From contig NZ_LIQG01000027.1 of NCBI RefSeq assembly GCF_001418015.1, forward strand, positions 229,501 to 293,500: 64,000 nt of DNA, written 5' to 3'. This stretch comes from Lacinutrix mariniflava. GTDB lineage: Bacteria > Bacteroidota > Bacteroidia > Flavobacteriales > Flavobacteriaceae. The position numbers and the translations under genes are program-made. This document shows, in pieces, positions 1-64,000 of this stretch. The notes beneath the pieces were generated by a model that made no database searches, had not been told where the DNA came from, and saw only the letters and a program-made list of their open reading frames with translations. The stretch's first letter is position 1. The number at the start of each line of letters is the position of its first letter.

Positions 1-1
1 T

Positions 2-481
2 AAAATGGTATCTATGTCAGATTATAAAGAAGCAAAAGGGTTTATAATTACCTTTACATGTAATACTTGTCCTTATGCTGTTGCATATGAAGATAGAGTG
101 GAAGGGCTCAATAAGATGTATGCTACTAAAGGTTATCCAGTAATTGCAATAATGCCTAATAATATTGAAGTAAAACCTGATGATAACATGGAATCCATGC
201 AAGAACGAGCAAAGGAAAAGGGATTTACTTTTCCTTATTTAATGGACAAAGGCCAACGCGTATACCCTCAGTTTGGTGCAACTAAAACACCACATATTTA
301 TGTTGTTAAAAAAACAGATAAAGGAAATGTAGTGAAATATATAGGTGCAATTGACGATAATTATCAAGATGCCAATGCAGTTAAAAACAAATATGTTGAA
401 GATGCAGTGAATGCATTATTAAACGGAAAAGATGTTATTGTAAAGGAAACGAAAGCGATTGGTTGCTCGATTAAAGTATAA
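2..481 (+). CDS. Thioredoxin-like (redoxin) protein, 5' partial
   Basis: This is the C-terminal part of a thioredoxin-fold protein of the AhpC/TSA-redoxin type. The frame is open to the left edge of the window, so the first ATG at position 5 is probably internal and the true start lies outside. A CxxC-type motif (TCNTCPYA) sits near the start of the visible part, followed by a typical redoxin core and a conserved cis-proline region (TKTPHIYV). Family members of this type are usually around 180-200 residues and often carry a signal peptide, which would be in the missing part. The substrate is unknown. It is followed by a clear intrinsic terminator, so it ends its transcription unit. Confidence 0.85.
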   Translation, partial: KMVSMSDYKEAKGFIITFTCNTCPYAVAYEDRVEGLNKMYATKGYPVIAIMPNNIEVKPDDNMESMQERAKEKGFTFPYLMDKGQRVYPQFGATKTPHIYVVKKTDKGNVVKYIGAIDDNYQDANAVKNKYVEDAVNALLNGKDVIVKETKAIGCSIKV

Positions 482-506
482 CTAAAAAACTAATTTTTAA
501 ATATAC

Positions 507-538
507 AACCTGAAGCTGTAACACTTCAGGTTTTTTTT
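507..538 (+). terminator. Intrinsic terminator after the thioredoxin-like gene
   Basis: A perfect 9-bp stem, AACCTGAAG (507-515) paired with CTTCAGGTT (524-532), is followed by a run of eight T. It lies 25 bases after the stop codon. Confidence 0.85.
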
Positions 539-569
539 CGTCTGTATCATAAGGAAACGTTAATTTGAT

Positions 570-577
570 TAACTTTG
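570..577 (+). promoter_or_regulatory. Putative -7 box (TAACTTTG) of the rhodanese gene
   Basis: The sequence TAACTTTG matches the Bacteroidota -7 consensus TAnnTTTG exactly. It lies 20 bases upstream of the start codon, so the 5' leader would be very short. I see no good TTG at the -33 position, so this rests on the -7 box alone. Confidence 0.45.
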
Positions 578-597
578 CACTTTAAAAAAAAAATGGA

Positions 598-909
598 ATG
601 GCAGATTTATCACAAGAGCAATGGGCTCAACAATTAAAGGCAGATGAGAATGCCTTTATATTAGATGTAAGAACAGAGGAAGAAGTAGCAGATGGTTACA
701 TTCCAAATGCTAAAAATTTAAATATATTTAAAGGTCAAGCCTTTGTTTATGAGTTAGAAGCACTAGATAAAAATAAGAATTATTATGTCTACTGCAAGTC
801 AGGAGGAAGAAGTGGTCAGGCTTGTGCGCTCATGAACCAAATGGGATTTGAAAACGCTTACAATTTAGTAGGTGGTTTTTCAGAATGGACAGGTGAAGGA
901 AAGGAATAG
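598..909 (+). CDS. Rhodanese-like domain protein (cytoplasmic)
   Basis: This is a single rhodanese domain of 103 residues without a signal peptide, probably a cytoplasmic sulfurtransferase. The entrance motif LDVRTEEE and the active-site loop CKSGGRS (Cys about 66) are intact, so it should form a persulfide on that cysteine. An alternative ATG five bases upstream is in another frame. A second rhodanese with a lipoprotein signal follows 55 bases downstream, so the two may act on related sulfur chemistry in different compartments. The physiological acceptor cannot be told from the sequence. Confidence 0.9.
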   Translation: MADLSQEQWAQQLKADENAFILDVRTEEEVADGYIPNAKNLNIFKGQAFVYELEALDKNKNYYVYCKSGGRSGQACALMNQMGFENAYNLVGGFSEWTGEGKE

Positions 910-963
910 ATTAAAATAAATAATAAGATTTCCGTCTACGCGGAATTACTAAAATAATTAACA

Positions 964-1356
964 ATGAAAAAATCAACAATTGTAATCGTGTTAGTTTTAA
1001 TGATAAGCATGTTTAGCTGTTCTACGAAAGACAGAAGTGCTATAACGGTAGTTTCTGTGGAAGAAATGCATATGTTACAAGATTTAGAGAATGTCCAATT
1101 AGTAGATGTGAGAACATCTAAAGAACACAAAGTAGGACATATATCTAATTCTCAAAATATAGATTTTAACTCACCTACTTTTGATGACGATATTACAAGA
1201 CTAAATAAAGATAAACCTGTGATTTTATATTGCCAAAAAGGAGGTAGAAGTGCCAAGTGCGCAGATAAATTATTAGAGGCTGGCTTTAAAAAAATATACG
1301 ATTTAAAAGGTGGTTTTTCAGAATGGGAACATGTAGATTTAGATATTAAATTATAA
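964..1356 (+). CDS. Rhodanese-like lipoprotein
   Basis: This is a 130-residue protein with a lipoprotein-type signal peptide (hydrophobic stretch, then FSC with Cys 19), followed by one rhodanese domain. The motif VDVRTSKE and active-site loop YCQKGGRS (Cys about 90) are present, so it is likely an active sulfurtransferase anchored to a membrane facing the periplasm. It lies directly behind the cytoplasmic rhodanese in the same direction, and similar wording of the active-site and C-terminal GGFSEW segments suggests the pair arose by duplication. Confidence 0.88.
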   Translation: MKKSTIVIVLVLMISMFSCSTKDRSAITVVSVEEMHMLQDLENVQLVDVRTSKEHKVGHISNSQNIDFNSPTFDDDITRLNKDKPVILYCQKGGRSAKCADKLLEAGFKKIYDLKGGFSEWEHVDLDIKL

Positions 1357-1381
1357 GCTTTTCTTAAAAACTTAGTAATAA

Positions 1382-1414
1382 AAAAACCTCAAATGATTAT
1401 TATTTGGTTTTTTT
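1382..1414. terminator. Possible bidirectional terminator between convergent genes
   Basis: AAACC and AAAT pair with ATTT and GGTTT around a short loop, with A and T tracts on the two sides. It sits between the plus-strand rhodanese and the minus-strand alpha-glucosidase. The stem is AT-rich and has a 2-base bulge, so it is weak evidence. Confidence 0.45.
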
Positions 1415-1432
1415 ATTTTTGAATAAACAGAT

Positions 1433-3838
1433 TTAATTTCCGAATAAGTGAATTTCTGTAAATTCTTTATTTATCGAAATTGACTGATGACCATTGATAA
1501 TTAGATGCTCTAAATCAATTTCTACATTATCTATTTGTACAGATGTAATTGTAAACGGTAGATTATGGAACACAAGATTAAATTTACTATAACCCGCGTT
1601 AAAATCTCCTCGCTTGTGTTGTTGTAAAATTAATTCTTTCTTTTTTCCTGTGACCTTAAAAGTACGTAAGCTAAATCTTCCTTTCTTATAATCATAGCCA
1701 TCATGAGCGTCATCATATAATTTTGAAGATTCTTTACCTTCCTTATAGTAAACATCTAAAGTAATTTCATCAAATTCCTTCTCACCTACATATTGCTGTA
1801 CTGGGTATTTAGGGATTACAGCTCCTTCTTTAATAAACATAGGCATACTGTCTAAGTCTGCATCTACCCATACTTCTCTTCCTCCTTCGATTACTTCGTC
1901 TGTCCAGAAATTGTACCATTTACCTTTGGGAACATACATTCTTCTTCCTTTAGCATTTGGTTCTAAGATTGGGCAAACTAAAATTTGTTCACCATAAATA
2001 AACTCATCACTTCTGTAGTGTGTGGCTGTGTCTTCTTGATCGTATAAAACTAGAGATTTTAAAATTGGTGTGCCATCATTTATATATTTCCAAAAGGCAG
2101 TGTATAAGTAAGGTAATAGCTGGTATCTAATTTCAACAAATTTTCTTACAATATCTGTAATCTCTTCTCCAAAAACCCAAGGTTCTTGGTCTCCATGATC
2201 TCCAGAAGAGTGTACTCTACAAAAGGCATGAAAAACACCTAGTTGAATCCATCTTGCAAACAATTCTCCTTGAGGTTGTTCTGCAAATCCTCCAATGTCA
2301 CTTCCTGCAAAGGAGAAACCAGACATTGCCATACGTTGTGCTTGGTTATTAGCAATGGCTAAATGTTCCCAAGTTGCAACATTATCTCCCATCCAAGTTG
2401 AGGTATAACGTTGGGCTCCAGAATAGGCTGATCTTGTAATTACAAAGGGTCTTTTTGGATACGCATATTTTTTTAAACCATGATATGTAGCACGTGCCAT
2501 TTGCGTTCCATAAATGTTGTGTGCTTTTCTATGTGAACATGGATTTCCATCATAATCATGGCGTACATCGTCTGGGAAAGATTTGTTAGGAACGTCCATT
2601 ACTGCTGGTTCATTCATGTCATTCCACACGCCTTTAACTCCAATATCTTCAATTAATTCTTTAAATAAGCCAGACCACCATTCTCTAACTTCAGGTTTAG
2701 TGTAATCTGGGAAATAACATTCTCCAGGCCAAACTTTACCTTTCATGTAAGGACCATCGGCACGTTTACAGAAATAATCTTTATCTAATCCTTCTTTAAA
2801 TACACTATAATCTAAATCGATCTTAATTCCTGGATCTATTATTACTACAGTTTTAAAACCATCATCTTCTAGCTCTTTTACCATCCTTTTAGGGTCCGGG
2901 AAATACTCTTTATTCCAAGTAAAGCATCTAAAGCCATCCATATAATCAATATCCAAATAGATAGCGTCACAAGGTATTTTTAGATCTCTAAAAGTGTTTG
3001 TTACTTCTTTTACGTTAGCTTCTGGGTAATAAGACCATTTGCATTGGTGAAAACCTAAAGCCCATAATGGAGGTAATGCATGAGGCTTGCCTGTTAGGTC
3101 TGTATAGTTTTTAACTACATCTTCCATTTTTGGTCCGTAAATGAAATAGTAATTCATTTCACCTCCTTGCGCCCAAAAGCTAGTTACATTTCTTCTTTCG
3201 TGAGCAAAATCGAAATGAGATTTAAAGGTGTTATCGAAGAAAATACCATATGATCTATTATCTTGTATTGCTGTGTAGAAAGGAATTGCTTTATAGATAG
3301 GGTCTGTGTTTTTTCCAAAAGCGTAAGAATCTGTTGCCCAGTTTTCGAAACGTTTTCCTTTTAGATTGACATCTACGGGTTTATCTCCTAAACCATAAAA
3401 ACTTTCTGCTTTTTGGCAAGCTTTACTCATTTTTACAATGTCACCTCCGTATTCATAGCTCTCTTCCCAGTGAAAACCTATTTCATCTTCATTTATTAGC
3501 TTTAAGTCTAAAGCATCAAAAAGTTTTACTTGTAAACTACTTTTTTCTACTTTACAAATTAATTTTGAAGTTGTAATTATATAGTGAGTTTCATCTTCTG
3601 TGACTTCTAGAAAACTATAGCCTCTGCTAGCGTGTACGGTAACTCCATACGAAAAATCGTTTTCAAACTTACCTGTTGTGCTGTATCTAAAACGAATAAC
3701 GCTATCTCTAACAACCGTTAATTGCAAAACAACGCCATTTTTTGTAGTAAAATGTAGTGTATCTACATCTTTTTTATAGTCTATAATTTCTGATGGAAAT
3801 AAATTTCCCTTTTGTTCTAACTCTGTATTAACTATCAT
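1433..3838 (-). CDS. Glycoside hydrolase family 31 alpha-glucosidase
   Basis: This 801-residue protein hydrolyses alpha-glucosidic bonds, most likely in malto-oligosaccharides or glycogen breakdown products. The GH31 nucleophile motif WNDMNEP is present (Asp about 407), the general acid lies in TWMGDN (Asp about 485), and GSDIGGF follows. An N-terminal beta-sandwich domain (about 25-240) precedes the barrel and beta-sandwich domains close the protein. No signal peptide is visible, which suggests a cytoplasmic enzyme. It is the last gene of the glgA-glgC-glgB group, 118 bases downstream of glgB, and fits a role in recycling stored glucan. Confidence 0.93.
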   Translation of the reverse strand: MIVNTELEQKGNLFPSEIIDYKKDVDTLHFTTKNGVVLQLTVVRDSVIRFRYSTTGKFENDFSYGVTVHASRGYSFLEVTEDETHYIITTSKLICKVEKSSLQVKLFDALDLKLINEDEIGFHWEESYEYGGDIVKMSKACQKAESFYGLGDKPVDVNLKGKRFENWATDSYAFGKNTDPIYKAIPFYTAIQDNRSYGIFFDNTFKSHFDFAHERRNVTSFWAQGGEMNYYFIYGPKMEDVVKNYTDLTGKPHALPPLWALGFHQCKWSYYPEANVKEVTNTFRDLKIPCDAIYLDIDYMDGFRCFTWNKEYFPDPKRMVKELEDDGFKTVVIIDPGIKIDLDYSVFKEGLDKDYFCKRADGPYMKGKVWPGECYFPDYTKPEVREWWSGLFKELIEDIGVKGVWNDMNEPAVMDVPNKSFPDDVRHDYDGNPCSHRKAHNIYGTQMARATYHGLKKYAYPKRPFVITRSAYSGAQRYTSTWMGDNVATWEHLAIANNQAQRMAMSGFSFAGSDIGGFAEQPQGELFARWIQLGVFHAFCRVHSSGDHGDQEPWVFGEEITDIVRKFVEIRYQLLPYLYTAFWKYINDGTPILKSLVLYDQEDTATHYRSDEFIYGEQILVCPILEPNAKGRRMYVPKGKWYNFWTDEVIEGGREVWVDADLDSMPMFIKEGAVIPKYPVQQYVGEKEFDEITLDVYYKEGKESSKLYDDAHDGYDYKKGRFSLRTFKVTGKKKELILQQHKRGDFNAGYSKFNLVFHNLPFTITSVQIDNVEIDLEHLIINGHQSISINKEFTEIHLFGN

Positions 3839-3956
3839 TATATTGATGTTTTGGTCTGCAAAAAAACGGAAAACTTAGCACAATAAAAACATTATTAATT
3901 ACCACTTGTTAACGCAAACGTTGTAATTGTATTATTCTTAAAATAAGGCTTTTATA

Positions 3957-5864
3957 TTATGAATACTTCAGTACGATCATGGCTAAAGGCGGTATTGTTA
4001 CCTCTGTAGAATGTGTTCTAGATTGCCATTTTTTTGCTTTAGAAGTAATAGTGGTGTTATTGAAATCTCCAGACCCATAAAACACTTTGTCGTCACTATT
4101 AAAAATTTGTTTTAGGGTTCCTTTTTTTGGAAGTCCAATACGGTAATTTTCGCGAGGTAACGGTGTCATGTTGCAAATAACAATAACATTGTCTTTTTGT
4201 TGATTTCCTTTTCTAATATAAACAAGTACAGAGTTTTCTGCATCGTTATAGTCGATCCATTCAAAACCATCTTGAGAGAATTGTTTCTGTGAAAGTGCAG
4301 GCTCTGTTTTGTAAAGAGTATTTAATGCTTTTACTAATTCTTGTGTGCCTTTATGCGGTTTATATTGTAATAAATGCCAATCTAAACTGGTTTGAAAGTC
4401 CCATTCTTCACTTTGTCCAAATTCGGCACCTTGAAATAGAAGTTTTGTTCCAGGATGCGTATACATATAACTGTATAGTAAGCGTAAGTTGGCAAACTTT
4501 TGCCACTCGTCTCCAGGCATTCTGTTTAAGATAGATTTTTTGCCATAAACAACTTCATCGTGAGAGAGTGGAAGCATAAAGTTTTCTGTGAAAGCATACG
4601 TCATAGAGAACGTGATGTCGTTTTGATGGTGCTTTCTGTAAGCAGGATCTTTAGAGAAGTAATCTAATGTATCGTGCATCCAGCCCATCATCCATTTCAT
4701 TCCAAAGCCTAAGCCTCCTAAAAAAACAGGTTTAGAAACACCTGGAAATGCTGTAGATTCTTCGGCAATTGCTTGAACGTCTGGAAAAGTTCCATAAACA
4801 GCTTCGTTTAGCTCTTTCATAAAAGCTACGGCTTCCAAATTTTCTCTTCCTCCGTATATATTTGGTTCCCATTCTCCTTCTTCTCTCGAGTAATCAAGAA
4901 ATAGCATTGATGCCACTGCGTCTACACGTAGTCCATCTGCATGAAATTGGTCGAGCCAAAACAAGGCATTACTTATTAAAAAAGATTTTACCTCATTACG
5001 ACCATAGTTAAAAATTAAACTTTTCCAATCTTGGTGGTAACCTTTCTGCTTATCTGGATGTTCGTATAGGCAAGAACCATCAAAAAAGCCTAAACCATGC
5101 GCATCTTCTGGAAAGTGAGATGGTACCCAGTCTAAAATAATTCCAATATCATTTTGGTGAAATTTATCGACTAGTAACTTAAATTCTTCAGGATAACCGA
5201 ATCTTGAAGTTGGTGCAAAATAGCCAGTTACTTGGTAGCCCCAACTTGGATCGTATGGGAACTCCATAATTGGCATAAGTTCTACGTGTGTAAAGTTCAT
5301 TTCTTTTACGTAACTAACCAGTTCGTCTGCTAGCTCTACATAGGATAGAAAGCGATTTTCTTCAATTTGTTTTTTCCAAGATCCTAAATGGACTTCGTAA
5401 ACAGAATATGGCGCATCTAAAGCGTTTTTTTTTATACGAGATTTCATCCAATTTTTATCTTTCCAACTGTAATCGTCCTCCCAGACTATAGATGCTGTTT
5501 TTGGATTATGTTCGTAACGTCTAGCATATGGATCTGCTTTTTCAGTTTTAATGCCGTTGTTGTTACTTTCAATTTTGTATTTATAGGTTGTTCCTTTGCC
5601 AACTTTAGGAATAAAGCCTTCCCAAATACCACTTTCGTCCCAACGTACATTTAATTTGTGCTCTCCTTCTTTCCAGAAATTAAAATCTCCAATAACCGAA
5701 ACTTGTTTTGCGCTTGGAGCCCAAACAGCAAAATAAGTCCCTTCTTGTTTGTCTATTGTAATTATGTGTGATCCAAACTTTTCATAAAGTTTGTAATGTT
5801 TTCCAGCTTTAAATAAATTAACATCGAAATCTGTAAATAAGCTATGCGCTATTACTTGAGACAT
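3957..5864 (-). CDS. glgB: 1,4-alpha-glucan branching enzyme
   Basis: This 635-residue protein forms alpha-1,6 branches in glycogen. It has an N-terminal CBM48 beta-sandwich (FAVWAPSAKQVSVIGDFN, about 45-62) and a GH13 barrel with the catalytic motifs GLRVDAV (nucleophile Asp about 315), IAEESTA (Glu about 368) and LSHDEVVYG. The length is the short GlgB type, which lacks the extra N-terminal module of some proteobacterial enzymes. It follows glgC by 29 bases and belongs to the same minus-strand operon, acting on the linear chains made by GlgA. Confidence 0.96.
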   Translation of the reverse strand: MSQVIAHSLFTDFDVNLFKAGKHYKLYEKFGSHIITIDKQEGTYFAVWAPSAKQVSVIGDFNFWKEGEHKLNVRWDESGIWEGFIPKVGKGTTYKYKIESNNNGIKTEKADPYARRYEHNPKTASIVWEDDYSWKDKNWMKSRIKKNALDAPYSVYEVHLGSWKKQIEENRFLSYVELADELVSYVKEMNFTHVELMPIMEFPYDPSWGYQVTGYFAPTSRFGYPEEFKLLVDKFHQNDIGIILDWVPSHFPEDAHGLGFFDGSCLYEHPDKQKGYHQDWKSLIFNYGRNEVKSFLISNALFWLDQFHADGLRVDAVASMLFLDYSREEGEWEPNIYGGRENLEAVAFMKELNEAVYGTFPDVQAIAEESTAFPGVSKPVFLGGLGFGMKWMMGWMHDTLDYFSKDPAYRKHHQNDITFSMTYAFTENFMLPLSHDEVVYGKKSILNRMPGDEWQKFANLRLLYSYMYTHPGTKLLFQGAEFGQSEEWDFQTSLDWHLLQYKPHKGTQELVKALNTLYKTEPALSQKQFSQDGFEWIDYNDAENSVLVYIRKGNQQKDNVIVICNMTPLPRENYRIGLPKKGTLKQIFNSDDKVFYGSGDFNNTTITSKAKKWQSRTHSTEVTIPPLAMIVLKYS

Positions 5865-5893
5865 ATTTTGTTTTTTGATTAAGTATTCGTTTG

Positions 5894-7159
5894 TTACCTT
5901 ATTACAGTCCCTTTGGGTATTGTAGAACCTTTTTTAATAACAACAATCCCATCTTTTATTAAGTAGGTATCTGTTTCAATGTCTTTTGCGTTTGGTCCTC
6001 CCTCGATTCTAACATCGTCTCCAATTCTACAATTTTTATCAATTATACAATTGTTGATATAGCATCTGGCTCCAATACCTAATAGATTTTCAATTTTATT
6101 AACTTCAATGTTTTTTAAAGATTCATAATGATCATTTCCCATCATGTAGGTGTTTAAAATAACAGATTCTTGTCCAATTCTAGAACGAATACCTATAACG
6201 CTTCTTTCAATCTTTGCTGCATGTACTATGCAGCCGTCGGCAATAACAGTTTTGTTTAGTAGACTACCAGATATTTTAGATGTTGGTAATATTCTCGCAT
6301 TTGTGTATACTCTATCATCTGAATATAAATTAAATTTAGGAATATCATCCGTTAGGCCTAAATTAGCCTCAAAGAAAGAATCTATAGTACCAATATCAGT
6401 CCAGTAGCCTTCGTATTGGTAGCTAAGTGTTTTGTGGTTATGTATAGATTGTGGTATAATCTCTTTACCAAAATCATTAGTATCTGGATTCTCCATCAGT
6501 TTAACTAATAGGTCTCTATTAAAAATGTAAATACCCATAGAGGCTAGATAGTGTCTTCCTTCTTTCTTCATGTCTTCACTAACATCCGAAGTCCAATCTG
6601 GTAATAAATCTGCAGCTGGTTTTTCTATAAACGAAGTGATGATGTTTTGATCGTCTGTCTTCAATAGCCCAAATCCGGTTGCATCTTTTGCATTTACAGG
6701 ATAAGTTGCAATAGATATTTCAGCATTACTTTCTTCATGCTTAGCGATCATATCTTCTAAATCCATATTGTACAATTGATCTCCAGAAAGTATTAATGCG
6801 TACTGAAAATCATTACTCAAAATGTGCTGCATACTTTGCCTTACAGCATCTGCCGTTCCTTGAAACCAATCTTCACTTTGCATTGTTTGTTCTGCTGCCA
6901 AAACGTCTACAAAAGCAGAGCTAAAAAAACTAAAATGATAAGTGTTTTTAATATGCCTATTTAAGGAAGCAGAATTAAACTGTGTTAAAACATACATTCT
7001 TTTAATATCAGCATTTATGCAATTAGAAATAGGAATATCTACCAATCTATATTTACCAGCGATGGGTACTGCTGGTTTAGATCTGTCTGCAGTTAATGGG
7101 TATAGTCTAGAGCCTTGTCCTCCTCCTAAAATAATACTTAAAACCTTATTGTTTATCAT
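5894..7159 (-). CDS. glgC: Glucose-1-phosphate adenylyltransferase
   Basis: This 421-residue enzyme makes ADP-glucose from ATP and glucose-1-phosphate, the committed step of glycogen synthesis. The nucleotide-binding signature GGGQGSRLYPLTADRSKP is at the N-terminus and the substrate loop FIEKP is near residue 180. A left-handed beta-helix domain with hexapeptide character forms the last 130 residues. Its start lies three bases after the glgA stop codon, indicating translational linkage within the glycogen operon. Confidence 0.96.
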   Translation of the reverse strand: MINNKVLSIILGGGQGSRLYPLTADRSKPAVPIAGKYRLVDIPISNCINADIKRMYVLTQFNSASLNRHIKNTYHFSFFSSAFVDVLAAEQTMQSEDWFQGTADAVRQSMQHILSNDFQYALILSGDQLYNMDLEDMIAKHEESNAEISIATYPVNAKDATGFGLLKTDDQNIITSFIEKPAADLLPDWTSDVSEDMKKEGRHYLASMGIYIFNRDLLVKLMENPDTNDFGKEIIPQSIHNHKTLSYQYEGYWTDIGTIDSFFEANLGLTDDIPKFNLYSDDRVYTNARILPTSKISGSLLNKTVIADGCIVHAAKIERSVIGIRSRIGQESVILNTYMMGNDHYESLKNIEVNKIENLLGIGARCYINNCIIDKNCRIGDDVRIEGGPNAKDIETDTYLIKDGIVVIKKGSTIPKGTVIR

Positions 7160-7162
7160 AGT

Positions 7163-8569
7163 TTAGTTATTTAGCGATTTATATAATTCTATGTATTTTT
7201 TTGCTGAATTGTCCCACGAGTGATCTATATTCATAATGTGTTTTCTTGTTTTTTTGAAGTTAACATCATCTTTATAAAAAGCAGTAGCTCTTTCAATTGC
7301 TATACAAATATCTTTTACGCTTGCGTGTTGGTGAGTGAAACCAAAGCCGTTATCTGTAATGTCGACAATAGTATCTTTTAAACCTCCAATGCTTCTAACT
7401 ATTGGAATAGTGCCGTAGCGTAAGGAGTACATTTGGTTTAAGCCACAAGGTTCTACTCGAGACGGCATTAATAAGAAATCTGTTCCTGCATAAATATTGT
7501 GAGACAGCTTTTCATCATAACCAATATACGCATTATAATTACCTTTGTGTTTTGTTTTTAAAGCTTCTAATTCGTTTTCAGTTTCATGGTCTCCAGAGCC
7601 TAAGAGTAGTATGGATATGTCATTGTTTTTTAATGCAATATCAAAAGCTTCAGGGAATAAATCTGATCCTTTTTCGTCTACAAGTCTTCCAATAAATGCG
7701 AATAAGGGTTTTTTAATATTTAAATTAAAAGTATCACAAAGCTCTTTTTTATTTGCTTTTTTTCCGGCAATACTAGAAGCGATTGAATATTGTTTTGTTA
7801 TAAATGTATCTGTTTCAGTATTCCAAACATTAGTATCGATGCCATTTAAGATCCCAACACACTTTTCGTGTTCGTTACTTAATAATGATTCTAAACCATT
7901 AGCTGCACTTTTTAGTTCTTCCATATAACTTGGAGATACTGTTGTTACTTTCCATGCGCATTTTATTGCAGAAGCTAGCGGATTAATAGTACCATTCCAA
8001 TCTAGTAAGCCTACGTTAGTAAAATCGAATTTTGGAATTAAATTAACTTTATCATGAGAAAAGCAGCCTTGGTATTGTGCATTGTGTATTGTGGTTACAA
8101 CAGGTATTTTATTTAGTGCTTCGTACTTAAAACTCTCTTGAAGCATAAACGGTATAAGTCCCGTGTGGTGATCGTGACAATGTATGGTATCCGGTTTTTC
8201 TTTTAGAGTAAGTATCCAATCTAAAGCTGCTATTTGAAAAGCTAAAAATCTATTAGAATCATCAAACGAATAGATGTAGTCTTTAAAAAGTAGCTCTGGG
8301 ATGTCTATTAAAAATAAATCAAACCCAAGTAAAAAATCAACTGGTTTTAAGATTTTAAAAGGATGGCTTTCTTCGTCTAAAACAATGTTCCCTTCGTATA
8401 TACTTTCAAATTCATTTTTTTTTGTAAAAGTAATATCATAAAAAGGCATTATTACACTAGACGTTTCACCTAGCATGTTTTGGTATTTAGGAAGTGCGCC
8501 TACAACATCTGCTAATCCTCCAACTTTTGCTACTGGATAACATTCTGCGCTAATGTGTACTATTTTCAT
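7163..8569 (-). CDS. glgA: Glycogen synthase (ADP-glucose type, GT5)
   Basis: This 468-residue GT5 enzyme extends alpha-1,4-glucan from ADP-glucose. The N-terminal motif reads KVGGLADVVGALP, where the family consensus is KTGGL, so the second residue is a conservative departure. The C-terminal Rossmann domain contains RLVDEKGSDL and the SRVEPCGLNQMY segment of retaining GT-B enzymes. It is the first gene of the glgA-glgC-glgB-GH31 series. The 830-bp gap upstream should hold its promoter, but I find no convincing TAnnTTTG box there on the minus strand. Confidence 0.95.
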   Translation of the reverse strand: MKIVHISAECYPVAKVGGLADVVGALPKYQNMLGETSSVIMPFYDITFTKKNEFESIYEGNIVLDEESHPFKILKPVDFLLGFDLFLIDIPELLFKDYIYSFDDSNRFLAFQIAALDWILTLKEKPDTIHCHDHHTGLIPFMLQESFKYEALNKIPVVTTIHNAQYQGCFSHDKVNLIPKFDFTNVGLLDWNGTINPLASAIKCAWKVTTVSPSYMEELKSAANGLESLLSNEHEKCVGILNGIDTNVWNTETDTFITKQYSIASSIAGKKANKKELCDTFNLNIKKPLFAFIGRLVDEKGSDLFPEAFDIALKNNDISILLLGSGDHETENELEALKTKHKGNYNAYIGYDEKLSHNIYAGTDFLLMPSRVEPCGLNQMYSLRYGTIPIVRSIGGLKDTIVDITDNGFGFTHQHASVKDICIAIERATAFYKDDVNFKKTRKHIMNIDHSWDNSAKKYIELYKSLNN

Positions 8570-9399
8570 CTCAAGTTTTTTATACAGTTTCTAAAGTACT
8601 AATTAGTTTTGATTCTTCTTGGTCAAAGGTTTATTTTTATTGATATATTAATAATCGTCTAAATGACCACGTTTTATTTGCTAAAATTAGTGAATAAATG
8701 AAGATGTGATAAACTGTAATTTATCTTAATGTAGGTTAATTTGAGCCATTTTTAAATATGCTAAGAGTTGTTGATGATAAAATAGAGTTTCAATTGGTAT
8801 TGAGAAAGCAGTAATTAGAATGAGTTGAAGGTTGAAAATGTTAACTTTTATTAAGTATGTGCAGCTCGCTATGCTTTTAGTTTAAATGCAGAGAACAGCA
8901 AATCCTTTTTCAATATCTAATTAAAGCGATTTATTATTCGTTATAAGGACTTAAGTGTCGAATGTTTTATCGAGAAATTTATAGATTAAATTGGTAAATA
9001 ATTCTATTTCAATTAGAATGTTAACCGTGTGTTTTCTTCTTGAATTCTCTTTTGGGATTAAACTTTACTACCCTAAAAATTGCATAATAGTTAAATTTAA
9101 TTATATTTGGTAAACCAATCTGGTAAACCAATTGTTAAATTTTTATTGAAAAAGCACTTAATTTATATTTTTTAATTGTTTTGGAAATGAAGAAAAGGAT
9201 ATTGTTCGTATGTCTTCAAATGCCTCAGGGAATTCAAATACGGAAGAGGTTAGTACCTAGATTGATTTTTCTATTAGGAAAGTAACGTTACCTGTAGATG
9301 AAGATAATTATTGAATAATTAAATTATATATTTAACTGAAAGTCTATTGGTTTAAAAGATCTTTAGCTCTTTTTTATCTCTTAAAATTAAATAACCCTT
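8570..9399. other. Long divergent intergenic region between glgA and the alginate locus
   Basis: This 830-bp region separates the minus-strand glycogen operon from the plus-strand alginate genes. It contains the PL6 promoter and double operator at 9080-9130, a GTAACGTTAC palindrome at 9282-9291, and a short protein-like stretch at about 9162-9316 that is broken by stops. I see no intact gene in 8570-9079. Confidence 0.7.
9080..9130 (+). promoter_or_regulatory. Alginate-regulon promoter with double GntR operator (PL6 operon)
   Basis: TTG at 9080-9082 is followed after 19 bp by TATATTTG at 9102-9109, an exact Bacteroidota -33/-7 pair. Two copies of TGGTAAACCA follow at 9108-9117 and 9121-9130, 13 bp apart. 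The first copy starts inside the -7 box, so a bound regulator would block RNA polymerase. TGGTNNACCA is the classic site type for FadR/FCD GntR proteins, and such a regulator is encoded at 26762. The same design occurs before both SusC genes. Confidence 0.85.
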
Positions 9400-11709
9400 A
9401 TGAAAAAAATGATAATATTTTCAGTGTTTTTAACACTAATGGCCTGTGGTAGTAAATCACCAATAAGTACTAGTAGCATTAATGTTGCTAATATTGAAGA
9501 GCTAAATACTGCAATAAAAGACAGTAAGCCTGGAGATAATATTGTTTTAGCAAATGGAGTCTGGAAAGATGTTGAAATTAAATTTATTGGAGAAGGGACA
9601 GAAGAGAGTCCTATAGTTTTAAAAGCAGAGACCGAAGGAGAAGTATTTATAGAAGGTGTGTCTAGTTTAGAAATTAGTGGAAACTATTTAAAAGTGAATG
9701 GTTTGTTTTTTAGAAACGGACATTCGCCTAAAACAAACGTAATAGCTTTTAGAACAAGTAAAAGTAAAGTTGCTAATCATAGTAGCGTGTCAAATTGTGT
9801 TATTTTAGATTTTAATAATTTAGAACGCGATCAAGATAACCTTTGGGTGCAGCTTTATGGTAAGCACAATACATTAGATCATTGTTATATTGCAGGTAAA
9901 ACAAATGGAGGACCAACGGTAAGAGTAGACTTAAAAGGAAATCAAAGTATTAAAAATTACCACCAGATTGTAAATAATCATTTTGGTCCAAGACCAAGAA
10001 AAGGTGGTGCTAGAGGCGAAACAATCCAATTAGGAAGTAGTTTTACTTCCATGTCACCAAGTAATACCACTATTGCAAATAATTTATTTGAAGAATGTAA
10101 TGGCGAAGTAGAAATTATTTCAAGTAAAACCAATTTCAATATTATAAAAAATAATGTGTTTTATAAAAGTGAAGGTTCTGTAGTTACACGTCACGGAAAT
10201 TATGTTACTATCGATGGAAACTATTTTATTGGAGATGGAATAAACGAACAATACGGTGGAATTAGAATTGTTAACACTGGACATTGGGTTATAAATAATC
10301 TTTTCTATAAGCTAAAAGGAAGTAATTTTAGAAGCCCATTAGCAATAATGAATGGTATTCCTAAATCGCCATTAAACCGTTATAATCAAGTGACAGATGT
10401 TGTTGTAGCCTATAATACGTATGTAGATTCTAGTTCGCCTTGGCAGTTTGGAGTAGGAACAAATATCGCACAGTCTGATGTTTTACCAAAATCTGAAATC
10501 CGTTCTGCAAGACCTTTAAGAACTGAGGTTGTTAATAATGTTATATATAATTCTGTTGGAGATGCCAATCCAATTGTTGAGCATGATAAAGCAGATGGTG
10601 TTACTTTTAAAAGTAATATTATATATAATAATGGAGTTGAAATAACAAATGGTCATGGTTTAATTTCTAAAGAATTAAACTTGACAGAAATAGGAAAAGA
10701 GCTTTCAGTGCCAACAACTGGTTTTGATGATGTGGAAATTTATAAAGGATTCGATTTTGAAACCATTACAGATGATTTATTTGGAAATTCGAGAGCAGAT
10801 TCAAATAAAATTGGAGCTATTTTAAATGCTGCAAATGTTAATTTAGATCTTTTAGATAAATCAAAATACGGAACATCTTGGTTTTCTAACGAAGTTGAAA
10901 CTAAAGAAGTAACAACACACAGTGTAAATAATACTAACGAATTAGTGTCAAAGTTAAATGCCGCAAAAAGTGGTGATATTCTTGATTTAAAAGCGGGTTC
11001 TTATACTATTGCGCAATCATTAATTATTAATAAAACAATAACAATTACGTCTAAAGGAAATGCTGAAATTCTTTACACTGGAGCAAAAGAAACTCCAGCT
11101 TTAGAGTTGCATCCTTATGGGAAATTAACTTTAAAAAACATAAAGTTAAAAGGGACGGGTACACAATATGCTGTTGCGAGTTTAAAAAAGAATATGTCTA
11201 ATCATTTTGGATTAGAAGTAACTGATTCTGAAATCAGTAATTTTAATTATGCACTAAAAGTTTATAAACAATCTTTTTCAGAAGAAGTAATATTTAAGAA
11301 TACTTCAATTGTAGATTGTGAAAACGGTTTAGAGCTGTCTGAAGAAACAAATGATAGAGGAGATTATAATGCAGAATATTTTACTATTGATAACTGTACT
11401 TTTAATAATGTAAAGCAGAATGTTGTGGATTATTACAGAGGTGGTTACGATGAGTCTACAATTGGAGGAAATCTTTTATTAACGAACAGTACATTTGTTA
11501 ATTGTGGAGCAAAAGAAAAAAATGGAATTCTTTTAAATCATAGAGGTATTGTAAATGTTGACATTAATAATAACACCTTTAAAAATAATAAAGTTCAGTT
11601 TGTTTCTATTTTATGGGGAGCAAAAAATAATAAAGAGTCAGAAAATAATTTAACGAACTCTGGGAAAATAAAAACAGAAGAAAACTTAGTAATGAAGTTA
11701 ATGTATTAA
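9400..11709 (+). CDS. PL6 alginate lyase (chondroitinase-B fold), lipoprotein
   Basis: This 769-residue secreted lyase acts on alginate or its oligomers by beta-elimination. A lipoprotein signal peptide ends at LMACGS. The PL6 catalytic beta-helix fills about 30-400 and includes NNHFGPRPRKGGARGET, the most recognisable PL6 segment. A second beta-helix module begins near 510 with the same kind of opening seen at residue 30 (ELxxxLxxAKxGDxxxL), so this is a two-domain PL6 like the larger characterised ones. It leads the PL6-PL17-kdgF series and has its own promoter and operator pair 270 bases upstream. Exact preference among M, G and MG blocks cannot be told. Confidence 0.92.
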   Translation: MKKMIIFSVFLTLMACGSKSPISTSSINVANIEELNTAIKDSKPGDNIVLANGVWKDVEIKFIGEGTEESPIVLKAETEGEVFIEGVSSLEISGNYLKVNGLFFRNGHSPKTNVIAFRTSKSKVANHSSVSNCVILDFNNLERDQDNLWVQLYGKHNTLDHCYIAGKTNGGPTVRVDLKGNQSIKNYHQIVNNHFGPRPRKGGARGETIQLGSSFTSMSPSNTTIANNLFEECNGEVEIISSKTNFNIIKNNVFYKSEGSVVTRHGNYVTIDGNYFIGDGINEQYGGIRIVNTGHWVINNLFYKLKGSNFRSPLAIMNGIPKSPLNRYNQVTDVVVAYNTYVDSSSPWQFGVGTNIAQSDVLPKSEIRSARPLRTEVVNNVIYNSVGDANPIVEHDKADGVTFKSNIIYNNGVEITNGHGLISKELNLTEIGKELSVPTTGFDDVEIYKGFDFETITDDLFGNSRADSNKIGAILNAANVNLDLLDKSKYGTSWFSNEVETKEVTTHSVNNTNELVSKLNAAKSGDILDLKAGSYTIAQSLIINKTITITSKGNAEILYTGAKETPALELHPYGKLTLKNIKLKGTGTQYAVASLKKNMSNHFGLEVTDSEISNFNYALKVYKQSFSEEVIFKNTSIVDCENGLELSEETNDRGDYNAEYFTIDNCTFNNVKQNVVDYYRGGYDESTIGGNLLLTNSTFVNCGAKEKNGILLNHRGIVNVDINNNTFKNNKVQFVSILWGAKNNKESENNLTNSGKIKTEENLVMKLMY

Positions 11710-11752
11710 TTCGCTTTTTTTAAGCAAATAATAAAATAGCAACATATTTAGC

Positions 11753-11801
11753 ACAGTCGAAATACTAATAGAAATTTTAGTTTTATTAGTATTCCGACTG
11801 T
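11753..11801 (+). other. Long intergenic hairpin between PL6 and PL17
   Basis: Bases 11753-11770 pair with 11784-11801 in an 18-bp stem with one mismatch and a 13-base loop. There is no T tract after it, so it is not a normal intrinsic terminator. It may be an RNA processing or stabilising element that sets different levels of the two lyase messages. Confidence 0.7.
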
Positions 11802-11863
11802 ACTCAAATTAATGAGTTTTGTGAAATAGTATAATAGAAACAGTCCGTAATAAATAAAATAGT

Positions 11864-14131
11864 ATGAAATTAAAAATAGCCATAGTCATTCTTTTAATGT
11901 TTAGTTTTTCTTGTAAAGAAAAGACGACTACTATTTCAGATGATAAAAAAGAAACATCAACAGCTACATCTCAAGAACATCCTAATTTAATTCTTACAGC
12001 TCAGGGTGTTAAAGATATTAGAGCGCAATTAGGTAATATTCCAATTTTCGATAAAAGCCTAGAAGCAGTAAAGAAGGAGATAGATGCAGAGATATCAGCA
12101 GGAATAGAAGTGCCAATTCCTAAAGATTATTCGGGAGGTTACACGCATGCACGTCACAAAAAAAACTTTGTGGTTTTACAGAAAGCAGGCGTTTTATATC
12201 AAATTTTACAAGACGATAAATATGCAAAGTATGTAAAAGACATGCTAATGGAATACGAGAAAATGTATAAAACATTACCGTTACATCCAAAAACAAGATC
12301 TTATGCAAGAGGTAAATTATTTTGGCAATGTTTAAATGATTCTAATTGGTTAGTGTATGTAAGTCAAGCTTACGATTGTATTTATAATTATTTATCTGAA
12401 GAAGAGCGCAATAAGTTAGAAACAAATTTATTTAGACCATTTGCAGACCATATATCAGTAGATAGTCCTCAGTTTTATCAAAGAGTTCATAATCATAGTA
12501 CTTGGGGAAATGCAGCAGTTGGTATGATTGGTTTAGTAATGAACGATCAAGAATTAATCGATCGTGCTTTATATGGTATTAAAGGTGTAAATTTAGATAC
12601 AAAAGCTAAAGATGATGATGGAGGCTTTTTAAATAAAGATGGAAAAGCAGGTTTTTTAGCAAATATAGAAGAACCTTTTTCTCCAGATGGTTATTATAAC
12701 GAAGGACCTTATTACCAGCGTTATGCAATGTATCCTTTTTTAATTTTTGCTGAAGGATTAAATAATGTTAAACCAGAAATGAAAATTTTTGAATACAAAG
12801 AAGGTGTGCTTTTAAAATCGATTAATGCGCTTCTAAACTTATCAGATGCAGATGGTGATTTCTTTCCACTTAACGATGGGCAAAAAGGAATGTCATATTA
12901 TAATAGCGCTTTAGTGACAGCTGTAGATATCTCTTATCATTTTGGTGATCAAGATCCTGGTTTATTAAGTATTGCATCTAAGCAGGATAAAGTATTGCTA
13001 GACGATTCTGGTTTGGCCGTAGCATTAGGAATTAAAAATGGAAAAGAAGTACCATTTACTAGAAAGTCAATTAACTTATCAGACGGACCAAAAGGAAAAC
13101 AAGGTGGTGTTGGTATTTTAAGAAATGAAGACATTGAGCTTGTGTTTAAATATGCTGCGCAAGGATCTAGTCATGGACATTATGATAAATTATCATATTC
13201 TTTATATGAAGACGGAGAAGAAGTCATTCAGGATTATGGTTTAGCACGTTTTGTAAATATTGAGCAAAAAGGTGGTGGAAATTATCTTAAAGAAAATAAG
13301 ACTTGGGCAAAGCAAACCATAGCACATAATACAGTAACTCAAAATGAAACCTCTCATTTTACTGGGAAATATGAAATTGGAAGTAAGCATCATTCTGTTT
13401 TAAATTATTTTTCTTCTGAAAATGAACAAGTTCAAGTAGCCAGTGCTAAAGAAGAAAATGCATATCCTGGAACAGAGATGATCCGTACTATGGCTATTAT
13501 TAAAGATGAAGATTTCGAGAAGCCATATGTTTTAGATGTTATGAAAATAGCTTCGAAAACAGTTAATAAATACGATTTTCCTTATTACTTTTTAGGGCAA
13601 GTTTTAAATACTAATTTTGATTATAAAACACCAGAAACATTAAAGATATTAGGAAGTAAAAATGGGTATCAACACTTATTTGTTGAAGGTTCTGCAAGAG
13701 CAACATCAGCAAACAGTAAATTGTCTTGGTTAAATAAAGGTAAATTTTACAGTTTAACAACAGTAACAGATAATAATGACGAATTACTATTTACACGAAT
13801 AGGAGCAAATGACCCAGAGTTTAATTTACGTAGAGAAGCAGCATTAATGTTGAGAAGAAAGAACACAAAAAACACGCTTTTTGTAACAGCAATAGAGGCA
13901 CATGGTAGTTATAATGTTGTTTCAGAATCTGCAATTAATTCTAAAAGTAATATTAAAGAATTAAAAGTTGTTTTAGATACTCAAGATTATACGGCTATTT
14001 CAATGACTACTGTAAAGGGAAGTACAAGGTTGTTTATTACTGCAAATACAAACGCTTCAAGAGAGGCAAGTCATACATTAAAAATAAACGAAAAGAACTA
14101 CACTTGGACAGGTTCTTATTATTACAAATAA
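11864..14131 (+). CDS. PL17 oligoalginate lyase (exo-type), lipoprotein
   Basis: This 755-residue protein releases unsaturated monouronates from alginate oligomers. A lipoprotein signal peptide ends at FSFSCKE. An alpha-toroid domain (about 60-380) carries HNHSTWGNAAVGM, whose Asn-His is typical of the PL17 catalytic centre, and YNEGPYYQRYAMYP with the tyrosine region. The heparinase II/III-like beta-sheet domain (about 400-700) includes GSSHGHYDKLSY. It follows PL6 by 154 bases and precedes kdgF by 22 bases, so its product is passed to KdgF. It probably faces the periplasm. Confidence 0.93.
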   Translation: MKLKIAIVILLMFSFSCKEKTTTISDDKKETSTATSQEHPNLILTAQGVKDIRAQLGNIPIFDKSLEAVKKEIDAEISAGIEVPIPKDYSGGYTHARHKKNFVVLQKAGVLYQILQDDKYAKYVKDMLMEYEKMYKTLPLHPKTRSYARGKLFWQCLNDSNWLVYVSQAYDCIYNYLSEEERNKLETNLFRPFADHISVDSPQFYQRVHNHSTWGNAAVGMIGLVMNDQELIDRALYGIKGVNLDTKAKDDDGGFLNKDGKAGFLANIEEPFSPDGYYNEGPYYQRYAMYPFLIFAEGLNNVKPEMKIFEYKEGVLLKSINALLNLSDADGDFFPLNDGQKGMSYYNSALVTAVDISYHFGDQDPGLLSIASKQDKVLLDDSGLAVALGIKNGKEVPFTRKSINLSDGPKGKQGGVGILRNEDIELVFKYAAQGSSHGHYDKLSYSLYEDGEEVIQDYGLARFVNIEQKGGGNYLKENKTWAKQTIAHNTVTQNETSHFTGKYEIGSKHHSVLNYFSSENEQVQVASAKEENAYPGTEMIRTMAIIKDEDFEKPYVLDVMKIASKTVNKYDFPYYFLGQVLNTNFDYKTPETLKILGSKNGYQHLFVEGSARATSANSKLSWLNKGKFYSLTTVTDNNDELLFTRIGANDPEFNLRREAALMLRRKNTKNTLFVTAIEAHGSYNVVSESAINSKSNIKELKVVLDTQDYTAISMTTVKGSTRLFITANTNASREASHTLKINEKNYTWTGSYYYK

Positions 14132-14153
14132 AATAATTCTAAAATAGAATACA

Positions 14154-14528
14154 ATGAATAGATTTAGTGAAAAGTACGTTATAGCAAAAGAATTGGAATG
14201 GGAAAACCTTGGAGGAGGAGTCTCTAGAAAGTTTTTAGGTTACGATAATCAAATTATGATGGTAAGTGTGAAGTTTGATAAAGGAGCATTAGGAGCGCCA
14301 CATCAACATTTTCACACACAAGCTACGTATTGTGTTTCCGGTAAATTTGAATTTGAAATTGATGGAGAAAAGAAAATCGTAGAAGCAGGTGATGGTGTTT
14401 ATATTGAGCCTAATTTACTACATAGTGCAGTATGTCTTGAGGAAGGGCAGTTAATTGACACTTTTAGTCCAGTAAGAGAAGATTTCTTAACTGGTGAAGG
14501 TCTATCTTACTTTGGAGATAAGTCTTAA
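14154..14528 (+). CDS. kdgF: KdgF-like cupin, unsaturated uronate linearisation
   Basis: This 124-residue single-domain cupin speeds the conversion of the unsaturated monouronate produced by alginate or pectin lyases into linear 4-deoxy-5-ketouronate (DEH). Metal-ligand positions are visible as H50, H52, Q56 and H90, and the conserved C-terminal DxFxPxR (D102, F104, R108) expected of KdgF is present. No signal peptide is visible. It directly follows the PL17 gene, exactly where its substrate is produced. Confidence 0.92.
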   Translation: MNRFSEKYVIAKELEWENLGGGVSRKFLGYDNQIMMVSVKFDKGALGAPHQHFHTQATYCVSGKFEFEIDGEKKIVEAGDGVYIEPNLLHSAVCLEEGQLIDTFSPVREDFLTGEGLSYFGDKS

Positions 14529-14663
14529 GTGTAAAAGCTAACTACTTAATAAATATTTTAAATAAATATTAATTTAATGAAGTAGACCTAATGTTATAGA
14601 GATTGATGTAAATGTTTGCTATTTTAACTTAAAAATATGCTCATTTAACATATAAATTTTACT

Positions 14664-14673
14664 ACAACGTTGT
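14664..14673. promoter_or_regulatory. ACAACGTTGT palindrome over the -33 box of SusC1
   Basis: This is a perfect 10-bp palindrome with a central CG, the general form of LacI-family operators. It covers the -33 TTG. SusC2 has a near-copy (AAACGTTGT) at the same place, while the PL6 promoter lacks it. Confidence 0.4.
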
Positions 14674-14720
14674 AATTAACAAAATTTTATATATATTTGG
14701 TTGACCAGATTGGTAAACCA
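14670..14720 (+). promoter_or_regulatory. Alginate-regulon promoter with double GntR operator (SusC1 operon)
   Basis: TTG at 14670-14672, a 19-bp spacer and TATATTTG at 14692-14699 form the promoter. TGGTTGACCA (14698-14707) and TGGTAAACCA (14711-14720) are the operators, again 13 bp apart and again with the first starting in the -7 box. The arrangement is base-for-base the same as before PL6 and SusC2, apart from TG in place of AA in the centre of the first site. Confidence 0.87.
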
Positions 14721-14746
14721 ATATTTTGAATACTGTTTTTACAATA

Positions 14747-14780
14747 AAAAAAAGAACAGTTTTATAGCTGTTCTTTTTTT
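14747..14780 (+). terminator. Terminator-like hairpin in the SusC1 leader
   Basis: A 13-bp stem ending in GAACAG/CTGTTC with an 8-base loop runs directly into seven T. By form it is a complete intrinsic terminator, but it lies about 27 bases after the operators and 73 bases before the SusC1 start codon. It could attenuate the operon. Confidence 0.75.
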
Positions 14781-14781
14781 G

Positions 14782-14809
14782 GAATACTATTTCCTAAAAA
14801 ATAGTATTC
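14782..14809 (+). other. Second leader hairpin before SusC1
   Basis: GAATACTATTT (14782-14792) pairs perfectly with AAATAGTATTC (14799-14809) around a 6-base loop. It stands immediately after the terminator-like hairpin. SusC2 has a weaker hairpin with a related TACT arm at the matching place. Confidence 0.6.
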
Positions 14810-14852
14810 TCAAGGCATTTTAACTAACTAAATTAACAATTAATAAAAAATT

Positions 14853-17800
14853 ATGAATTTAAAAGCTAAATCGGCATTTTTTGCTATACTTTTTATGTGC
14901 ATGTCTGCTTTTGCACAAGAAAACTTAATCGTTAAAGGACAAGTAGTGTCAGCATTAGATAATATGCCGCTTCCTGGAGTAAACGTAATTGTGGCTGGGT
15001 CAAGCAATGGAACAAGCACAGATTTTGATGGAAATTATCAAATTACTGCAAAAGAAGGAGAGGTTCTTCATTTTTCGTTTATAGGCTTTGAAACAAAACT
15101 TGTACCAGTCACAAACCAAAGAACTTTAAATGTTTTATTAGTAGAGGATGCTAATCAACTAGATGAGGTTGTTGTAATAGGATATGGAACACAAAAGAAA
15201 AGTCACTTAACTGGTGCTATCTCTAAAGTAACAAATGAGACTTTAGATCAAATAGCAGTAGCAAGAGTAGATGAAGCTTTAGTTGGTCAAGTCTCAGGTG
15301 TTAATGTTCAAGCAACAGAAGGGGAAGCAGGTTCTGCTCCAACTATTACTATTCGTGGAGCGGGTTCTATTTCAGGCAGTTCTTCTCCATTAATTGTTGT
15401 GGATGGTTTAGCTGTTGATAACGACTTTTTAGGGTCTTTAGATATGAATGAAGTCGCTTCTTTTGAGGTTTTAAAAGATGCAGCATCTGCAGCAATATAT
15501 GGGTCAAGAGGAGCTAATGGTATAATAATGATTACCACCAAACAAGGTAAAGAAGGAGAAACTAAATTTACTTACAATACGTTTACAGGTTTTAAAGAGG
15601 CAATACAAAGTGAGGCTTATTATATTACACTTGCAGAATCTGCGGAGTTTGAGCTTGCTCAAACAGGTTCATTGTCAAGTCAAACACAGTATAAGCAGTT
15701 GTTAGGAGTAGATAATCCTTGGCAGAATATTATTTTTGATGGTGGTCAAATAAAATCACACTCCCTTAGTGCAAGAGGAGGTAGTGATAAAACAAAATAT
15801 GCGGCCACATTTGGTTATACGCATGATGAGGGTGTTTTGTTAACAGATGATTATAAAAAGTATAACCTAAGATTAAAAATAGATACTAAGGTTAATGATA
15901 AATTGTCTTTTGGAGCAAGTATTGCACCATCTATAACTAATAAAAGACGATTTGACGGCTCAACGCACGATATTTTAAGACAGCCATCTTGGTTGCCACT
16001 TTATCATGACGCAAATACAATACAATATGTTAACCAAGGAGCAATAGGAGAAGATGGATTGCCTTACGATGTACAAATAGGTGACTATGCGCTTCAAGGG
16101 CATTTTGACGGATACGATTTAGATGGAGATCCAAGTACTAACGGTATTAATATTTCTAGTACAGGAAATACAAATCCTGGAGCTAAAGTTTTAGAGCGTC
16201 ATCGTACGGAAGATAGATTTAAAATATTTGGTAGCATGTATGCTAAGTATAAGATAACGGATGGTTTAAGCTTTAGAACATCTTTCGCAGGAGATCTTCA
16301 AAACACAGAAAATAGAAGATGGCAAGGTGTGCTTGCTAGTAGAAATGGTGCTAGTGCTGCTCAATTAGATTTGTCTAGTCAAAATAGAATGCACCTTGTA
16401 ACAGATAATTATTTTACTTATGATAAGACGTTTGGAAATCATGAAATAAGTGCATTATTGGGTATGAATGCGGAGACATGGGATGTTAAATTTGATGCCG
16501 TAAGAGGTACGGGTTATGATTCGGATGTTTTGCAAACAATATCAGGAGCTTCAACAATTGCTCTAGCGGAATCTGAAGAATATGAATACAGTTTAATAGG
16601 CTATTTTGCTCGATTTAATTATGCGTATGACAATAAGTATTTTGCATCTCTAAGCTATAGAAGAGATGGGAATTCTCGATTAGGTTCAAATTCTAAATAT
16701 GGAGATTTTCCTGCCCTATCTGCCGGTTGGAATGTAAGTAATGAATCTTTTTTAGAAGATAGTAATTTTGTTAGTAATTTTAAATTAAGATTAAGTTATG
16801 GTTTTACCGGTAATGCAGCTATCGATACTAATAGTAATATTATCGATAATTACGCTTACTTGTCTTTACTAGAGTCTTCAACAGCAGTTATAGACGGTGT
16901 TGTTACAAATGGATTTAACCCTATAAATATTGCAAATCCAAATTTAGAATGGGAACGTTTAGAAGAAATTAATCCAGGTGTCGATTTTGGTTTTTTCAAC
17001 AATGTTGTTTCTGGTTCATTTGATTATTATAAAAGGACTAGTGATAAATTAATTATCTCAAACCCTATTTCAGGAACAACTGGTTTTTCAGAGGCGCTAC
17101 AAAATCTTGGTAAAGTTCAAAATACAGGATTTGAATTAGAGTTAAGAACACGTAACATTTCTAAAGAGAAATTTAAGTGGTCAAGTACTTTTCTTGCAAC
17201 AAGAAATAAAAATGAGTTATTAGATTTTGCAGATTCAAACGGGCAAATCCTGAATGTCGACGATAAACGAGCTGCAGAATGGATTAACCTAGTTGGTAAT
17301 CCTATCTCTTCTTTTTATGGTTGGGTTGTAGAAAGCGAAATACCAGTAGAGTTTATTAATAATCCATACACACCAATTGGTAACGAAGCAAAAGATGTTT
17401 ATGTAAAAGATTTAAATGGCGATGGAGTTATAGATGATGATGATAAAACTATCCTTGGAGATCCTTATCCAGATCTTATTTGGAGTTTTACAAATGATTT
17501 TAAAATTGGGGATTTTGATGTGAGTTTTATGTTTCAAGGAAGTCATGGTGCAGAAGTTAGAAATATTGCAGATCAATATATATTTAACTATTTTGATACC
17601 ACAGGAGCAACAGATTTTATTTCAACAACACCTAATCAGGAGTTTACAAGAAAGAAAATATTTACAGACGCAATAATTCAAGATGCATCGTATGTTGCAT
17701 TACGTAATGTTAATATAGGTTATAATTTTTCAGACGATGTAATTTCAGCATTAGGTATTTTTACTAAAGCTAGAGTTTATGCAACTGGTCAAAACTTATT

Positions 17801-17936
17801 ATATTTTACGGCAGATGACTATACTGGTTTTAATCCAGAGTCTATTCAAACAACAAGTCCAACAACTTATGGTTACCAAAGAGGTGGATCTCCAATTGCG
17901 AGAACAATTTCTCTTGGTTTAAATTTAGAATTTTAA
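14853..17936 (+). CDS. SusC/RagA-type TonB-dependent outer membrane transporter 1
   Basis: This 1027-residue outer membrane transporter imports oligosaccharides, here most likely alginate oligomers. In order it shows a signal peptide ending AFAQ, a carboxypeptidase-regulatory-like domain (about 27-105), a TonB-box region around DEVVVIGYGTQKK, a plug domain (about 115-230) and a barrel ending in the aromatic C-terminus LGLNLEF. Its first 30 residues are nearly the same as those of SusC2. It is followed 11 bases later by its SusD partner, which forms the lid of the complex. Confidence 0.94.
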   Translation: MNLKAKSAFFAILFMCMSAFAQENLIVKGQVVSALDNMPLPGVNVIVAGSSNGTSTDFDGNYQITAKEGEVLHFSFIGFETKLVPVTNQRTLNVLLVEDANQLDEVVVIGYGTQKKSHLTGAISKVTNETLDQIAVARVDEALVGQVSGVNVQATEGEAGSAPTITIRGAGSISGSSSPLIVVDGLAVDNDFLGSLDMNEVASFEVLKDAASAAIYGSRGANGIIMITTKQGKEGETKFTYNTFTGFKEAIQSEAYYITLAESAEFELAQTGSLSSQTQYKQLLGVDNPWQNIIFDGGQIKSHSLSARGGSDKTKYAATFGYTHDEGVLLTDDYKKYNLRLKIDTKVNDKLSFGASIAPSITNKRRFDGSTHDILRQPSWLPLYHDANTIQYVNQGAIGEDGLPYDVQIGDYALQGHFDGYDLDGDPSTNGINISSTGNTNPGAKVLERHRTEDRFKIFGSMYAKYKITDGLSFRTSFAGDLQNTENRRWQGVLASRNGASAAQLDLSSQNRMHLVTDNYFTYDKTFGNHEISALLGMNAETWDVKFDAVRGTGYDSDVLQTISGASTIALAESEEYEYSLIGYFARFNYAYDNKYFASLSYRRDGNSRLGSNSKYGDFPALSAGWNVSNESFLEDSNFVSNFKLRLSYGFTGNAAIDTNSNIIDNYAYLSLLESSTAVIDGVVTNGFNPINIANPNLEWERLEEINPGVDFGFFNNVVSGSFDYYKRTSDKLIISNPISGTTGFSEALQNLGKVQNTGFELELRTRNISKEKFKWSSTFLATRNKNELLDFADSNGQILNVDDKRAAEWINLVGNPISSFYGWVVESEIPVEFINNPYTPIGNEAKDVYVKDLNGDGVIDDDDKTILGDPYPDLIWSFTNDFKIGDFDVSFMFQGSHGAEVRNIADQYIFNYFDTTGATDFISTTPNQEFTRKKIFTDAIIQDASYVALRNVNIGYNFSDDVISALGIFTKARVYATGQNLLYFTADDYTGFNPESIQTTSPTTYGYQRGGSPIARTISLGLNLEF

Positions 17937-17947
17937 TATAAAATATT

Positions 17948-19381
17948 ATGAAAAACATAAAAAACATATTACTGTTTTTAATAGTGGTCGTTGCATCTTC
18001 TTGTGGTGCAGATTTTTTGTCACCAGAACCTACTTCGGCAATAAGTGCTGAAGATTATTATACAACAGAAGTACAATTAGAATCTGCGGTTATTAACATG
18101 TACGATGCTATACAAGGAGTTAATGCTTTCGCTTTTTCTAGTACAAGTTTAAACCATGGTGTTCAAATAGAGTTTTATCTAACCGAAATGCGTAGCGATA
18201 ATACAAGAACAAAAAGTGGAGGAGGTTTGCCTCAGGAACTTGTGATTTATGATGCAGCTGCAACAAATACATTTGTTGGTGATTACTATAGAAGTTTCTA
18301 TAATGTAATTTTTAGAGCGAATACAGTTTTAGCTAATTTAGGAGTTGCATCCGAAGAGAATTCTGCAAACATAGAAGCCGAAGCGAAGTTTGTTCGCGCT
18401 TATGCTTATTTTAACCTAGTAAGACTTTATGGAGATATTCCGTTAGTAGAAAGTATTATTGGTATAGAGGATACTGAAATTCAATTTAATAGAGTTGCAG
18501 CGAGTGAGGTTTACGACCTAATAATAAGCGATTTAGAAACGGCTGTGTCTGGCTTAGATAATACTCATAAATTTAGAGCTTCTAAAGCCGCAGCACAAAC
18601 GACATTGGCAAAAGTGTATTTAACACTTGGAACAGAATATCTTTTAGCTCAGCAATTATTAGAAGATGTAATGATTAGCGGTTATGCTTTAGAACCTAAC
18701 TTTAAAGACGTCTTTTACAATGAAGGAAATGATGAAATTATTTTTGCTATCGGTTTTGAATCAGATAACTCAAACGATAGTCAAGATTTTTCTTCAGAAT
18801 GGTTAAATGGAGTCGGTAGATCATCAGGTGTTAACTATGTTACAGATGAAGCTAAAGTTGTCATAGACGCACTTGGAGGTAATAGAAAAGAGTATTCTTA
18901 TAGAACAGATGTTGCCGAACCATCACAAAGTCAAGTTGTAAAATATTTACCGAATGGAGATAATTCTTTAGATATTGAACCAACATCAGCAAATGCAAGA
19001 CTCGCAGGAAACGATTTTATTGTTTTAAGATATTCAGATGTTCTTTTACTTCATGTAGAAGCTATAATGGCAGGAGGTAATAGTACATCAGTACAAACCG
19101 CTCTAGATTCTTTTGAATTAGTAAGGTTAAGAGCTGGATTGTTAGGAGATGATGATAATTCAATTACAAAACAAGAACTGTTAGACGAGCGTCGTGTAGA
19201 ACTTGCTTTTGAAAACCATCGCTTCTTTGATTTAATAAGATTTGGTGAAGCAATGAACGTGCTTTCTGATTATTCAACAAACAATGGCTATAATTTTTCA
19301 TCTACAGATTTGTTATTACCTATTCCACAAGGTGAAATAAATTTAAGTAATGGTGCTATGCAGCAAAACCCAGGGTATTAA
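17948..19381 (+). CDS. SusD/RagB-type surface lipoprotein 1
   Basis: This 477-residue SusD homologue caps the SusC1 barrel and binds oligosaccharide at the cell surface. The lipoprotein signal ends VASSCGAD. TPR-like helices (RAYAYFNLVRLYGDIPL, about 145-165) and the C-terminal RagB motif (LDERRVELAFENHRFFDLIRFG) are present, and the protein ends in QQNPGY, as is usual for this family. Its direct linkage to the PKD lipoprotein and PL7 suggests that this SusCD pair handles the first products of PL7. Confidence 0.94.
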   Translation: MKNIKNILLFLIVVVASSCGADFLSPEPTSAISAEDYYTTEVQLESAVINMYDAIQGVNAFAFSSTSLNHGVQIEFYLTEMRSDNTRTKSGGGLPQELVIYDAAATNTFVGDYYRSFYNVIFRANTVLANLGVASEENSANIEAEAKFVRAYAYFNLVRLYGDIPLVESIIGIEDTEIQFNRVAASEVYDLIISDLETAVSGLDNTHKFRASKAAAQTTLAKVYLTLGTEYLLAQQLLEDVMISGYALEPNFKDVFYNEGNDEIIFAIGFESDNSNDSQDFSSEWLNGVGRSSGVNYVTDEAKVVIDALGGNRKEYSYRTDVAEPSQSQVVKYLPNGDNSLDIEPTSANARLAGNDFIVLRYSDVLLLHVEAIMAGGNSTSVQTALDSFELVRLRAGLLGDDDNSITKQELLDERRVELAFENHRFFDLIRFGEAMNVLSDYSTNNGYNFSSTDLLLPIPQGEINLSNGAMQQNPGY

Positions 19382-19397
19382 TTTAATTATTAAAATA

Positions 19398-20390
19398 ATG
19401 AAGACAATAAATAAGCAAACAAACCTAATATTAACAGCTATACTGTTAGTGTTATCAGTGTATTCATGTGATGATTTTGAAAAATTTGAACCAATTGGAG
19501 CAAACTCAATAGCAGATGAAACTCCACCATCAGCTAGTTTCTCTTACACTCAAGGACAAGGTCTGGAAGATGAATGGAAAGATTATACTTTTGCTAATAA
19601 TTCTATAAGTGCAACAAGTTATAGTTGGGATTTTGGAGATAGTAATACATCTACAGATTTAGACGGCTTTAATACATATCCTGGAGAAGGTATGTTTACT
19701 GTAACTTTAACAGCAATGGATAACTTAGGAGAAACAAGTACATTTACTGAAACTATTGATGTTGTAGAACCAGAAGAACCGTTAGTCTCTGACCCTGTTT
19801 TGGTTAATTCAGATTTTGATAAACTAGCTAAATTGGGGGCAAGTGATTGCTCATGTTCAGCATGGGATAATGATGATATTGGAGAGCAAGGAGAAAGTAG
19901 TACAGTTAACGGTGTTTCAAGTTTTCTTAAATTTGATAACAACGAACCGGATCATGTGTATCAAGAATTTGAGGTTGTTCCTAATCAAGATTATACAATA
20001 CTAATAGTAACATCTTTTAAAAGTATATCTAGTACGCCTGGTTCTTATCCTGGTAGTATGCTTGAGTTAAGAGTTTTAGCGGGTTCTGGTTACGTAAGTG
20101 GTTACACTCCTGTTTATTATGCTACTGCTCCAGAGTTTCCTAACTCAGGTTATGGTTATACTACCGTGGCTCAAGTAGAAGAATCTGCAAATAATCTTTT
20201 AACAGAGGCTATAAGTAATCCTGGTAATCAAGATTATTTTACTACTCCGTATACGTTTAATTCAGGAGCGAATAATAGTGTAGCTTTATTTGTTAGAGGT
20301 ATAGGAGGAGAAGATACAGGTAGTTATGGATATACTAGTGGTGATGAAGAAATCCGTGCAGATTCAATTACTATTACGGCTAATAATTAA
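19398..20390 (+). CDS. PKD-domain surface lipoprotein, probable alginate-binding protein
   Basis: This 330-residue lipoprotein probably helps bind alginate at the surface. I chose the ATG at 19398 because the earlier in-frame ATG lies inside susD and would spoil the signal peptide, whereas this start gives a clean one ending VYSCDD. A PKD domain follows (about 50-125; SYSWDFGDSNTSTD is the diagnostic piece). The C-terminal 190 residues are rich in aromatic and small polar residues and resemble a carbohydrate-binding beta-sandwich, though I do not recognise a named family. It sits between SusD1 and PL7, the usual position of a surface glycan-binding protein. Confidence 0.82.
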   Translation: MKTINKQTNLILTAILLVLSVYSCDDFEKFEPIGANSIADETPPSASFSYTQGQGLEDEWKDYTFANNSISATSYSWDFGDSNTSTDLDGFNTYPGEGMFTVTLTAMDNLGETSTFTETIDVVEPEEPLVSDPVLVNSDFDKLAKLGASDCSCSAWDNDDIGEQGESSTVNGVSSFLKFDNNEPDHVYQEFEVVPNQDYTILIVTSFKSISSTPGSYPGSMLELRVLAGSGYVSGYTPVYYATAPEFPNSGYGYTTVAQVEESANNLLTEAISNPGNQDYFTTPYTFNSGANNSVALFVRGIGGEDTGSYGYTSGDEEIRADSITITANN

Positions 20391-20412
20391 ATTACAAACA
20401 AATTTTAAGTCT

Positions 20413-21315
20413 ATGTTTCAAAGCGTAAAAACTATTTTTTTGTTATTATTAATCTTTACTTATAGCTTTAGCTGTCAAGCCCAAAAAGAAACAGTAAAAG
20501 ATAAGGTTGAATCAAAAAAAAACAAGAAAAGAAAAAAGAAGGTTAAGCTTCCTAAGATAGATTTAACGCATTGGTCTTTAACAATTCCTGAAGGAGAGAA
20601 TGGAAAAGCAAAAAGCTTTAAAGGAAAAGATGTTGTGGTTAACTATGCTACAAATAAAGAGATCAAGCCTTATATGTATAACGACTCCACAAAAGGAGCA
20701 TTAGTATTTTATTCTTATCCTAGTAAAGCTACTACTGCGAATACTAAATATTCAAGGTCCGAACTAAGAGAACAAATGGTTCCAGGAAATAACGATGTTA
20801 ATTGGACTTTTAAACAAGGAGCTTACATGAAGGGTAAGTTGGCTATGGATAATGTTACTAAAGATGATGATGGTAAATATCATAGAGTAATTATAATGCA
20901 AATACACGGAAGACTAACGGATGAGCAAAGAGATTTAATAGGCCAGAAAGATAATAATGCACCTCCAATGCTAAAAATATATTGGGATAAAGGTAAAATT
21001 AGAGTCAAAACAAAAGTGCTTAAAAATTTAAATGCTACTCAAGAAGAAATGCTACACGAAGATGCTTGGGGAAATGATGATGGTTTTAATTTTGAACAAG
21101 AAGTTGGTTTTAAAAAATTCACATTAGAAGTAAAAGTTTCAGAAGGTAAGATGGTAATCATTTTAAATAAAAACGAATATAAAGTTTATGAAAATATCCA
21201 TATGAGAAAATGGGGAATCTTCGAAAACTATTTTAAAGCCGGTAATTATTTTCAATCCAGAGATGAAGGAGCCTTTGCTAAAGTAAGATATTACAATTTA
21301 GAAGTTAAACATTAG
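20413..21315 (+). CDS. PL7 alginate lyase (endo-type)
   Basis: This 300-residue lyase belongs to the alginate lyase 2 (PL7) jelly-roll family. All three PL7 signatures are visible: YSRSELRE (about 113-120), IIMQIHG, and YFKAGNYFQS near the C-terminus, which supply the catalytic Arg, Gln, His and Tyr. The start at 20413 gives a signal peptide ending near FSCQAQ. Cys 21 may be a lipidation site, but a standard cleavage is also possible. A lysine-rich linker (about 25-45) precedes the domain. It probably makes the first cuts in alginate outside the cell for uptake by SusCD1. Confidence 0.92.
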   Translation: MFQSVKTIFLLLLIFTYSFSCQAQKETVKDKVESKKNKKRKKKVKLPKIDLTHWSLTIPEGENGKAKSFKGKDVVVNYATNKEIKPYMYNDSTKGALVFYSYPSKATTANTKYSRSELREQMVPGNNDVNWTFKQGAYMKGKLAMDNVTKDDDGKYHRVIIMQIHGRLTDEQRDLIGQKDNNAPPMLKIYWDKGKIRVKTKVLKNLNATQEEMLHEDAWGNDDGFNFEQEVGFKKFTLEVKVSEGKMVIILNKNEYKVYENIHMRKWGIFENYFKAGNYFQSRDEGAFAKVRYYNLEVKH

Positions 21316-21401
21316 CCAAGTGTTGGTTGGCCTACAGCAACGGTGCTTGAGTTTAATTTTATTAACTGAACTGTAGTTGGTAGCCTTTTAGAATTTTATT
21401 G

Positions 21402-21445
21402 ACCCTATAAAGACCTATTTTTTAGGAATTTATAGGGTTTTTTAT
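21402..21445 (+). terminator. Intrinsic terminator after the SusC1-SusD1-PKD-PL7 operon
   Basis: ACCCTATAAA (21402-21411) pairs with TTTATAGGGT (21429-21438), with a further CCTA/TAGG pairing inside, followed by a run of T. It closes the SusC1 operon about 90 bases after the PL7 stop. Confidence 0.8.
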
Positions 21446-21504
21446 TGTTTTTCTATAAGGATCAATAATAAGTTAACATTATTTAACTTTTTCTTACGAA
21501 AACG

Positions 21505-21555
21505 TTGTATAAGATAAAATTTTGTTTATATTTGGTAAACCAATCTGGTAAACCA
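21505..21555 (+). promoter_or_regulatory. Alginate-regulon promoter with double GntR operator (SusC2 operon)
   Basis: TTG (21505-21507), a 19-bp spacer and TATATTTG (21527-21534) form the promoter. TGGTAAACCA occurs at 21533-21542 and 21546-21555, 13 bp apart. An AAACGTTGT half-palindrome covers the -33 box, as in SusC1. Confidence 0.87.
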
Positions 21556-21584
21556 ATTGATTTTCAGGTTGGTTTAGATAAAAA

Positions 21585-21612
21585 AAAGGACAGGTGCACA
21601 CCTATCCTTTTA
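21585..21612 (+). other. Terminator-like hairpin in the SusC2 leader
   Basis: AAAGGACAGGT (21585-21595) pairs with ACCTATCCTTT (21600-21610) with one mismatch and a 4-base loop. It corresponds in place to the SusC1 leader terminator, but the T run after it is only four bases, so termination would be weak. Confidence 0.6.
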
Positions 21613-21751
21613 GTAAAATACTTCTTTTGGAGGGAAGTAATTATGTTAAAAAACATAACACTGCAAAAGTAATAAACTATTTACAACTTCTGTGAAATTA
21701 TGTTTTTAAGTAAATATTAATATTAACTAACTTAAAAATTAAAAGCTAATT

Positions 21752-24700
21752 ATGAATTTAAAAGCTAAGTCGGCATTATTTGCAGTACTTTTTATGTGTA
21801 TCTCTGCCTTTGCCCAAGAAAACTTAACCATAACAGGTCAAGTGGTTTCATCAATAGATAATATGCCTCTTCCAGGTGTTAATGTTGTTGTCGATGGTAC
21901 AAGTAATGGAACAAGTACAGATTTTGATGGTAATTTTTCAATTACTGCAAAAAAAGGAGATGTTATTAAGTTTTCTTTTATAGGGTTTTTAACAAAGCCA
22001 GTTACCGTAGCAAATGCCACTAATTTAACTGTTTCATTAGAAGAAGATGCTAATAAATTAGATGAAGTTGTTGTCGTTGGTTATGGTAGTCGTAAAAAGA
22101 GTGATATTACTGGGGCTGTATCTTCAGTTACTGCTGATGAGTTAAACGCTTTTCCTGTGTTAGACGCAGCTCAGGCGCTTCAAGGTCGTGCGGCAGGTGT
22201 TGTTGTTCAGTCTAACAATGGTGGAGAGCCAGGAGCTCCTATCAATATAAAAATTAGAGGTAATACATCAATTAGTGCTAATAGTTCTCCGCTTATTGTT
22301 GTGGATGGCTTTGTTGGTGCAAGTATGCCTCAAGCAAATGACATCAAATCTTTAGAAGTTTTAAAAGATGCATCAGCTACCGCTATTTATGGTTCGAGAG
22401 GATCGAACGGAGTTGTTTTAGTTACAACGAAAAAGGGAAAGAAAGGTAAACTTTCTATTGAGTTGAATACTACTTATGCTGTTCAGAACACTTCAAATAA
22501 ATTAGATTTATTAAATGCAAATGAATTTGCATCATATCAACAAGATGTAAATAATAATCTAGCTATTACATCTGGAGATGCTCCAGCGATATATACTCAA
22601 GGATCTGCAAATACAGATTGGCAAGATTTAATTTACACATCAGGTAGTACTGTAAATCATCAATTGGCATTTTCAGGTGGATCAGAGAAGATTAACTTCT
22701 ATGCTTCTGGTAACTATTTTAAACAGGATGGTATTTTAATTAATTCAGGTTTCGAAAGAGTAACGTTTTTATCAAATATAGATGCACAAGTAAGTGATAA
22801 GTTAAAATTAGGTATGAATCTTTTTGGAAGTAGAGGATCTAAGGATGGCGTTGCTACACAATCCGATGGGTCAGTAACCGTTGGTGGAGATGATGTTATT
22901 TCTCTAGCTATGCGTTTTGCGCCAGATAAAGGTGTGTATAATAGTGATGGTACGTTTACAACTAATGATGCTATTGGAGATGAGGTAGATAATCCTTTTG
23001 CTGTTGCAACAGAGAGAGTAGACGAAACTATAACAGATAATTTTAGAGCAAACTTCTATGCTAATTACGACCTTTTAGAGAATCTTACTTTTAAAACAAC
23101 TTTTGGTTTAAGTACAGAAAACGATACAAGAGGAGTTTACCAGCCATCAACTTTGCAAATTACTGCTGGAGGTGTAGGAGGTAGAGCTAGAGTTACTAAT
23201 TCGCAAAGAACAAATATATTAAGTGAAAATTACTTAACATACTCTAAAGAAATAGGAAAAGGAGCTTTAACTTTATTAGCAGGTTATTCTTATCAAAAAA
23301 CTAAAACCGAAGTATTTGCTGCGGCTGGAACAGGTTTTATTTCAGATGCTTTTTCTTACCATGCTTTAGGTAGTGCTACAGGTTTATTACAACCAGATTC
23401 TTATTTAAATGTTACTGAAATTCAGTCTCAGTTTGGTAGAGTAAATTACGATTATGATGATAAATATCTATTAACAGCTACTGTAAGAAGAGATGGAGCA
23501 TCAAATTTTGCTGCTAATAATAAATATGCCATTTTTCCTTCTGGTGCTATAGGATGGAAAGTGTCTAACGAAGAATTTCTTGCCGATAGTGAAACTATCT
23601 CTAATTTAAAATTAAGAGCAAGTTATGGTGTTACTGGTAATCCATCAATTAGTCCTTACCAATCTTTAGCTAGATTTGCAAGTGTTTATGCTTCTAGTAA
23701 TGGAGAAACTACTTTTGCTATTACGCCGGAACAACCTGCTAACCCAGATTTAAAATGGGAATCTTCTTATCAATCAAACTTTGGTGTTGATTTAGGTTTG
23801 TTAAATAACAGGATTACAGTTTCTTTAGATTATTATAATATTGATACTAAAGATTTAATTCTAGGAAATAATGGTATACCTGAATATTTTGGATTCTCTA
23901 ATGATGCTATTTTAACAAACTTAGGTGAGATTAATAATCAAGGTTTCGAAATTTCTTTAAATACTAGAAATATTTCTAATGATAATTTTAGCTGGACTAC
24001 AGATTTTAACTTTTCTAAAAATAAAAACAAAGTAGTAAGTTTAATAAATGATGCTGATTTATTTGGTGATGCAGCTCCAAGTTATTTTAGTGTTGACGAT
24101 AATTATATTCTTAGAGTAGGTGAAGAAGTTGGTCTTTTTTGGGGGTATGATTATGCAGGAGTATATCAAGGAGGTGCTTTGCCTGCAGGTACAGCAACTT
24201 TGGCAAATGGAGTAGCAGGAGACCCATTGTTTTATGATATTGATGATAGTGGAGATATTACTGATGATGATAGAAAAGCAATAGGTAATCCTAATGCAGA
24301 TTATACTTTTGGAATTACCAATAACTTTAGCTATAAGAACTTCGATTTAAGTCTCTTCTTTCAGGGTTCTCAAGGTGGTGATATTTTTAATTTGACAGAT
24401 GTGCAATTAAATAATGGAGATTCAAATACAACTAGAGACTATTATAATAATGCGTGGACACCAACAAATACAAATACAAATGAGCCTCGTGTAGGAAACA
24501 ATAGTAATAGAGAGATTTCTTCTCGTTTTGTTGAAGATGGTAGTTATATAAGATTAAAGAATATAGCAGTAGGTTATAACTTACCTTCAGATGTTGTAGA
24601 AAAAATGGGCTTAGATAATTTAAGAATTTCCTTAAGCGCACAAAATTTATTAACTTTTACAAATTACTCAGGCTTAGATCCTGAAGTAAATTACTTCGGA

Positions 24701-24805
24701 GCTAGTGGATCTAATAATACTTCATCTAATACGGTTCAAGGATTTGATTTCGGGAATTACCCAACAGTAAAATCTGTGAATTTAAGCCTTAATGTGAAAT
24801 TTTAA
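21752..24805 (+). CDS. SusC/RagA-type TonB-dependent outer membrane transporter 2
   Basis: This 1017-residue outer membrane transporter has a signal peptide ending AFAQ, a carboxypeptidase-regulatory-like domain (about 27-105), a TonB-box region DEVVVVGYGSRKKSD, a plug (about 115-230) and a barrel ending LSLNVKF. The signal peptide and first domain are close to SusC1 even at the DNA level, but the barrel differs strongly, which suggests shared ancestry or exchange at the 5' end with different substrates. It has its own alginate-type promoter and operator. A different oligomer length or block type is a reasonable guess. Confidence 0.94.
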   Translation: MNLKAKSALFAVLFMCISAFAQENLTITGQVVSSIDNMPLPGVNVVVDGTSNGTSTDFDGNFSITAKKGDVIKFSFIGFLTKPVTVANATNLTVSLEEDANKLDEVVVVGYGSRKKSDITGAVSSVTADELNAFPVLDAAQALQGRAAGVVVQSNNGGEPGAPINIKIRGNTSISANSSPLIVVDGFVGASMPQANDIKSLEVLKDASATAIYGSRGSNGVVLVTTKKGKKGKLSIELNTTYAVQNTSNKLDLLNANEFASYQQDVNNNLAITSGDAPAIYTQGSANTDWQDLIYTSGSTVNHQLAFSGGSEKINFYASGNYFKQDGILINSGFERVTFLSNIDAQVSDKLKLGMNLFGSRGSKDGVATQSDGSVTVGGDDVISLAMRFAPDKGVYNSDGTFTTNDAIGDEVDNPFAVATERVDETITDNFRANFYANYDLLENLTFKTTFGLSTENDTRGVYQPSTLQITAGGVGGRARVTNSQRTNILSENYLTYSKEIGKGALTLLAGYSYQKTKTEVFAAAGTGFISDAFSYHALGSATGLLQPDSYLNVTEIQSQFGRVNYDYDDKYLLTATVRRDGASNFAANNKYAIFPSGAIGWKVSNEEFLADSETISNLKLRASYGVTGNPSISPYQSLARFASVYASSNGETTFAITPEQPANPDLKWESSYQSNFGVDLGLLNNRITVSLDYYNIDTKDLILGNNGIPEYFGFSNDAILTNLGEINNQGFEISLNTRNISNDNFSWTTDFNFSKNKNKVVSLINDADLFGDAAPSYFSVDDNYILRVGEEVGLFWGYDYAGVYQGGALPAGTATLANGVAGDPLFYDIDDSGDITDDDRKAIGNPNADYTFGITNNFSYKNFDLSLFFQGSQGGDIFNLTDVQLNNGDSNTTRDYYNNAWTPTNTNTNEPRVGNNSNREISSRFVEDGSYIRLKNIAVGYNLPSDVVEKMGLDNLRISLSAQNLLTFTNYSGLDPEVNYFGASGSNNTSSNTVQGFDFGNYPTVKSVNLSLNVKF

Positions 24806-24828
24806 TTAATAATTAAATAACAAAAATT

Positions 24829-26388
24829 ATGAAAACATATAAATATTTATTCTTGCTGTTTGCGAGTTTATCCATAGTTGGATGTTCAGACTTAGAAGAA
24901 GAGCCTGTTGGTTTGTTAACATCGCCAGATGATTTTTTCCAAACTACAGAAAATATTCAGACCGCCGTAAATGGCTCTCTTACGCACGCAATCAACGAAA
25001 AGTTTTGGGGAAGAAAATTATCTGTAGCCTTAATGTTACGTTCAGATATGGTAGATCTTGCATCTAACGAAGCAAGAAGAGTTGAAAATAATGAATTTAC
25101 TACTCTAGCAAATAACGGAATGATTAGTGAATTTTGGTTAAAAACCTATCAAGGTATTGCTGCTGCTAATCAGGCTATTAAAGGTTCAGAGTCAGTAGGT
25201 GTAGCACCCGAGGCTAAAAACCCAGTTACTGCACAGGCTTATTTTGCAAGAGCATTCTATTATTTTCATTTAGTAAGACAGTTTGGTGATGTTCCTTATA
25301 TCGATGTGCCATTAACGCCTGAAAATACTCCGGCAATGTCTACTATTAGTAAAACACCAGCTGCAGAGGTTTATGATAATATTATTGCAGATTTACAATT
25401 TGCTAAAACTTGGCTGCCAGATACTCAGGCATCTAGAGCAATACCATCTAAAGCTGCTGCAAGTTCTTATTTAGCTTTAGTTTATTTAACAATGGCAGGA
25501 ACAAATGATAATGTTAATTTTCAAAAAGCATTTGACGAAGCTCAAGATGTTATTGCTAACAAAGGAACTTACAACTTAGATTTAGATCCAGATTTTCAAA
25601 ATCTGTTTAATGCTGATGTTATTGATAATTCTTTGGAACCAATTTTTGCTTTAGATTACAATAACTTCGAAGCTCCAAACAATGGTTACGACCAAATAGC
25701 ACCAATGACTGGTATCCGAGGAGACGATAGAAACTCAGGAGGTGGTTGGTCTGTAGCAGTGCCTTCACTAGATGTATATACAACATGGAATGCAGGCGAT
25801 TATAGAAGAGCTGTAAGTTTGGACGATGGAGCTTCAATTGGAGGTAATCTTGAGCCTTATACTAATTTTATAGTAAGCGGTCATCAGTTTGCAAAAAATA
25901 GACCTTATATAGCAAAATACACACGTTATCCTGGAGCTTTTGCTCGTGGAAATGCCAGAGCGACAAGTCATAATTATTCTATGATACGTTATGCTGAGGT
26001 GTTATTAATTGCAGCAGAAGCAGGCGTAGCGATTGGACAAAATATTACAGCTCGTAATTATTTAAACGAAGTAAGAGCAAGAGCTAGAATGGGCGGTGTA
26101 ACACAGCGTAATGGTGTACAAGTTACTGTGTCGGCAAGTGCAGAACCTGCAGATCATACAGGAACAGTTACTGCAGATGATATTCTTGAAGAACGTAGAT
26201 TAGAATTTGCTTTTGAAGGTATAAGGTGGTACGATATTGTTAGAAGACAATTAGGAGCAACTGCATTTGGGGCTTCAGGTTTAGAAGGACTTAAGCCAGA
26301 ATTTTCTTCAACAGATTATTTATTACCACTGCCAGGAGATGAGTTGGATAGAAATCCTAACTTATTACCGCAGAACCCAGGTTATTAA
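24829..26388 (+). CDS. SusD/RagB-type surface lipoprotein 2
   Basis: This 519-residue SusD partner of SusC2 has a lipoprotein signal ending SIVGCSD. It contains the TPR-like helices (AQAYFARAFYYFHLVRQFGD) and the RagB C-terminal motif (ILEERRLEFAFEGIRWYDIVRR), ending QNPGY. It lies 23 bases after SusC2. No lyase or extra surface protein is linked to this pair, unlike the first pair. Confidence 0.94.
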   Translation: MKTYKYLFLLFASLSIVGCSDLEEEPVGLLTSPDDFFQTTENIQTAVNGSLTHAINEKFWGRKLSVALMLRSDMVDLASNEARRVENNEFTTLANNGMISEFWLKTYQGIAAANQAIKGSESVGVAPEAKNPVTAQAYFARAFYYFHLVRQFGDVPYIDVPLTPENTPAMSTISKTPAAEVYDNIIADLQFAKTWLPDTQASRAIPSKAAASSYLALVYLTMAGTNDNVNFQKAFDEAQDVIANKGTYNLDLDPDFQNLFNADVIDNSLEPIFALDYNNFEAPNNGYDQIAPMTGIRGDDRNSGGGWSVAVPSLDVYTTWNAGDYRRAVSLDDGASIGGNLEPYTNFIVSGHQFAKNRPYIAKYTRYPGAFARGNARATSHNYSMIRYAEVLLIAAEAGVAIGQNITARNYLNEVRARARMGGVTQRNGVQVTVSASAEPADHTGTVTADDILEERRLEFAFEGIRWYDIVRRQLGATAFGASGLEGLKPEFSSTDYLLPLPGDELDRNPNLLPQNPGY

Positions 26389-26761
26389 TTATTACAAAAT
26401 AGATGTAATTATTTCAGTTAGTTTTGTTAAGATTTGAGTCTGGCCTAATTTTTAAGGCCGGTAAGTCTTATTTTTTTAAGTGATATAGATTATTTCTAAA
26501 TTTACTAAGTTACCGAGTATAGCTTTCATGTAAAATATAAATCATTATTTCATCTCACTCTTGCTAAAGTGAGATCTTACAAATTGGAGTAACACATTAG
26601 CAATAATTTGATTAGTCTAAAATTATGTGTCTTGAAGCTAAGGTTTACTGGTCTAAAGCTAGATCAGTAAAGTTTAGTAAAAAAAATAAATATCTAATAA
26701 TGTTTTTTGAGAGATATACGCTAAATTAGCAGTAGATATTGGTTAACCAATTATTAAGTTT
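26389..26761 (+). other. Intergenic region between SusD2 and gntR
   Basis: This 373-bp gap contains three inverted repeats: a GGCC...GGCC hairpin near 26442-26459, ATCTCACT/AGTGAGAT at 26552-26575, and a 12-bp stem with one mismatch at 26644-26671. None is followed directly by a strong T run, so I cannot assign the SusCD2 terminator. The gntR operator is at 26739-26750. Confidence 0.6.
26739..26750. promoter_or_regulatory. Single perfect GntR operator before gntR
   Basis: TTGGTTAACCAA is a perfect 12-bp palindrome matching the operators of the three alginate promoters. It ends 11 bases before the gntR start codon, a place that suits self-repression. The promoter boxes around it are unclear. 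Confidence 0.8.
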
Positions 26762-27463
26762 ATGAAATTAGAGATACTAACAAAAACTGAAAACTTGAAT
26801 GTGCAAAAACACATTATTGCTGGAATAAGAGATTTAATTAATTTGAAGAATCTGGAACCTGGAGATAAATTACCTTCAGAACGTATGCTTTCAGAAAAAT
26901 TAGAGGTTTCTAGAGGTAATATTAGAGATGCGATTCAAAAATTAGAATTTTATGGCTTATTAAAATCAATTCCTCAGAGCGGAACTTTTGTTGCTAACAT
27001 AGGTGTTATTGCTATGAATGGGATGATTGATGATATTCTTCGGCTAGAAGAACCAGAATTTAAATCTTTGGTTGAAACGAGAATTCTGTTAGAATTAAAA
27101 ACCGTAAGGTTGGCAGCATTAAGAAGAACAGATGAAGATCTTGATGAAATGAAAGCGGCTTTAGATGCCTTTTCTAAAAAAGTATTGAATAAGGAAGATG
27201 CTGTACAAGAAGATTTGCTTTTTCATTTAGCCATAGCTAAAGCAAGCGGAAACAGCAGTATGAATACTTTTATGCTAATTATTACTCCCGAGATTATTAC
27301 TAATTTCGAAAAATATCATGTCTGTGATAAAGACTTAGCTCAAAAAGGAATTAAAGAACATGAAGCAATATTTAAAGCCATAAAAAATAAAGATCCACAA
27401 TTGGCTAAGAAAAAAATGAAAGAACATTTTAAAGAACTGTACAAGTACTGTTACAACGTTTAA
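26762..27463 (+). CDS. FadR/FCD-type GntR regulator of the alginate locus
   Basis: This 233-residue regulator has an N-terminal winged helix (about 10-80; PSERMLSEKLEVSRGNIRD is the recognition part) and a C-terminal all-helical FCD ligand-binding domain (about 90-225) with the HLAIAKASGN segment and metal-binding histidines. It likely binds the TGGTNNACCA sites found before PL6, SusC1, SusC2 and its own gene. Because those sites overlap the -7 boxes, it is most likely a repressor released by a catabolic intermediate such as DEH or KDG. That effector is an inference. Confidence 0.9.
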   Translation: MKLEILTKTENLNVQKHIIAGIRDLINLKNLEPGDKLPSERMLSEKLEVSRGNIRDAIQKLEFYGLLKSIPQSGTFVANIGVIAMNGMIDDILRLEEPEFKSLVETRILLELKTVRLAALRRTDEDLDEMKAALDAFSKKVLNKEDAVQEDLLFHLAIAKASGNSSMNTFMLIITPEIITNFEKYHVCDKDLAQKGIKEHEAIFKAIKNKDPQLAKKKMKEHFKELYKYCYNV

Positions 27464-27620
27464 AAAAGTAAACTTCAGTTAATAAAGTGCACAATTTATT
27501 AATTGAATGTATTGTAGTAAAGAGACAAGGAGGGAAGGTAATTATAGTAAAATAAGTAGATTCATGCTTTTTTTACAACTTACTTGGGATAAAATATTCA
27601 GTTACCTCAAAACTGAAATT

Positions 27621-27650
27621 AAGAAAAACAGGGCAAATGCCCTTTTTCTT
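27621..27650 (+). terminator. Terminator-like hairpin between gntR and the MFS gene
   Basis: AGGGC (27630-27634) pairs with GCCCT (27639-27643), extended by A/T pairs with a bulge, and runs into five T then CTT. It lies 158 bases after gntR but only 28 bases before the MFS start. It may terminate gntR or attenuate entry to the catabolic operon. Confidence 0.6.
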
Positions 27651-27678
27651 AAAATTATAACATAACAAACTACTATAA

Positions 27679-28980
27679 ATGAAATTAAAAGGATTAAGAT
27701 GGTGGGTAGTAGGGCTCGTTGCTTTGGCAGCAGTTGTAAACTATATCGATAGACAAGCATTTGGAGCGCTGTGGCCAGATATCGCGAATGACTTATTTCC
27801 AGAGATGGATAAGGATGGACATAAAGCTATATACGGTATCATATCAACGGTGTTTATAATTTCTTATGCTGGAGGTCAAGCTCTTTTTGGTAAGATTTTC
27901 GACTGGATAGGGACTAGAATGGGCTTTGCACTATCTATAGGAGTTTGGTCTATTGCAACAGTATTCCATGCTTTTGCTCAAGGAATGTTGAGTTTTTCAA
28001 TTTTTAGATCAATTTTGGGCGTGGCAGAAGCAGGTAATTGGCCTGGTGCAGCAAAAGCGAATGCAGAGTGGTTTCCAACTAAAGAGAGAGCACTTGCTCA
28101 AGGAGTCTTTAATTCGGGTGCTGCAATTGGAGGAATAGTAGCTTATCCTGTAATAGGATTATTGTCAGCTTATTTAGAATGGAAATCTATATTTATAGTT
28201 GTTGGTGTAATGGGTTTAATATGGTTAATACCATGGCTATACATTGTGAAATCAGGACCTAAAACACATCCTTGGTTATCCGAAGATGAAAAAAAATATA
28301 TACTCTCTGGACAAAAAAATCAAGACTTAGATGAAGATGGTGAATATGATGATGGTTATGTTCCTGATACGAAAGAACTTCTTAAGCATAAAGAAAGCTG
28401 GGGAGTTATAATCGCTTCGGCGGCACTAGATCCTATTTGGTGGTTATTTATCGTTTGGATACCGCTCTATTTGTCTGAAGTTTTTGGAATGGATGTAAAG
28501 CAAATAGCATTCTCGGCTTGGGTACCTTACGTTGGAGCAATGATTGGTGCAATATTTGGAGGTTTACTAGCTAAGAATAGGCTTACAGCTGGATGGTCTG
28601 TAGATAAGACAAGAAAAATGACTATTACTTTAGGTTGTTTAATCATGATTCCATGTTTTTTTCTTTTAAAAGCACCAGCATCGGCTACAAGCGCCGTGAT
28701 TATTATGGCAGTTTTACTTTTTGGATTTCAAATAGCAATCGGTAACATACAAACTATGCCAAGTGATCTTTTTAGCGGAAAAATAGTTGGAACACTTTCT
28801 GGTTTTGCTGGAATGGCAGCTAAACTTGGAGCAGCAGGACTTACAGCAGTGGTAACAATCGTTACAACAGGAGGTAACTATACTCCGGCGTTTATAATTG
28901 GTGGAGTATTAGCAATTATAGCATTATCGGCTGTTTGGATTTTGTGTCCTAAAATAGAGCCTTTAAAGCCTAAAGTTTAA
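27679..28980 (+). CDS. MFS transporter, hexuronate/DEH type
   Basis: This 433-residue inner membrane transporter of the anion:cation symporter type has about 12 membrane segments. It starts with the family-typical NYIDRQAFGALWPDI, carries WFPTKERALAQGVFNSGAA and has a charged central loop near 205-235. Members next to DEH reductase and kdgK genes are thought to bring DEH or other uronates into the cytoplasm. Here it leads the catabolic operon and would supply the SDR that follows 87 bases later. Confidence 0.9.
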   Translation: MKLKGLRWWVVGLVALAAVVNYIDRQAFGALWPDIANDLFPEMDKDGHKAIYGIISTVFIISYAGGQALFGKIFDWIGTRMGFALSIGVWSIATVFHAFAQGMLSFSIFRSILGVAEAGNWPGAAKANAEWFPTKERALAQGVFNSGAAIGGIVAYPVIGLLSAYLEWKSIFIVVGVMGLIWLIPWLYIVKSGPKTHPWLSEDEKKYILSGQKNQDLDEDGEYDDGYVPDTKELLKHKESWGVIIASAALDPIWWLFIVWIPLYLSEVFGMDVKQIAFSAWVPYVGAMIGAIFGGLLAKNRLTAGWSVDKTRKMTITLGCLIMIPCFFLLKAPASATSAVIIMAVLLFGFQIAIGNIQTMPSDLFSGKIVGTLSGFAGMAAKLGAAGLTAVVTIVTTGGNYTPAFIIGGVLAIIALSAVWILCPKIEPLKPKV

Positions 28981-29067
28981 TAGAGAAAACTAGATTAAGT
29001 TTAAAACAAGAGTTGAGGGAATTAGAATATAAAATATTATAATAAATTAAAATCTAATATTAAAAAG

Positions 29068-29832
29068 ATGAGTAAAAATAGTGGAAAAGTTGCAATAGTA
29101 ACAGGAGCAACAGGAGGAATTGGCTTTGAAGTAGCAAAGAGATTAGGCAAAGATGGATATACTGTAATTTTAAACGGTATAGATGATAAGGCTGGAGCAG
29201 AAAGATTGAAAACACTTACTGATGAGGGTATTACTGCAGAGTACTATGGTTTTGACGTTACAAATGAAGAACAAGTAACTTCAAACATTCAAAAAATTGG
29301 AAATAAATTTGGTCGAATAGATGTACTAGTAAATAATGCTGGTGGATTAGGTGGTAGATCAAGATTTGAGGAGATGACTACTGAGTTTTACAAAAATGTA
29401 ATGGCTTTAAACTTGGATTCTGTATTTTATGCTTCTAGAGCAGCAATACCGTTCCTTAAAAGTGGAGAGCATCCTTCTATTATTAATTATACATCTAATG
29501 CAGGTTGGACTGCAGGTGGACCGGGAGCAGGGATCTATGGTACGTCTAAAGCAGGAGTTCATGCAATAACTAGAGCTTTAGCAAAAGATTTAGCAGAATA
29601 TGGTATTAGAGTAAATGCTGTGTCACCAGGTACAATAGATACTCCATTTCATGCTCAAATTAAAGCGACAAAGCCTGAGGTTTTTGCTTCATGGGCAAAT
29701 AATATAATGTTAGGAAGATTAGGTCAGCCAGAAGATGTAGCAGGTGTTATTTCTTTTTTAGCAAGTAAAGATGCATCTTTCATAACTGCAGAAACTATCC
29801 AAATTGGTGGTGGTCAAGCATTAGGAATATAA
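29068..29832 (+). CDS. SDR oxidoreductase, probable DEH reductase
   Basis: This is a classical short-chain dehydrogenase of 254 residues. The cofactor motif TGATGGIG is at the N-terminus, NNAGG near 90, the serine of NYTSNAG near 147, and YGTSK near 160 gives the catalytic Tyr and Lys. By context it reduces DEH to 2-keto-3-deoxygluconate with NAD(P)H. It sits between the uronate transporter and KDG kinase. The cofactor preference cannot be settled from sequence alone. Confidence 0.88.
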   Translation: MSKNSGKVAIVTGATGGIGFEVAKRLGKDGYTVILNGIDDKAGAERLKTLTDEGITAEYYGFDVTNEEQVTSNIQKIGNKFGRIDVLVNNAGGLGGRSRFEEMTTEFYKNVMALNLDSVFYASRAAIPFLKSGEHPSIINYTSNAGWTAGGPGAGIYGTSKAGVHAITRALAKDLAEYGIRVNAVSPGTIDTPFHAQIKATKPEVFASWANNIMLGRLGQPEDVAGVISFLASKDASFITAETIQIGGGQALGI

Positions 29833-29852
29833 AACTAAAGTTTTAGTAGTGG

Positions 29853-29945
29853 GCCAAATAGTTTTGTTTTCAATGTATTCTTCTTTAAACATAGATGGTT
29901 TAAAATTGAGTAAAAAAGATGATAGAACTATTTGGCTTTTTTTTT
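29853..29945 (+). terminator. Terminator with a structured loop between the DEH reductase and kdgK
   Basis: GCCAAATAGTT (29853-29863) pairs perfectly with AACTATTTGGC (29926-29936), followed by nine T. The 62-base loop contains its own TTTAAAC/GTTTAAA hairpin. It lies only about 30 bases before the kdgK start codon, leaving no room for a promoter after it, so partial read-through or regulated termination is likely. Confidence 0.75.
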
Positions 29946-29975
29946 AATAAAAAGAATAGTAATTAAATTTAAAAC

Positions 29976-30998
29976 ATGAGTAAGATTGTAACATTTGGTG
30001 AAATTATGTTAAGACTCTCTACGGAGCGTCATTTAAGATTCTCTCAAGCAAAAACATTTGCAGCTTCTTATGGTGGTGGTGAATTTAATGTGGCAGTATC
30101 TTTAGCAAATTATGGTATTTCTGCAGAGTTTGTTACTAGGTTGCCTAAAAATGAAATAGGAGCTTGTGCATTAAAAGAGATGCGTAAATTTAACGTAGAG
30201 TCTAAAAATGTAATATATGGCGGTGAGAGGTTAGGTATCTATTATTTAGAAACTGGAGCAGGAACACGTGGTAGCAATGTTGTATACGATAGAGCTAATA
30301 GTTCTATGGCAACTATTCAAAAAGGAGCTATAGACTGGGAGTCTGTTTTAAAAGGAGCAACTTGGTTTCATTGGAGTGGTATTACTCCAGCAATATCAGA
30401 ATCTGCAGCAGAGGAATGTTTAGAAGCAATAAAAGTAGCCCATAAACTAGGTATTACCATTTCTTCAGATTTAAATTATAGATCTAAATTATGGCAATAT
30501 GGGAAAGAGCCTAGTCAAGTAATGCCAGAGCTATTAAAGTATAGTAATATTATATTAGGGGATATTGACACTGCTTTTTTTATGTTAGGAAAAGATAAAG
30601 TAGACCCGAATTATCAAAATGAAAAGTCGTTACCTTATCTATATGATCAACTTTTTAAATTATGTCCTAATTTAAAAACCGTTGCAACGACCTTAAGGTA
30701 TTCGGTAAGTGCATCTCATCAACGTATAGGCGGTATTTTATACGATGGTAAAACCATATTTAATGCAGATGTTAAAGAAGTGACTCCAGTTGTAGATAGA
30801 GTAGGAAGCGGAGATGCTTTTATGGGAGGTTTAATTTACGGATTAGTAAATAATGCAACCGATAAACAAAAGGCTTTAAATATAGCAGTAGCAGCTTGCT
30901 GTTTAAAACACACCATTTCAGGTGATTGTAATTTAATTACACTTGATGACATCGAAAAGCTATTAAGCGGCGATTCTTCAGGTAAAGTTTCAAGATAA
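29976..30998 (+). CDS. kdgK: 2-keto-3-deoxygluconate kinase
   Basis: This PfkB/ribokinase-family sugar kinase of 340 residues phosphorylates KDG to KDPG. It has an N-terminal substrate-binding FGEIMLRLS and GGGEFNVAVSLA, and the C-terminal PfkB signature DRVGSGDAFMGGL with the catalytic Asp. It is 12 bases upstream of eda, which uses its product. A structured terminator lies between it and the DEH reductase gene. Confidence 0.95.
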   Translation: MSKIVTFGEIMLRLSTERHLRFSQAKTFAASYGGGEFNVAVSLANYGISAEFVTRLPKNEIGACALKEMRKFNVESKNVIYGGERLGIYYLETGAGTRGSNVVYDRANSSMATIQKGAIDWESVLKGATWFHWSGITPAISESAAEECLEAIKVAHKLGITISSDLNYRSKLWQYGKEPSQVMPELLKYSNIILGDIDTAFFMLGKDKVDPNYQNEKSLPYLYDQLFKLCPNLKTVATTLRYSVSASHQRIGGILYDGKTIFNADVKEVTPVVDRVGSGDAFMGGLIYGLVNNATDKQKALNIAVAACCLKHTISGDCNLITLDDIEKLLSGDSSGKVSR

Positions 30999-31010
30999 AT
31001 AAAAAAGAAA

Positions 31011-31673
31011 ATGGCACAATATTCAAGAATAGAAGTTGCAACAGTAATGCAAAACACAGGATTAGTTCCTTTGTTTTACGACAGTAATATAGATAATTGT
31101 AAACAAGTATTAAAGGCTTGTTATTCTGGAGGAGCAAGACTTATGGAGTTTACAGCAAGAGGAGATTTTGCTCATGAGATATTTGGAGCGCTTAACAAGT
31201 ATGCTATAAAGGAATTACCAGGAATGATACTTGGTGTAGGTTCTGTTACAGATGCAGCATCTGCCTCGCTATATATGGCTTTAGGAGCAAATTTTATAGT
31301 AACTCCAGTGTTAAGAGAAGATATAGCAATGGTTTGTAATAGACGTAAGGTATTATGGTCACCAGGTTGTGGTTCTCTTACAGAAATTGCAAAAGCAGAA
31401 GAGTTAGGATGTGAAATTGTAAAATTATTTCCAGGTGGAATATATGGACCAGATTTTATTAAAGCAATAAAAGGCCCTCAACCTTGGACAAGCATTATGC
31501 CTACTGGCGGTGTTTCTCCAACTAAAGAAAATCTTGAAAGCTGGTTTTCTGCGGGAGTAACATGTGTTGGAATCGGTTCTAAATTGATAAAAAAGAACAC
31601 AAAAGGAGAATATGATTTTAACGCTATTGAAACGCTTACTAGAGGAGCAATAGAAATAATTAAAGCGCTTTAA
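31011..31673 (+). CDS. eda: KDPG aldolase
   Basis: This 220-residue class I aldolase splits 2-keto-3-deoxy-6-phosphogluconate into pyruvate and glyceraldehyde-3-phosphate, the last step of alginate catabolism. Schiff-base Lys lies in EIVKLFPGG (about 138) and the acid/base Glu in LMEFTARG (about 46). The gene directly follows kdgK and is followed two bases later by a short LacI-like gene. Confidence 0.95.
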   Translation: MAQYSRIEVATVMQNTGLVPLFYDSNIDNCKQVLKACYSGGARLMEFTARGDFAHEIFGALNKYAIKELPGMILGVGSVTDAASASLYMALGANFIVTPVLREDIAMVCNRRKVLWSPGCGSLTEIAKAEELGCEIVKLFPGGIYGPDFIKAIKGPQPWTSIMPTGGVSPTKENLESWFSAGVTCVGIGSKLIKKNTKGEYDFNAIETLTRGAIEIIKAL

Positions 31674-31675
31674 GT

Positions 31676-32194
31676 ATGAAAAATTTAGAATCTATAATGA
31701 CATTAAAAGAATTGTCTCGTTTATCTGGATTCTCAGTTTCTACGGTTTCAAAGGCTTTAAATAACAAATTAGATATTAGTATAAACACAAAGAAGATTAT
31801 AAAAGATATTGCTTTAGAGCATAATTACATACCAAATACATTTGCTGTCGGTTTAAGGAAGAAAAGAACGCAAGCAGTGGCAGTAATCATCCCTCAAGCT
31901 AATACTAATCTTTACAGTTGGTTCTTGTTTAATATAGAGAAATTAGCAAATATTAATGGCTATAGAATTGTTCTCTTTCAATCTTTAGAATCTCCTTCAA
32001 GAGAGAAGGAGTGTATAAAGAATAGTAATGATGGTAGTGTAGACGGTGTTATTTTACTCTCTAAAACTAAGCCTCAAATGCAAGATTATAATCATCCAAT
32101 TGAGTTTATTCAAATAACCGAGAATCAGTCTCAAGAGCAACTTGAGAAATATTGCGTTAATAGTTTTAATGCATTATTAAAAAACATAGCATAA
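31676..32194 (+). CDS. LacI-family regulator lacking the C-terminal half
   Basis: This 172-residue protein begins with a complete LacI helix-turn-helix and hinge (LKELSRLSGFSVSTVSKALN, about 10-29) and the first part of the periplasmic-binding-like domain (to about 130), then ends. Full-length LacI proteins are about 330-345 residues. Only 27 bases separate its stop from the next gene, and no remnant of the missing half is present. It may be a natural short DNA-binding protein or the result of an internal deletion. The start is 2 bases after eda, indicating tight coupling to the operon. Confidence 0.82.
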   Translation: MKNLESIMTLKELSRLSGFSVSTVSKALNNKLDISINTKKIIKDIALEHNYIPNTFAVGLRKKRTQAVAVIIPQANTNLYSWFLFNIEKLANINGYRIVLFQSLESPSREKECIKNSNDGSVDGVILLSKTKPQMQDYNHPIEFIQITENQSQEQLEKYCVNSFNALLKNIA

Positions 32195-32221
32195 TTTTTT
32201 AAGAAACTAAAACATACTTAA

Positions 32222-33052
32222 ATGCTTAAAAAAGCAATTCAGTTTATGGTTATTAGTGCAATTGCATTTACTTTTTTAAATGTATTTGTAAAGTCACTAC
32301 ACAGCTTTAGCGTCTATCAAATTGTATTTTTTAGATCAATTGGATCCTTGTTTTTTACATTACCATTTTTGATTAAAAATAAGATTTCGATTTTAGGAAA
32401 TAAAAAAAAATTGATGATCATGCGCAGTGTATTTGGTCTTGCATCCATGATGCTATTTTTCTTTTCACTAAAATATATAGCTATGGGAACAGCAGTTTCA
32501 CTTAGATATATCGCACCTATATTCGCAGCATTATTTGCTGTGCTCTTCCTTAAAGAAAAAATAAAAGCATTGCAGTGGCTTTTCTTTGGTATCGCTTTCT
32601 CAGGAGTATTAGTGTTAAAGGGTTTCGATAATCAGTTAGAAATAGAAGGTGTTGTTTTTGCTTTAATCTCAGCGCTATTTGCAGGATTGGTTTACATTAC
32701 AATTAGAAAAATTGGAAAACAAGATCATCCGGTTGTAGTTGTAAATTATTTTATGATTATTTCTGCAGTAGTCGGTGGTCTTTTATCTATTAATAACTGG
32801 ATTAATCCCACAGGAATAGAATGGTTAACCTTTTTGAGTTTAGGTGTTTTTGGTTATTTTGCTCAATTATACATGACTAAAGCAATGCAAGTAGGCGAAA
32901 CAAACCAAGTTGCGCCATTAAAGTACTTAGAAGTAATTTTTACTATGCTTTTAGGTTCAATCTGGTTGGATGAAGTTTATACCTTATGGAGTGTATTAGG
33001 AATTGGTCTAATAATTTGTGGACTAATTCTTAACCTTAGTTTTAAGCGGTAA
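32222..33052 (+). CDS. EamA/DMT-family transporter
   Basis: This 276-residue inner membrane protein has about ten hydrophobic segments in two EamA repeats (about 5-130 and 142-275), the pattern of the drug/metabolite transporter superfamily. The substrate is unknown. It is the last gene of the catabolic operon, 27 bases after the short LacI gene. It could export an intermediate, but placement is the only evidence for a link to alginate. Confidence 0.85.
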   Translation: MLKKAIQFMVISAIAFTFLNVFVKSLHSFSVYQIVFFRSIGSLFFTLPFLIKNKISILGNKKKLMIMRSVFGLASMMLFFFSLKYIAMGTAVSLRYIAPIFAALFAVLFLKEKIKALQWLFFGIAFSGVLVLKGFDNQLEIEGVVFALISALFAGLVYITIRKIGKQDHPVVVVNYFMIISAVVGGLLSINNWINPTGIEWLTFLSLGVFGYFAQLYMTKAMQVGETNQVAPLKYLEVIFTMLLGSIWLDEVYTLWSVLGIGLIICGLILNLSFKR

Positions 33053-33081
33053 ATAATTTATAAAAAGCACCTATAAAAAAT

Positions 33082-33116
33082 AAAACCCTTAAAACTAGAT
33101 AGTTAAAAGGGTTTTT
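33082..33116. terminator. Bidirectional terminator between eamA and ssrA
   Basis: AAAACCCTT (33082-33090) pairs with AAGGGTTTT (33107-33115), with an inner AACT/AGTT stem. T runs occur on both strands, so it can end the plus-strand alginate operon and the minus-strand tmRNA. Confidence 0.85.
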
Positions 33117-33117
33117 G

Positions 33118-33509
33118 TGGAGTCGGAGAGAATCGAACTCTCGTCCAAACAAGTAAGAAAGTAGCTTTCTACACGTTTATTTTCTTCTTAGGTTTTCGAG
33201 TTTAAGCTGGTTAGAAACAACCCACTTTAACCTTATCTTTTTAATCTCGAAAAGGCAACAAAGCACTACCAAATCTATCTTGACTTTTACGATATCTCAA
33301 ATGGAACGCCGTCAATCAAGGCTTTCCGGAGACATAAAGCTTGCTCACCTTGTGAGCCGAGGCTTAATCCTACTATAATTCGGATTAGGCAGCTAAAGCG
33401 TAGTTATTCTCGCCGTTTAAAAAGTTGACTTAGCCTTTAACGTGTTTCAAAATCATTACACGACGTGCTTACTAGTTTATTAATCTCGCTGTCAAAACCA
33501 GTCGACCCC
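33118..33509 (-). ncRNA. ssrA: Transfer-messenger RNA (tmRNA)
   Basis: This is the tmRNA that rescues stalled ribosomes. On the minus strand it begins GGGGTCGACTGGTTTTGACA and ends with the tRNA-like T arm GGTTCGATTCTCTCCGACTC followed by CA, so CCA is encoded. The tag reading frame ends with codons for GENNYALAA and a TAA stop at 33385-33414, close to tags known from Bacteroidota. The exact resume codon upstream is not certain. The terminator at 33082-33116 closes the gene. Confidence 0.95.
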
Positions 33510-33535
33510 AAAAATATAATACAGTAATTTTTTAT

Positions 33536-33635
33536 GGCGTTACCCATTTTTGCTTTAAAGGGCAAAAATGTGTCAGGCTTTTCGCTATATCTTTTGCCGA
33601 AAAAGCAAAAGGATGCCGCTTCAATCCTTAACGCA
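33536..33635 (+). repeat. Structured intergenic repeat, copy 1
   Basis: This element of about 100 bases has an outer stem GCGTTA (33537-33542)/TAACGC (33629-33634) and two internal perfect hairpins: CATTTTTGC/GCAAAAATG (33545-33570) and CTTTTGC/GCAAAAG (33591-33611). The right end reads GATGCCGCTTCAATCCTTAA. A diverged copy in the opposite orientation is at 48567-48645. From memory, similar sequences are scattered in other flavobacterial genomes. It begins next to the tmRNA promoter. The open frames across it look like accidents of composition. Confidence 0.6.
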
Positions 33636-33773
33636 CAAACCAAGAAACAAACTAATAAAGTTTCGAGGACTGCAAAATTACTAAAAATATTAACTCAAAA
33701 GCTATACCAAACCACTTTTCTAGTAAATATAAATAACAATGTCAGTACAAATTATTAAATTTAGCTTAAAAAG

Positions 33774-33986
33774 ATGATAAAAGTAGGAACAAAAGTGAAA
33801 TGGAATTGGGGAAATGGTACTGCTAATGGAAAAGTAGAACAAACTTATAATACTCCCATAACAAAGACTATTAAAGGAACAAAAGTAACCAGAAACGGAG
33901 AGTCAAATAACAAAGCGTTATATATAAAACAAGACGATGGAGCGTTCGTTTTAAAATTTGAAAATGAAGTTTCTAGAGTCGATTAA
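33774..33986 (+). CDS. DUF2945 / HVA1 TUDOR-like small protein
   Basis: This 70-residue protein matches the hypervirulence-associated TUDOR-domain (DUF2945) family: it opens VGTKVKWNWGNGTANGKV and continues with a short basic beta-rich core ending FVLKFENEVSRV. Family members are small single-domain cytoplasmic proteins of unknown function. It stands alone between the tmRNA region and the dehydrogenase gene. Confidence 0.8.
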   Translation: MIKVGTKVKWNWGNGTANGKVEQTYNTPITKTIKGTKVTRNGESNNKALYIKQDDGAFVLKFENEVSRVD

Positions 33987-33991
33987 ATTTA

Positions 33992-34023
33992 TTTGCGCAA
34001 GCCTTATAATAAAAGTAATTTAG
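33992..34023 (+). promoter_or_regulatory. Probable promoter of the saccharopine dehydrogenase-like gene
   Basis: TTTG at 33992-33995 is followed after 20 bp by TAATTTAG (34016-34023), one base from TAnnTTTG. The start codon is 25 bases further on. Confidence 0.45.
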
Positions 34024-34048
34024 CGGAAATATAATAAAGTTACTTCCT

Positions 34049-35257
34049 ATGAAATTCGCCATAATAAAAGAACGTAAAAACCCACCAGATCGTCGTGTGG
34101 TTTTTTCACCTCAAGATTTAACAACTTTAAAAGATAAATTTCCTGAAGCAGAACTTGTAGTAGAATCTTCAGATATTCGCGTATTTACGGATTCAGAGTA
34201 CCAAAAGGCAGGATTAAAAGTATCTCAAGATGTCGCCGATGCAGATGTTATGTTCGGTGTAAAGGAAGTGCCATTAGAGTCTTTAATTCCGAATAAAAAA
34301 TATTTTTTCTTCAGTCATACTATAAAAAAGCAACCGTACAATAGAAAGCTGTTAAAAGCAATTTTAGCAAAAAATATCGAAATGTTCGATCACGAAACTA
34401 TCGTAAAACAAAATGGAGCAAGACTTATAGGTTTTGGTCGTTATGCAGGTTTAGTTGGTGCATATAACGGATTTAGAGCTCTAGGTTTACGTGACGGGCT
34501 ATTTAACTTACCTAAAGTAGAAACATTAAGAGACTTAGATGCGGTTAAGGCAGAGTTAGATAAAATAAAACTTCCAAATATTAAAATATTACTTACCGGA
34601 ACAGGAAAAGTAGCCAATGGAGCAAAAGAAATATTAGATTATTTAAAAATAAAAGAAGTAAGTGATGCGTTATATTTAACAAGCGATTTTTCAGAGCCAG
34701 TATATTGTATGGCAGACGTTATGGAATATGCAAAACGTAAAGATGGTAAAGTAGGAGATAAATTTGCTTTTTATAAAGATGCAACAGATTACGAAAGTAA
34801 TTTTATGCCTTATGCTAAAGTAACAGATTTCTTTATTGCAGGTCATTTTTATGGAGATGGAGCACCTTATTTATTTACAAGAGAAGACGCCAAGCATCCA
34901 GAATTTAAAATAAATTTGGTGGCAGATATCTCTTGCGATATTGATGGTCCAGTAGCAAGTACTATAAGACCTTCTACCATTGCAGATCCTTTTTACGGTT
35001 ACGATGCAAAAACAGAAGAAGAAGTCGCATTCGATGCTAAAGGTGCTATTACAATGATGGCTGTGGATAATCTACCATGCGAATTACCTAAAGATGCCAG
35101 TGAAGGTTTTGGTGAGATGTTTTTAAAGCATGTAATTCCTGCTTTCTTTAATAATGATGAGAGTGGTATTTTAAAACGCGCTAGAATGACTACTAGTGAT
35201 GGTAAATTAACACCACGTTTTGCATATTTACAAAATTATGTAGACGGAAAAGAGTAG
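34049..35257 (+). CDS. NAD-dependent saccharopine dehydrogenase-like (lysine-forming type) oxidoreductase
   Basis: This 402-residue protein resembles the alanine dehydrogenase/transhydrogenase fold proteins related to fungal LYS1. The N-terminal domain has IIKERKNPPDRRVVFSP, the segment FFFSHTIKKQPYNRKLL is characteristic, and the dinucleotide-binding loop is LLTGTGKVANGAKEIL (about 179-194). It probably acts in lysine metabolism, interconverting saccharopine with lysine or alpha-aminoadipate intermediates, but the direction is not known. It is 17 bases upstream of the frameshifted SDR gene. Confidence 0.85.
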   Translation: MKFAIIKERKNPPDRRVVFSPQDLTTLKDKFPEAELVVESSDIRVFTDSEYQKAGLKVSQDVADADVMFGVKEVPLESLIPNKKYFFFSHTIKKQPYNRKLLKAILAKNIEMFDHETIVKQNGARLIGFGRYAGLVGAYNGFRALGLRDGLFNLPKVETLRDLDAVKAELDKIKLPNIKILLTGTGKVANGAKEILDYLKIKEVSDALYLTSDFSEPVYCMADVMEYAKRKDGKVGDKFAFYKDATDYESNFMPYAKVTDFFIAGHFYGDGAPYLFTREDAKHPEFKINLVADISCDIDGPVASTIRPSTIADPFYGYDAKTEEEVAFDAKGAITMMAVDNLPCELPKDASEGFGEMFLKHVIPAFFNNDESGILKRARMTTSDGKLTPRFAYLQNYVDGKE

Positions 35258-35274
35258 TACTCTAAAATAATAAT

Positions 35275-36110
35275 ATGCAACAAACAGCAATTATAACAGG
35301 AGCGGCATCAGGATTAGGGTATGAGTTAATGTTATTGTTGGCTAAGGATAATTATGATTTAGTTTTAATAGATATAGATAAAAAAAACTAAAGACCATAA
35401 AATCTGAGTTACAAAATAAGAATAACTGTCGTGTAAAAATTCTATCTACCGATTTAAGTAACGTTGATAGTGCTGAAGTCGTTTTTGATGCAATAAAAAA
35501 CATAAAAATAGATGTTCTTGTAAACTGTGCTGGTTTTGGAATTTATGGCTCTTTTGCAGAGAATAATTGGCAGCAAGAGTCGTCGATGTTAAATTTACAT
35601 ATTATAACAATTACGCATTTAACGAAACTTGTTTTACAAGGTATGATAGAACGAGATCGCGGAAAAATTTTAAACGTGTCCTCTTTAGCAGCATTTCAGC
35701 CAGGTCCAATGATGGCATTGTATTATGCTTCAAAATCGTACTTGCTTTCGTTTTCCGAAGCTATTGCGAACGAGCTTAAAGATACAGGTGTTTCTGTTAC
35801 CGTTTTATGTCCAGGACCAACAAAAACGTGTTTTCAGGAAGTAGTTTCAAATACATCTTCAGATAATAAAATTAGTTTTAATATGGCATGTCCTAAAGCT
35901 GTTGCGGCCTATGGCTATAAGGCTATGCTAAAAGGGAAAGTTGTTGCTATTCCTGGTGTTTTTAATAAGTTTTTAGCGAATTTACCACGCCTTTTAACAA
36001 GAAAAAGAACGACTTCTATTGTTAGAAAAATTCAAGAAAAAAACAGAACGGAGCCTTCAAATACCTGTGTGTTTGAAAAAGATGTAGTACTAATAAAGAA
36101 AAATGTTTAA
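35275..36110 (+). pseudogene. SDR oxidoreductase with a frameshift in a poly-A tract
   Basis: A short-chain dehydrogenase of about 278 residues starts at 35275 (TGAASGLG cofactor motif) and runs in frame up to a run of eight A at 35380-35387, where it hits TAA. Continuing in the other frame from 35388 restores a normal SDR: VNCAGFG, NVSSLAAF, YYASK and CPGPT are all there, ending at 36110. One more A in the run would give a single open frame. It may be a real mutation, a sequencing error in a homopolymer, or a site where polymerase slippage restores the protein. The rest of the gene shows no decay, which favours error or slippage. Confidence 0.8.
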
Positions 36111-36202
36111 CACAGTGTATGGCATCTCTCACCAAAATTAAATTTAGAGGTTAGGAGTTTTTAAATACTAGTTGTTATCTTTATAACGATAAAAATCAGA
36201 CT

Positions 36203-38278
36203 ATGAAATCAATAAAATTTATATTCCTATTAGCGTTTCTATTCTCGCTATCGTCTTGCGAAAACGATAATAATATACCAATAAATGAAAGCTCAGAAAA
36301 TGGAGAGGCCAATCCCTTTTTACAAAACTTTGGAGATGCAATACAAGCTCGATTTATAGGCACAGTTGTAAACGAAGAAAATAATCCTGTTTCTGGCGTA
36401 ACTATTAGCATAGGTTCTACGTTTGCAACAACAGATGCAAACGGAGTGTTTTCTATAATTAGTGCTACAGTATATAGTAAATTTGCAAATATAAAAGCAA
36501 GTAAAGTTGGGTTTATTGATGGATTTAGAGCTGTGGTACCAACAAGTGGAGTGAACCAAGTTAAAATAATGCTTTTAGATCTTGATCCTACTGTTACTCT
36601 TACTGCTGGTCAAGCGTTAACTGTAGATTTACCAGATGGTACGGAGATAGATTTTTCAGGACAATTTACAAATCAATTTGGCGGTTCTTATCAAGGAGAT
36701 GTAGATGTTATTATTAAATCGTTAAGTGTAGATAATGAATATTTTTCGCAAATGATGCCCGGGAATTTAACAGCAGCAAACACCAATGGAGATTTAAGAG
36801 TTTTAGAATCTTACGGAATGATTGCAGTGGAGTTAAGAGGAGAAGGTGGAGAAGAGTTAAATATAGCTCCTGGAGAACCTGCAATTATAAGAGTTCCTGT
36901 TGCTACTAGTATTGTTAGTCCTCCAGCAACAATACCGCTTTGGTATTTTGATGAAGATAATGGATATTGGAAAGAAGAAGGTTTTGCAACTTTAGTTAAT
37001 GGTAAATACGAAGGAGAGGTTTCTCATTTTAGTTTCTGGAATTGCGATGCACCTTTTAATACTATCGATTTTTGTGTTACAATAGTAGATCAAAATAACA
37101 ATCCTATTCCTAATATTTTAGTACAAATAGAAAGAGATGCTACTGGTTGGAGTTCTACTACTTCTGGATATACAAACGATGATGGATTGGTTTGTGGTTT
37201 AGCGCCTGCAAATGAAAATTTAACGTTAACAGTGCCAGATTTTGGATGTTTAAATAACGACTTCTCTATGGCTTTAGGGCCTTATTCTGATGACCAAAAC
37301 ATATCGGTAATCGCACAAAGTGGAGGCGCTTTAATAACAAATTTTACCGCTATTTTTAACGATTGTAATGGAGATGCTATTACTAATGGATACCTTCAAT
37401 TAGTATATAACAACCAATCGCAAATAATTCCAATTACAGATGGAGAAATTGCTGTTGTAATAGATTATTGTGCTTCAGATACTTCGTATTTTGCACAAGT
37501 AATAGACGTTACTAATAGTCAGTCTACAGATGTTTTTAATGGGAATTTTACAGTGCCAACTACAGATTTAGGCACAGAAATGTCTTGTGTTGATTTAGTA
37601 GATACAGATGCTGATGGTATTTTTGATATTGATGAAGATGTAAACGGAAATAATAACTTAGATGATGATGATACCGATAATGATGGGATTCCAAATTACC
37701 AAGATGAAGACGATGATGGAGATGGAATAAATACAGCAGATGAAGATGCTAATAATGATGGTAACCCAATGAATGATGATACAGACGGAGATCTAACACC
37801 AGATTATTTAGACGATATTGATAACAATTCTAACATGTTTGATGCTGATATTTATGAAATAGGCTGTGTAATTGATGTTTATACCTACGATTTTTCATTG
37901 TACTATGAAGATGGTTCTTTTCCAAACTTTGTTTATAATTATTATGAAACTTTAACGGATGCGCAAAGTCAAGTTAATGCCTTGTCAATGCCTTACACAT
38001 CAATAGTTATTGGAGTGCAACAGCTTTATGTAAGAGTAGAAAGTGATAATACAGGACAAAATATAATTGGAGTTATTACTGCTTTAGGTTTCGAAGATAG
38101 TGATGGAGATGGTTTGTTTAATTGTGAGGAATTGTCTGGTGATGATTTTACAGAATCAACGTGTAATCCTAATGGGAATATTACAGATCCAAATGATCCA
38201 GACACAGATGGAGATGGCGTAGACGATTGTAGTGAAGCTACAAATGGTACAGATCCTAACGATCCATTAGACTTTTAA
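36203..38278 (+). CDS. Large secreted lipoprotein with carboxypeptidase-regulatory and calcium-binding repeat regions
   Basis: This 691-residue lipoprotein has a signal ending LSSCEND. A carboxypeptidase-regulatory-like beta domain follows (about 50-125; GTVVNEENNPVSGVTISIG). The middle part (about 130-450) is beta-rich with an SHFSFWNCD segment and a second regulatory-like domain. The C-terminal 220 residues hold thrombospondin type 3-like calcium repeats (DTDADGIFDIDEDVNG, DTDNDGIPNYQDEDDDGDGI) and another near the end. It is probably a surface or adhesion-related protein. No type IX sorting domain is visible at the end. Confidence 0.82.
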   Translation: MKSIKFIFLLAFLFSLSSCENDNNIPINESSENGEANPFLQNFGDAIQARFIGTVVNEENNPVSGVTISIGSTFATTDANGVFSIISATVYSKFANIKASKVGFIDGFRAVVPTSGVNQVKIMLLDLDPTVTLTAGQALTVDLPDGTEIDFSGQFTNQFGGSYQGDVDVIIKSLSVDNEYFSQMMPGNLTAANTNGDLRVLESYGMIAVELRGEGGEELNIAPGEPAIIRVPVATSIVSPPATIPLWYFDEDNGYWKEEGFATLVNGKYEGEVSHFSFWNCDAPFNTIDFCVTIVDQNNNPIPNILVQIERDATGWSSTTSGYTNDDGLVCGLAPANENLTLTVPDFGCLNNDFSMALGPYSDDQNISVIAQSGGALITNFTAIFNDCNGDAITNGYLQLVYNNQSQIIPITDGEIAVVIDYCASDTSYFAQVIDVTNSQSTDVFNGNFTVPTTDLGTEMSCVDLVDTDADGIFDIDEDVNGNNNLDDDDTDNDGIPNYQDEDDDGDGINTADEDANNDGNPMNDDTDGDLTPDYLDDIDNNSNMFDADIYEIGCVIDVYTYDFSLYYEDGSFPNFVYNYYETLTDAQSQVNALSMPYTSIVIGVQQLYVRVESDNTGQNIIGVITALGFEDSDGDGLFNCEELSGDDFTESTCNPNGNITDPNDPDTDGDGVDDCSEATNGTDPNDPLDF

Positions 38279-38297
38279 TTTAAATGCTATTAAATAT

Positions 38298-38326
38298 AAA
38301 AGCCACGATATGTATCGTGGCTTTTT
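38298..38326. terminator. Bidirectional terminator between convergent genes
   Basis: GCCACGAT (38302-38309) pairs with ATCGTGGC (38314-38321), extended by A/T pairs, with T runs on both strands. It separates the calcium-repeat lipoprotein from the convergent TlpA-like gene. Confidence 0.88.
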
Positions 38327-38348
38327 CTTTTTATAAAAACTTATTGAT

Positions 38349-40235
38349 TTAAGATTTTAATAAATCTATCATCAAGTCCATTTCTTGTTTTAATTTATCG
38401 GTATTACCACTAAAACCAACAGCTCTAAAGTTTATTTTCCCAGTTGGGCCAATAATTATTTTAGTTGGGATTCCTGTAATACCATATTTTTTAGCAACTT
38501 CGTAATCGTTACTATCTTCTACTTTCTCATCTATTAACACATGGAAATCGTAGTTGTTATCTTTAATAAATTTGGCGACTTTTTTTTCTCTGTTTTCACC
38601 ATCTTCAAAAGTATCAACAAAAAGTAAAACAACACTTTCATCGTCTTTATACTTTTCTACTACTTGTTGCATCCCTGGAAAAGAAACTTTACAAGGACCA
38701 CACCATGTTGCCCAGAAATCTAAAATCACAGTCTTTCCTTTTAAATCTCCAAGTGAAATATTTTCACCATCTAAGTTTTTAAGTACAAATTGTGGTGCTG
38801 CTTCGTCAAGCATAGACTTCTTTAATTCTGCTAATTCTCTTTCGTGATTAGCTTTGTCAATACCAATTATAATAGCATCAAAATCTGTAGCATCAGGGTT
38901 TACTGAAGTGTAAGCCGTTTTATAAAACTCTTTCATTTTACTAGTACCATTACCTTCACTTAAAAATGAATTCGCTTTTTCTGCCGCTAATTTATATTGT
39001 TTATCTGCTACGAGAAATTCGATATAACGATCGTTAACATCACTACTTTTACCATCTCCAACGGCCTTAGCTTGGTATTTCACAGCTTCTTTAATGTTGC
39101 CTAATTTGTATTGCAATAGCGCATAAGTATCTGCGAACATGTTGTAAGAATTGTCGATACTTGTTAGGTATTGGTTTTCTGTATAATAAGATGGTTTATT
39201 CGCAACATCTTTTTTAGCTTCCATCAATAAATCTAAAGAGGCTTTAGAAAGTTGAGATGCAAGTTCCATGTTTTCTCCTTCTTCAGCAGCTGGCCAAGCA
39301 ACACTATTATATAACCCAGCCTTGTCATTTGGATCAGTAATTTTGCTAGCATACAAATTAAACCCAGCTTCGTCACCTTCTTCAAATTTTAGAACAGCAA
39401 TACTGTTTGCTGCATAAGATAATTTAGAATCCATCCCAAAATCTGTTTCAATTTCTTTAAAAATATTTTCTTTCTCAACTAAAGTTTCAGCATCAAAGAA
39501 GCTATTCATTAAAGATTGTTGTTTTAGTTTCCCTTTTGGGAATTTAGAAATAGCAATCTCAGAGATAGAATCGACACCTTTTGAGTCTCTTAGGTTTCTA
39601 TAGATAGTGCTTATTTTAATGTAATCTTCTTCAGTTAATTCTTGTTTAGAAGATATTTCAGCTAACATATTATTTGCTAAAACTTTACCTTTCTTATTGT
39701 CGCTTCTCATAACAGAACTTAAGTATCTAGTTCCCCAAAGCTCTTTAAGTTCTGGATTTGCCGCTATATCAGCATCAAGTGTTTGTACTAAAACATCAGC
39801 ATCACCTTCTAGACCGTAATTTTGCCCGTTACCCGATTTATAGGCTTCCATGCTTGATTTACTACCAACAATGGTGTTTCCATCTTTGTCTAAAACAGGA
39901 AATAAGTATCCTTTTTTGTCGTTGTCTAAATATGCTCCATCAACTTTTAAGTTAAGAGCGATAGCTGTAATAGAATCTGGAATTGAAATAGTTGCTTTTC
40001 CATTTTTAAAACTTAAATCTTGAGGGTAAGCTTTGTAGCCATTAAGCATGTAGTAAAAACCTTCCATATCTTGATCTTCACCATTATATGTAATTGTAAT
40101 AGGTTTGTTATGCGTTACAATGTCTGATGATAATTCAAAATCTCCCATTGTAAGCGTATTCGATTTTTCTACTTCTTTTTTACAAGAGAGAACAAGAAGG
40201 ACTACTAGTAGTAATCCGGTTGATAAATGTTTCAT
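38349..40235 (-). CDS. TlpA-like thioredoxin lipoprotein with long N-terminal region
   Basis: This 628-residue lipoprotein has a signal ending VLSCKKE. The last 145 residues are a TlpA/redoxin domain with the active site WATWCGPCK (Cys about 512 and 515) and the cis-proline loop GITGIPTK. The first 110 residues look like the beta domain often found in front of such proteins in Bacteroidota, and the middle 300 residues are helical and repeat-like. It probably acts in periplasmic thiol-disulfide exchange, with the long N-terminal part giving specificity. It has no partner in an operon. Confidence 0.85.
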   Translation of the reverse strand: MKHLSTGLLLVVLLVLSCKKEVEKSNTLTMGDFELSSDIVTHNKPITITYNGEDQDMEGFYYMLNGYKAYPQDLSFKNGKATISIPDSITAIALNLKVDGAYLDNDKKGYLFPVLDKDGNTIVGSKSSMEAYKSGNGQNYGLEGDADVLVQTLDADIAANPELKELWGTRYLSSVMRSDNKKGKVLANNMLAEISSKQELTEEDYIKISTIYRNLRDSKGVDSISEIAISKFPKGKLKQQSLMNSFFDAETLVEKENIFKEIETDFGMDSKLSYAANSIAVLKFEEGDEAGFNLYASKITDPNDKAGLYNSVAWPAAEEGENMELASQLSKASLDLLMEAKKDVANKPSYYTENQYLTSIDNSYNMFADTYALLQYKLGNIKEAVKYQAKAVGDGKSSDVNDRYIEFLVADKQYKLAAEKANSFLSEGNGTSKMKEFYKTAYTSVNPDATDFDAIIIGIDKANHERELAELKKSMLDEAAPQFVLKNLDGENISLGDLKGKTVILDFWATWCGPCKVSFPGMQQVVEKYKDDESVVLLFVDTFEDGENREKKVAKFIKDNNYDFHVLIDEKVEDSNDYEVAKKYGITGIPTKIIIGPTGKINFRAVGFSGNTDKLKQEMDLMIDLLKS

Positions 40236-40316
40236 TTTTATGTTTTTGATTGATTGGTTAATTCTATAAAATTAGTAAAATGAAAATTAATCTTGGGCTA
40301 ATTAAAAGTTATTATT

Positions 40317-41024
40317 CTAGTTTGCTCTATTTAAGCGATTAAAAACCAAGTACCCAAGAAGTAGAAATAGTCCAAATGAACTTGTAAACAACCAGACGTC
40401 TATATTTTCTATTGGGTGAAAAAGCATATTAAATATATCATTAAATAGTAGAAGAGGATCGCTTAATATCTCCCATGAATTATAACGTAAAAACCGACCA
40501 ATATAAACACCAAAAGCAGATAAGAACACTGTTACGATAATTATTGCTTCAGATGTTTTGTTGCTTAAAAATGCTAACAAGGCGTTTTTCATTTGAAGTA
40601 AAGAGAAATAAAACAACAGTATTCCTGTAACTGCGAATGTGCTAATGACTAAAGTATCAATCCAAATGTTGCTATAAGTACTTCTGCTTAAATGAAACAA
40701 ATCTGTAATTATATAAGGTGCATTGGGTAAAAAGACCATCCATAAACCAAAGATTAAGACGAAGCTTATTTTGTTAGGCTTTTTTATATTAGATAAATAC
40801 ATGGTAATTATATAAGGTATAATAGCTAAAAATACATTCCAGACTAAAAAAGTATAATAAAGTGTTTTGGTAATTGCAATTCTAAGAAATAGAATAACAA
40901 AACTAAATAACATAAGCATAAATAGAATACTAAGGGAATGCGCTTGTTTAGGAAATAAGGTTTTTAATATATTTCCAATCTTCCTTTTTTTAAGGTATTT
41001 GATTTCACGAATTTCAGGATTCAT
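40317..41024 (-). CDS. DUF1361 integral membrane protein
   Basis: This 235-residue protein has about seven membrane segments and the DUF1361-like segment WMVFLPNAPYIITDLFHL (about 116-133). The function is unknown. It is the last gene of the six-gene minus-strand membrane operon and overlaps the preceding gene by 11 bases, so it is likely translated together with it. Confidence 0.75.
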   Translation of the reverse strand: MNPEIREIKYLKKRKIGNILKTLFPKQAHSLSILFMLMLFSFVILFLRIAITKTLYYTFLVWNVFLAIIPYIITMYLSNIKKPNKISFVLIFGLWMVFLPNAPYIITDLFHLSRSTYSNIWIDTLVISTFAVTGILLFYFSLLQMKNALLAFLSNKTSEAIIIVTVFLSAFGVYIGRFLRYNSWEILSDPLLLFNDIFNMLFHPIENIDVWLFTSSFGLFLLLGYLVFNRLNRAN

Positions 41025-41406
41025 TTTTAATGCTTTTTTTGTTAATAGAAATATCTGTAATCAATATAAATATTGTGCCTAAAGTATAAGCGATGAGGTC
41101 TTGAATGCTAAAGGAGGTCCCAAAGATTGTTGAAATTAACCTATTGTGTCTTAAATTAAAATAATCTAGAATGTTTGCGAGTTGTAAGAATTCAACAGAA
41201 AATGCAATTAAAAGAACAATTATTGATAAGGGCATTGGTTTTAAGGCTACAAAGCTTTTTATAAAACAGTAGATTAGAATTACCGATAGGAAGTCTCCAA
41301 ATGTGTGCCTAATAAAACCGCCTTTTAAGAATAGTGCAATTGCAATTTCTATTAATAGTAAAGTGTAAAAAGCTGCAAAGTAATAGGGTTGAAATGTAAT
41401 TTTCAT
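41014..41406 (-). CDS. DUF2809-like small membrane protein
   Basis: This 130-residue protein with four predicted membrane segments resembles the DUF2809 family, which has a VanZ-like look (GGFIRHTFGDFLSVILIYCF, then SVEFLQLANI). The function is unknown. It overlaps its neighbours by 4 bases upstream and 11 bases downstream. Confidence 0.72.
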   Translation of the reverse strand: MKITFQPYYFAAFYTLLLIEIAIALFLKGGFIRHTFGDFLSVILIYCFIKSFVALKPMPLSIIVLLIAFSVEFLQLANILDYFNLRHNRLISTIFGTSFSIQDLIAYTLGTIFILITDISINKKSIKNES

Positions 41407-42056
41407 ATGATGTCTATTTTTTTACCAAGAAACTTGGGTTGTACATTAAAAACAACGTCTAAAACGGCTTTAGTTTTCGCTAAATATTCTCTAAGGTTTG
41501 TTTTAAAACCATAACGTCCAGTTATATTTTTTGCATTAAAGGCAATGGCATTAATGCCATTTTGTTTAGCTAAATAAATAGCACGTTCGTTATGAAATTT
41601 CTGAGAAATGATTGTGCACTCTGTTAAACAAAATATGGCTTTAGCTCTAATTACTGAGTCTAATGTTCTAAAACCTGCATAGTCTAAGAAAATTTTATGC
41701 TCAGGTATTCCTTTGGCGATTAAATCTTCTTTAAAGGTTGTAGGTTCGTCGTATTCTTCAATACCATTATCTCCACTTGCTAAAACAAAATCTATTTTTC
41801 CAGCTTTATATAATTTAACGGTTGCATCTATTCTGTATTTATAGTATAAATTGATGTTTCCATTTTTAAGATATTTGCCAGCTCCTAAAACCAATCCAAC
41901 TTTGTTTTTAGGAATGTTCTCGGTTTTGGAAAATGTTTTACCTTCTGCATTATAAATAATAATACTATTGCATATTACTGCAAACGTAATGGTAAGCAAA
42001 GCAATAATACTTAGCCTTTTTGTGTACTTAAATAGTTTAGTTTTAAACCTGTTCAT
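41403..42056 (-). CDS. SanA/YdcF-family (DUF218) membrane-anchored protein
   Basis: This 217-residue protein has one N-terminal membrane segment and a DUF218 domain facing the periplasm: VGLVLGAGKYLKNG, FVLASGDNG and LDYAGFRTLDSVIRAKAIF are the conserved parts. SanA-type proteins affect envelope permeability in other bacteria, and the biochemical activity is unknown. It overlaps the DUF2809 gene by 4 bases and the Coq4-like gene by 14. Confidence 0.83.
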   Translation of the reverse strand: MNRFKTKLFKYTKRLSIIALLTITFAVICNSIIIYNAEGKTFSKTENIPKNKVGLVLGAGKYLKNGNINLYYKYRIDATVKLYKAGKIDFVLASGDNGIEEYDEPTTFKEDLIAKGIPEHKIFLDYAGFRTLDSVIRAKAIFCLTECTIISQKFHNERAIYLAKQNGINAIAFNAKNITGRYGFKTNLREYLAKTKAVLDVVFNVQPKFLGKKIDII

Positions 42057-42549
42057 AAATTGTGTTTTTAATAGTTTGGATATGTTTTTTAGAAAAGAGA
42101 CCTTTTCTTAATTCTTCAATATTTGCTTTTAATAAGGGCTTGAAATCTAGACTATGAAATACATTTGCTTGCTTTCCTATTTTAAAAGATTTCAAATAAT
42201 AGTTTAAATAATCTGGTAGAATAATAGAGCCTAAAATAATAGCTCCAAATAAATACGGACTACGCTTGCCATTACCTAAACTTAAATACTGCAATGCAAT
42301 TTCATCCTCTACCTTTGTACTGTAACCAGTTAGAACATGATAGCAATCGTGACGTTCCACTTTTGGAATAAGCTCGAAATTGTTTTTCTTTAAAAATAAG
42401 CCTAAGCTATAACCTAAACTTTCTTTAGAATAGGAGAGTAGCTCGTTTTTAGTAATTTTCCAAGGTTCGTGGTTTTTATAAATACGCGTGTAGATTTTAC
42501 TGGAAATAGCGAAGAGCCAATTTATAAGTTGCTTTCTTAATTTTTTCAT
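42043..42549 (-). CDS. Coq4-like protein
   Basis: This 168-residue protein carries the zinc-binding pattern HDxxHx11E seen in Coq4 proteins (ERHDCYHVLTGYSTKVEDE, about 66-84), followed by a hydrophobic segment. Coq4 is needed for ubiquinone synthesis in eukaryotes and some bacteria. Flavobacteria normally use menaquinone, so the role here must differ, and a lipid-linked substrate is a guess. It lies in the middle of the membrane operon and overlaps both neighbours. Confidence 0.7.
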   Translation of the reverse strand: MKKLRKQLINWLFAISSKIYTRIYKNHEPWKITKNELLSYSKESLGYSLGLFLKKNNFELIPKVERHDCYHVLTGYSTKVEDEIALQYLSLGNGKRSPYLFGAIILGSIILPDYLNYYLKSFKIGKQANVFHSLDFKPLLKANIEELRKGLFSKKHIQTIKNTIYEQV

Positions 42550-42920
42550 GAGCGTTTTTCTTTAGCAAACCAAACCCATGATTGTGCAGTTGTTAAATAA
42601 GCAGAAATTAAGAAGCTAACAAAAAAAGAATCAAAATTAGAGGCTTTTACTCCATAAAGACATAAGATAGAAGCAACAATAGCGTAGTACGGAAAGCACC
42701 TTTTTGCTAACGATTTGTTGTCTTCCTTTTCTTTTCTTAATGCCCAGAATACAGGACAAATAGTAATTACTATTGTAAGTGATACACAAATGCTGATTGG
42801 AATTAATGACAACACTACAATTGGAGCAAAATCTAAATCGCCTTCTTGTATAAGATAAATAACCCAAAAAATACTTGACGCTAGTAATATGGATTTTCCT
42901 ATGTTGGATGGAATATTCAT
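42546..42920 (-). CDS. Uncharacterised four-segment membrane protein
   Basis: I do not recognise this 124-residue protein. It has four hydrophobic segments and a short basic loop (ALRKEKEDNKSLAKR) between the second and third. Its start codon overlaps the stop of the upstream gene by one base (TAATG) and its stop overlaps the Coq4-like start (ATGA), so it is translated as part of the operon. Confidence 0.7.
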   Translation of the reverse strand: MNIPSNIGKSILLASSIFWVIYLIQEGDLDFAPIVVLSLIPISICVSLTIVITICPVFWALRKEKEDNKSLAKRCFPYYAIVASILCLYGVKASNFDSFFVSFLISAYLTTAQSWVWFAKEKRS

Positions 42921-44323
42921 TAGTCAATATGTGTTTCAGAATTACTATGCTCTTGAAAATTCGCAAAGGTGTATTCTTGCCAGTTTCTAGTATTAATATC
43001 TTTTAAATAAGCTGTGTGTTTAATAAATATTGCTTGATTGTTTGAAGAACTTAGTGTTCCTTTCTCGCGTAGATCATATAAAATATAAGAGTTGTTATTA
43101 GATAAGTGTATTAGGTAATTAACATCTAAAGATTCTGCGTTATTAATGTTGTATTTCGTTATAAATGCATCCCAATTAACAGTGCTTAAGCCAATAAGTA
43201 AAACAAAAGCTATTTGTGTATTAGCTCTAAATAGAAACAGTAGATTCTTAATTTTAAGGACCTTTAAAAAGGTTGTTCTTAGACCAGTAAAAGTGAGTAG
43301 TAAGTAAATGTAGACGCCTAAACGTTTGTATGTAAATCCATGTGCAGAAACATAATCGTTATTTTTAATTACAATTAAAATCACTAAAACTGCGTTTAAT
43401 ATAATCCATGCAAAAGCCAAGAATTTAAGTGTTTTATTGTCATTATAGAAGTTTATATTTCCTCTAAAAAAGTAGAGAATAATTACAATGGCCATTATAA
43501 TAGAGGCTATTAAAGCATTAATGCCATTGTGAACTTGACTAGATAGTGTAACGGCATCGTACGATGATGAAACGTTTAAAGCTATAATATCTGTAACTAA
43601 ATAGAATATAATTAGCACATTAAGTAAAAGCATAAGTGTGGTGCCTAATTGCTGTTCTTTTTTTAATTTTTCTTCGGAAAAACTACCGGTTTTAAAGAGT
43701 GTGTTGCCAGCATCTAAATCTGATTGTGTCGCTGGCTCTACGTGTACAGGGTTTATAATATTGCTGAATAAAAAATAACCTAAGACTGAGAATAAAATCC
43801 ATTGGATATTGATGAAGCTAAAGTTTATTTGAGAAATAAGATCGTTAAAAACGGAGTTTCCATTTTTGTAAAGTAGTATGAAAACAATTATAAAAACTAA
43901 TGGAATACCTATAAGTTTTATCCAATGTAAAAGGTCTATATCTTTTTTTAATTTTGGTTGTTCTTCTTTTTCATTGTGGTCGAAGTTTCTATGGAAAAAG
44001 CCCGCAATACTAGTGTATATTCCATTTAACCAGTTTACAAAGATTGAAGATTTTGATTCTGTAATGTTACCAACCAAAGTAAAGAAAACAATAATATTAG
44101 CAATTAAAGATAAAAATGAATGTTGAAAGAATACTAACGCGGCAGTTAATAAGTACAGCAGTGCATACGTTAACGTTGTTCTGTTTTTAAACTTATTGGT
44201 GTTACCAATAATTAAAATAATTAAAGTTAGTACGCTGAAAAGGGATATGTTTAAACCAATATTCTGACCATAGAATAAAATGCTAAATAAAAAAGACGAG
44301 ATAATAAGGGTAGTTTGTTTCAT
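42920..44323 (-). CDS. DUF4153/DUF4173-like multi-spanning membrane protein
   Basis: This 467-residue protein has about eleven membrane segments, and the characteristic stretch GFTYKRLGVYIYLLLTFTGL near 330 suggests the DUF4153/DUF4173 group. The C-terminal part (about 385-467) is a soluble tail with a LYDLREKGTLSSSN segment. The function is unknown. It is the first gene of the six-gene membrane operon, and a 17-bp palindrome stands directly upstream, between it and the winged-helix gene. Confidence 0.75.
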   Translation of the reverse strand: MKQTTLIISSFLFSILFYGQNIGLNISLFSVLTLIILIIGNTNKFKNRTTLTYALLYLLTAALVFFQHSFLSLIANIIVFFTLVGNITESKSSIFVNWLNGIYTSIAGFFHRNFDHNEKEEQPKLKKDIDLLHWIKLIGIPLVFIIVFILLYKNGNSVFNDLISQINFSFINIQWILFSVLGYFLFSNIINPVHVEPATQSDLDAGNTLFKTGSFSEEKLKKEQQLGTTLMLLLNVLIIFYLVTDIIALNVSSSYDAVTLSSQVHNGINALIASIIMAIVIILYFFRGNINFYNDNKTLKFLAFAWIILNAVLVILIVIKNNDYVSAHGFTYKRLGVYIYLLLTFTGLRTTFLKVLKIKNLLFLFRANTQIAFVLLIGLSTVNWDAFITKYNINNAESLDVNYLIHLSNNNSYILYDLREKGTLSSSNNQAIFIKHTAYLKDINTRNWQEYTFANFQEHSNSETHID

Positions 44324-44339
44324 AATTGTTTTTTAAAGT

Positions 44340-44356
44340 ACTTTGAATTTCAAAGT
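44340..44356. promoter_or_regulatory. 17-bp palindromic operator before the DUF4173 operon
   Basis: ACTTTGAATTTCAAAGT is a perfect palindrome around a central T. It ends 17 bases from the DUF4173 start codon. Two related copies lie upstream of the 45797 operon. The winged-helix regulator encoded immediately upstream is the natural candidate to bind it. Confidence 0.7.
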
Positions 44357-44376
44357 GATTGTATAAAAAAAAGGAT

Positions 44377-44670
44377 TTAAGTTTTATGTATTAGCTTTTC
44401 TAGTGCGTTAATGTGTTTTTTAAATTCGGCTTTACCAAGCTTAGTTGTGCTATATCTTGTATTTGGTTTTTTGCCAATAAATTGCTTTTCAATTTTAATA
44501 TACTCGGCTTTTTCTAATGCTTTGGTATGGCTTGCTAAATTACCGTCTGTAGCACCAAGTAGCTCTTTAAGCATATTAAAATCGGCATATTCATTCACCA
44601 TTAAAATAGACATAATGCCCAGTCTAATTCTGTGATCGAATAGTTTATTTATGTTAGTTATTATGCTCAT
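44377..44670 (-). CDS. Winged-helix transcriptional regulator (HTH_34-like)
   Basis: This 97-residue protein is a single winged-helix domain of the small MarR/PadR-like type: RLGIMSILMVNEYADFNML opens it, TDGNLASHTKALEKAEYI is the recognition region, and RYSTTKLGKAEF forms the wing. It has no ligand domain. It lies between the two membrane-protein operons and is transcribed in their direction. Matching 17-bp palindromes stand before both, so it probably controls them. Confidence 0.85.
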   Translation of the reverse strand: MSIITNINKLFDHRIRLGIMSILMVNEYADFNMLKELLGATDGNLASHTKALEKAEYIKIEKQFIGKKPNTRYSTTKLGKAEFKKHINALEKLIHKT

Positions 44671-44791
44671 ATATTTCTTACAAAACTTGAAACCTTATCT
44701 TAAATAGAAGACTAAAAAGACGACTGTTGGTGATGGTGTTATTTCGTGTAAATTTAAATTTTGACTATTTCTTTTGAATAAATTTATATAA

Positions 44792-44872
44792 TTAATAAGA
44801 CATGATGATTGGAGTTCCAAAAACAATTAAATAGAACACTAATGATGCTAAAATCCATAAGAACGAACTCAT
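44792..44872 (-). CDS. Small 26-residue membrane peptide
   Basis: A 27-codon frame begins with ATG at 44872, overlapping the stop of the EF-hand gene as ATGA. It encodes 26 residues: a short polar start (MSSF), one hydrophobic stretch long enough to cross the membrane, and a C-terminal MSY. The 4-base overlap is of the same type as the one between the two upstream genes, so it looks like a real, coupled last gene of this operon. I do not recognise a family. Confidence 0.6.
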   Translation of the reverse strand: MSSFLWILASLVFYLIVFGTPIIMSY

Positions 44873-45192
44873 TTTCCGTAATCAATTTCATTCTTATCAA
44901 TATATTTCATCTTTCTAAAGAGAAAAGATATTCCACCTGCAAATAAACCAAATATTAAAGACATTGGAATAAGCATTAAAAAAGCTTGCTTTGTTGTTTT
45001 GCGCTTTGTCAATTGTTTAGCAGTGGCAATAGAGTTTTTTGTTATCTCTTTGTTGTCAATTAAACCATTTTTATCTGTATCGTAAAAAGCGACGCGTTCC
45101 TCGAACTTAATATTAGAGTAATACGTATAAACCGCTCCACATGCGTAAACCAGTAGTGCTGCAATTATTCCTATTTTTAATGTTCTACTCAT
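44869..45192 (-). CDS. Membrane protein with an EF-hand
   Basis: This 107-residue protein has an N-terminal membrane segment (about 5-25), one EF-hand-like calcium loop DTDKNGLIDNKE (about 38-49), and a second membrane segment (about 70-92). The loop should lie on the periplasmic side if the N-terminus is inside. The start overlaps the previous gene by four bases and the end overlaps the 26-residue peptide by three. I do not recognise a named family. Calcium sensing at the membrane is only a guess. Confidence 0.72.
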   Translation of the reverse strand: MSRTLKIGIIAALLVYACGAVYTYYSNIKFEERVAFYDTDKNGLIDNKEITKNSIATAKQLTKRKTTKQAFLMLIPMSLIFGLFAGGISFLFRKMKYIDKNEIDYGK

Positions 45193-45797
45193 TTTGTATC
45201 GTATTTAAAATGCATAATTGTTCCATAAATAATGTGCATAACACCAAAACCAATGACCCAAAGATAGAAGCCATAACCAGGAAATAATGCAGCAATTAAG
45301 CCTAAAACTATTTCTGTGTAACCTAAGTATTTAATATCACCAATACTATATTTAGAAGCATTTACTAATGCTAAGCCATAAAAAATTAACATTAAACCTC
45401 CTGTTTGGCCATATTTACCATGATATAAAATTATTAATGTATAAATTCCACCGGCCACCAAAGGTAATAGGAAGTTTAGTAATAACCTTTTAGATGAGGT
45501 GTCCCATATTTTTTCGCCGTTTTGTTTTGCTTTTCTGGTGGTTAAAAAAACGCCAGTAACAACACTTGAGAAGGCAACCATAAAAAGGATAAATAAAACA
45601 CGTCTAAAAATCCAGCCGTCTAGCATTAGGGTTCCATAGCTATACTCTGTAACAAGGTAATAGGTAAGCGCTGCACCAATTAAGGCATAGACACCAGCTA
45701 ATATTCCAGATAAGCCACTTAAAGAAATAAATCTTGAGCTTTTATTCATCAAGTTTTTAATCTCGCTAATATCTTTTAAATAATCTTTATCGCTCAT
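45189..45797 (-). CDS. Multi-spanning membrane protein of unknown function
   Basis: This 202-residue protein has a polar N-terminal helix (DYLKDISEIKNLMNKSSRF) followed by five or six membrane segments. I chose the start at 45797 because the longer frame would begin inside the tandem palindromes and add an unlikely N-terminus. It heads a small operon with the EF-hand protein and the 26-residue peptide, linked by ATGA overlaps. Two palindromes at 45807-45850 lie directly upstream. Confidence 0.78.
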   Translation of the reverse strand: MSDKDYLKDISEIKNLMNKSSRFISLSGLSGILAGVYALIGAALTYYLVTEYSYGTLMLDGWIFRRVLFILFMVAFSSVVTGVFLTTRKAKQNGEKIWDTSSKRLLLNFLLPLVAGGIYTLIILYHGKYGQTGGLMLIFYGLALVNASKYSIGDIKYLGYTEIVLGLIAALFPGYGFYLWVIGFGVMHIIYGTIMHFKYDTK

Positions 45798-45806
45798 AAT
45801 AAAAGT

Positions 45807-45850
45807 ACTTTGAATTACAAAGTAAAATAAAATACTTGAATTACACAAGT
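45807..45850. promoter_or_regulatory. Tandem 17-bp palindromic operators before the EF-hand operon
   Basis: ACTTTGAATTACAAAGT (45807-45823) and ACTTGAATTACACAAGT (45834-45850) are related palindromes spaced 27 bp start to start. The first differs from the copy at 44340-44356 by one base. They lie between the divergent 45797 and 45907 genes and could control both. Confidence 0.7.
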
Positions 45851-45906
45851 TAATTGTTTCACAATTTTGTAAATTTATAATCTCATTAATAAACTAAAGT
45901 ACACCA

Positions 45907-46266
45907 ATGATTGTAACATTACTAACTATAGCAAATATTGCTGGCGGATTATTACTAGGTTTAGCCACGCTAGATAAATTAGATGGAGAACGTAATTTCT
46001 TTAATAAAATAGCTGCTGCTTTGGCACCGTTTCAAACTGTTATTGGTGGAGCATTGGTTGTTTTAGCATTAATTAGACTTATAGGAAATGGAGGACTAAT
46101 ATTTAATATTGTAAGTCTTATTGGAGGTTTTTTATTATTAACTCACGTAATTGGGAAAGCACCTGCTTTTAAAGATACATTGCAAAAAATATCTGATAAA
46201 TTAATGCCATTTAAAGCTATAATTGGAATCGTTTTAATTGTAATTGGATTGATTACTCTATTTTAA
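45907..46266 (+). CDS. Small membrane protein with an internal repeat
   Basis: I do not recognise a family for this 119-residue protein. It has four hydrophobic segments. Two related units are visible, FFNKIAAALAPFQTVIGGAL (about 31-50) and TLQKISDKLMPFKAIIGIVL (about 90-109), each followed by a membrane segment, so the protein arose by duplication of a half. It is divergent from the EF-hand operon, across 109 bases that contain two palindromic operators. Confidence 0.72.
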   Translation: MIVTLLTIANIAGGLLLGLATLDKLDGERNFFNKIAAALAPFQTVIGGALVVLALIRLIGNGGLIFNIVSLIGGFLLLTHVIGKAPAFKDTLQKISDKLMPFKAIIGIVLIVIGLITLF

Positions 46267-46281
46267 AATAGCCTTTAAATT

Positions 46282-46656
46282 TTGAACCCAGCAGAAGACT
46301 ACATATTAAACCAACCAGAACCTTATCGTTCTATATTATTGCATGCGCAAGTTATTATAGAGCACACAATACCTAACGTTGAGTTAAAATATAAATGGAA
46401 GATTCCATGTTATTATGTTGGTAAACGGCCTATTTGTTTTTTAAATGCGAGTCATAAAAATGAATTTGTAGATATTGCTTTTTGGCATTCAAATTACATT
46501 ACAAAGTATACAGAGCATTTGGTTAGCGAAAACCGTAAAGTTGTAAAATCTTTGCGCTATAAAACGTTGGATGCTGTAAACGATACTGTTTTAATTTCTA
46601 TTTTAAAACAAGTGAATAGTAATAAAGAAGACGGTTTTTATAAGAAAAAATACTAG
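46282..46656 (+). CDS. DUF1801 domain protein
   Basis: This 124-residue protein matches the DUF1801 (YdhG-like) family: LKYKWKIPCYYVGKRPICFL is the characteristic part. Such proteins are small, cytoplasmic and of unknown biochemical role. The start is a TTG at 46282, since no suitable ATG precedes the conserved part. It lies 15 bases after the repeat membrane protein and ends before a strong bidirectional terminator. Confidence 0.83.
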   Translation: MNPAEDYILNQPEPYRSILLHAQVIIEHTIPNVELKYKWKIPCYYVGKRPICFLNASHKNEFVDIAFWHSNYITKYTEHLVSENRKVVKSLRYKTLDAVNDTVLISILKQVNSNKEDGFYKKKY

Positions 46657-46668
46657 CACTGTTATTAT

Positions 46669-46721
46669 TAAAAAAGCAGAAATCTATCTTAATTTATTAT
46701 TAAGTGGATTTCTGCTTTTTT
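46669..46721. terminator. Bidirectional terminator before kdsA
   Basis: AAAAGCAGAAATC pairs with GATTTCTGCTTTT with a central loop, with A and T runs on each side. It separates the convergent DUF1801 and kdsA genes. Confidence 0.88.
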
Positions 46722-46738
46722 AGATATGGAAGGAATTA

Positions 46739-47557
46739 CTATAGCGTATTAACTAGTTTTCTAATTGCAACCAAGTTAGTTAGCAAGCCTTCTAAGTTAT
46801 CTAAATGTAACATGTTTGCGCCATCACTTTTTGCATTTGCTGGGTCAAAGTGTGTTTCTATAAATAAACCATCTACGTTATTTACAATTCCTGCACGAGC
46901 AATAGTTTCTATCATATCTGGTCTTCCACCTGTAACTCCAGCACTTTGATTAGGCTGTTGTAAAGAATGTGTAACATCTAAAACGGTAGGTGCAAATTCA
47001 CGCATTGTTGGAATACCTCTAAAATCTACGATCATATCTTGGTAACCAAACATGGTTCCGCGATCTGTAATCCAAGCTTTATCGCTTCCAGCATCTTTTA
47101 CTTTTTGCACTGCATGTTTCATGGCTTCCGGACTCATAAATTGTCCTTTTTTTAAGTTCACTACTTTGCCTGTTTTTGCTGCTGCAACAACTAAGTCTGT
47201 TTGTCGCACTAAAAAAGCAGGTATTTGTAATACATCTACGTATTGTGCAGCTTTAGCAGCATCACTTACTTCGTGAATATCCGTAACTGTAGGAACATTA
47301 AATTTTTCTGAAACTTTAGCTAATATTTCTAAAGCTTTTTCATCTCCAATTCCTGTAAAGCTGTCGATTCTACTTCTGTTAGCTTTTTTAAAACTGCCTT
47401 TAAATATGTAAGGAATTTCTAATTTATTAGTGATTTCTAATACACGTTCCGCAATTCTAAACGCCATATCTTCACTTTCTATGGCACATGGTCCACATAA
47501 AAGAAAGAAGTTATTAGAGTCAGTGTGTTTTATTTGAGGTATGTCTTGCAATTGCAT
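46739..47557 (-). CDS. kdsA: 3-deoxy-8-phosphooctulonate synthase
   Basis: This enzyme condenses phosphoenolpyruvate with arabinose-5-phosphate to make KDO-8-phosphate for lipopolysaccharide. LLCGPCAIES, FKGSFKKANRSR and TDIHE are typical of the family. I chose the ATG at 47557 (272 residues), since homologues begin shortly before the IPQIKHTDS segment. A further in-frame ATG at 47584 would add nine residues. A run of hexanucleotide repeats stands just upstream of either start. Confidence 0.95.
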   Translation of the reverse strand: MQLQDIPQIKHTDSNNFFLLCGPCAIESEDMAFRIAERVLEITNKLEIPYIFKGSFKKANRSRIDSFTGIGDEKALEILAKVSEKFNVPTVTDIHEVSDAAKAAQYVDVLQIPAFLVRQTDLVVAAAKTGKVVNLKKGQFMSPEAMKHAVQKVKDAGSDKAWITDRGTMFGYQDMIVDFRGIPTMREFAPTVLDVTHSLQQPNQSAGVTGGRPDMIETIARAGIVNNVDGLFIETHFDPANAKSDGANMLHLDNLEGLLTNLVAIRKLVNTL

Positions 47558-47596
47558 AAGTAGTTGTCTTGAGTTTAATTGCAAAGATAAATAAAT

Positions 47597-47632
47597 GAAA
47601 TTGAAATTGAAGCTGAACTTGAAATTGAAAAG
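47597..47632. repeat. Hexanucleotide tandem repeat upstream of kdsA
   Basis: Six units of six bases follow one another: GAAATT, GAAATT, GAAGCT, GAACTT, GAAATT, GAAAAG. The tract begins 40 bases upstream of the chosen kdsA start codon, where its promoter would be expected. The units are imperfect, so recent slippage is not certain. Confidence 0.65.
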
Positions 47633-47819
47633 ATAACTATGAATTTAATATATCGTTTTTGATTTTTAACTTATTGTGATTCTGTATGGTTAGTTGCATG
47701 GTTTTTATGCGAGGATTTTTCGAAGGAAAATTAGACGTTACAAACAAGCAACGAGCTTAGATTAAGCACTAAACCGTAATTATTTTTATACGGTGGTGGT
47801 AACCGTTTTTATTATTCCG

Positions 47820-48107
47820 TTATAGTTTTTTATTCAAGTCCTGTCTTCCAATAATTACCATTATATCTATAATATCTTCATTAACTTTAAAATAGATACT
47901 ATCAACTCCACAAGCACAACGTCTATAATCTTTTTTTATATGTTCAGCCGATTCGAAAGAATAAGGCCTTTGGTAAATAATGTCAAAATATTCAAAAAAT
48001 GATTCAAAAGACTTATCCGCTTGAGTCATTCCGAATTTTACAACTCCGTAATGGTGAATTCGTATTAAATCGTTTTTAGCTTCGTTGCTTAATCTGTACT
48101 TAGCCAT
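47820..48107 (-). CDS. ParE/RelE-type toxin
   Basis: This 95-residue protein has the RelE/ParE plasmid-stabilisation fold: YRLSNEAKNDLIRIHHYGV at the start, a YQRPYSF helix end, and an IIDIMVIIGRQD C-terminal strand. It follows the antitoxin gene with an 8-base overlap. The ParE branch poisons DNA gyrase and the RelE branch cuts mRNA. The pairing with a ParD-like partner favours ParE. Confidence 0.88.
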   Translation of the reverse strand: MAKYRLSNEAKNDLIRIHHYGVVKFGMTQADKSFESFFEYFDIIYQRPYSFESAEHIKKDYRRCACGVDSIYFKVNEDIIDIMVIIGRQDLNKKL

Positions 48108-48339
48108 TTAATAATGACTTTGATTGAGCTAAAATTTCGTTTTTATTGTCATTCGTAAATCCGCTTTTTTCAGCTTTATCAAGTTTGGCTCTAACCCAAT
48201 CAATCTCAATTTGCTGTTTTCTGGCTTGTCTAATTAAATCGTTTACTAATTCGCTTTTACTTGAATATTCATTTTTATTCACTTGCGCTTTCAGCCATTC
48301 GTCGTTCGGTTCTGTAAATGATATGCTTTGTCTTGACAT
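48100..48339 (-). CDS. ParD-type (ribbon-helix-helix) antitoxin
   Basis: This 79-residue protein has an N-terminal ribbon-helix-helix (SISFTEPNDEWLKAQV, then SSKSELVNDLIRQAR) and a charged C-terminal region that would wrap the toxin. It is the first gene of the toxin-antitoxin operon and should repress its own promoter. Confidence 0.87.
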   Translation of the reverse strand: MSRQSISFTEPNDEWLKAQVNKNEYSSKSELVNDLIRQARKQQIEIDWVRAKLDKAEKSGFTNDNKNEILAQSKSLLNG

Positions 48340-48566
48340 AACTTTATGTTTTGGTGTAAATATACATCAAATGTGAATCAATACGAAAATATTGCCAATG
48401 TTTCGTTGGTATAAAAGCGTTTCAATACTGAATTAAGTTCAGCACAAGTATTTCATATTAGACGATAAGCGAAGTTCTGCTATTTCGGGATAGTTTTTTG
48501 TATTTAAAATTTTAATTTATAAGTATAATTAAACTTTAATTTAATAACCTAAACATAACAAGTACT

Positions 48567-48645
48567 GCATTAGGGATTGAACGGCATGTTTGAGCTCCTC
48601 GCAGAGAGCGAGTAGTGAAAGCGCGACGTTTTGTTGCACAGTTAC
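48567..48645 (-). repeat. Structured intergenic repeat, copy 2 (inverted and diverged)
   Basis: Read on the minus strand this carries GTCGCGCTTTC and ends ATGCCGTTCAATCCCTAATG, matching the GTCAGGCTTTTC and ATGCCGCTTCAATCCTTAAC of copy 1 at 33536-33635. It has a CTCGC/GCGAG hairpin (48598-48612) where copy 1 has a CTTTTGC hairpin, so the stem is kept with different bases. Confidence 0.55.
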
Positions 48646-48732
48646 TTACCTTAATTTTAGTCTGAAAATAAACTTGCAACACAACGTAATGCCCAAATAA
48701 AAATATTTATAGTAAAGTTCAATAATAATAAG

Positions 48733-48740
48733 TACCTTTG
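48733..48740 (+). promoter_or_regulatory. Probable -7 box (TACCTTTG) of typA
   Basis: TACCTTTG matches TAnnTTTG exactly and lies 24 bases before the typA start codon. I see no TTG at the correct -33 distance. Confidence 0.5.
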
Positions 48741-48764
48741 CACGCTTAAAATAAGGCATACATT

Positions 48765-50564
48765 ATGGAGAAGATTATTAATATTGCAATTATTGCACAC
48801 GTAGATCACGGGAAAACAACATTGGTAGACAAAATTATGTACCACTGTCAACTGTTTCGTGAAAACCAAAACACAGGAGATTTAATTCTTGATAACAACG
48901 ATTTAGAACGTGAACGTGGTATTACCATTACGTCTAAAAACGTTTCTGTTGTATATAAAGGTACAAAAATTAACATTATTGATACTCCTGGTCACGCCGA
49001 TTTTGGTGGTGAAGTTGAGCGTGTTTTAAACATGGCCGATGGTGTTGTATTATTGGTAGATGCTTTTGAAGGACCAATGCCTCAAACGCGTTTTGTATTA
49101 CAAAAAGCTATTGATTTAGGTTTAAAGCCTTGTGTGGTTGTAAATAAAGTTGATAAAGAAAACTGTACGCCTGATATTGTACATGAAAAAGTTTTCGATC
49201 TTATGTTTGAACTTGGTGCAGAAGAGTGGCAGTTGGATTTTCCAACAGTTTACGGTAGTGCTAAGAACAACTGGATGAGTGATGATTGGAAAAATGAAAC
49301 TGATAATGTTGAACCATTATTAGATATGGTACTTGAGCATGTTCCAACACCTGATTTTAAGGAAGGAACAACGCAAATGTTAATTACATCTTTAGATTTC
49401 TCTTCTTTTACTGGTCGTATTGCAATTGGTAGATTACAAAGAGGTGGTCTTGTAGAAGGACAAGCAGTTTCTTTAGTAAAAAGAGATGGTACTATTACAA
49501 AAACAAAAATAAAAGAGTTATTTATATTTGAAGGTTTAGGACGTAAACGCGTAGAGAGCGTTCAAACTGGAGATATTTGTGCTTTAGTAGGAATCGAAGG
49601 TTTCGAAATTGGTGATACTATTGCTGATATTGAAAATCCTGAAGCTTTAAAATCTATTGCGATAGATGAGCCTACAATGAGTATGTTATTTACAATTAAC
49701 GATTCACCTTTCTTCGGAAAAGATGGAAAGTATGTAACATCTCGTCATATTAAAGACCGTTTAGAAAAAGAGCTAGAAAAAAACTTAGCACTTAAATTAG
49801 GTGAAACAGGAAGTGCAGATAAATTCATGGTCTTTGGTCGTGGTGTATTACACTTATCTGTATTAATCGAAACAATGCGTCGTGAAGGTTACGAACTTCA
49901 AATTGGACAACCACAAGTAATTATCAAAGAAATTGATGGTGTTAAATGTGAACCAATTGAAGAGTTAACTATTGACCTTCCTGAAAATGTATCTGGTAGA
50001 GCTGTAGAGTTTGTAACTTTACGTAAAGGTGAGTTATTATCTATGGAAGCTAAAGGAGATCGTATGATTTGCGAATTCTTAATCCCTTCTCGTGGTATTA
50101 TTGGTTTACGTAACTTATTGTTAACAGCTACTGCTGGTGAAGCTATTATGGCACACCGTTATAAAGAATACCAACCTTTAAGAGGTGCTATTCCAGGACG
50201 TATTTCTGGATCTTTAGTATCTATGGAGAATGGTTCTGCAATTCCTTATTCTATTGATAAATTACAAGATAGAGGTAAGTTTTTCGTTGAGCCAGGTGAA
50301 GATATTTATGAAGGTCAAGTAATTGGTGAGAACTCTCGTCAAGACGATATGAATATTAACATTACTAAAGCTAAAAAGCAGAGTAATGTACGTTCTTCTG
50401 GAGCAGATGATAAAGCTAAAATTGTACCAGCAATTAAATTCTCGTTAGAAGAAGCTTTAGAATACATCCAGAAAGATGAGTATGTTGAAGTTACACCAAA
50501 CCACTTACGTTTACGTAAAATTTGGTTAAAAGAAGCAGACAGAAAAAGAAACAAAATTGCTTAA
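48765..50564 (+). CDS. typA: Translational GTPase TypA/BipA
   Basis: This 599-residue ribosome-associated GTPase helps ribosome assembly and stress adaptation. G1 is AHVDHGKTTL, the switch I region is RERGITITSKN, G3 is DTPGHADFGGEVER and G4 is NKVDK. Domains II, III and V and the BipA-specific C-terminal domain (ending near KIWLKEADRKR) follow in the normal order and length. It is transcribed alone and is followed by two terminators in series. Confidence 0.97.
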   Translation: MEKIINIAIIAHVDHGKTTLVDKIMYHCQLFRENQNTGDLILDNNDLERERGITITSKNVSVVYKGTKINIIDTPGHADFGGEVERVLNMADGVVLLVDAFEGPMPQTRFVLQKAIDLGLKPCVVVNKVDKENCTPDIVHEKVFDLMFELGAEEWQLDFPTVYGSAKNNWMSDDWKNETDNVEPLLDMVLEHVPTPDFKEGTTQMLITSLDFSSFTGRIAIGRLQRGGLVEGQAVSLVKRDGTITKTKIKELFIFEGLGRKRVESVQTGDICALVGIEGFEIGDTIADIENPEALKSIAIDEPTMSMLFTINDSPFFGKDGKYVTSRHIKDRLEKELEKNLALKLGETGSADKFMVFGRGVLHLSVLIETMRREGYELQIGQPQVIIKEIDGVKCEPIEELTIDLPENVSGRAVEFVTLRKGELLSMEAKGDRMICEFLIPSRGIIGLRNLLLTATAGEAIMAHRYKEYQPLRGAIPGRISGSLVSMENGSAIPYSIDKLQDRGKFFVEPGEDIYEGQVIGENSRQDDMNINITKAKKQSNVRSSGADDKAKIVPAIKFSLEEALEYIQKDEYVEVTPNHLRLRKIWLKEADRKRNKIA

Positions 50565-50588
50565 TTAGCAGTTAAATTATAGTTTACT

Positions 50589-50624
50589 AAAAGAGAAACA
50601 CTGCAAAGTGTTTCTCTTTTTTTT
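50589..50624 (+). terminator. Intrinsic terminator 1 after typA
   Basis: AAAGAGAAACACT pairs with AGTGTTTCTCTTT around a 4-base loop, followed by a T run. Confidence 0.9.
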
Positions 50625-50645
50625 GTTAATTATTTAAGTGATATT

Positions 50646-50675
50646 AAAAGAGTGACTATTTAGTCGCTCTTTTTG
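50646..50675 (+). terminator. Intrinsic terminator 2 after typA
   Basis: AAAAGAGTGACT pairs with AGTCGCTCTTTT (one G-T wobble), followed by T. It resembles terminator 1 in its outer AAGAG/CTCTT arm and gives back-to-back termination before the polysaccharide genes. Confidence 0.8.
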
Positions 50676-50833
50676 TTTAAAAAATTAAAATTATTGTATT
50701 TTGCTACTTATAATCATAACCAAAACTTGTCGTTATTTATACTGTAGAAAAATACACACCGGAAAAGCTCAAGCTTTGGAATAGCTTTGTTTCTAAAGCA
50801 AAGAATGCTACCTTTCTTTTTCAAAGAGCGTTT

Positions 50834-51706
50834 ATGGAGTATCATAGTGATAGATTCGAAGATTTTTCGTTAATGGTTTTTAAAGATGAAAAGCTAGTAG
50901 GTGTTTTGCCAGCAAATAAGCGTGGCGGGAAGGTGTATTCTCATGAAGGGCTAAGCTATGGTGGATTAGTTTTTAATGAAAAGATTAAATTTAATGTCGT
51001 TTTATTAATTTTTAAGTCAGTTCTAAGATATTTAGATTCGTCAAAAATAAATGAGTTACATGTGAAATTGTTACCTTCTATTTACTGTAAAATTCCAAAT
51101 GATGAGTTATTATATCTCGCATTTTTATTAGAAGCTCAATTAAGTAGAAGGGATGCGCTTGCAGTAATCTGTAGCAGTCAACGCATAAAGTACTCTAAAA
51201 ATAGAATTGAAGGCAAAAATCGTGGATTGAAAAATAATTTAGAAATAAAAGAAGTTCTTGATTTTACAGCATTTTGGAATACTATCTTAATTCCTAATTT
51301 AGCCAATAAACATGAAGCAAAACCTGTTCATAGTTTAAAGGAAATTACGATGCTTAAGCATCTATTTCCAAAAAACATTAGGCAATTTAATGTGTATCAA
51401 AATGAAGAATTAGTTGCGGGAACTACGATTTTTGAATCTCATAATGTTGCACATTCTCAATATATTTCGGGTAACGAAAACAAGAATGTTTTAGGAAGCT
51501 TAGATTTTTTACATATGCATTTACTTGATGAAGTTTTTGCTGATAAAAATTATTTTGATTTTGGGATTTCAAATGAAAATAAAGGTAGAAATGTAAATGA
51601 AGGATTGCAATATTGGAAAGAAGGCTTTGGTGCACGTATAATTGCTCAGGATTTCTATACTTTTGAAACGAATAACTTCTCTAAACTAGATACGGTTATG
51701 TTATGA
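50834..51706 (+). CDS. FemAB/GNAT-like acyltransferase; true start probably upstream
   Basis: This is a GNAT-fold (FemAB-like) protein that probably transfers an acyl or aminoacyl group to a surface sugar or peptide. [17 protein letters not shown] is the first GNAT strand pair, and the second half holds [13 protein letters not shown] and [26 protein letters not shown]. The in-frame sequence remains protein-like for 33 codons before this ATG (WNSFVSKAKNATFLFQRAF) back to about 50735, but no ATG, GTG or TTG lies there. An ATT at 50735 would give a good N-terminus. The end overlaps the aminotransferase start as ATGA. Confidence 0.8.
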
Positions 51707-52809
51707 TTAAATTTTTAGATCTACATAAAATAAACGCACGTTTTGAACCTCAATTAAAACTAGAGTTTCAGCAGTTTCTTGAGTCTGGGCATTATGTTTT
51801 AGGTGAGGGAACAAAAGCTTTCGAAATTAACTACGCGAAGTATTGTGGAACAAAACACTGTATAGGCGTTAGTAATGGATTAGATGCCTTAATTATTATT
51901 TTTAAGGCCTATATACAATTAGGAAAACTAAATAAAGGAGATGAAGTCTTAGTTCCTGCCAATACATATATCGCATCTATTTTGGCTATAATTGAAGCAG
52001 GTTTAAAGCCAATTTTTATAGAGCCGAATATTGGCACTTTTAATTGGGAGGCTTCAACTATAAAAAAACATATAACGAGTAAAACTAAAGCAATATTAAC
52101 AGTGCATCTTTATGGACAGTTGGCAGATAGTGAAGCGATTTTAAAATTATCTAAAAAGCATAATTTAATAGTAGTTGAAGATGCAGCTCAAGCACATGGA
52201 GCAGAAAACGCTTTCGGTAAACGTGCTGGTAATTTAAGTGATGCTGCTGCTTTTAGTTTTTATCCAAGCAAAAATTTAGGAGCTTTAGGTGAAGCAGGAG
52301 CCGTTACGACTAACGATGAAAAACTAGCTAAAACAGTTTCAGAATTAAGAAATTATGGTTCAGCTAAAAAATATGAGAATGTAAGAATTGGTATAAATAA
52401 TAGGATTGATGAACTTCAAGCGCGCATTTTAAATATCAAATTGAAACATTTAGATACTGATAATGAGCAAAGGAGAAAAGTTGCACGACAGTATCTTTTA
52501 AAAATTAATAATGATAAGGTTAAGCTTCCGTTTTATGATGGATCAAAAAATCATAACTTTCATTTGTTTGTGGTTTTAGTAGAACATAGGAATGAGTTTG
52601 TTAAATATTTATTGGATAACGGAGTTCAGTCTTCTGTACATTATCCAAAACCACCACATAAACAAGAGGCTTTACATGAGTTTTCAAAATTACAATTACC
52701 AATAACGGAAAGTATACACAAGGAATGTGTGAGTTTGCCTATTAGTCCTGTAATGGAAGATTTTGAAATAGCAAAAGTTATAGAAATAGTAAATAAGTAT
52801 AATTATTAA
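51703..52809 (+). CDS. DegT/DnrJ/EryC1-type sugar aminotransferase
   Basis: This 368-residue PLP-dependent enzyme transfers an amino group to a nucleotide-linked keto sugar. [11 protein letters not shown] binds PLP and the Lys of [14 protein letters not shown] forms the aldimine. Together with the FdtA-like isomerase at 57349 it fits FdtB, which makes a 3-amino-3,6-dideoxyhexose, but other keto sugars are possible. It overlaps the GNAT gene by four bases and is 21 bases before the flippase. Confidence 0.92.
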
Positions 52810-52830
52810 ATCCCTCGTTATTTAATTTAA

Positions 52831-54315
52831 ATGAATGAAACAAAAAGTTCATACCATCAAATAATGAAAGCTACCACTATTTATGGTGGCGTTCAGATAT
52901 TTATTATTCTTTTTTCTGTAATACGATCGAAAGTGGCTGCTCTAATTTTAGGTCCTAAAGGTTTAGGTATTTTAAGTTTATTATTAACAACACTAAATCT
53001 TGTTAATGGATTTACAAGTTTGGGGTTAGATAAAAGTTCGGTAAAAGATATCGCCTTTGCTAATAGCTCTTTGGATGTTTTTAAAGTTTCAAAAACCATA
53101 AGTATCTTAAAAAAAATGGTATGGTTTACAGCTTTGTTTGGTACAGTATTAATGGTTGTGGCCTCACCTTTATTGAGTGAGCTAGCATTTAAAAATAAAG
53201 ACTATAGTATTGCTATAATATGGGTTTCAATTGCTTTGGTATTTAAGCAATTAACAAGTAGTAATATAGCAGTTTTACAGGGACTTAGAAAACTCAAGTA
53301 TATAGCTGAATTTAATCTTATCTCTAATTTTTTAGGTTTATTAGTTAGTGTTCCGCTTTACTATTTTTTTAAGATAGAAGCAATTGTTCCTTCTATAGTG
53401 TTAACAGCTGTATTGAGTTATTTAGTAGCCTTTTATTTCTTTAAGAAAATTAAATTTGAGTCAGTTAAAATTTCATTTAAAGAGGCTTTTATTCAAGGCA
53501 AGGAAATGACGCAATTAGGGTTTTCGCTTTCAATTAGTTCTATGTTGGGTTTACTAGGTGCGTATTTGCTACAAATCTATATAAGTACAACCGGAGGTGT
53601 TAATCAAATAGGTTTATACATGGCAGCTTACGTTATTTTAAATACATACGTAGGTTTAGTGTTCAATGCTATGAGCACAGATTATTATCCAAAATTGGCA
53701 GGTATACATAACGATAATAAAAAATTACAATTCGCTATGTATCAACAGAGTTATCTAGCGCTTTTAATACTTTTACCAATTGTTGTTCTTTTTCTAGCAA
53801 TGACACCGTTTATAGTTAAAACCTTGTACAGTACAGAGTTTTTACCAATCATTGCATTATTGAAATGGGGAATTTTAGGAATGATTTTAAAATCGGTTTC
53901 CTTTTGTATGGGTTATATTATTATAGCTAAAGGCGATTCTAAGGTGTTTGTTAAAACAGCAATACTCTTTAATATTCTTCTTTTAGGAGTGAATGTGCTT
54001 GGGTATTATATTGGTGGTTTAGAAGGCTTAGGAATGAGCTTTTTAGTATACTATTTTGTTCATTTCGTTGTTATTGCTTTTATTATTTTTTATAGATATG
54101 GTATTTATTTAGAGTCTTCATTCTACTTCCTTTTTTTATTAGCGATTATATTATGTGTATTAACCTTTTTAGTAACTTACCTCGCTCAAGGAGTATTAAA
54201 AAATGCCTTATTCTTTCTTTTAATTACCATTTGCTTCTGTGTTTCTTATTATAAATTGAATAAAAAAATTGATATTAAAATGTTTATGCGCTCATTATTT
54301 AAAAGAAAAAAATGA
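52831..54315 (+). CDS. Polysaccharide flippase (Wzx/MATE-like)
   Basis: This 494-residue protein with about 12-14 membrane segments belongs to the oligosaccharide flippase superfamily. The segment KVAALILGPKGLGILSLLLT near the start is typical. It would move lipid-linked O-antigen or capsule units across the inner membrane. It stands in the middle of the sugar-modifying and glycosyltransferase genes that would build its substrate. Confidence 0.9.
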   Translation: MNETKSSYHQIMKATTIYGGVQIFIILFSVIRSKVAALILGPKGLGILSLLLTTLNLVNGFTSLGLDKSSVKDIAFANSSLDVFKVSKTISILKKMVWFTALFGTVLMVVASPLLSELAFKNKDYSIAIIWVSIALVFKQLTSSNIAVLQGLRKLKYIAEFNLISNFLGLLVSVPLYYFFKIEAIVPSIVLTAVLSYLVAFYFFKKIKFESVKISFKEAFIQGKEMTQLGFSLSISSMLGLLGAYLLQIYISTTGGVNQIGLYMAAYVILNTYVGLVFNAMSTDYYPKLAGIHNDNKKLQFAMYQQSYLALLILLPIVVLFLAMTPFIVKTLYSTEFLPIIALLKWGILGMILKSVSFCMGYIIIAKGDSKVFVKTAILFNILLLGVNVLGYYIGGLEGLGMSFLVYYFVHFVVIAFIIFYRYGIYLESSFYFLFLLAIILCVLTFLVTYLAQGVLKNALFFLLITICFCVSYYKLNKKIDIKMFMRSLFKRKK

Positions 54316-54367
54316 TAAACTCTTTAAAAAAAAATACAGGAAGTTTAAAAAAGAGTGTCATTTTTTT

Positions 54368-55063
54368 ATGTCCGTTAATTGGAGGAAAACCATTTATTTC
54401 AACTTTAAAAAATTCCCATTTCCTATAGCGAAAAAGTTACCGGTCTATTTTTACGGTCGCGTTAAGTTAGCAAGTATTGCTGGAGAAATATTAATTGATG
54501 CTCCAATTAAGACCGCCATGATTGGTTTTGGACAGCAGTACGAAATGGACACCGTTTCAAATAGAACAGCTGAGTTTTCTTTAAAAGGGAAACTAGTATT
54601 TAAAGGCTATGCTCAATTTGGTAAAGATTATTTTATTTATGTAAAACATAATGCATTCTGCCAAATTGGTAATATGGCTTCCTTAGCCTCAAGAGGCAAG
54701 CTTATATGTACAAAGCATGTTGTTCTTGGTGACTATGCTAGACTAGGATCCGAATCACAGATAATTGATAGTAATTTTCATCAAATGATTAATACATTAA
54801 CTAATGAGAAAGCACCAATAGCTTCGCCAATAGTAATAGGGAATTATAATTACATTGGTAATAGAGTGTCAATTATGTCTAAAACAAAGACTCAAAATTT
54901 TTGTACAATAGCTTCAAATAGCTTGTGTAATAAAGATTACATGTCTTTAAAAGAAAATAGCCTAATTGGTGGCATTCCTGCTAAATTAATTAAAGAGAAT
55001 ATAACGCGAGATTGGAAAGGAGAGCAAAAGAACTTATTGAAAAACTTAATTGTTAAAGCTTAA
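54368..55063 (+). CDS. Left-handed beta-helix acyltransferase; start uncertain
   Basis: This hexapeptide-repeat transferase of about 231 residues probably acetylates a sugar of the surface polysaccharide. Repeats run from about 90 to 215 and the end has GGIPAKLI, typical of the serine/sugar acetyltransferases. I chose the ATG at 54368. The same frame is open back to 54269, inside the flippase gene. A better N-terminus would start at 54312, but that requires ten instead of nine A in the run at 54326-54334. It may be the acetyltransferase partner (FdtC-like) of the amino sugar pathway. Confidence 0.78.
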   Translation: MSVNWRKTIYFNFKKFPFPIAKKLPVYFYGRVKLASIAGEILIDAPIKTAMIGFGQQYEMDTVSNRTAEFSLKGKLVFKGYAQFGKDYFIYVKHNAFCQIGNMASLASRGKLICTKHVVLGDYARLGSESQIIDSNFHQMINTLTNEKAPIASPIVIGNYNYIGNRVSIMSKTKTQNFCTIASNSLCNKDYMSLKENSLIGGIPAKLIKENITRDWKGEQKNLLKNLIVKA

Positions 55064-55075
55064 TTATTAAAACAA

Positions 55076-56203
55076 TTACTGAGTCCAAGTATTAATATAT
55101 TTTTTTGCTGAAGAAATATAATCATGTTCATTCTCTATAAATTGTCGTGCATTTTTAGATATTTCAAGAATATTCTCAGGATTTAAAATTAACCACTCAA
55201 GTTTCTTTACAATAGAATCGACATCTGGCAATGCGTTAATAACTACAGTATCTTCCTTGATATTATAGAACTCTAACCATTCTTGTTCTGCGCCTGTAAA
55301 AACAACTTTGCCTTTTGCCATCGCTTCAAGTGCGTTGTAACCTTGGTCGAAACCATACACTTGGTCTAAAAGAATATGTGCTTCATCATAGATTTTTATA
55401 TACTCTTTATATGGTATATTTTCTGTTGTTTTTATAGTAACTTTATTTGGGTATTTATCTTGAATTATTGCCAAAGCTTTTTCGAAAAAAACATTGCCTT
55501 TTCTATTTTTAGAAGTCAGATTTATACCATGAAAAATCTTTATTTTATCCTTAAATTTTAAAGTATTAAAGGGTAATAATTCTACATTAATAGGGTTTGG
55601 TATCATTCCTAAATACTTCTCATTACCAATTAATGGAATATGATAATCTATATCTGAGGCTATAACACCAGACACATTTTTATATATATGTTTATGTAAA
55701 TTGGTATGCGCAGCATCAAGATATTTTAAAGCTGAATCGAAGTCTGTTTCACCATTTAAATATGGCGTAAGTATAGAATATCTAAATAAACCATCGTTAG
55801 CATGTTTTATGCTAATATGGTCTGTACCACAAGAGAGTAAAAATGTTTTTTTGTTATTTTTTTTTAAAAGATTAAATATTTCTTTTTCGGTTTTTGGTAA
55901 ACATAAAAAAGGCGTTTCATTAATAAATTGTATAACATCGTAATTTTTTAATTCACTTTGTAATTTTATAATCTGTCTTTTTACATTAATCGAATGCAAA
56001 TCTATTTTAGAAAACTTATAAATGATGTTTTTTAATAATTTTAAAAAACCGTTATCATATTTTTTTTTAATTTTTAAGTCTACTGGTATGTTCTTAAAAC
56101 CATCGTTTAAGCCCGCAATTTTAACGTCATGCCCCAACTTAGCTAACCCTTGTTTTAGCGAATTGTGTAAATTACTATATTCTCCTATCAATAATATTTT
56201 CAT
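55076..56203 (-). CDS. Glycosyltransferase, GT-B fold (GT4-like)
   Basis: This glycosyltransferase of about 375 residues begins MKILLIGEYSNLHNSLKQGL, which is why I chose the start at 56203 rather than the longer frame with an unnatural N-terminus. The C-terminal donor domain has IFHGINLTSKNRKGN and DQVYGFDQGYNALEAMAKGK. The donor and acceptor are unknown. It is divergent from the next glycosyltransferase across 31 bases. Confidence 0.85.
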   Translation of the reverse strand: MKILLIGEYSNLHNSLKQGLAKLGHDVKIAGLNDGFKNIPVDLKIKKKYDNGFLKLLKNIIYKFSKIDLHSINVKRQIIKLQSELKNYDVIQFINETPFLCLPKTEKEIFNLLKKNNKKTFLLSCGTDHISIKHANDGLFRYSILTPYLNGETDFDSALKYLDAAHTNLHKHIYKNVSGVIASDIDYHIPLIGNEKYLGMIPNPINVELLPFNTLKFKDKIKIFHGINLTSKNRKGNVFFEKALAIIQDKYPNKVTIKTTENIPYKEYIKIYDEAHILLDQVYGFDQGYNALEAMAKGKVVFTGAEQEWLEFYNIKEDTVVINALPDVDSIVKKLEWLILNPENILEISKNARQFIENEHDYISSAKKYINTWTQ

Positions 56204-56234
56204 TATAGTATATTTGATAATAAATCTAATATAA

Positions 56235-57335
56235 GTGCAAAGAAACAATAAAAAAAAGATTTGTATAGTTACTTCTTCGTTAGGAAAAGGAGGTGCAGAA
56301 AAATCTTCGGCATTATTATCTATAATGCTTAGCGATTTAGGTTACAAAGTACATATTGTTTGTATTCTTAATATAATTGATTATCCTTTTAAAGGTGAAA
56401 TTTTAAACCTAGGTGAGTTTAAAGAAAAAAATAATTCTATAATTGGTAAGCTAAAAAGCATTTGGAAATTGTACAGCTTTTTAAAAAATGAAAAGTTTGA
56501 TGTGGTTATAGATAGTAGAAGTAGACCAACTATTTTAAAGCAGTATTTTATTAATAAAATAATTTATGGCTCTCAAAACATCTATTACATGGTACGTAGT
56601 TACAAACTTGAAAACTATCTTCCTAAAAATAAATATTTTGCAAAAATTCTATATAAAAATGCCAATAAAATAATTACAGTTTCTAAAGCTATACAAAATA
56701 AAATTGAAGAAAAGTATGGTTTTAAAAATGTTGAAACTGTTTACAATCCTGTAGATTTAAATGCGAGTGAATCTATATTGGAAAAAGAAATTACTTATAA
56801 TGAAAAGTTTGTTTTATTTTACGGACGCTTGGTAGATAGTGTTAAAAACATAACTTTATTAATAGAAAGTTATAGCCTGTCTCAGTTACCTGAAAATAAT
56901 ATTAATTTAGTAGTACTTGGCGATGGTCCAGATTTACAAAAGTTTAAAACGTTAACTAAAACATTAGGAATAGAAGAGAAAGTGCAATTTTTACCAAATA
57001 CACGTAATCCAATTACATATGTAAAGAAAGCTGTTTTTACACTGCTTACAAGCCATTACGAAGGTTTCCCAAGGGTGCTTATAGAAAGTTTATCTATTAA
57101 CACACCAGTTATTGCTGTAAATTGTAAATCTGGTCCTTCAGAAATTATAGTAGACAAACATAATGGATTATTAGTAGAGAATTATAATTCTGAAGCTCTT
57201 GCAAATGCCATGAATGAGTTTGCCATTAACGAAGAATTGTACAGCAATTGTAAGAAAAATGCTAAAACAAGTGTAGAGAAATTTTCAGTTGAAAATATAT
57301 CTAAACATTGGGAGAAACTAATAGAGGCGGAATAA
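56235..57335 (+). CDS. Glycosyltransferase family 4
   Basis: This is a 366-residue retaining GT-B enzyme. The N-terminal IVTSSLGKGGAEKSSALLS is a GT4 acceptor-domain opening, and VLFYGRLVDSVKNITLLIES and SHYEGFPRVLIESLSINTPV mark the donor domain with the EX7E-like part. The start is a GTG at 56235. It precedes the FdtA-like gene by 13 bases and probably adds a sugar to the surface polysaccharide. Confidence 0.9.
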   Translation: MQRNNKKKICIVTSSLGKGGAEKSSALLSIMLSDLGYKVHIVCILNIIDYPFKGEILNLGEFKEKNNSIIGKLKSIWKLYSFLKNEKFDVVIDSRSRPTILKQYFINKIIYGSQNIYYMVRSYKLENYLPKNKYFAKILYKNANKIITVSKAIQNKIEEKYGFKNVETVYNPVDLNASESILEKEITYNEKFVLFYGRLVDSVKNITLLIESYSLSQLPENNINLVVLGDGPDLQKFKTLTKTLGIEEKVQFLPNTRNPITYVKKAVFTLLTSHYEGFPRVLIESLSINTPVIAVNCKSGPSEIIVDKHNGLLVENYNSEALANAMNEFAINEELYSNCKKNAKTSVEKFSVENISKHWEKLIEAE

Positions 57336-57348
57336 CTTAAATTTATAG

Positions 57349-57765
57349 ATGAAAACAACCACAATAGACAACGTAGAGCTAATAGATATTCCTAAAATAA
57401 TTGATGAAAAAGGAAGAGGTAATTTATGTGTAATAGAAGGTTATATTTTAAAATATAACGTAAAACGAACATACTATTTATTCGATGTACCGAGCGATGC
57501 AAGCAGAGGAGGACACGCTCACATAGCCTGTCATGAATTATTAGTAGCGTTAAGCGGTAGTTTTGATGTTGTAGTAAAGGATGGAGAAAATTCTAGAACT
57601 ATTACATTAAATAAACCCGATAAAGGTTTGTTAATAGTAGATGGTATATGGAGAGAACTCGATAATTTTTCGTCTGGAGCAGTATGTTTAGTTTTGGCTT
57701 CAGAAAAATATGATGAAGCAGATTATATTAGAGATTATAATGTTTTTTTAGAATCTAAAGGGTAG
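57349..57765 (+). CDS. FdtA/WxcM-like sugar 3,4-ketoisomerase
   Basis: This 138-residue cupin of the WxcM-like group converts dTDP-4-keto-6-deoxyglucose to the 3-keto form, preparing it for a C3 aminotransferase. IDEKGRGNLCVIEG at the start and the catalytic RGGHAHIACHELL are diagnostic. It fits with the aminotransferase at 51703. The dTDP-glucose enzymes RmlA and RmlB are not in this window. The end overlaps the convergent GT2 gene by 11 bases. Confidence 0.87.
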   Translation: MKTTTIDNVELIDIPKIIDEKGRGNLCVIEGYILKYNVKRTYYLFDVPSDASRGGHAHIACHELLVALSGSFDVVVKDGENSRTITLNKPDKGLLIVDGIWRELDNFSSGAVCLVLASEKYDEADYIRDYNVFLESKG

Positions 57766-58645
57766 TTTGTGTTTTATATGCATTGCACATAAAGCTTATT
57801 CTATACAGTTGTAAAATGGTTATTGAAGGCGAAATGCTTAATAAATTTTTTTTCATGCTGTTTTTCAAAAACTTATACAATAAGCTAAAAAGCCAAACGA
57901 GATTAAGTTGGTATAATTTGGAGAATAGCTGAAGCAAATCGTTACTATGGTTATTAAAGCCTTCAGTTTTATAAAAATGAATTAAGGTTAATGCAGCCTG
58001 TTCTTTCTTTTTTAAATAAACTTCACTTTTTTCAATCCCTAAATGATAGACTTCATTATCAATATGGCGAACTTTAACTTTATTATTTTGAAGTAAAGCA
58101 CCAAAGTAATTATCGAAGCCATATCCTTTATTGTCCTCAATTTTAGAATTAACAGAATTAAAAACGCTTTTTTTTATTAAATAATTTGCAGAAATAATAA
58201 CTTTATATGGCAGTTTGTTTCTCGTAGATGCAGGAATTTGCTCTTTAGTTTTTCCGTATTTCCATCGTAAAATATACGAGTGCTCAGGCTTGTTTTTGTA
58301 ATAGGCAAAACCTCCAAAATAAGCATCGTATTCAAGCGCGATAGCATCGATGTAGTTAGATATGAATTTATCTGACTTTGGAGTAACATCAGCATCTAAA
58401 AATAAAAGCCAATCGTATTTTGCTTTTAATGCTAAGGCTTGCCTTGCTTTAACACGGCCTATATTGGTGGTATTCTCAATAATTTGCGTGTTGCTTAGTG
58501 CATTGCTTGAATTAATTTTTGAGGTACTACCATCCTCCAGAACAATTATTTCGAAGGCTACAGAGCTCGTTATCAATTGCGAATGAATTGTTGCAATTAA
58601 TTTAGAAACATTATAATTGTATGTAGGAATTAGTACTGAAAGCAT
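57755..58645 (-). CDS. Glycosyltransferase family 2
   Basis: This 296-residue inverting GT-A enzyme opens with SVLIPTYNYNVSKL and has the donor-binding FLDADVTPKSD (DxD at about 90-92). The last 50 residues are hydrophobic and may contact the membrane. It is convergent with, and overlaps, the FdtA-like gene. The donor and acceptor are unknown. Confidence 0.88.
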   Translation of the reverse strand: MLSVLIPTYNYNVSKLIATIHSQLITSSVAFEIIVLEDGSTSKINSSNALSNTQIIENTTNIGRVKARQALALKAKYDWLLFLDADVTPKSDKFISNYIDAIALEYDAYFGGFAYYKNKPEHSYILRWKYGKTKEQIPASTRNKLPYKVIISANYLIKKSVFNSVNSKIEDNKGYGFDNYFGALLQNNKVKVRHIDNEVYHLGIEKSEVYLKKKEQAALTLIHFYKTEGFNNHSNDLLQLFSKLYQLNLVWLFSLLYKFLKNSMKKNLLSISPSITILQLYRISFMCNAYKTQTTL

Positions 58646-58770
58646 GATTTTATGAGTTTAAAAATACAGTTTTTTAATAGGAAGAAATAAGAAATTGTCT
58701 TTTAATTTTTTTGATGTTTAATTCTATAGAAAATAGTAAATTGCATAAGATTAATTTTTGATTCTTTCAT

Positions 58771-59583
58771 TTGGAAAAACAAGCTATTTCAGATATTATA
58801 TATAACCATATTTTTGCTCATAAACAGGCTTTAGTAGAGCAGTTTACCAAGAGTGAGAAGACCATAGGTTATTTTTACATAGATAATGTTTTGCCAGAAG
58901 AATTGGCATTAGAATGCGCTAGAGTTTTCCCAAAACCGAAAGAAATGAGATTGCTTAAATCTATAAAGGAGTATAAGCATGTGTCTGCCCAAATGAATAA
59001 ACATCATCAGCTTTTAGAGGCTGTGATCTATGCTTTTCAAAATGAGAAAATTGTTACTCTTATTGGCGAAATTTGTAATATATCAACTTTATATCCAGAC
59101 GATTCATTGTATGCCGGAGGTTTGTCGTTAATGGCGAAAGATAATTTTTTAAATCCGCATTTAGATAATTCACACGATGCAGAGAGAGAACGTTGGAGAG
59201 TTTTAAACCTTTTGTATTACGTTACGCCAAATTGGAAACAACAAAATGGAGGGAATTTAGAGTTATGGCCAAATGGCCCTAAAAAGGAACCTTTAGAAAT
59301 AGTGAGTAAGTTTAATAGATTAATTGTTATGGCTACACATTCTAGTTCATGGCATTCTGTTAACAAAGTTACTATAGACGGCAATCGCTGTTGTATCTCT
59401 AATTACTATTTTAGTGATAATGCGCTACTTGAAACCGATAAATTCCATATTACCAAGTTTAGAGGTAGACCAAATCAAAAAATCACGAATTTACTTTTAG
59501 ATTGTGATTCTAGTTTAAGGATGTTGGTTAGAAAAATTTTTAAAAAAGGAGTACGTAAAAACCCACATGTTTATAAAAAGTAG
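58771..59583 (+). CDS. 2-oxoglutarate/Fe(II)-dependent oxygenase
   Basis: This 270-residue protein of the prolyl-4-hydroxylase-like 2OG oxygenase type has the metal triad visible as the His and Asp of NPHLDNSHD (about 129-137) and the His of SSWHSVNKV, with the 2OG-binding Arg in GNRCC. The start appears to be TTG at 58771. The substrate is unknown. Its place among polysaccharide genes suggests modification of a glycan or glycan-linked residue. Confidence 0.82.
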   Translation: MEKQAISDIIYNHIFAHKQALVEQFTKSEKTIGYFYIDNVLPEELALECARVFPKPKEMRLLKSIKEYKHVSAQMNKHHQLLEAVIYAFQNEKIVTLIGEICNISTLYPDDSLYAGGLSLMAKDNFLNPHLDNSHDAERERWRVLNLLYYVTPNWKQQNGGNLELWPNGPKKEPLEIVSKFNRLIVMATHSSSWHSVNKVTIDGNRCCISNYYFSDNALLETDKFHITKFRGRPNQKITNLLLDCDSSLRMLVRKIFKKGVRKNPHVYKK

Positions 59584-59665
59584 TAGTGCTCTTGCTTTTA
59601 TAACCTTAACCTATTGTTAAAATTAAAACAAAAACCAGTTATCTATATAGAAAACTAAAAGAGGA

Positions 59666-60349
59666 TTAATTTCTACGTTGTACAACTTCAAAAACTTGAT
59701 TTTCATCACATTTTAAAGTTTTACTTGGGTATTTTAATAGTAAAGCATAATCGTGAGTTGCCATTAAAATTGTATTTCCATTTTTACTAATTTCTTGTAA
59801 AACCTCCATGATTTCAATACTTGTTTGAGGATCTAGATTTCCAGTTGGCTCATCTGCCAATATAAGTTCAGGATTATTTAACAAAGCACGAGCAATAGCC
59901 ACACGCTGTTGTTCTCCTCCAGACAACTCATGAGGGAATTTAAAACCAGTAGTTTTCATACCTACTTTATTAAGCACTTCTTCCATTCGTGTTGCCATAG
60001 CAGCTTTATCTTTCCAGCCTGTAGCTTTTAAAACAAATTCTAAGTTTGCATTAACAGTTCTATCTGTTAAAAGCTTGAAATCTTGAAAAACAACTCCTAA
60101 CTTACGTCTTAAAAAAGGAATGTCTTTTTCTTTTAAAGTATTTAGATTAAAATCAACAATACTACCTTCTCCTTTTTTTAAAGGAATATCTCCATACAAG
60201 GTTTTCATAAAACTACTTTTACCAGAGCCCGTTTTTCCTATTAAATAAACAAAATCACCTTTGTCTATTTTTACATTAACGTTGGACAGCACTAGACTAT
60301 CACCTTGAAAAATGGAAGCATCTTTAAATTCTAGAACAGTTTGAGACAT
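59666..60349 (-). CDS. ftsE: Cell division ABC transporter ATP-binding protein FtsE-like
   Basis: This is a 227-residue ABC ATPase with Walker [13 protein letters not shown], signature [15 protein letters not shown], Walker [14 protein letters not shown] and the H-loop ATHDY. The family partner FtsX, which together with FtsE controls peptidoglycan hydrolases at the septum, is not in this window. It is six bases after the GT-C gene on the minus strand. Confidence 0.87.
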
Positions 60350-60355
60350 ATAAAT

Positions 60356-61702
60356 TTATAGTTTTTTAATACTGAAATATTTAGACTTCAAATCTAAAAC
60401 ATTAATAATAACAAAATAAACAATTAATGGTAAAAACGGAAACGCAAACCTACTATTAGAGCCATAAACAACTAATCCTTGGGCTAAAGCTCCTGAGAGT
60501 ACTATGCAGACAACAAATAAATTGAAATCATAAATTTTGATTTTACTTTTAAAAAACTGAAAAAGTTTTTTAATTGCAAACAAAATGAATAGTATATTGA
60601 ACAAAGCTAATAAGTATATTTGAAAATACTCCCAAATTATTACTAAACCGTATTTAAAATATTTGTTTTTAAAGGATTGATAGTTCCATTTTAGTGCACC
60701 AGATTTTGTAAAAAACAAATAAGAAGATTTAAGTACTTGCTTAGCATATAAATCTGGATGCTTTTTAAAAAGGTTTTTAGAAATTCTACCAAGCTCAGCT
60801 GATAAGTTTTGTGGAGTAAGGCCCGATTTTTCTTTAAGTTCATCGTAAGCAAACCAAACACTCATTGGTATTTTTCTTGGAGCAAATGTTATTAACGAAT
60901 CTCTTTTTCTAACAAGAATATCTCTAATTAAGGCATCTTCATCTGGAGCCTTCTCAAAAAACGACGTTGCTGTTTGCGATAAATTAATGCCAAAATAGAA
61001 TGTATTCGTAAAATACCCAATGTTTTTTTTATTGAAACTATTCCAAGAAAAATAGATAAGAAATGGTAGTAAGATAACTGCGGAACTTTTTAAAACTATT
61101 TTGGTTAGTTTCTGTTTATAATTTTTAACAAAATAAAACAAAGCAAAAGCTAAGGTAAAGTATATAAAAAGTGGTTTTATTAAATAAATAATACTTAATA
61201 AAATGGATAGTATAAAATAATATTTTATGGATACGGCTGAGTTAAATAGCTTAAAACGCTCTATAAACCAAAAAATAAGGAGTACTAAACTTATGGTAAG
61301 AGACTCGGTTAGTATTGCAAATTCAAAAAATATATAATGAATAAATGAAGTAGTAAAAAAGGTAATCCAAAATGCAGTTGCGATGCTTTTTGTTCGTCTT
61401 TTAGAGAAATCGAATAAAAGGTAGATATTTAAAAATCCTAAAAGTATTTGAAATATAACAGTAATAATTAAACTGTTATTGGCTAAGGCTATTAGTGTGG
61501 AGTAGCCGGGTGTGCGGTTTCCTGGGTAGTTTTCTAGTTGTAAACGTGTTATTAATTCACCTAAATTTATATAATCTTGACTATCCGGAAAAATACTTAT
61601 TGAATTATAAAACAATGCTATGCAAACTCTAACAAATACTGCAAAAGTTAAGAGTACTCTCAAGGGATGATTATTAATGATTTTTTGCAGCTTCTGTATC
61701 AT
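60356..61702 (-). CDS. GT-C-type membrane glycosyltransferase (ArnT/PMT-like)
   Basis: This 448-residue protein has about ten membrane segments. An acidic loop SIFPDSQDYI (about 36-45) follows the first segment and NRTPGYSTL appears near 62, both typical for polyprenyl-phosphate-sugar-dependent GT-C enzymes. It would transfer a sugar from a lipid carrier in the periplasm. The adjacent GT2 enzyme is the kind that makes such donors, so the two probably work in series. Confidence 0.75.
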   Translation of the reverse strand: MIQKLQKIINNHPLRVLLTFAVFVRVCIALFYNSISIFPDSQDYINLGELITRLQLENYPGNRTPGYSTLIALANNSLIITVIFQILLGFLNIYLLFDFSKRRTKSIATAFWITFFTTSFIHYIFFEFAILTESLTISLVLLIFWFIERFKLFNSAVSIKYYFILSILLSIIYLIKPLFIYFTLAFALFYFVKNYKQKLTKIVLKSSAVILLPFLIYFSWNSFNKKNIGYFTNTFYFGINLSQTATSFFEKAPDEDALIRDILVRKRDSLITFAPRKIPMSVWFAYDELKEKSGLTPQNLSAELGRISKNLFKKHPDLYAKQVLKSSYLFFTKSGALKWNYQSFKNKYFKYGLVIIWEYFQIYLLALFNILFILFAIKKLFQFFKSKIKIYDFNLFVVCIVLSGALAQGLVVYGSNSRFAFPFLPLIVYFVIINVLDLKSKYFSIKKL

Positions 61703-61705
61703 TTT

Positions 61706-62431
61706 TTATTTGTAATTAAAATAAAGTTTAACTAATGCAAATGGTGTTTTTAAGAAGTCTAAAAAAGTTATTCTCGTATCTTCGTTGTCAATCCATTGTG
61801 TCAAGGGAACTTCTACTATATGTCTTTTACAATATTCTTTGCCAAATTGTTTTTTTGTTCTTGCAAGTAATTCAATATCAAATAACCATTTGGTTTTAAA
61901 AGTGTCTTTAAAAATAGTTTTGGCTAAATCTGTTTTAATGATTTTCGCTCCACATTGAGTATCATAAATTCCTAATTTTAAAATCATACTATCCACAAAT
62001 GTTGCTACAATTCTGCCAAAAAAATGTCTAGTTTTACTTCTTTTTATTGAGCTACCCATTTTTTTAAATCGAGAACCTAATATAAAATGGGAGTGTTCAT
62101 CTTTTAAGTTGTAAAGTCTTTTTATTTCTTTTAAAGACGTTGATAAATCAGCATCTAAGTAGCCTATATGAGCGTAATTTTTATCTTTAAACTGAAGAAC
62201 ACCTTGTCGTATAGCTTCTGCCTTTCCTACATTTGTTGCTAGGTTTAAAACGTAAGCATTTTTACTAGAGGCTAAGGTCTTTAATACATCGAGAGTGTTA
62301 TCAATACTACCATCGTTAACAAAGCAAAAATCTAATTCTGTTTCTGTTAAAAGGAAAGTATTAAAGCTATCGACATCAAGTCTATTTGCTTCATTATAAC
62401 ACGGGACTATTATTAATGCTTTTTCTTGCAT
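61706..62431 (-). CDS. Polyprenyl-phosphate glycosyltransferase (DPM1-like GT2)
   Basis: This 241-residue GT2 enzyme is of the dolichyl-phosphate mannose synthase type: ALIIVPCYNEANRL opens it, FVNDGSIDNTL and GYLDADLSTS hold the nucleotide and metal sites, and YDTQCGAKIIK is the family marker. It lacks C-terminal membrane segments. It would charge polyprenyl phosphate with a sugar for the GT-C enzyme three bases downstream. It overlaps the methyltransferase gene by 19 bases. Confidence 0.88.
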   Translation of the reverse strand: MQEKALIIVPCYNEANRLDVDSFNTFLLTETELDFCFVNDGSIDNTLDVLKTLASSKNAYVLNLATNVGKAEAIRQGVLQFKDKNYAHIGYLDADLSTSLKEIKRLYNLKDEHSHFILGSRFKKMGSSIKRSKTRHFFGRIVATFVDSMILKLGIYDTQCGAKIIKTDLAKTIFKDTFKTKWLFDIELLARTKKQFGKEYCKRHIVEVPLTQWIDNEDTRITFLDFLKTPFALVKLYFNYK

Positions 62432-63201
62432 ATCGCATAATTTGAAAGTCCGATAATGCGTACACCCAAGTTTTCTAGAAAGTTTGTAACTATATTATCA
62501 CAGATTAATATACTTGAAAAAAGGTTGGTAACAATTTTGCCGTGAGACCAGCTAGAAACTCTAGTTTCTTTTGATGGATTTTTTTTTAAAGATTCAATCT
62601 GTTTTTCAATAAACCGAGGTAGTAAAAGAGAAGTAAAAAAATAGCCTTTCTTCTCTACCAAAAATTGATTATGCTCCAAGACTTTTGTTAATGAGTTGTT
62701 AGTATAACGTCGGTAATGTCCTAAAATAATATCATGCTGAGTGAATAGGCTTTGAAAAGCAGGAACAGTTATTAAAAGATTAGTTTTTTTACTAAAATTT
62801 GGTAGTTTATTAAGGCTTTTTAAAAAGGCCTCATCTGCATCAATATGTTCTAAAACATCTAAAAGTAAAACAACATCTATTTCATCTTTAGATTGTAAGG
62901 GAAGGTCATTAGTAGATTTATAAACGGCTATATTTATGCCGCTTTCTAAATTAAAAGTCTTTAGTTGTTCATCTGTAAAAGCAATATCTACACAATGAAA
63001 CTGACTATTTTTATAGGTTTCAGAAAGCTGTTTAGCTAAAAAGGTATCGCCAGAGCCAATATCCAAAAAGATATAAGGTAGTGTAACGTCGGGTAATATA
63101 TGATTTAATTTATTTTTTATAAACCTTAATCTAACACTTTCCCATGGATGTCTATAATTTGTGTGCTTCTTGCCTTTTTGTGTAAGTTCTACTAAATCCA
63201 T
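62413..63201 (-). CDS. Class I SAM-dependent methyltransferase
   Basis: This 262-residue protein has the SAM-binding motif I as FLDIGSGDTFLAKQL and motif II with CVDIAF, then VVLLLDVLEHIDADEAFLKSL, as in the UbiE/Coq5-like group. It also has LGHYRRYTNNSL, seen in methyltransferases that sit next to DPM1-like genes. The substrate is probably a lipid-linked or sugar product of this cluster. It is the first gene of the four-gene minus-strand group ending in ftsE. Confidence 0.85.
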   Translation of the reverse strand: MDLVELTQKGKKHTNYRHPWESVRLRFIKNKLNHILPDVTLPYIFLDIGSGDTFLAKQLSETYKNSQFHCVDIAFTDEQLKTFNLESGINIAVYKSTNDLPLQSKDEIDVVLLLDVLEHIDADEAFLKSLNKLPNFSKKTNLLITVPAFQSLFTQHDIILGHYRRYTNNSLTKVLEHNQFLVEKKGYFFTSLLLPRFIEKQIESLKKNPSKETRVSSWSHGKIVTNLFSSILICDNIVTNFLENLGVRIIGLSNYAICKKKH

Positions 63202-63301
63202 GCAATGGTTTATTAATTGGTAAATATAAAATAATTTATCAGACTATAAATTCAATTTATAATTATAACAAATTTCTAACGTTAACATATTAGGATTAAA
63301 T

Positions 63302-63309
63302 TATCTTTG
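63302..63309 (+). promoter_or_regulatory. Probable -7 box (TATCTTTG) of the TPR gene
   Basis: TATCTTTG matches TAnnTTTG exactly and is 26 bases before the start codon of the TPR protein. The -33 region has no clear TTG. Confidence 0.45.
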
Positions 63310-63335
63310 ATTCTTAAATTTTAAATACCTAGTTA

Positions 63336-64000
63336 ATGACTAAAAAACATATTTTATCATTATTTGTCTCGTTAAGTTTTGTTCTAGTCTCTTTTGCACA
63401 GCAATCTGCAGCATACACAAACGATTTTGTCGAATTTCAAAAAGCATTATCGCTATATAATAATCAGCAATATTTAGCTGCTCAAGCTGCTTTTAAGCAA
63501 GTTGAAAAAGCGTCAAAAGGAGAAGCTATAGAGTCTGATTGTGCCTATTACATTGCTAACTGTGCAGTGCGTTTAAATCAGAAAAATGCAGATACTTTAA
63601 TAGAAGGATTTGTAGAGGATTATCCTACAAGTACTAAAAAAAATACAGCATTCGTAGATGTGGCAGATTACTATTTCGAAAACGGAAAATTTGCCTATTC
63701 TGAAAAGTGGTATAGTAAAGTAGACGAGAACTCACTGTCTCAAACAGAACTTGAAAAGTTTAATTTTAATAGAGGATATACTGCTTTTTCTTCGAAGAAT
63801 TTTAAAGAAGCTAAAAAGTATTTAAATAGAGTTGAGAACTCTCAAAAATATGGTTCGCAAGCTAAATATTATATTGGTTTTATGGCTTACGAAGGCGATG
63901 ATTACGATAAAGCTAACGAGTATTTTAACCAAGTTGAAGGAGAAGATAAATACAAAGAAAAGCTAAGTTACTACCAAGCAGATTTAAACTTTAAACTAGG
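63336..64000 (+). CDS. TPR-repeat secreted protein, 3' partial
   Basis: The frame opens at 63336 and runs off the right edge of the window after 221 codons. A signal peptide ends near SFAQQS. Repeated helical hairpins with TPR character follow (LSLYNNQQYLAAQAAFKQVE, then AKYYIGFMAYEGDDYDKANE). Flavobacteria have long periplasmic TPR proteins that start like this, often around 1000 residues. The role is unknown. Confidence 0.82.
   Translation, partial: MTKKHILSLFVSLSFVLVSFAQQSAAYTNDFVEFQKALSLYNNQQYLAAQAAFKQVEKASKGEAIESDCAYYIANCAVRLNQKNADTLIEGFVEDYPTSTKKNTAFVDVADYYFENGKFAYSEKWYSKVDENSLSQTELEKFNFNRGYTAFSSKNFKEAKKYLNRVENSQKYGSQAKYYIGFMAYEGDDYDKANEYFNQVEGEDKYKEKLSYYQADLNFKL

Follow-up and report, generated by a model that had tools for sequence, protein, structure and literature searches.

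The window, by which we mean the whole 64,000-nt stretch of Lacinutrix mariniflava DNA that was analysed, contains genes in the order GntR/FCD regulator, MFS transporter, SDR oxidoreductase, hairpin, PfkB kinase (kdgK), KDPG aldolase (kdgA) and half-length LacI protein. The SDR gene (29068-29832, + strand) matches Pfam adh_short_C2 (E 9e-64), while none of the 25 NCBIfam matches listed for it is above cut-off, and its presumptive activity as a DEH reductase is suggested by the gene context. kdgK (29976-30998, + strand) encodes a PfkB-family sugar kinase (Pfam PfkB, E 1e-26) whose best NCBIfam match, under that model's cut-off, is to the KHG/KDPG aldolase/sugar kinase fusion model; we infer the name from the PfkB and fusion-model matches, together with the neighbouring kdgA. 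The latter encodes a KDPG/KHG aldolase (31011-31673, + strand; Pfam Aldolase, and NCBIfam NF005499 above cut-off) and starts 12 nt 3′ of kdgK. The closest named relatives of kdgK, in a search that may omit the genome of the window and those very close to it, are from Flavobacteriaceae, such as Oceanihabitans, Lacinutrix, Psychroserpens, Olleya, and Ulvibacter.

Several other features lie nearby. Directly 3′ of kdgA is a gene for a 172-aa LacI-family protein of about half the usual length (31676-32194, + strand). Homologues were found in 18 of the 23 loci searched, and 16 of these 18 are of near-equal length (167-175 aa from the start of the match to the stop) with 43-83% identity, although there are close relatives among the 16; the homologues in L046 and L047 end at 98-99 aa. 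The protein looks like a conserved half-length regulator rather than the product of a decayed gene. A terminator-like hairpin, AGGGCAAATGCCCT followed by TTTTC (27630-27643), separates the GntR regulator from the MFS gene, whose start is 35 nt further on; the relatives compared fold differently there. Further downstream, a tmRNA adjoins a Flavo-1 RNA (33115-33645, - strand). These two RNAs are the only Rfam matches in the window; the hairpin upstream of kdgK has none at the gathering threshold.

The kdgK-upstream hairpin occupies positions 29852-29945. Its perfect arms, GCCAAATAGTT (29853-29863) and AACTATTTGGC (29926-29936), form 11 bp and are separated by 62 nt (29864-29925), within which TTTAAAC (29884-29890) and GTTTAAA (29898-29904) form an inner hairpin of 7 bp; nine T (29937-29945) follow the outer stem directly. 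All of this is as the earlier note on this DNA had described it. The first T pairs as G-U, and with G-U pairs included the outer stem comprises 17 unbroken pairs (29852-29868 with 29921-29937), enclosing an apical part of 29869-29920. When folded in a 381-nt window context, the outer and inner stems have pair probabilities of 0.82-1.0, and the inner stem is predicted to take in 29876-29880 with 29908-29912 as well, so as to span 29876-29912 in the minimum free energy (MFE) structure. An AU-rich leader (29946-29975) connects the hairpin to the kdgK start.

The MFE of the hairpin is -31.4 kcal/mol, as against -17.1 ± 3.0 kcal/mol for dinucleotide shuffles (z -4.7, 0/200 as low). We also counted motifs in which perfect arms of 11 bp or more, separated by 3-90 nt, are followed by at least seven T in eight positions. 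The + strand of the window has three such sites and the - strand none, where 60 shuffles average 0.08. Besides the kdgK hairpin, the sites are 38299-38324 and 50590-50619, both with loops of 4-8 nt and the look of ordinary terminators. Without the T run, 11-bp inverted repeats are common in this AT-rich window (22 on the + strand vs. 7 per shuffle). A terminator scan restricted to loops of 3-8 nt did not have the kdgK hairpin in its output.

We gathered the kdgK-upstream gaps from named genomes and from other genomes of the family, and found the outer stem in 17 distinct loci (the window, G005, G009, G011, G012, G122, G202, G378, G379, and L038-L045). Identical gaps count as one locus (L136 and L163 as L041, L149 and L165 as L044, L150 and L164 as L043, and L169 as L045), and so do repeated loci of a single genome of the G series. 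In all 17 loci the gap, limited to its last 140 nt, is more stably folded than its shuffles (z -3.1 to -6.7, with no more than 1/200 as low). Sixteen of the loci were aligned and 18 pairs scored; G378 stands outside this alignment and the loop-folding analysis, but is included in the 17-locus counts. In the alignment, 91.5% of cells are paired, compared to 37-54% when it is slid by one to three columns, and the covariation score of 0.202 exceeds both the shuffled value of 0.150 (0/500 as high) and the slid values of 0.037-0.091. Changes on both sides were seen at six of the 18 pairs, which is moderately above shuffles (mean 3.3; 21/500 reach six, in a control that ignores relatedness). Unaided, RNAalifold recovered the basal 10 pairs, four of them with double changes. 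A chance inverted repeat is ruled out by the fold energy, the excess of the motif over shuffles, and the covariation.

A covariance search of related loci had been proposed in the earlier note. The model built from the alignment was run on 397 genomes of the family, with 11 candidates scored per genome and strict filters, and gave matches in 11 genomes at 11 places, every one of which is directly upstream of kdgK; these places take up 17 rows of the listing because the sequence is palindromic and six of them score on the opposite strand too. Of the 11 genomes, ten supplied training rows or have the same gap as one, which leaves G378 as the sole independent find. The informative part of the search is thus that there are no matches away from kdgK, among copies strong enough to pass the strict filters, under which weak ones could be missed. 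kdgK itself was found at E 1e-150 or better in 27 of the 397 genomes, including all 11 with a model match. The short form of the hairpin was also searched for by an exact pattern, which is unable to reach the long form; the pattern matched in 2 of 60 genomes (G005 and G012), both times at kdgK. In summary, the hairpin upstream of kdgK is a real, evolutionarily constrained RNA element: a conserved, stable hairpin between co-directional genes of an operon, as is characteristic of intercistronic hairpins.

REP-like repeats occur in many copies per genome. The window's own genome has one strong copy of the element (next best E 0.006) and the model matches that pass the strict filters are confined to kdgK, so a dispersed palindromic repeat of this type, in copies of that strength, is rejected. 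A mobile element or other dispersed repeat was likewise rejected: of three weaker DNA matches considered, G009:C1:726452 and G000:C32:98246 fall within open reading frames, and G011:C16:81916 was judged by its near-identity to that in G009.

The element is placed with respect to kdgK. From the end of the stem to the kdgK ATG there are 32-39 nt in 16 of the 17 loci, and 24 nt in L041, so that the leader is of near-fixed length. On the upstream side, measured in 16 loci, 11-21 nt separate the preceding gene's stop codon from the stem core in 12, and in the other four (L038, L041, L042, and G379) the spacer is 97-200 nt of other sequence, while in G378 a second SDR (dehydrogenase) gene sits between the first SDR and the hairpin. 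Fixed spacing to kdgK, with other genes or other sequence upstream, indicates that the element is tied to kdgK and not to the DEH reductase. The location between the DEH reductase and kdgK, to which the earlier note had drawn attention, is therefore correct for the window but incidental. In a lenient tblastn search against the 17 gaps, L038 contains a decayed remnant of the second SDR at the same place (2703-2858, E 7e-7), and the window's gap contains no convincing one; the position of the window's hairpin beside the DEH reductase may, judging from these gene arrangements, follow the loss of a second SDR. More widely, some genomes have an intact second SDR after the first one and ahead of kdgK (as in the L132 gap), and the gene persists as a remnant in L038 and L137, that in L137 being a decayed or internally deleted gene after the SDR, as judged by eye. 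The gap between the MFS and SDR genes has no comparable hairpin in the window or in the 17 loci examined for it, 14 of which carry the kdgK stem (0 to -5.6 kcal/mol).

The variable upstream sequence also bears on the idea that a small RNA, either cut or transcribed from the 3′ region of the upstream gene, ends with the hairpin. Bacteroides is described as having intra-operonic small RNAs whose ends are terminators or processing sites (PMC7366714). However, the loci have no RNA body in common, since they differ 5′ of the stem (97-200 nt of other sequence in the four with long spacers, and another gene in G378); nor is there a promoter-like pair at 29600-29976 in the weak scan described below, or an Rfam match at the gathering threshold. 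We regard a small RNA as unlikely.

Not every related locus has the hairpin. On a kdgK DNA tree of 33 chosen loci, from which distant kdgK loci (e.g., L051, L053-L117, L177, L178, and L182-L184) were left out, 13 loci are without such a hairpin and three have another one, according to labels assigned by eye, and presence and absence require five changes. Given that it is missing from 13 of the 33 loci, the hairpin is not essential to the pathway. The only one of the 13 to be tested against shuffles, G108, has no hairpin in its gap (z +0.6). The different hairpins in the same gap of G111 and G350 have z-scores of -4.6 and -3.5, and that of G384 is not significant (z -1.7, 15/200 shuffles as low). 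The hairpins of G111 and G350 suggest that having any hairpin at this place may matter more than its sequence.

While the stem is kept, the apical part varies. The 8-nt core arms are 51-72 nt apart in eleven of the aligned loci and 13-18 nt apart in the other five; G378 is also of the long form. The short-looped loci (5 of 17) are without a separate inner hairpin, and the sequence of the inner stem is not conserved across the alignment. Seven of the 11 long loops, when folded alone, beat 95% of their shuffles, and four, including that of the window (p 0.37), do not. Some inner pairing may thus be favoured, even with its sequence unconserved. On the 33-locus tree the short form requires three changes, of which strongly supported branches force at least two: the short-looped G005 and G012 cluster with the long-looped window (support 91/95), and the short-looped L039, L040, and G202 cluster with the long-looped L038 (100/100). 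As only two changes are strongly forced, one shortening plus one reversal is still conceivable. Nevertheless, all the loci share their arms, whereas no common sequence links the short loops, which makes repeated loop shortening the simplest reading, and the loop has apparently been shortened at least twice while the stem stayed.

These observations are what decide the proposal of a two-state RNA switch, made in the earlier note and taken here as a switch between the outer and inner stems. The window does have two stems, and seven of the long loops outperform their shuffles. Against this, the stems are nested and predicted to form together, each at the high pair probabilities given above; no competing helix appeared in the 381-nt context fold of the window (relatives were folded for MFE only); the window's loop folds no better than its shuffles; and the five short-looped loci have apparently dispensed with a separate inner hairpin on at least two occasions. 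Neither did we find a conserved ligand-binding core, in a loop that varies in both length and sequence and belongs to no Rfam family at the gathering threshold. Since the stems are nested, the window's loop is no better than shuffles, and short-looped loci exist, the inner hairpin is neither an alternative to the outer stem nor required, and a switch is highly improbable. What stands of the earlier proposal is an RNA element within the operon before kdgK, with a covarying outer stem; of the two stems whose conservation in relatives had been at issue, the outer is kept in 17 loci and the inner largely fails.

The tail of the stem is T-rich over a short distance. T is found at +1, +2, and +3 in 15, 17, and 17 of the 17 loci, and at +4 in 12, with the further tail unconserved (G111 was excluded from these counts, as it has a different hairpin). 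The nine T of the window are the longest run; most relatives have about four, and L038 keeps the stem without a U tract. Part of the tail can pair with A residues 5′ of the stem, and the conserved first three T may just extend the stem in this way. We scanned for promoters by the rule of a TTG paired with TAnnTTTG, and found no such pair at 29600-29976. The same scan over 26300-32200 (5.9 kb) gave a single pair, at 31837, so that the scan is weak and may also miss the promoter of the operon itself. With no promoter pair behind the hairpin, kdgK is probably read through it. A promoter within the hairpin was considered and rejected, as the lone TAnnTTTG match lies inside the 5′ arm, is without a -33 partner, and is present in 2 of the 16 aligned loci (the window and G122).

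Nine T and a fold of -31 kcal/mol would, in the window, be compatible with a full terminator, behind which kdgK and kdgA have their own promoter in the gap. However, from the T run to the ATG there are only 30 nt, and the sole TAnnTTTG in the gap is the unpartnered one in the 5′ arm just described, in what is a weak scan. We consider this arrangement very unlikely.

A processing or decay element that acts without termination is somewhat improbable but a serious alternative. Here an endonuclease would cut near the hairpin, and the stem would protect either the kdgK-kdgA message at its 5′ end, as in papBA, or the upstream message at its 3′ end, as in malEFG. The near-fixed spacing to kdgK, the survival of the stem in L038 despite loss of its U tract, and the other hairpins in the same gap of G111 (z -4.6) and G350 (z -3.5) are all consistent with such a role, for which intra-operon hairpins of E. 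coli that lack U tracts offer a precedent (PMC5927463). Yet T at +1 to +3 is nearly invariant, and the window has nine, whereas the precedent hairpins are reported there without these.

Our preferred interpretation, which we hold to be evenly balanced between right and wrong, is that the hairpin is a constitutive intercistronic stem-loop in the kdgK leader that would act as a leaky terminator and cap the upstream message. In a weaker wording, the sequence evidence is best read as a putative leaky terminator, a putative barrier to mRNA decay, or both, by which the output of kdgK-kdgA would be set. A leaky terminator fits what is seen within the operon: the hairpin is stable and has a U-rich tail, the weak promoter scan recognized nothing behind it, and kdgA follows only 12 nt beyond kdgK. 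In such a scheme, the nascent operon RNA would form a long, imperfect hairpin immediately 5′ of the ribosome-binding region of kdgK; the U-rich end would cause leaky intrinsic termination, so that part of the transcripts end at the hairpin, which would shield their 3′ ends from exonucleases, and the remaining transcripts would continue into kdgK and kdgA. The predicted outcome is more message from the upstream genes than from kdgK-kdgA. The stem would be the working part, with loop length and the inner hairpin free to vary. The structure, covariation, single location, near-fixed spacing to kdgK, and variability of the loop are computed results, while leaky termination, 3′-end protection, and the expression ratio are what we infer from them. 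The spacing, being fixed to the downstream gene, fits an element of the kdgK leader at least as well as it fits an upstream 3′ cap.

The arm sequence (AAATAG/CTATTT) is near-invariant beyond the needs of pairing, which leaves room for an unlikely further reading, in which the stem would be a regulated element, a double-stranded RNA site recognized by a protein such as an RNase III-type nuclease or an RNA binder specific to the operon. Such an element would adjust kdgK-kdgA output to alginate flux, and its arm sequence would have been kept for the sake of recognition. A DNA operator was tried and rejected: the arm sequence has 23 matches in the window, its own two arms included, vs. 23.7 in shuffled sequence, and an arm spacing of 13-72 nt would be ill-suited to a dimer operator site.

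Should the leaky-terminator or decay-barrier reading be true, the enzymes for KDG phosphorylation and KDPG cleavage, the last two steps in the breakdown of alginate sugars, would in these marine bacteria be made at their own level within one operon. The loci also provide a natural series on intercistronic hairpins, in which the stem is constant while the core spacing varies from 13 to 72 nt and the U tract from none to nine T. A lesson for sequence scanning is that a long terminator loop holding an inner hairpin need not be a switch.

Our literature search, judged from titles and abstract openings, found no description of the kdgK hairpin, and we regard it as an undescribed element of an ordinary kind, without an Rfam match at the gathering threshold. 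Intrinsic terminators have short loops of 3-8 nt. Like them, the kdgK element has a stem directly followed by a U tract, of nine T in the window copy. Unlike them, it spaces its core arms by 13-72 nt, its stem is AT-rich, its U tract is weak in relatives, and the next gene begins 24-39 nt after the stem. The intra-operonic small RNAs of Bacteroides thetaiotaomicron come from the same phylum and are likewise RNA features between genes of one operon (PMC7366714), but there is no sign of a separate small RNA at the kdgK hairpin. Parallels are also known from E. coli, where malEFG and menBCE have intercistronic hairpins that protect the mRNA, papBA has 5′ protection, and the 3′-protective intercistronic hairpins are reported without a uridine tract (PMC5927463). 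The kdgK stem differs from those of malEFG and menBCE, as described there, in that it is followed by a T-rich +1 to +3 in nearly all loci, and a role in decay is putative here; it therefore departs from a stabilizing hairpin without a U tract. Like them, it is a stable hairpin between the genes of one operon, and intra-operon hairpins of this kind are expected to give neighbouring genes levels that differ (PMC5927463).
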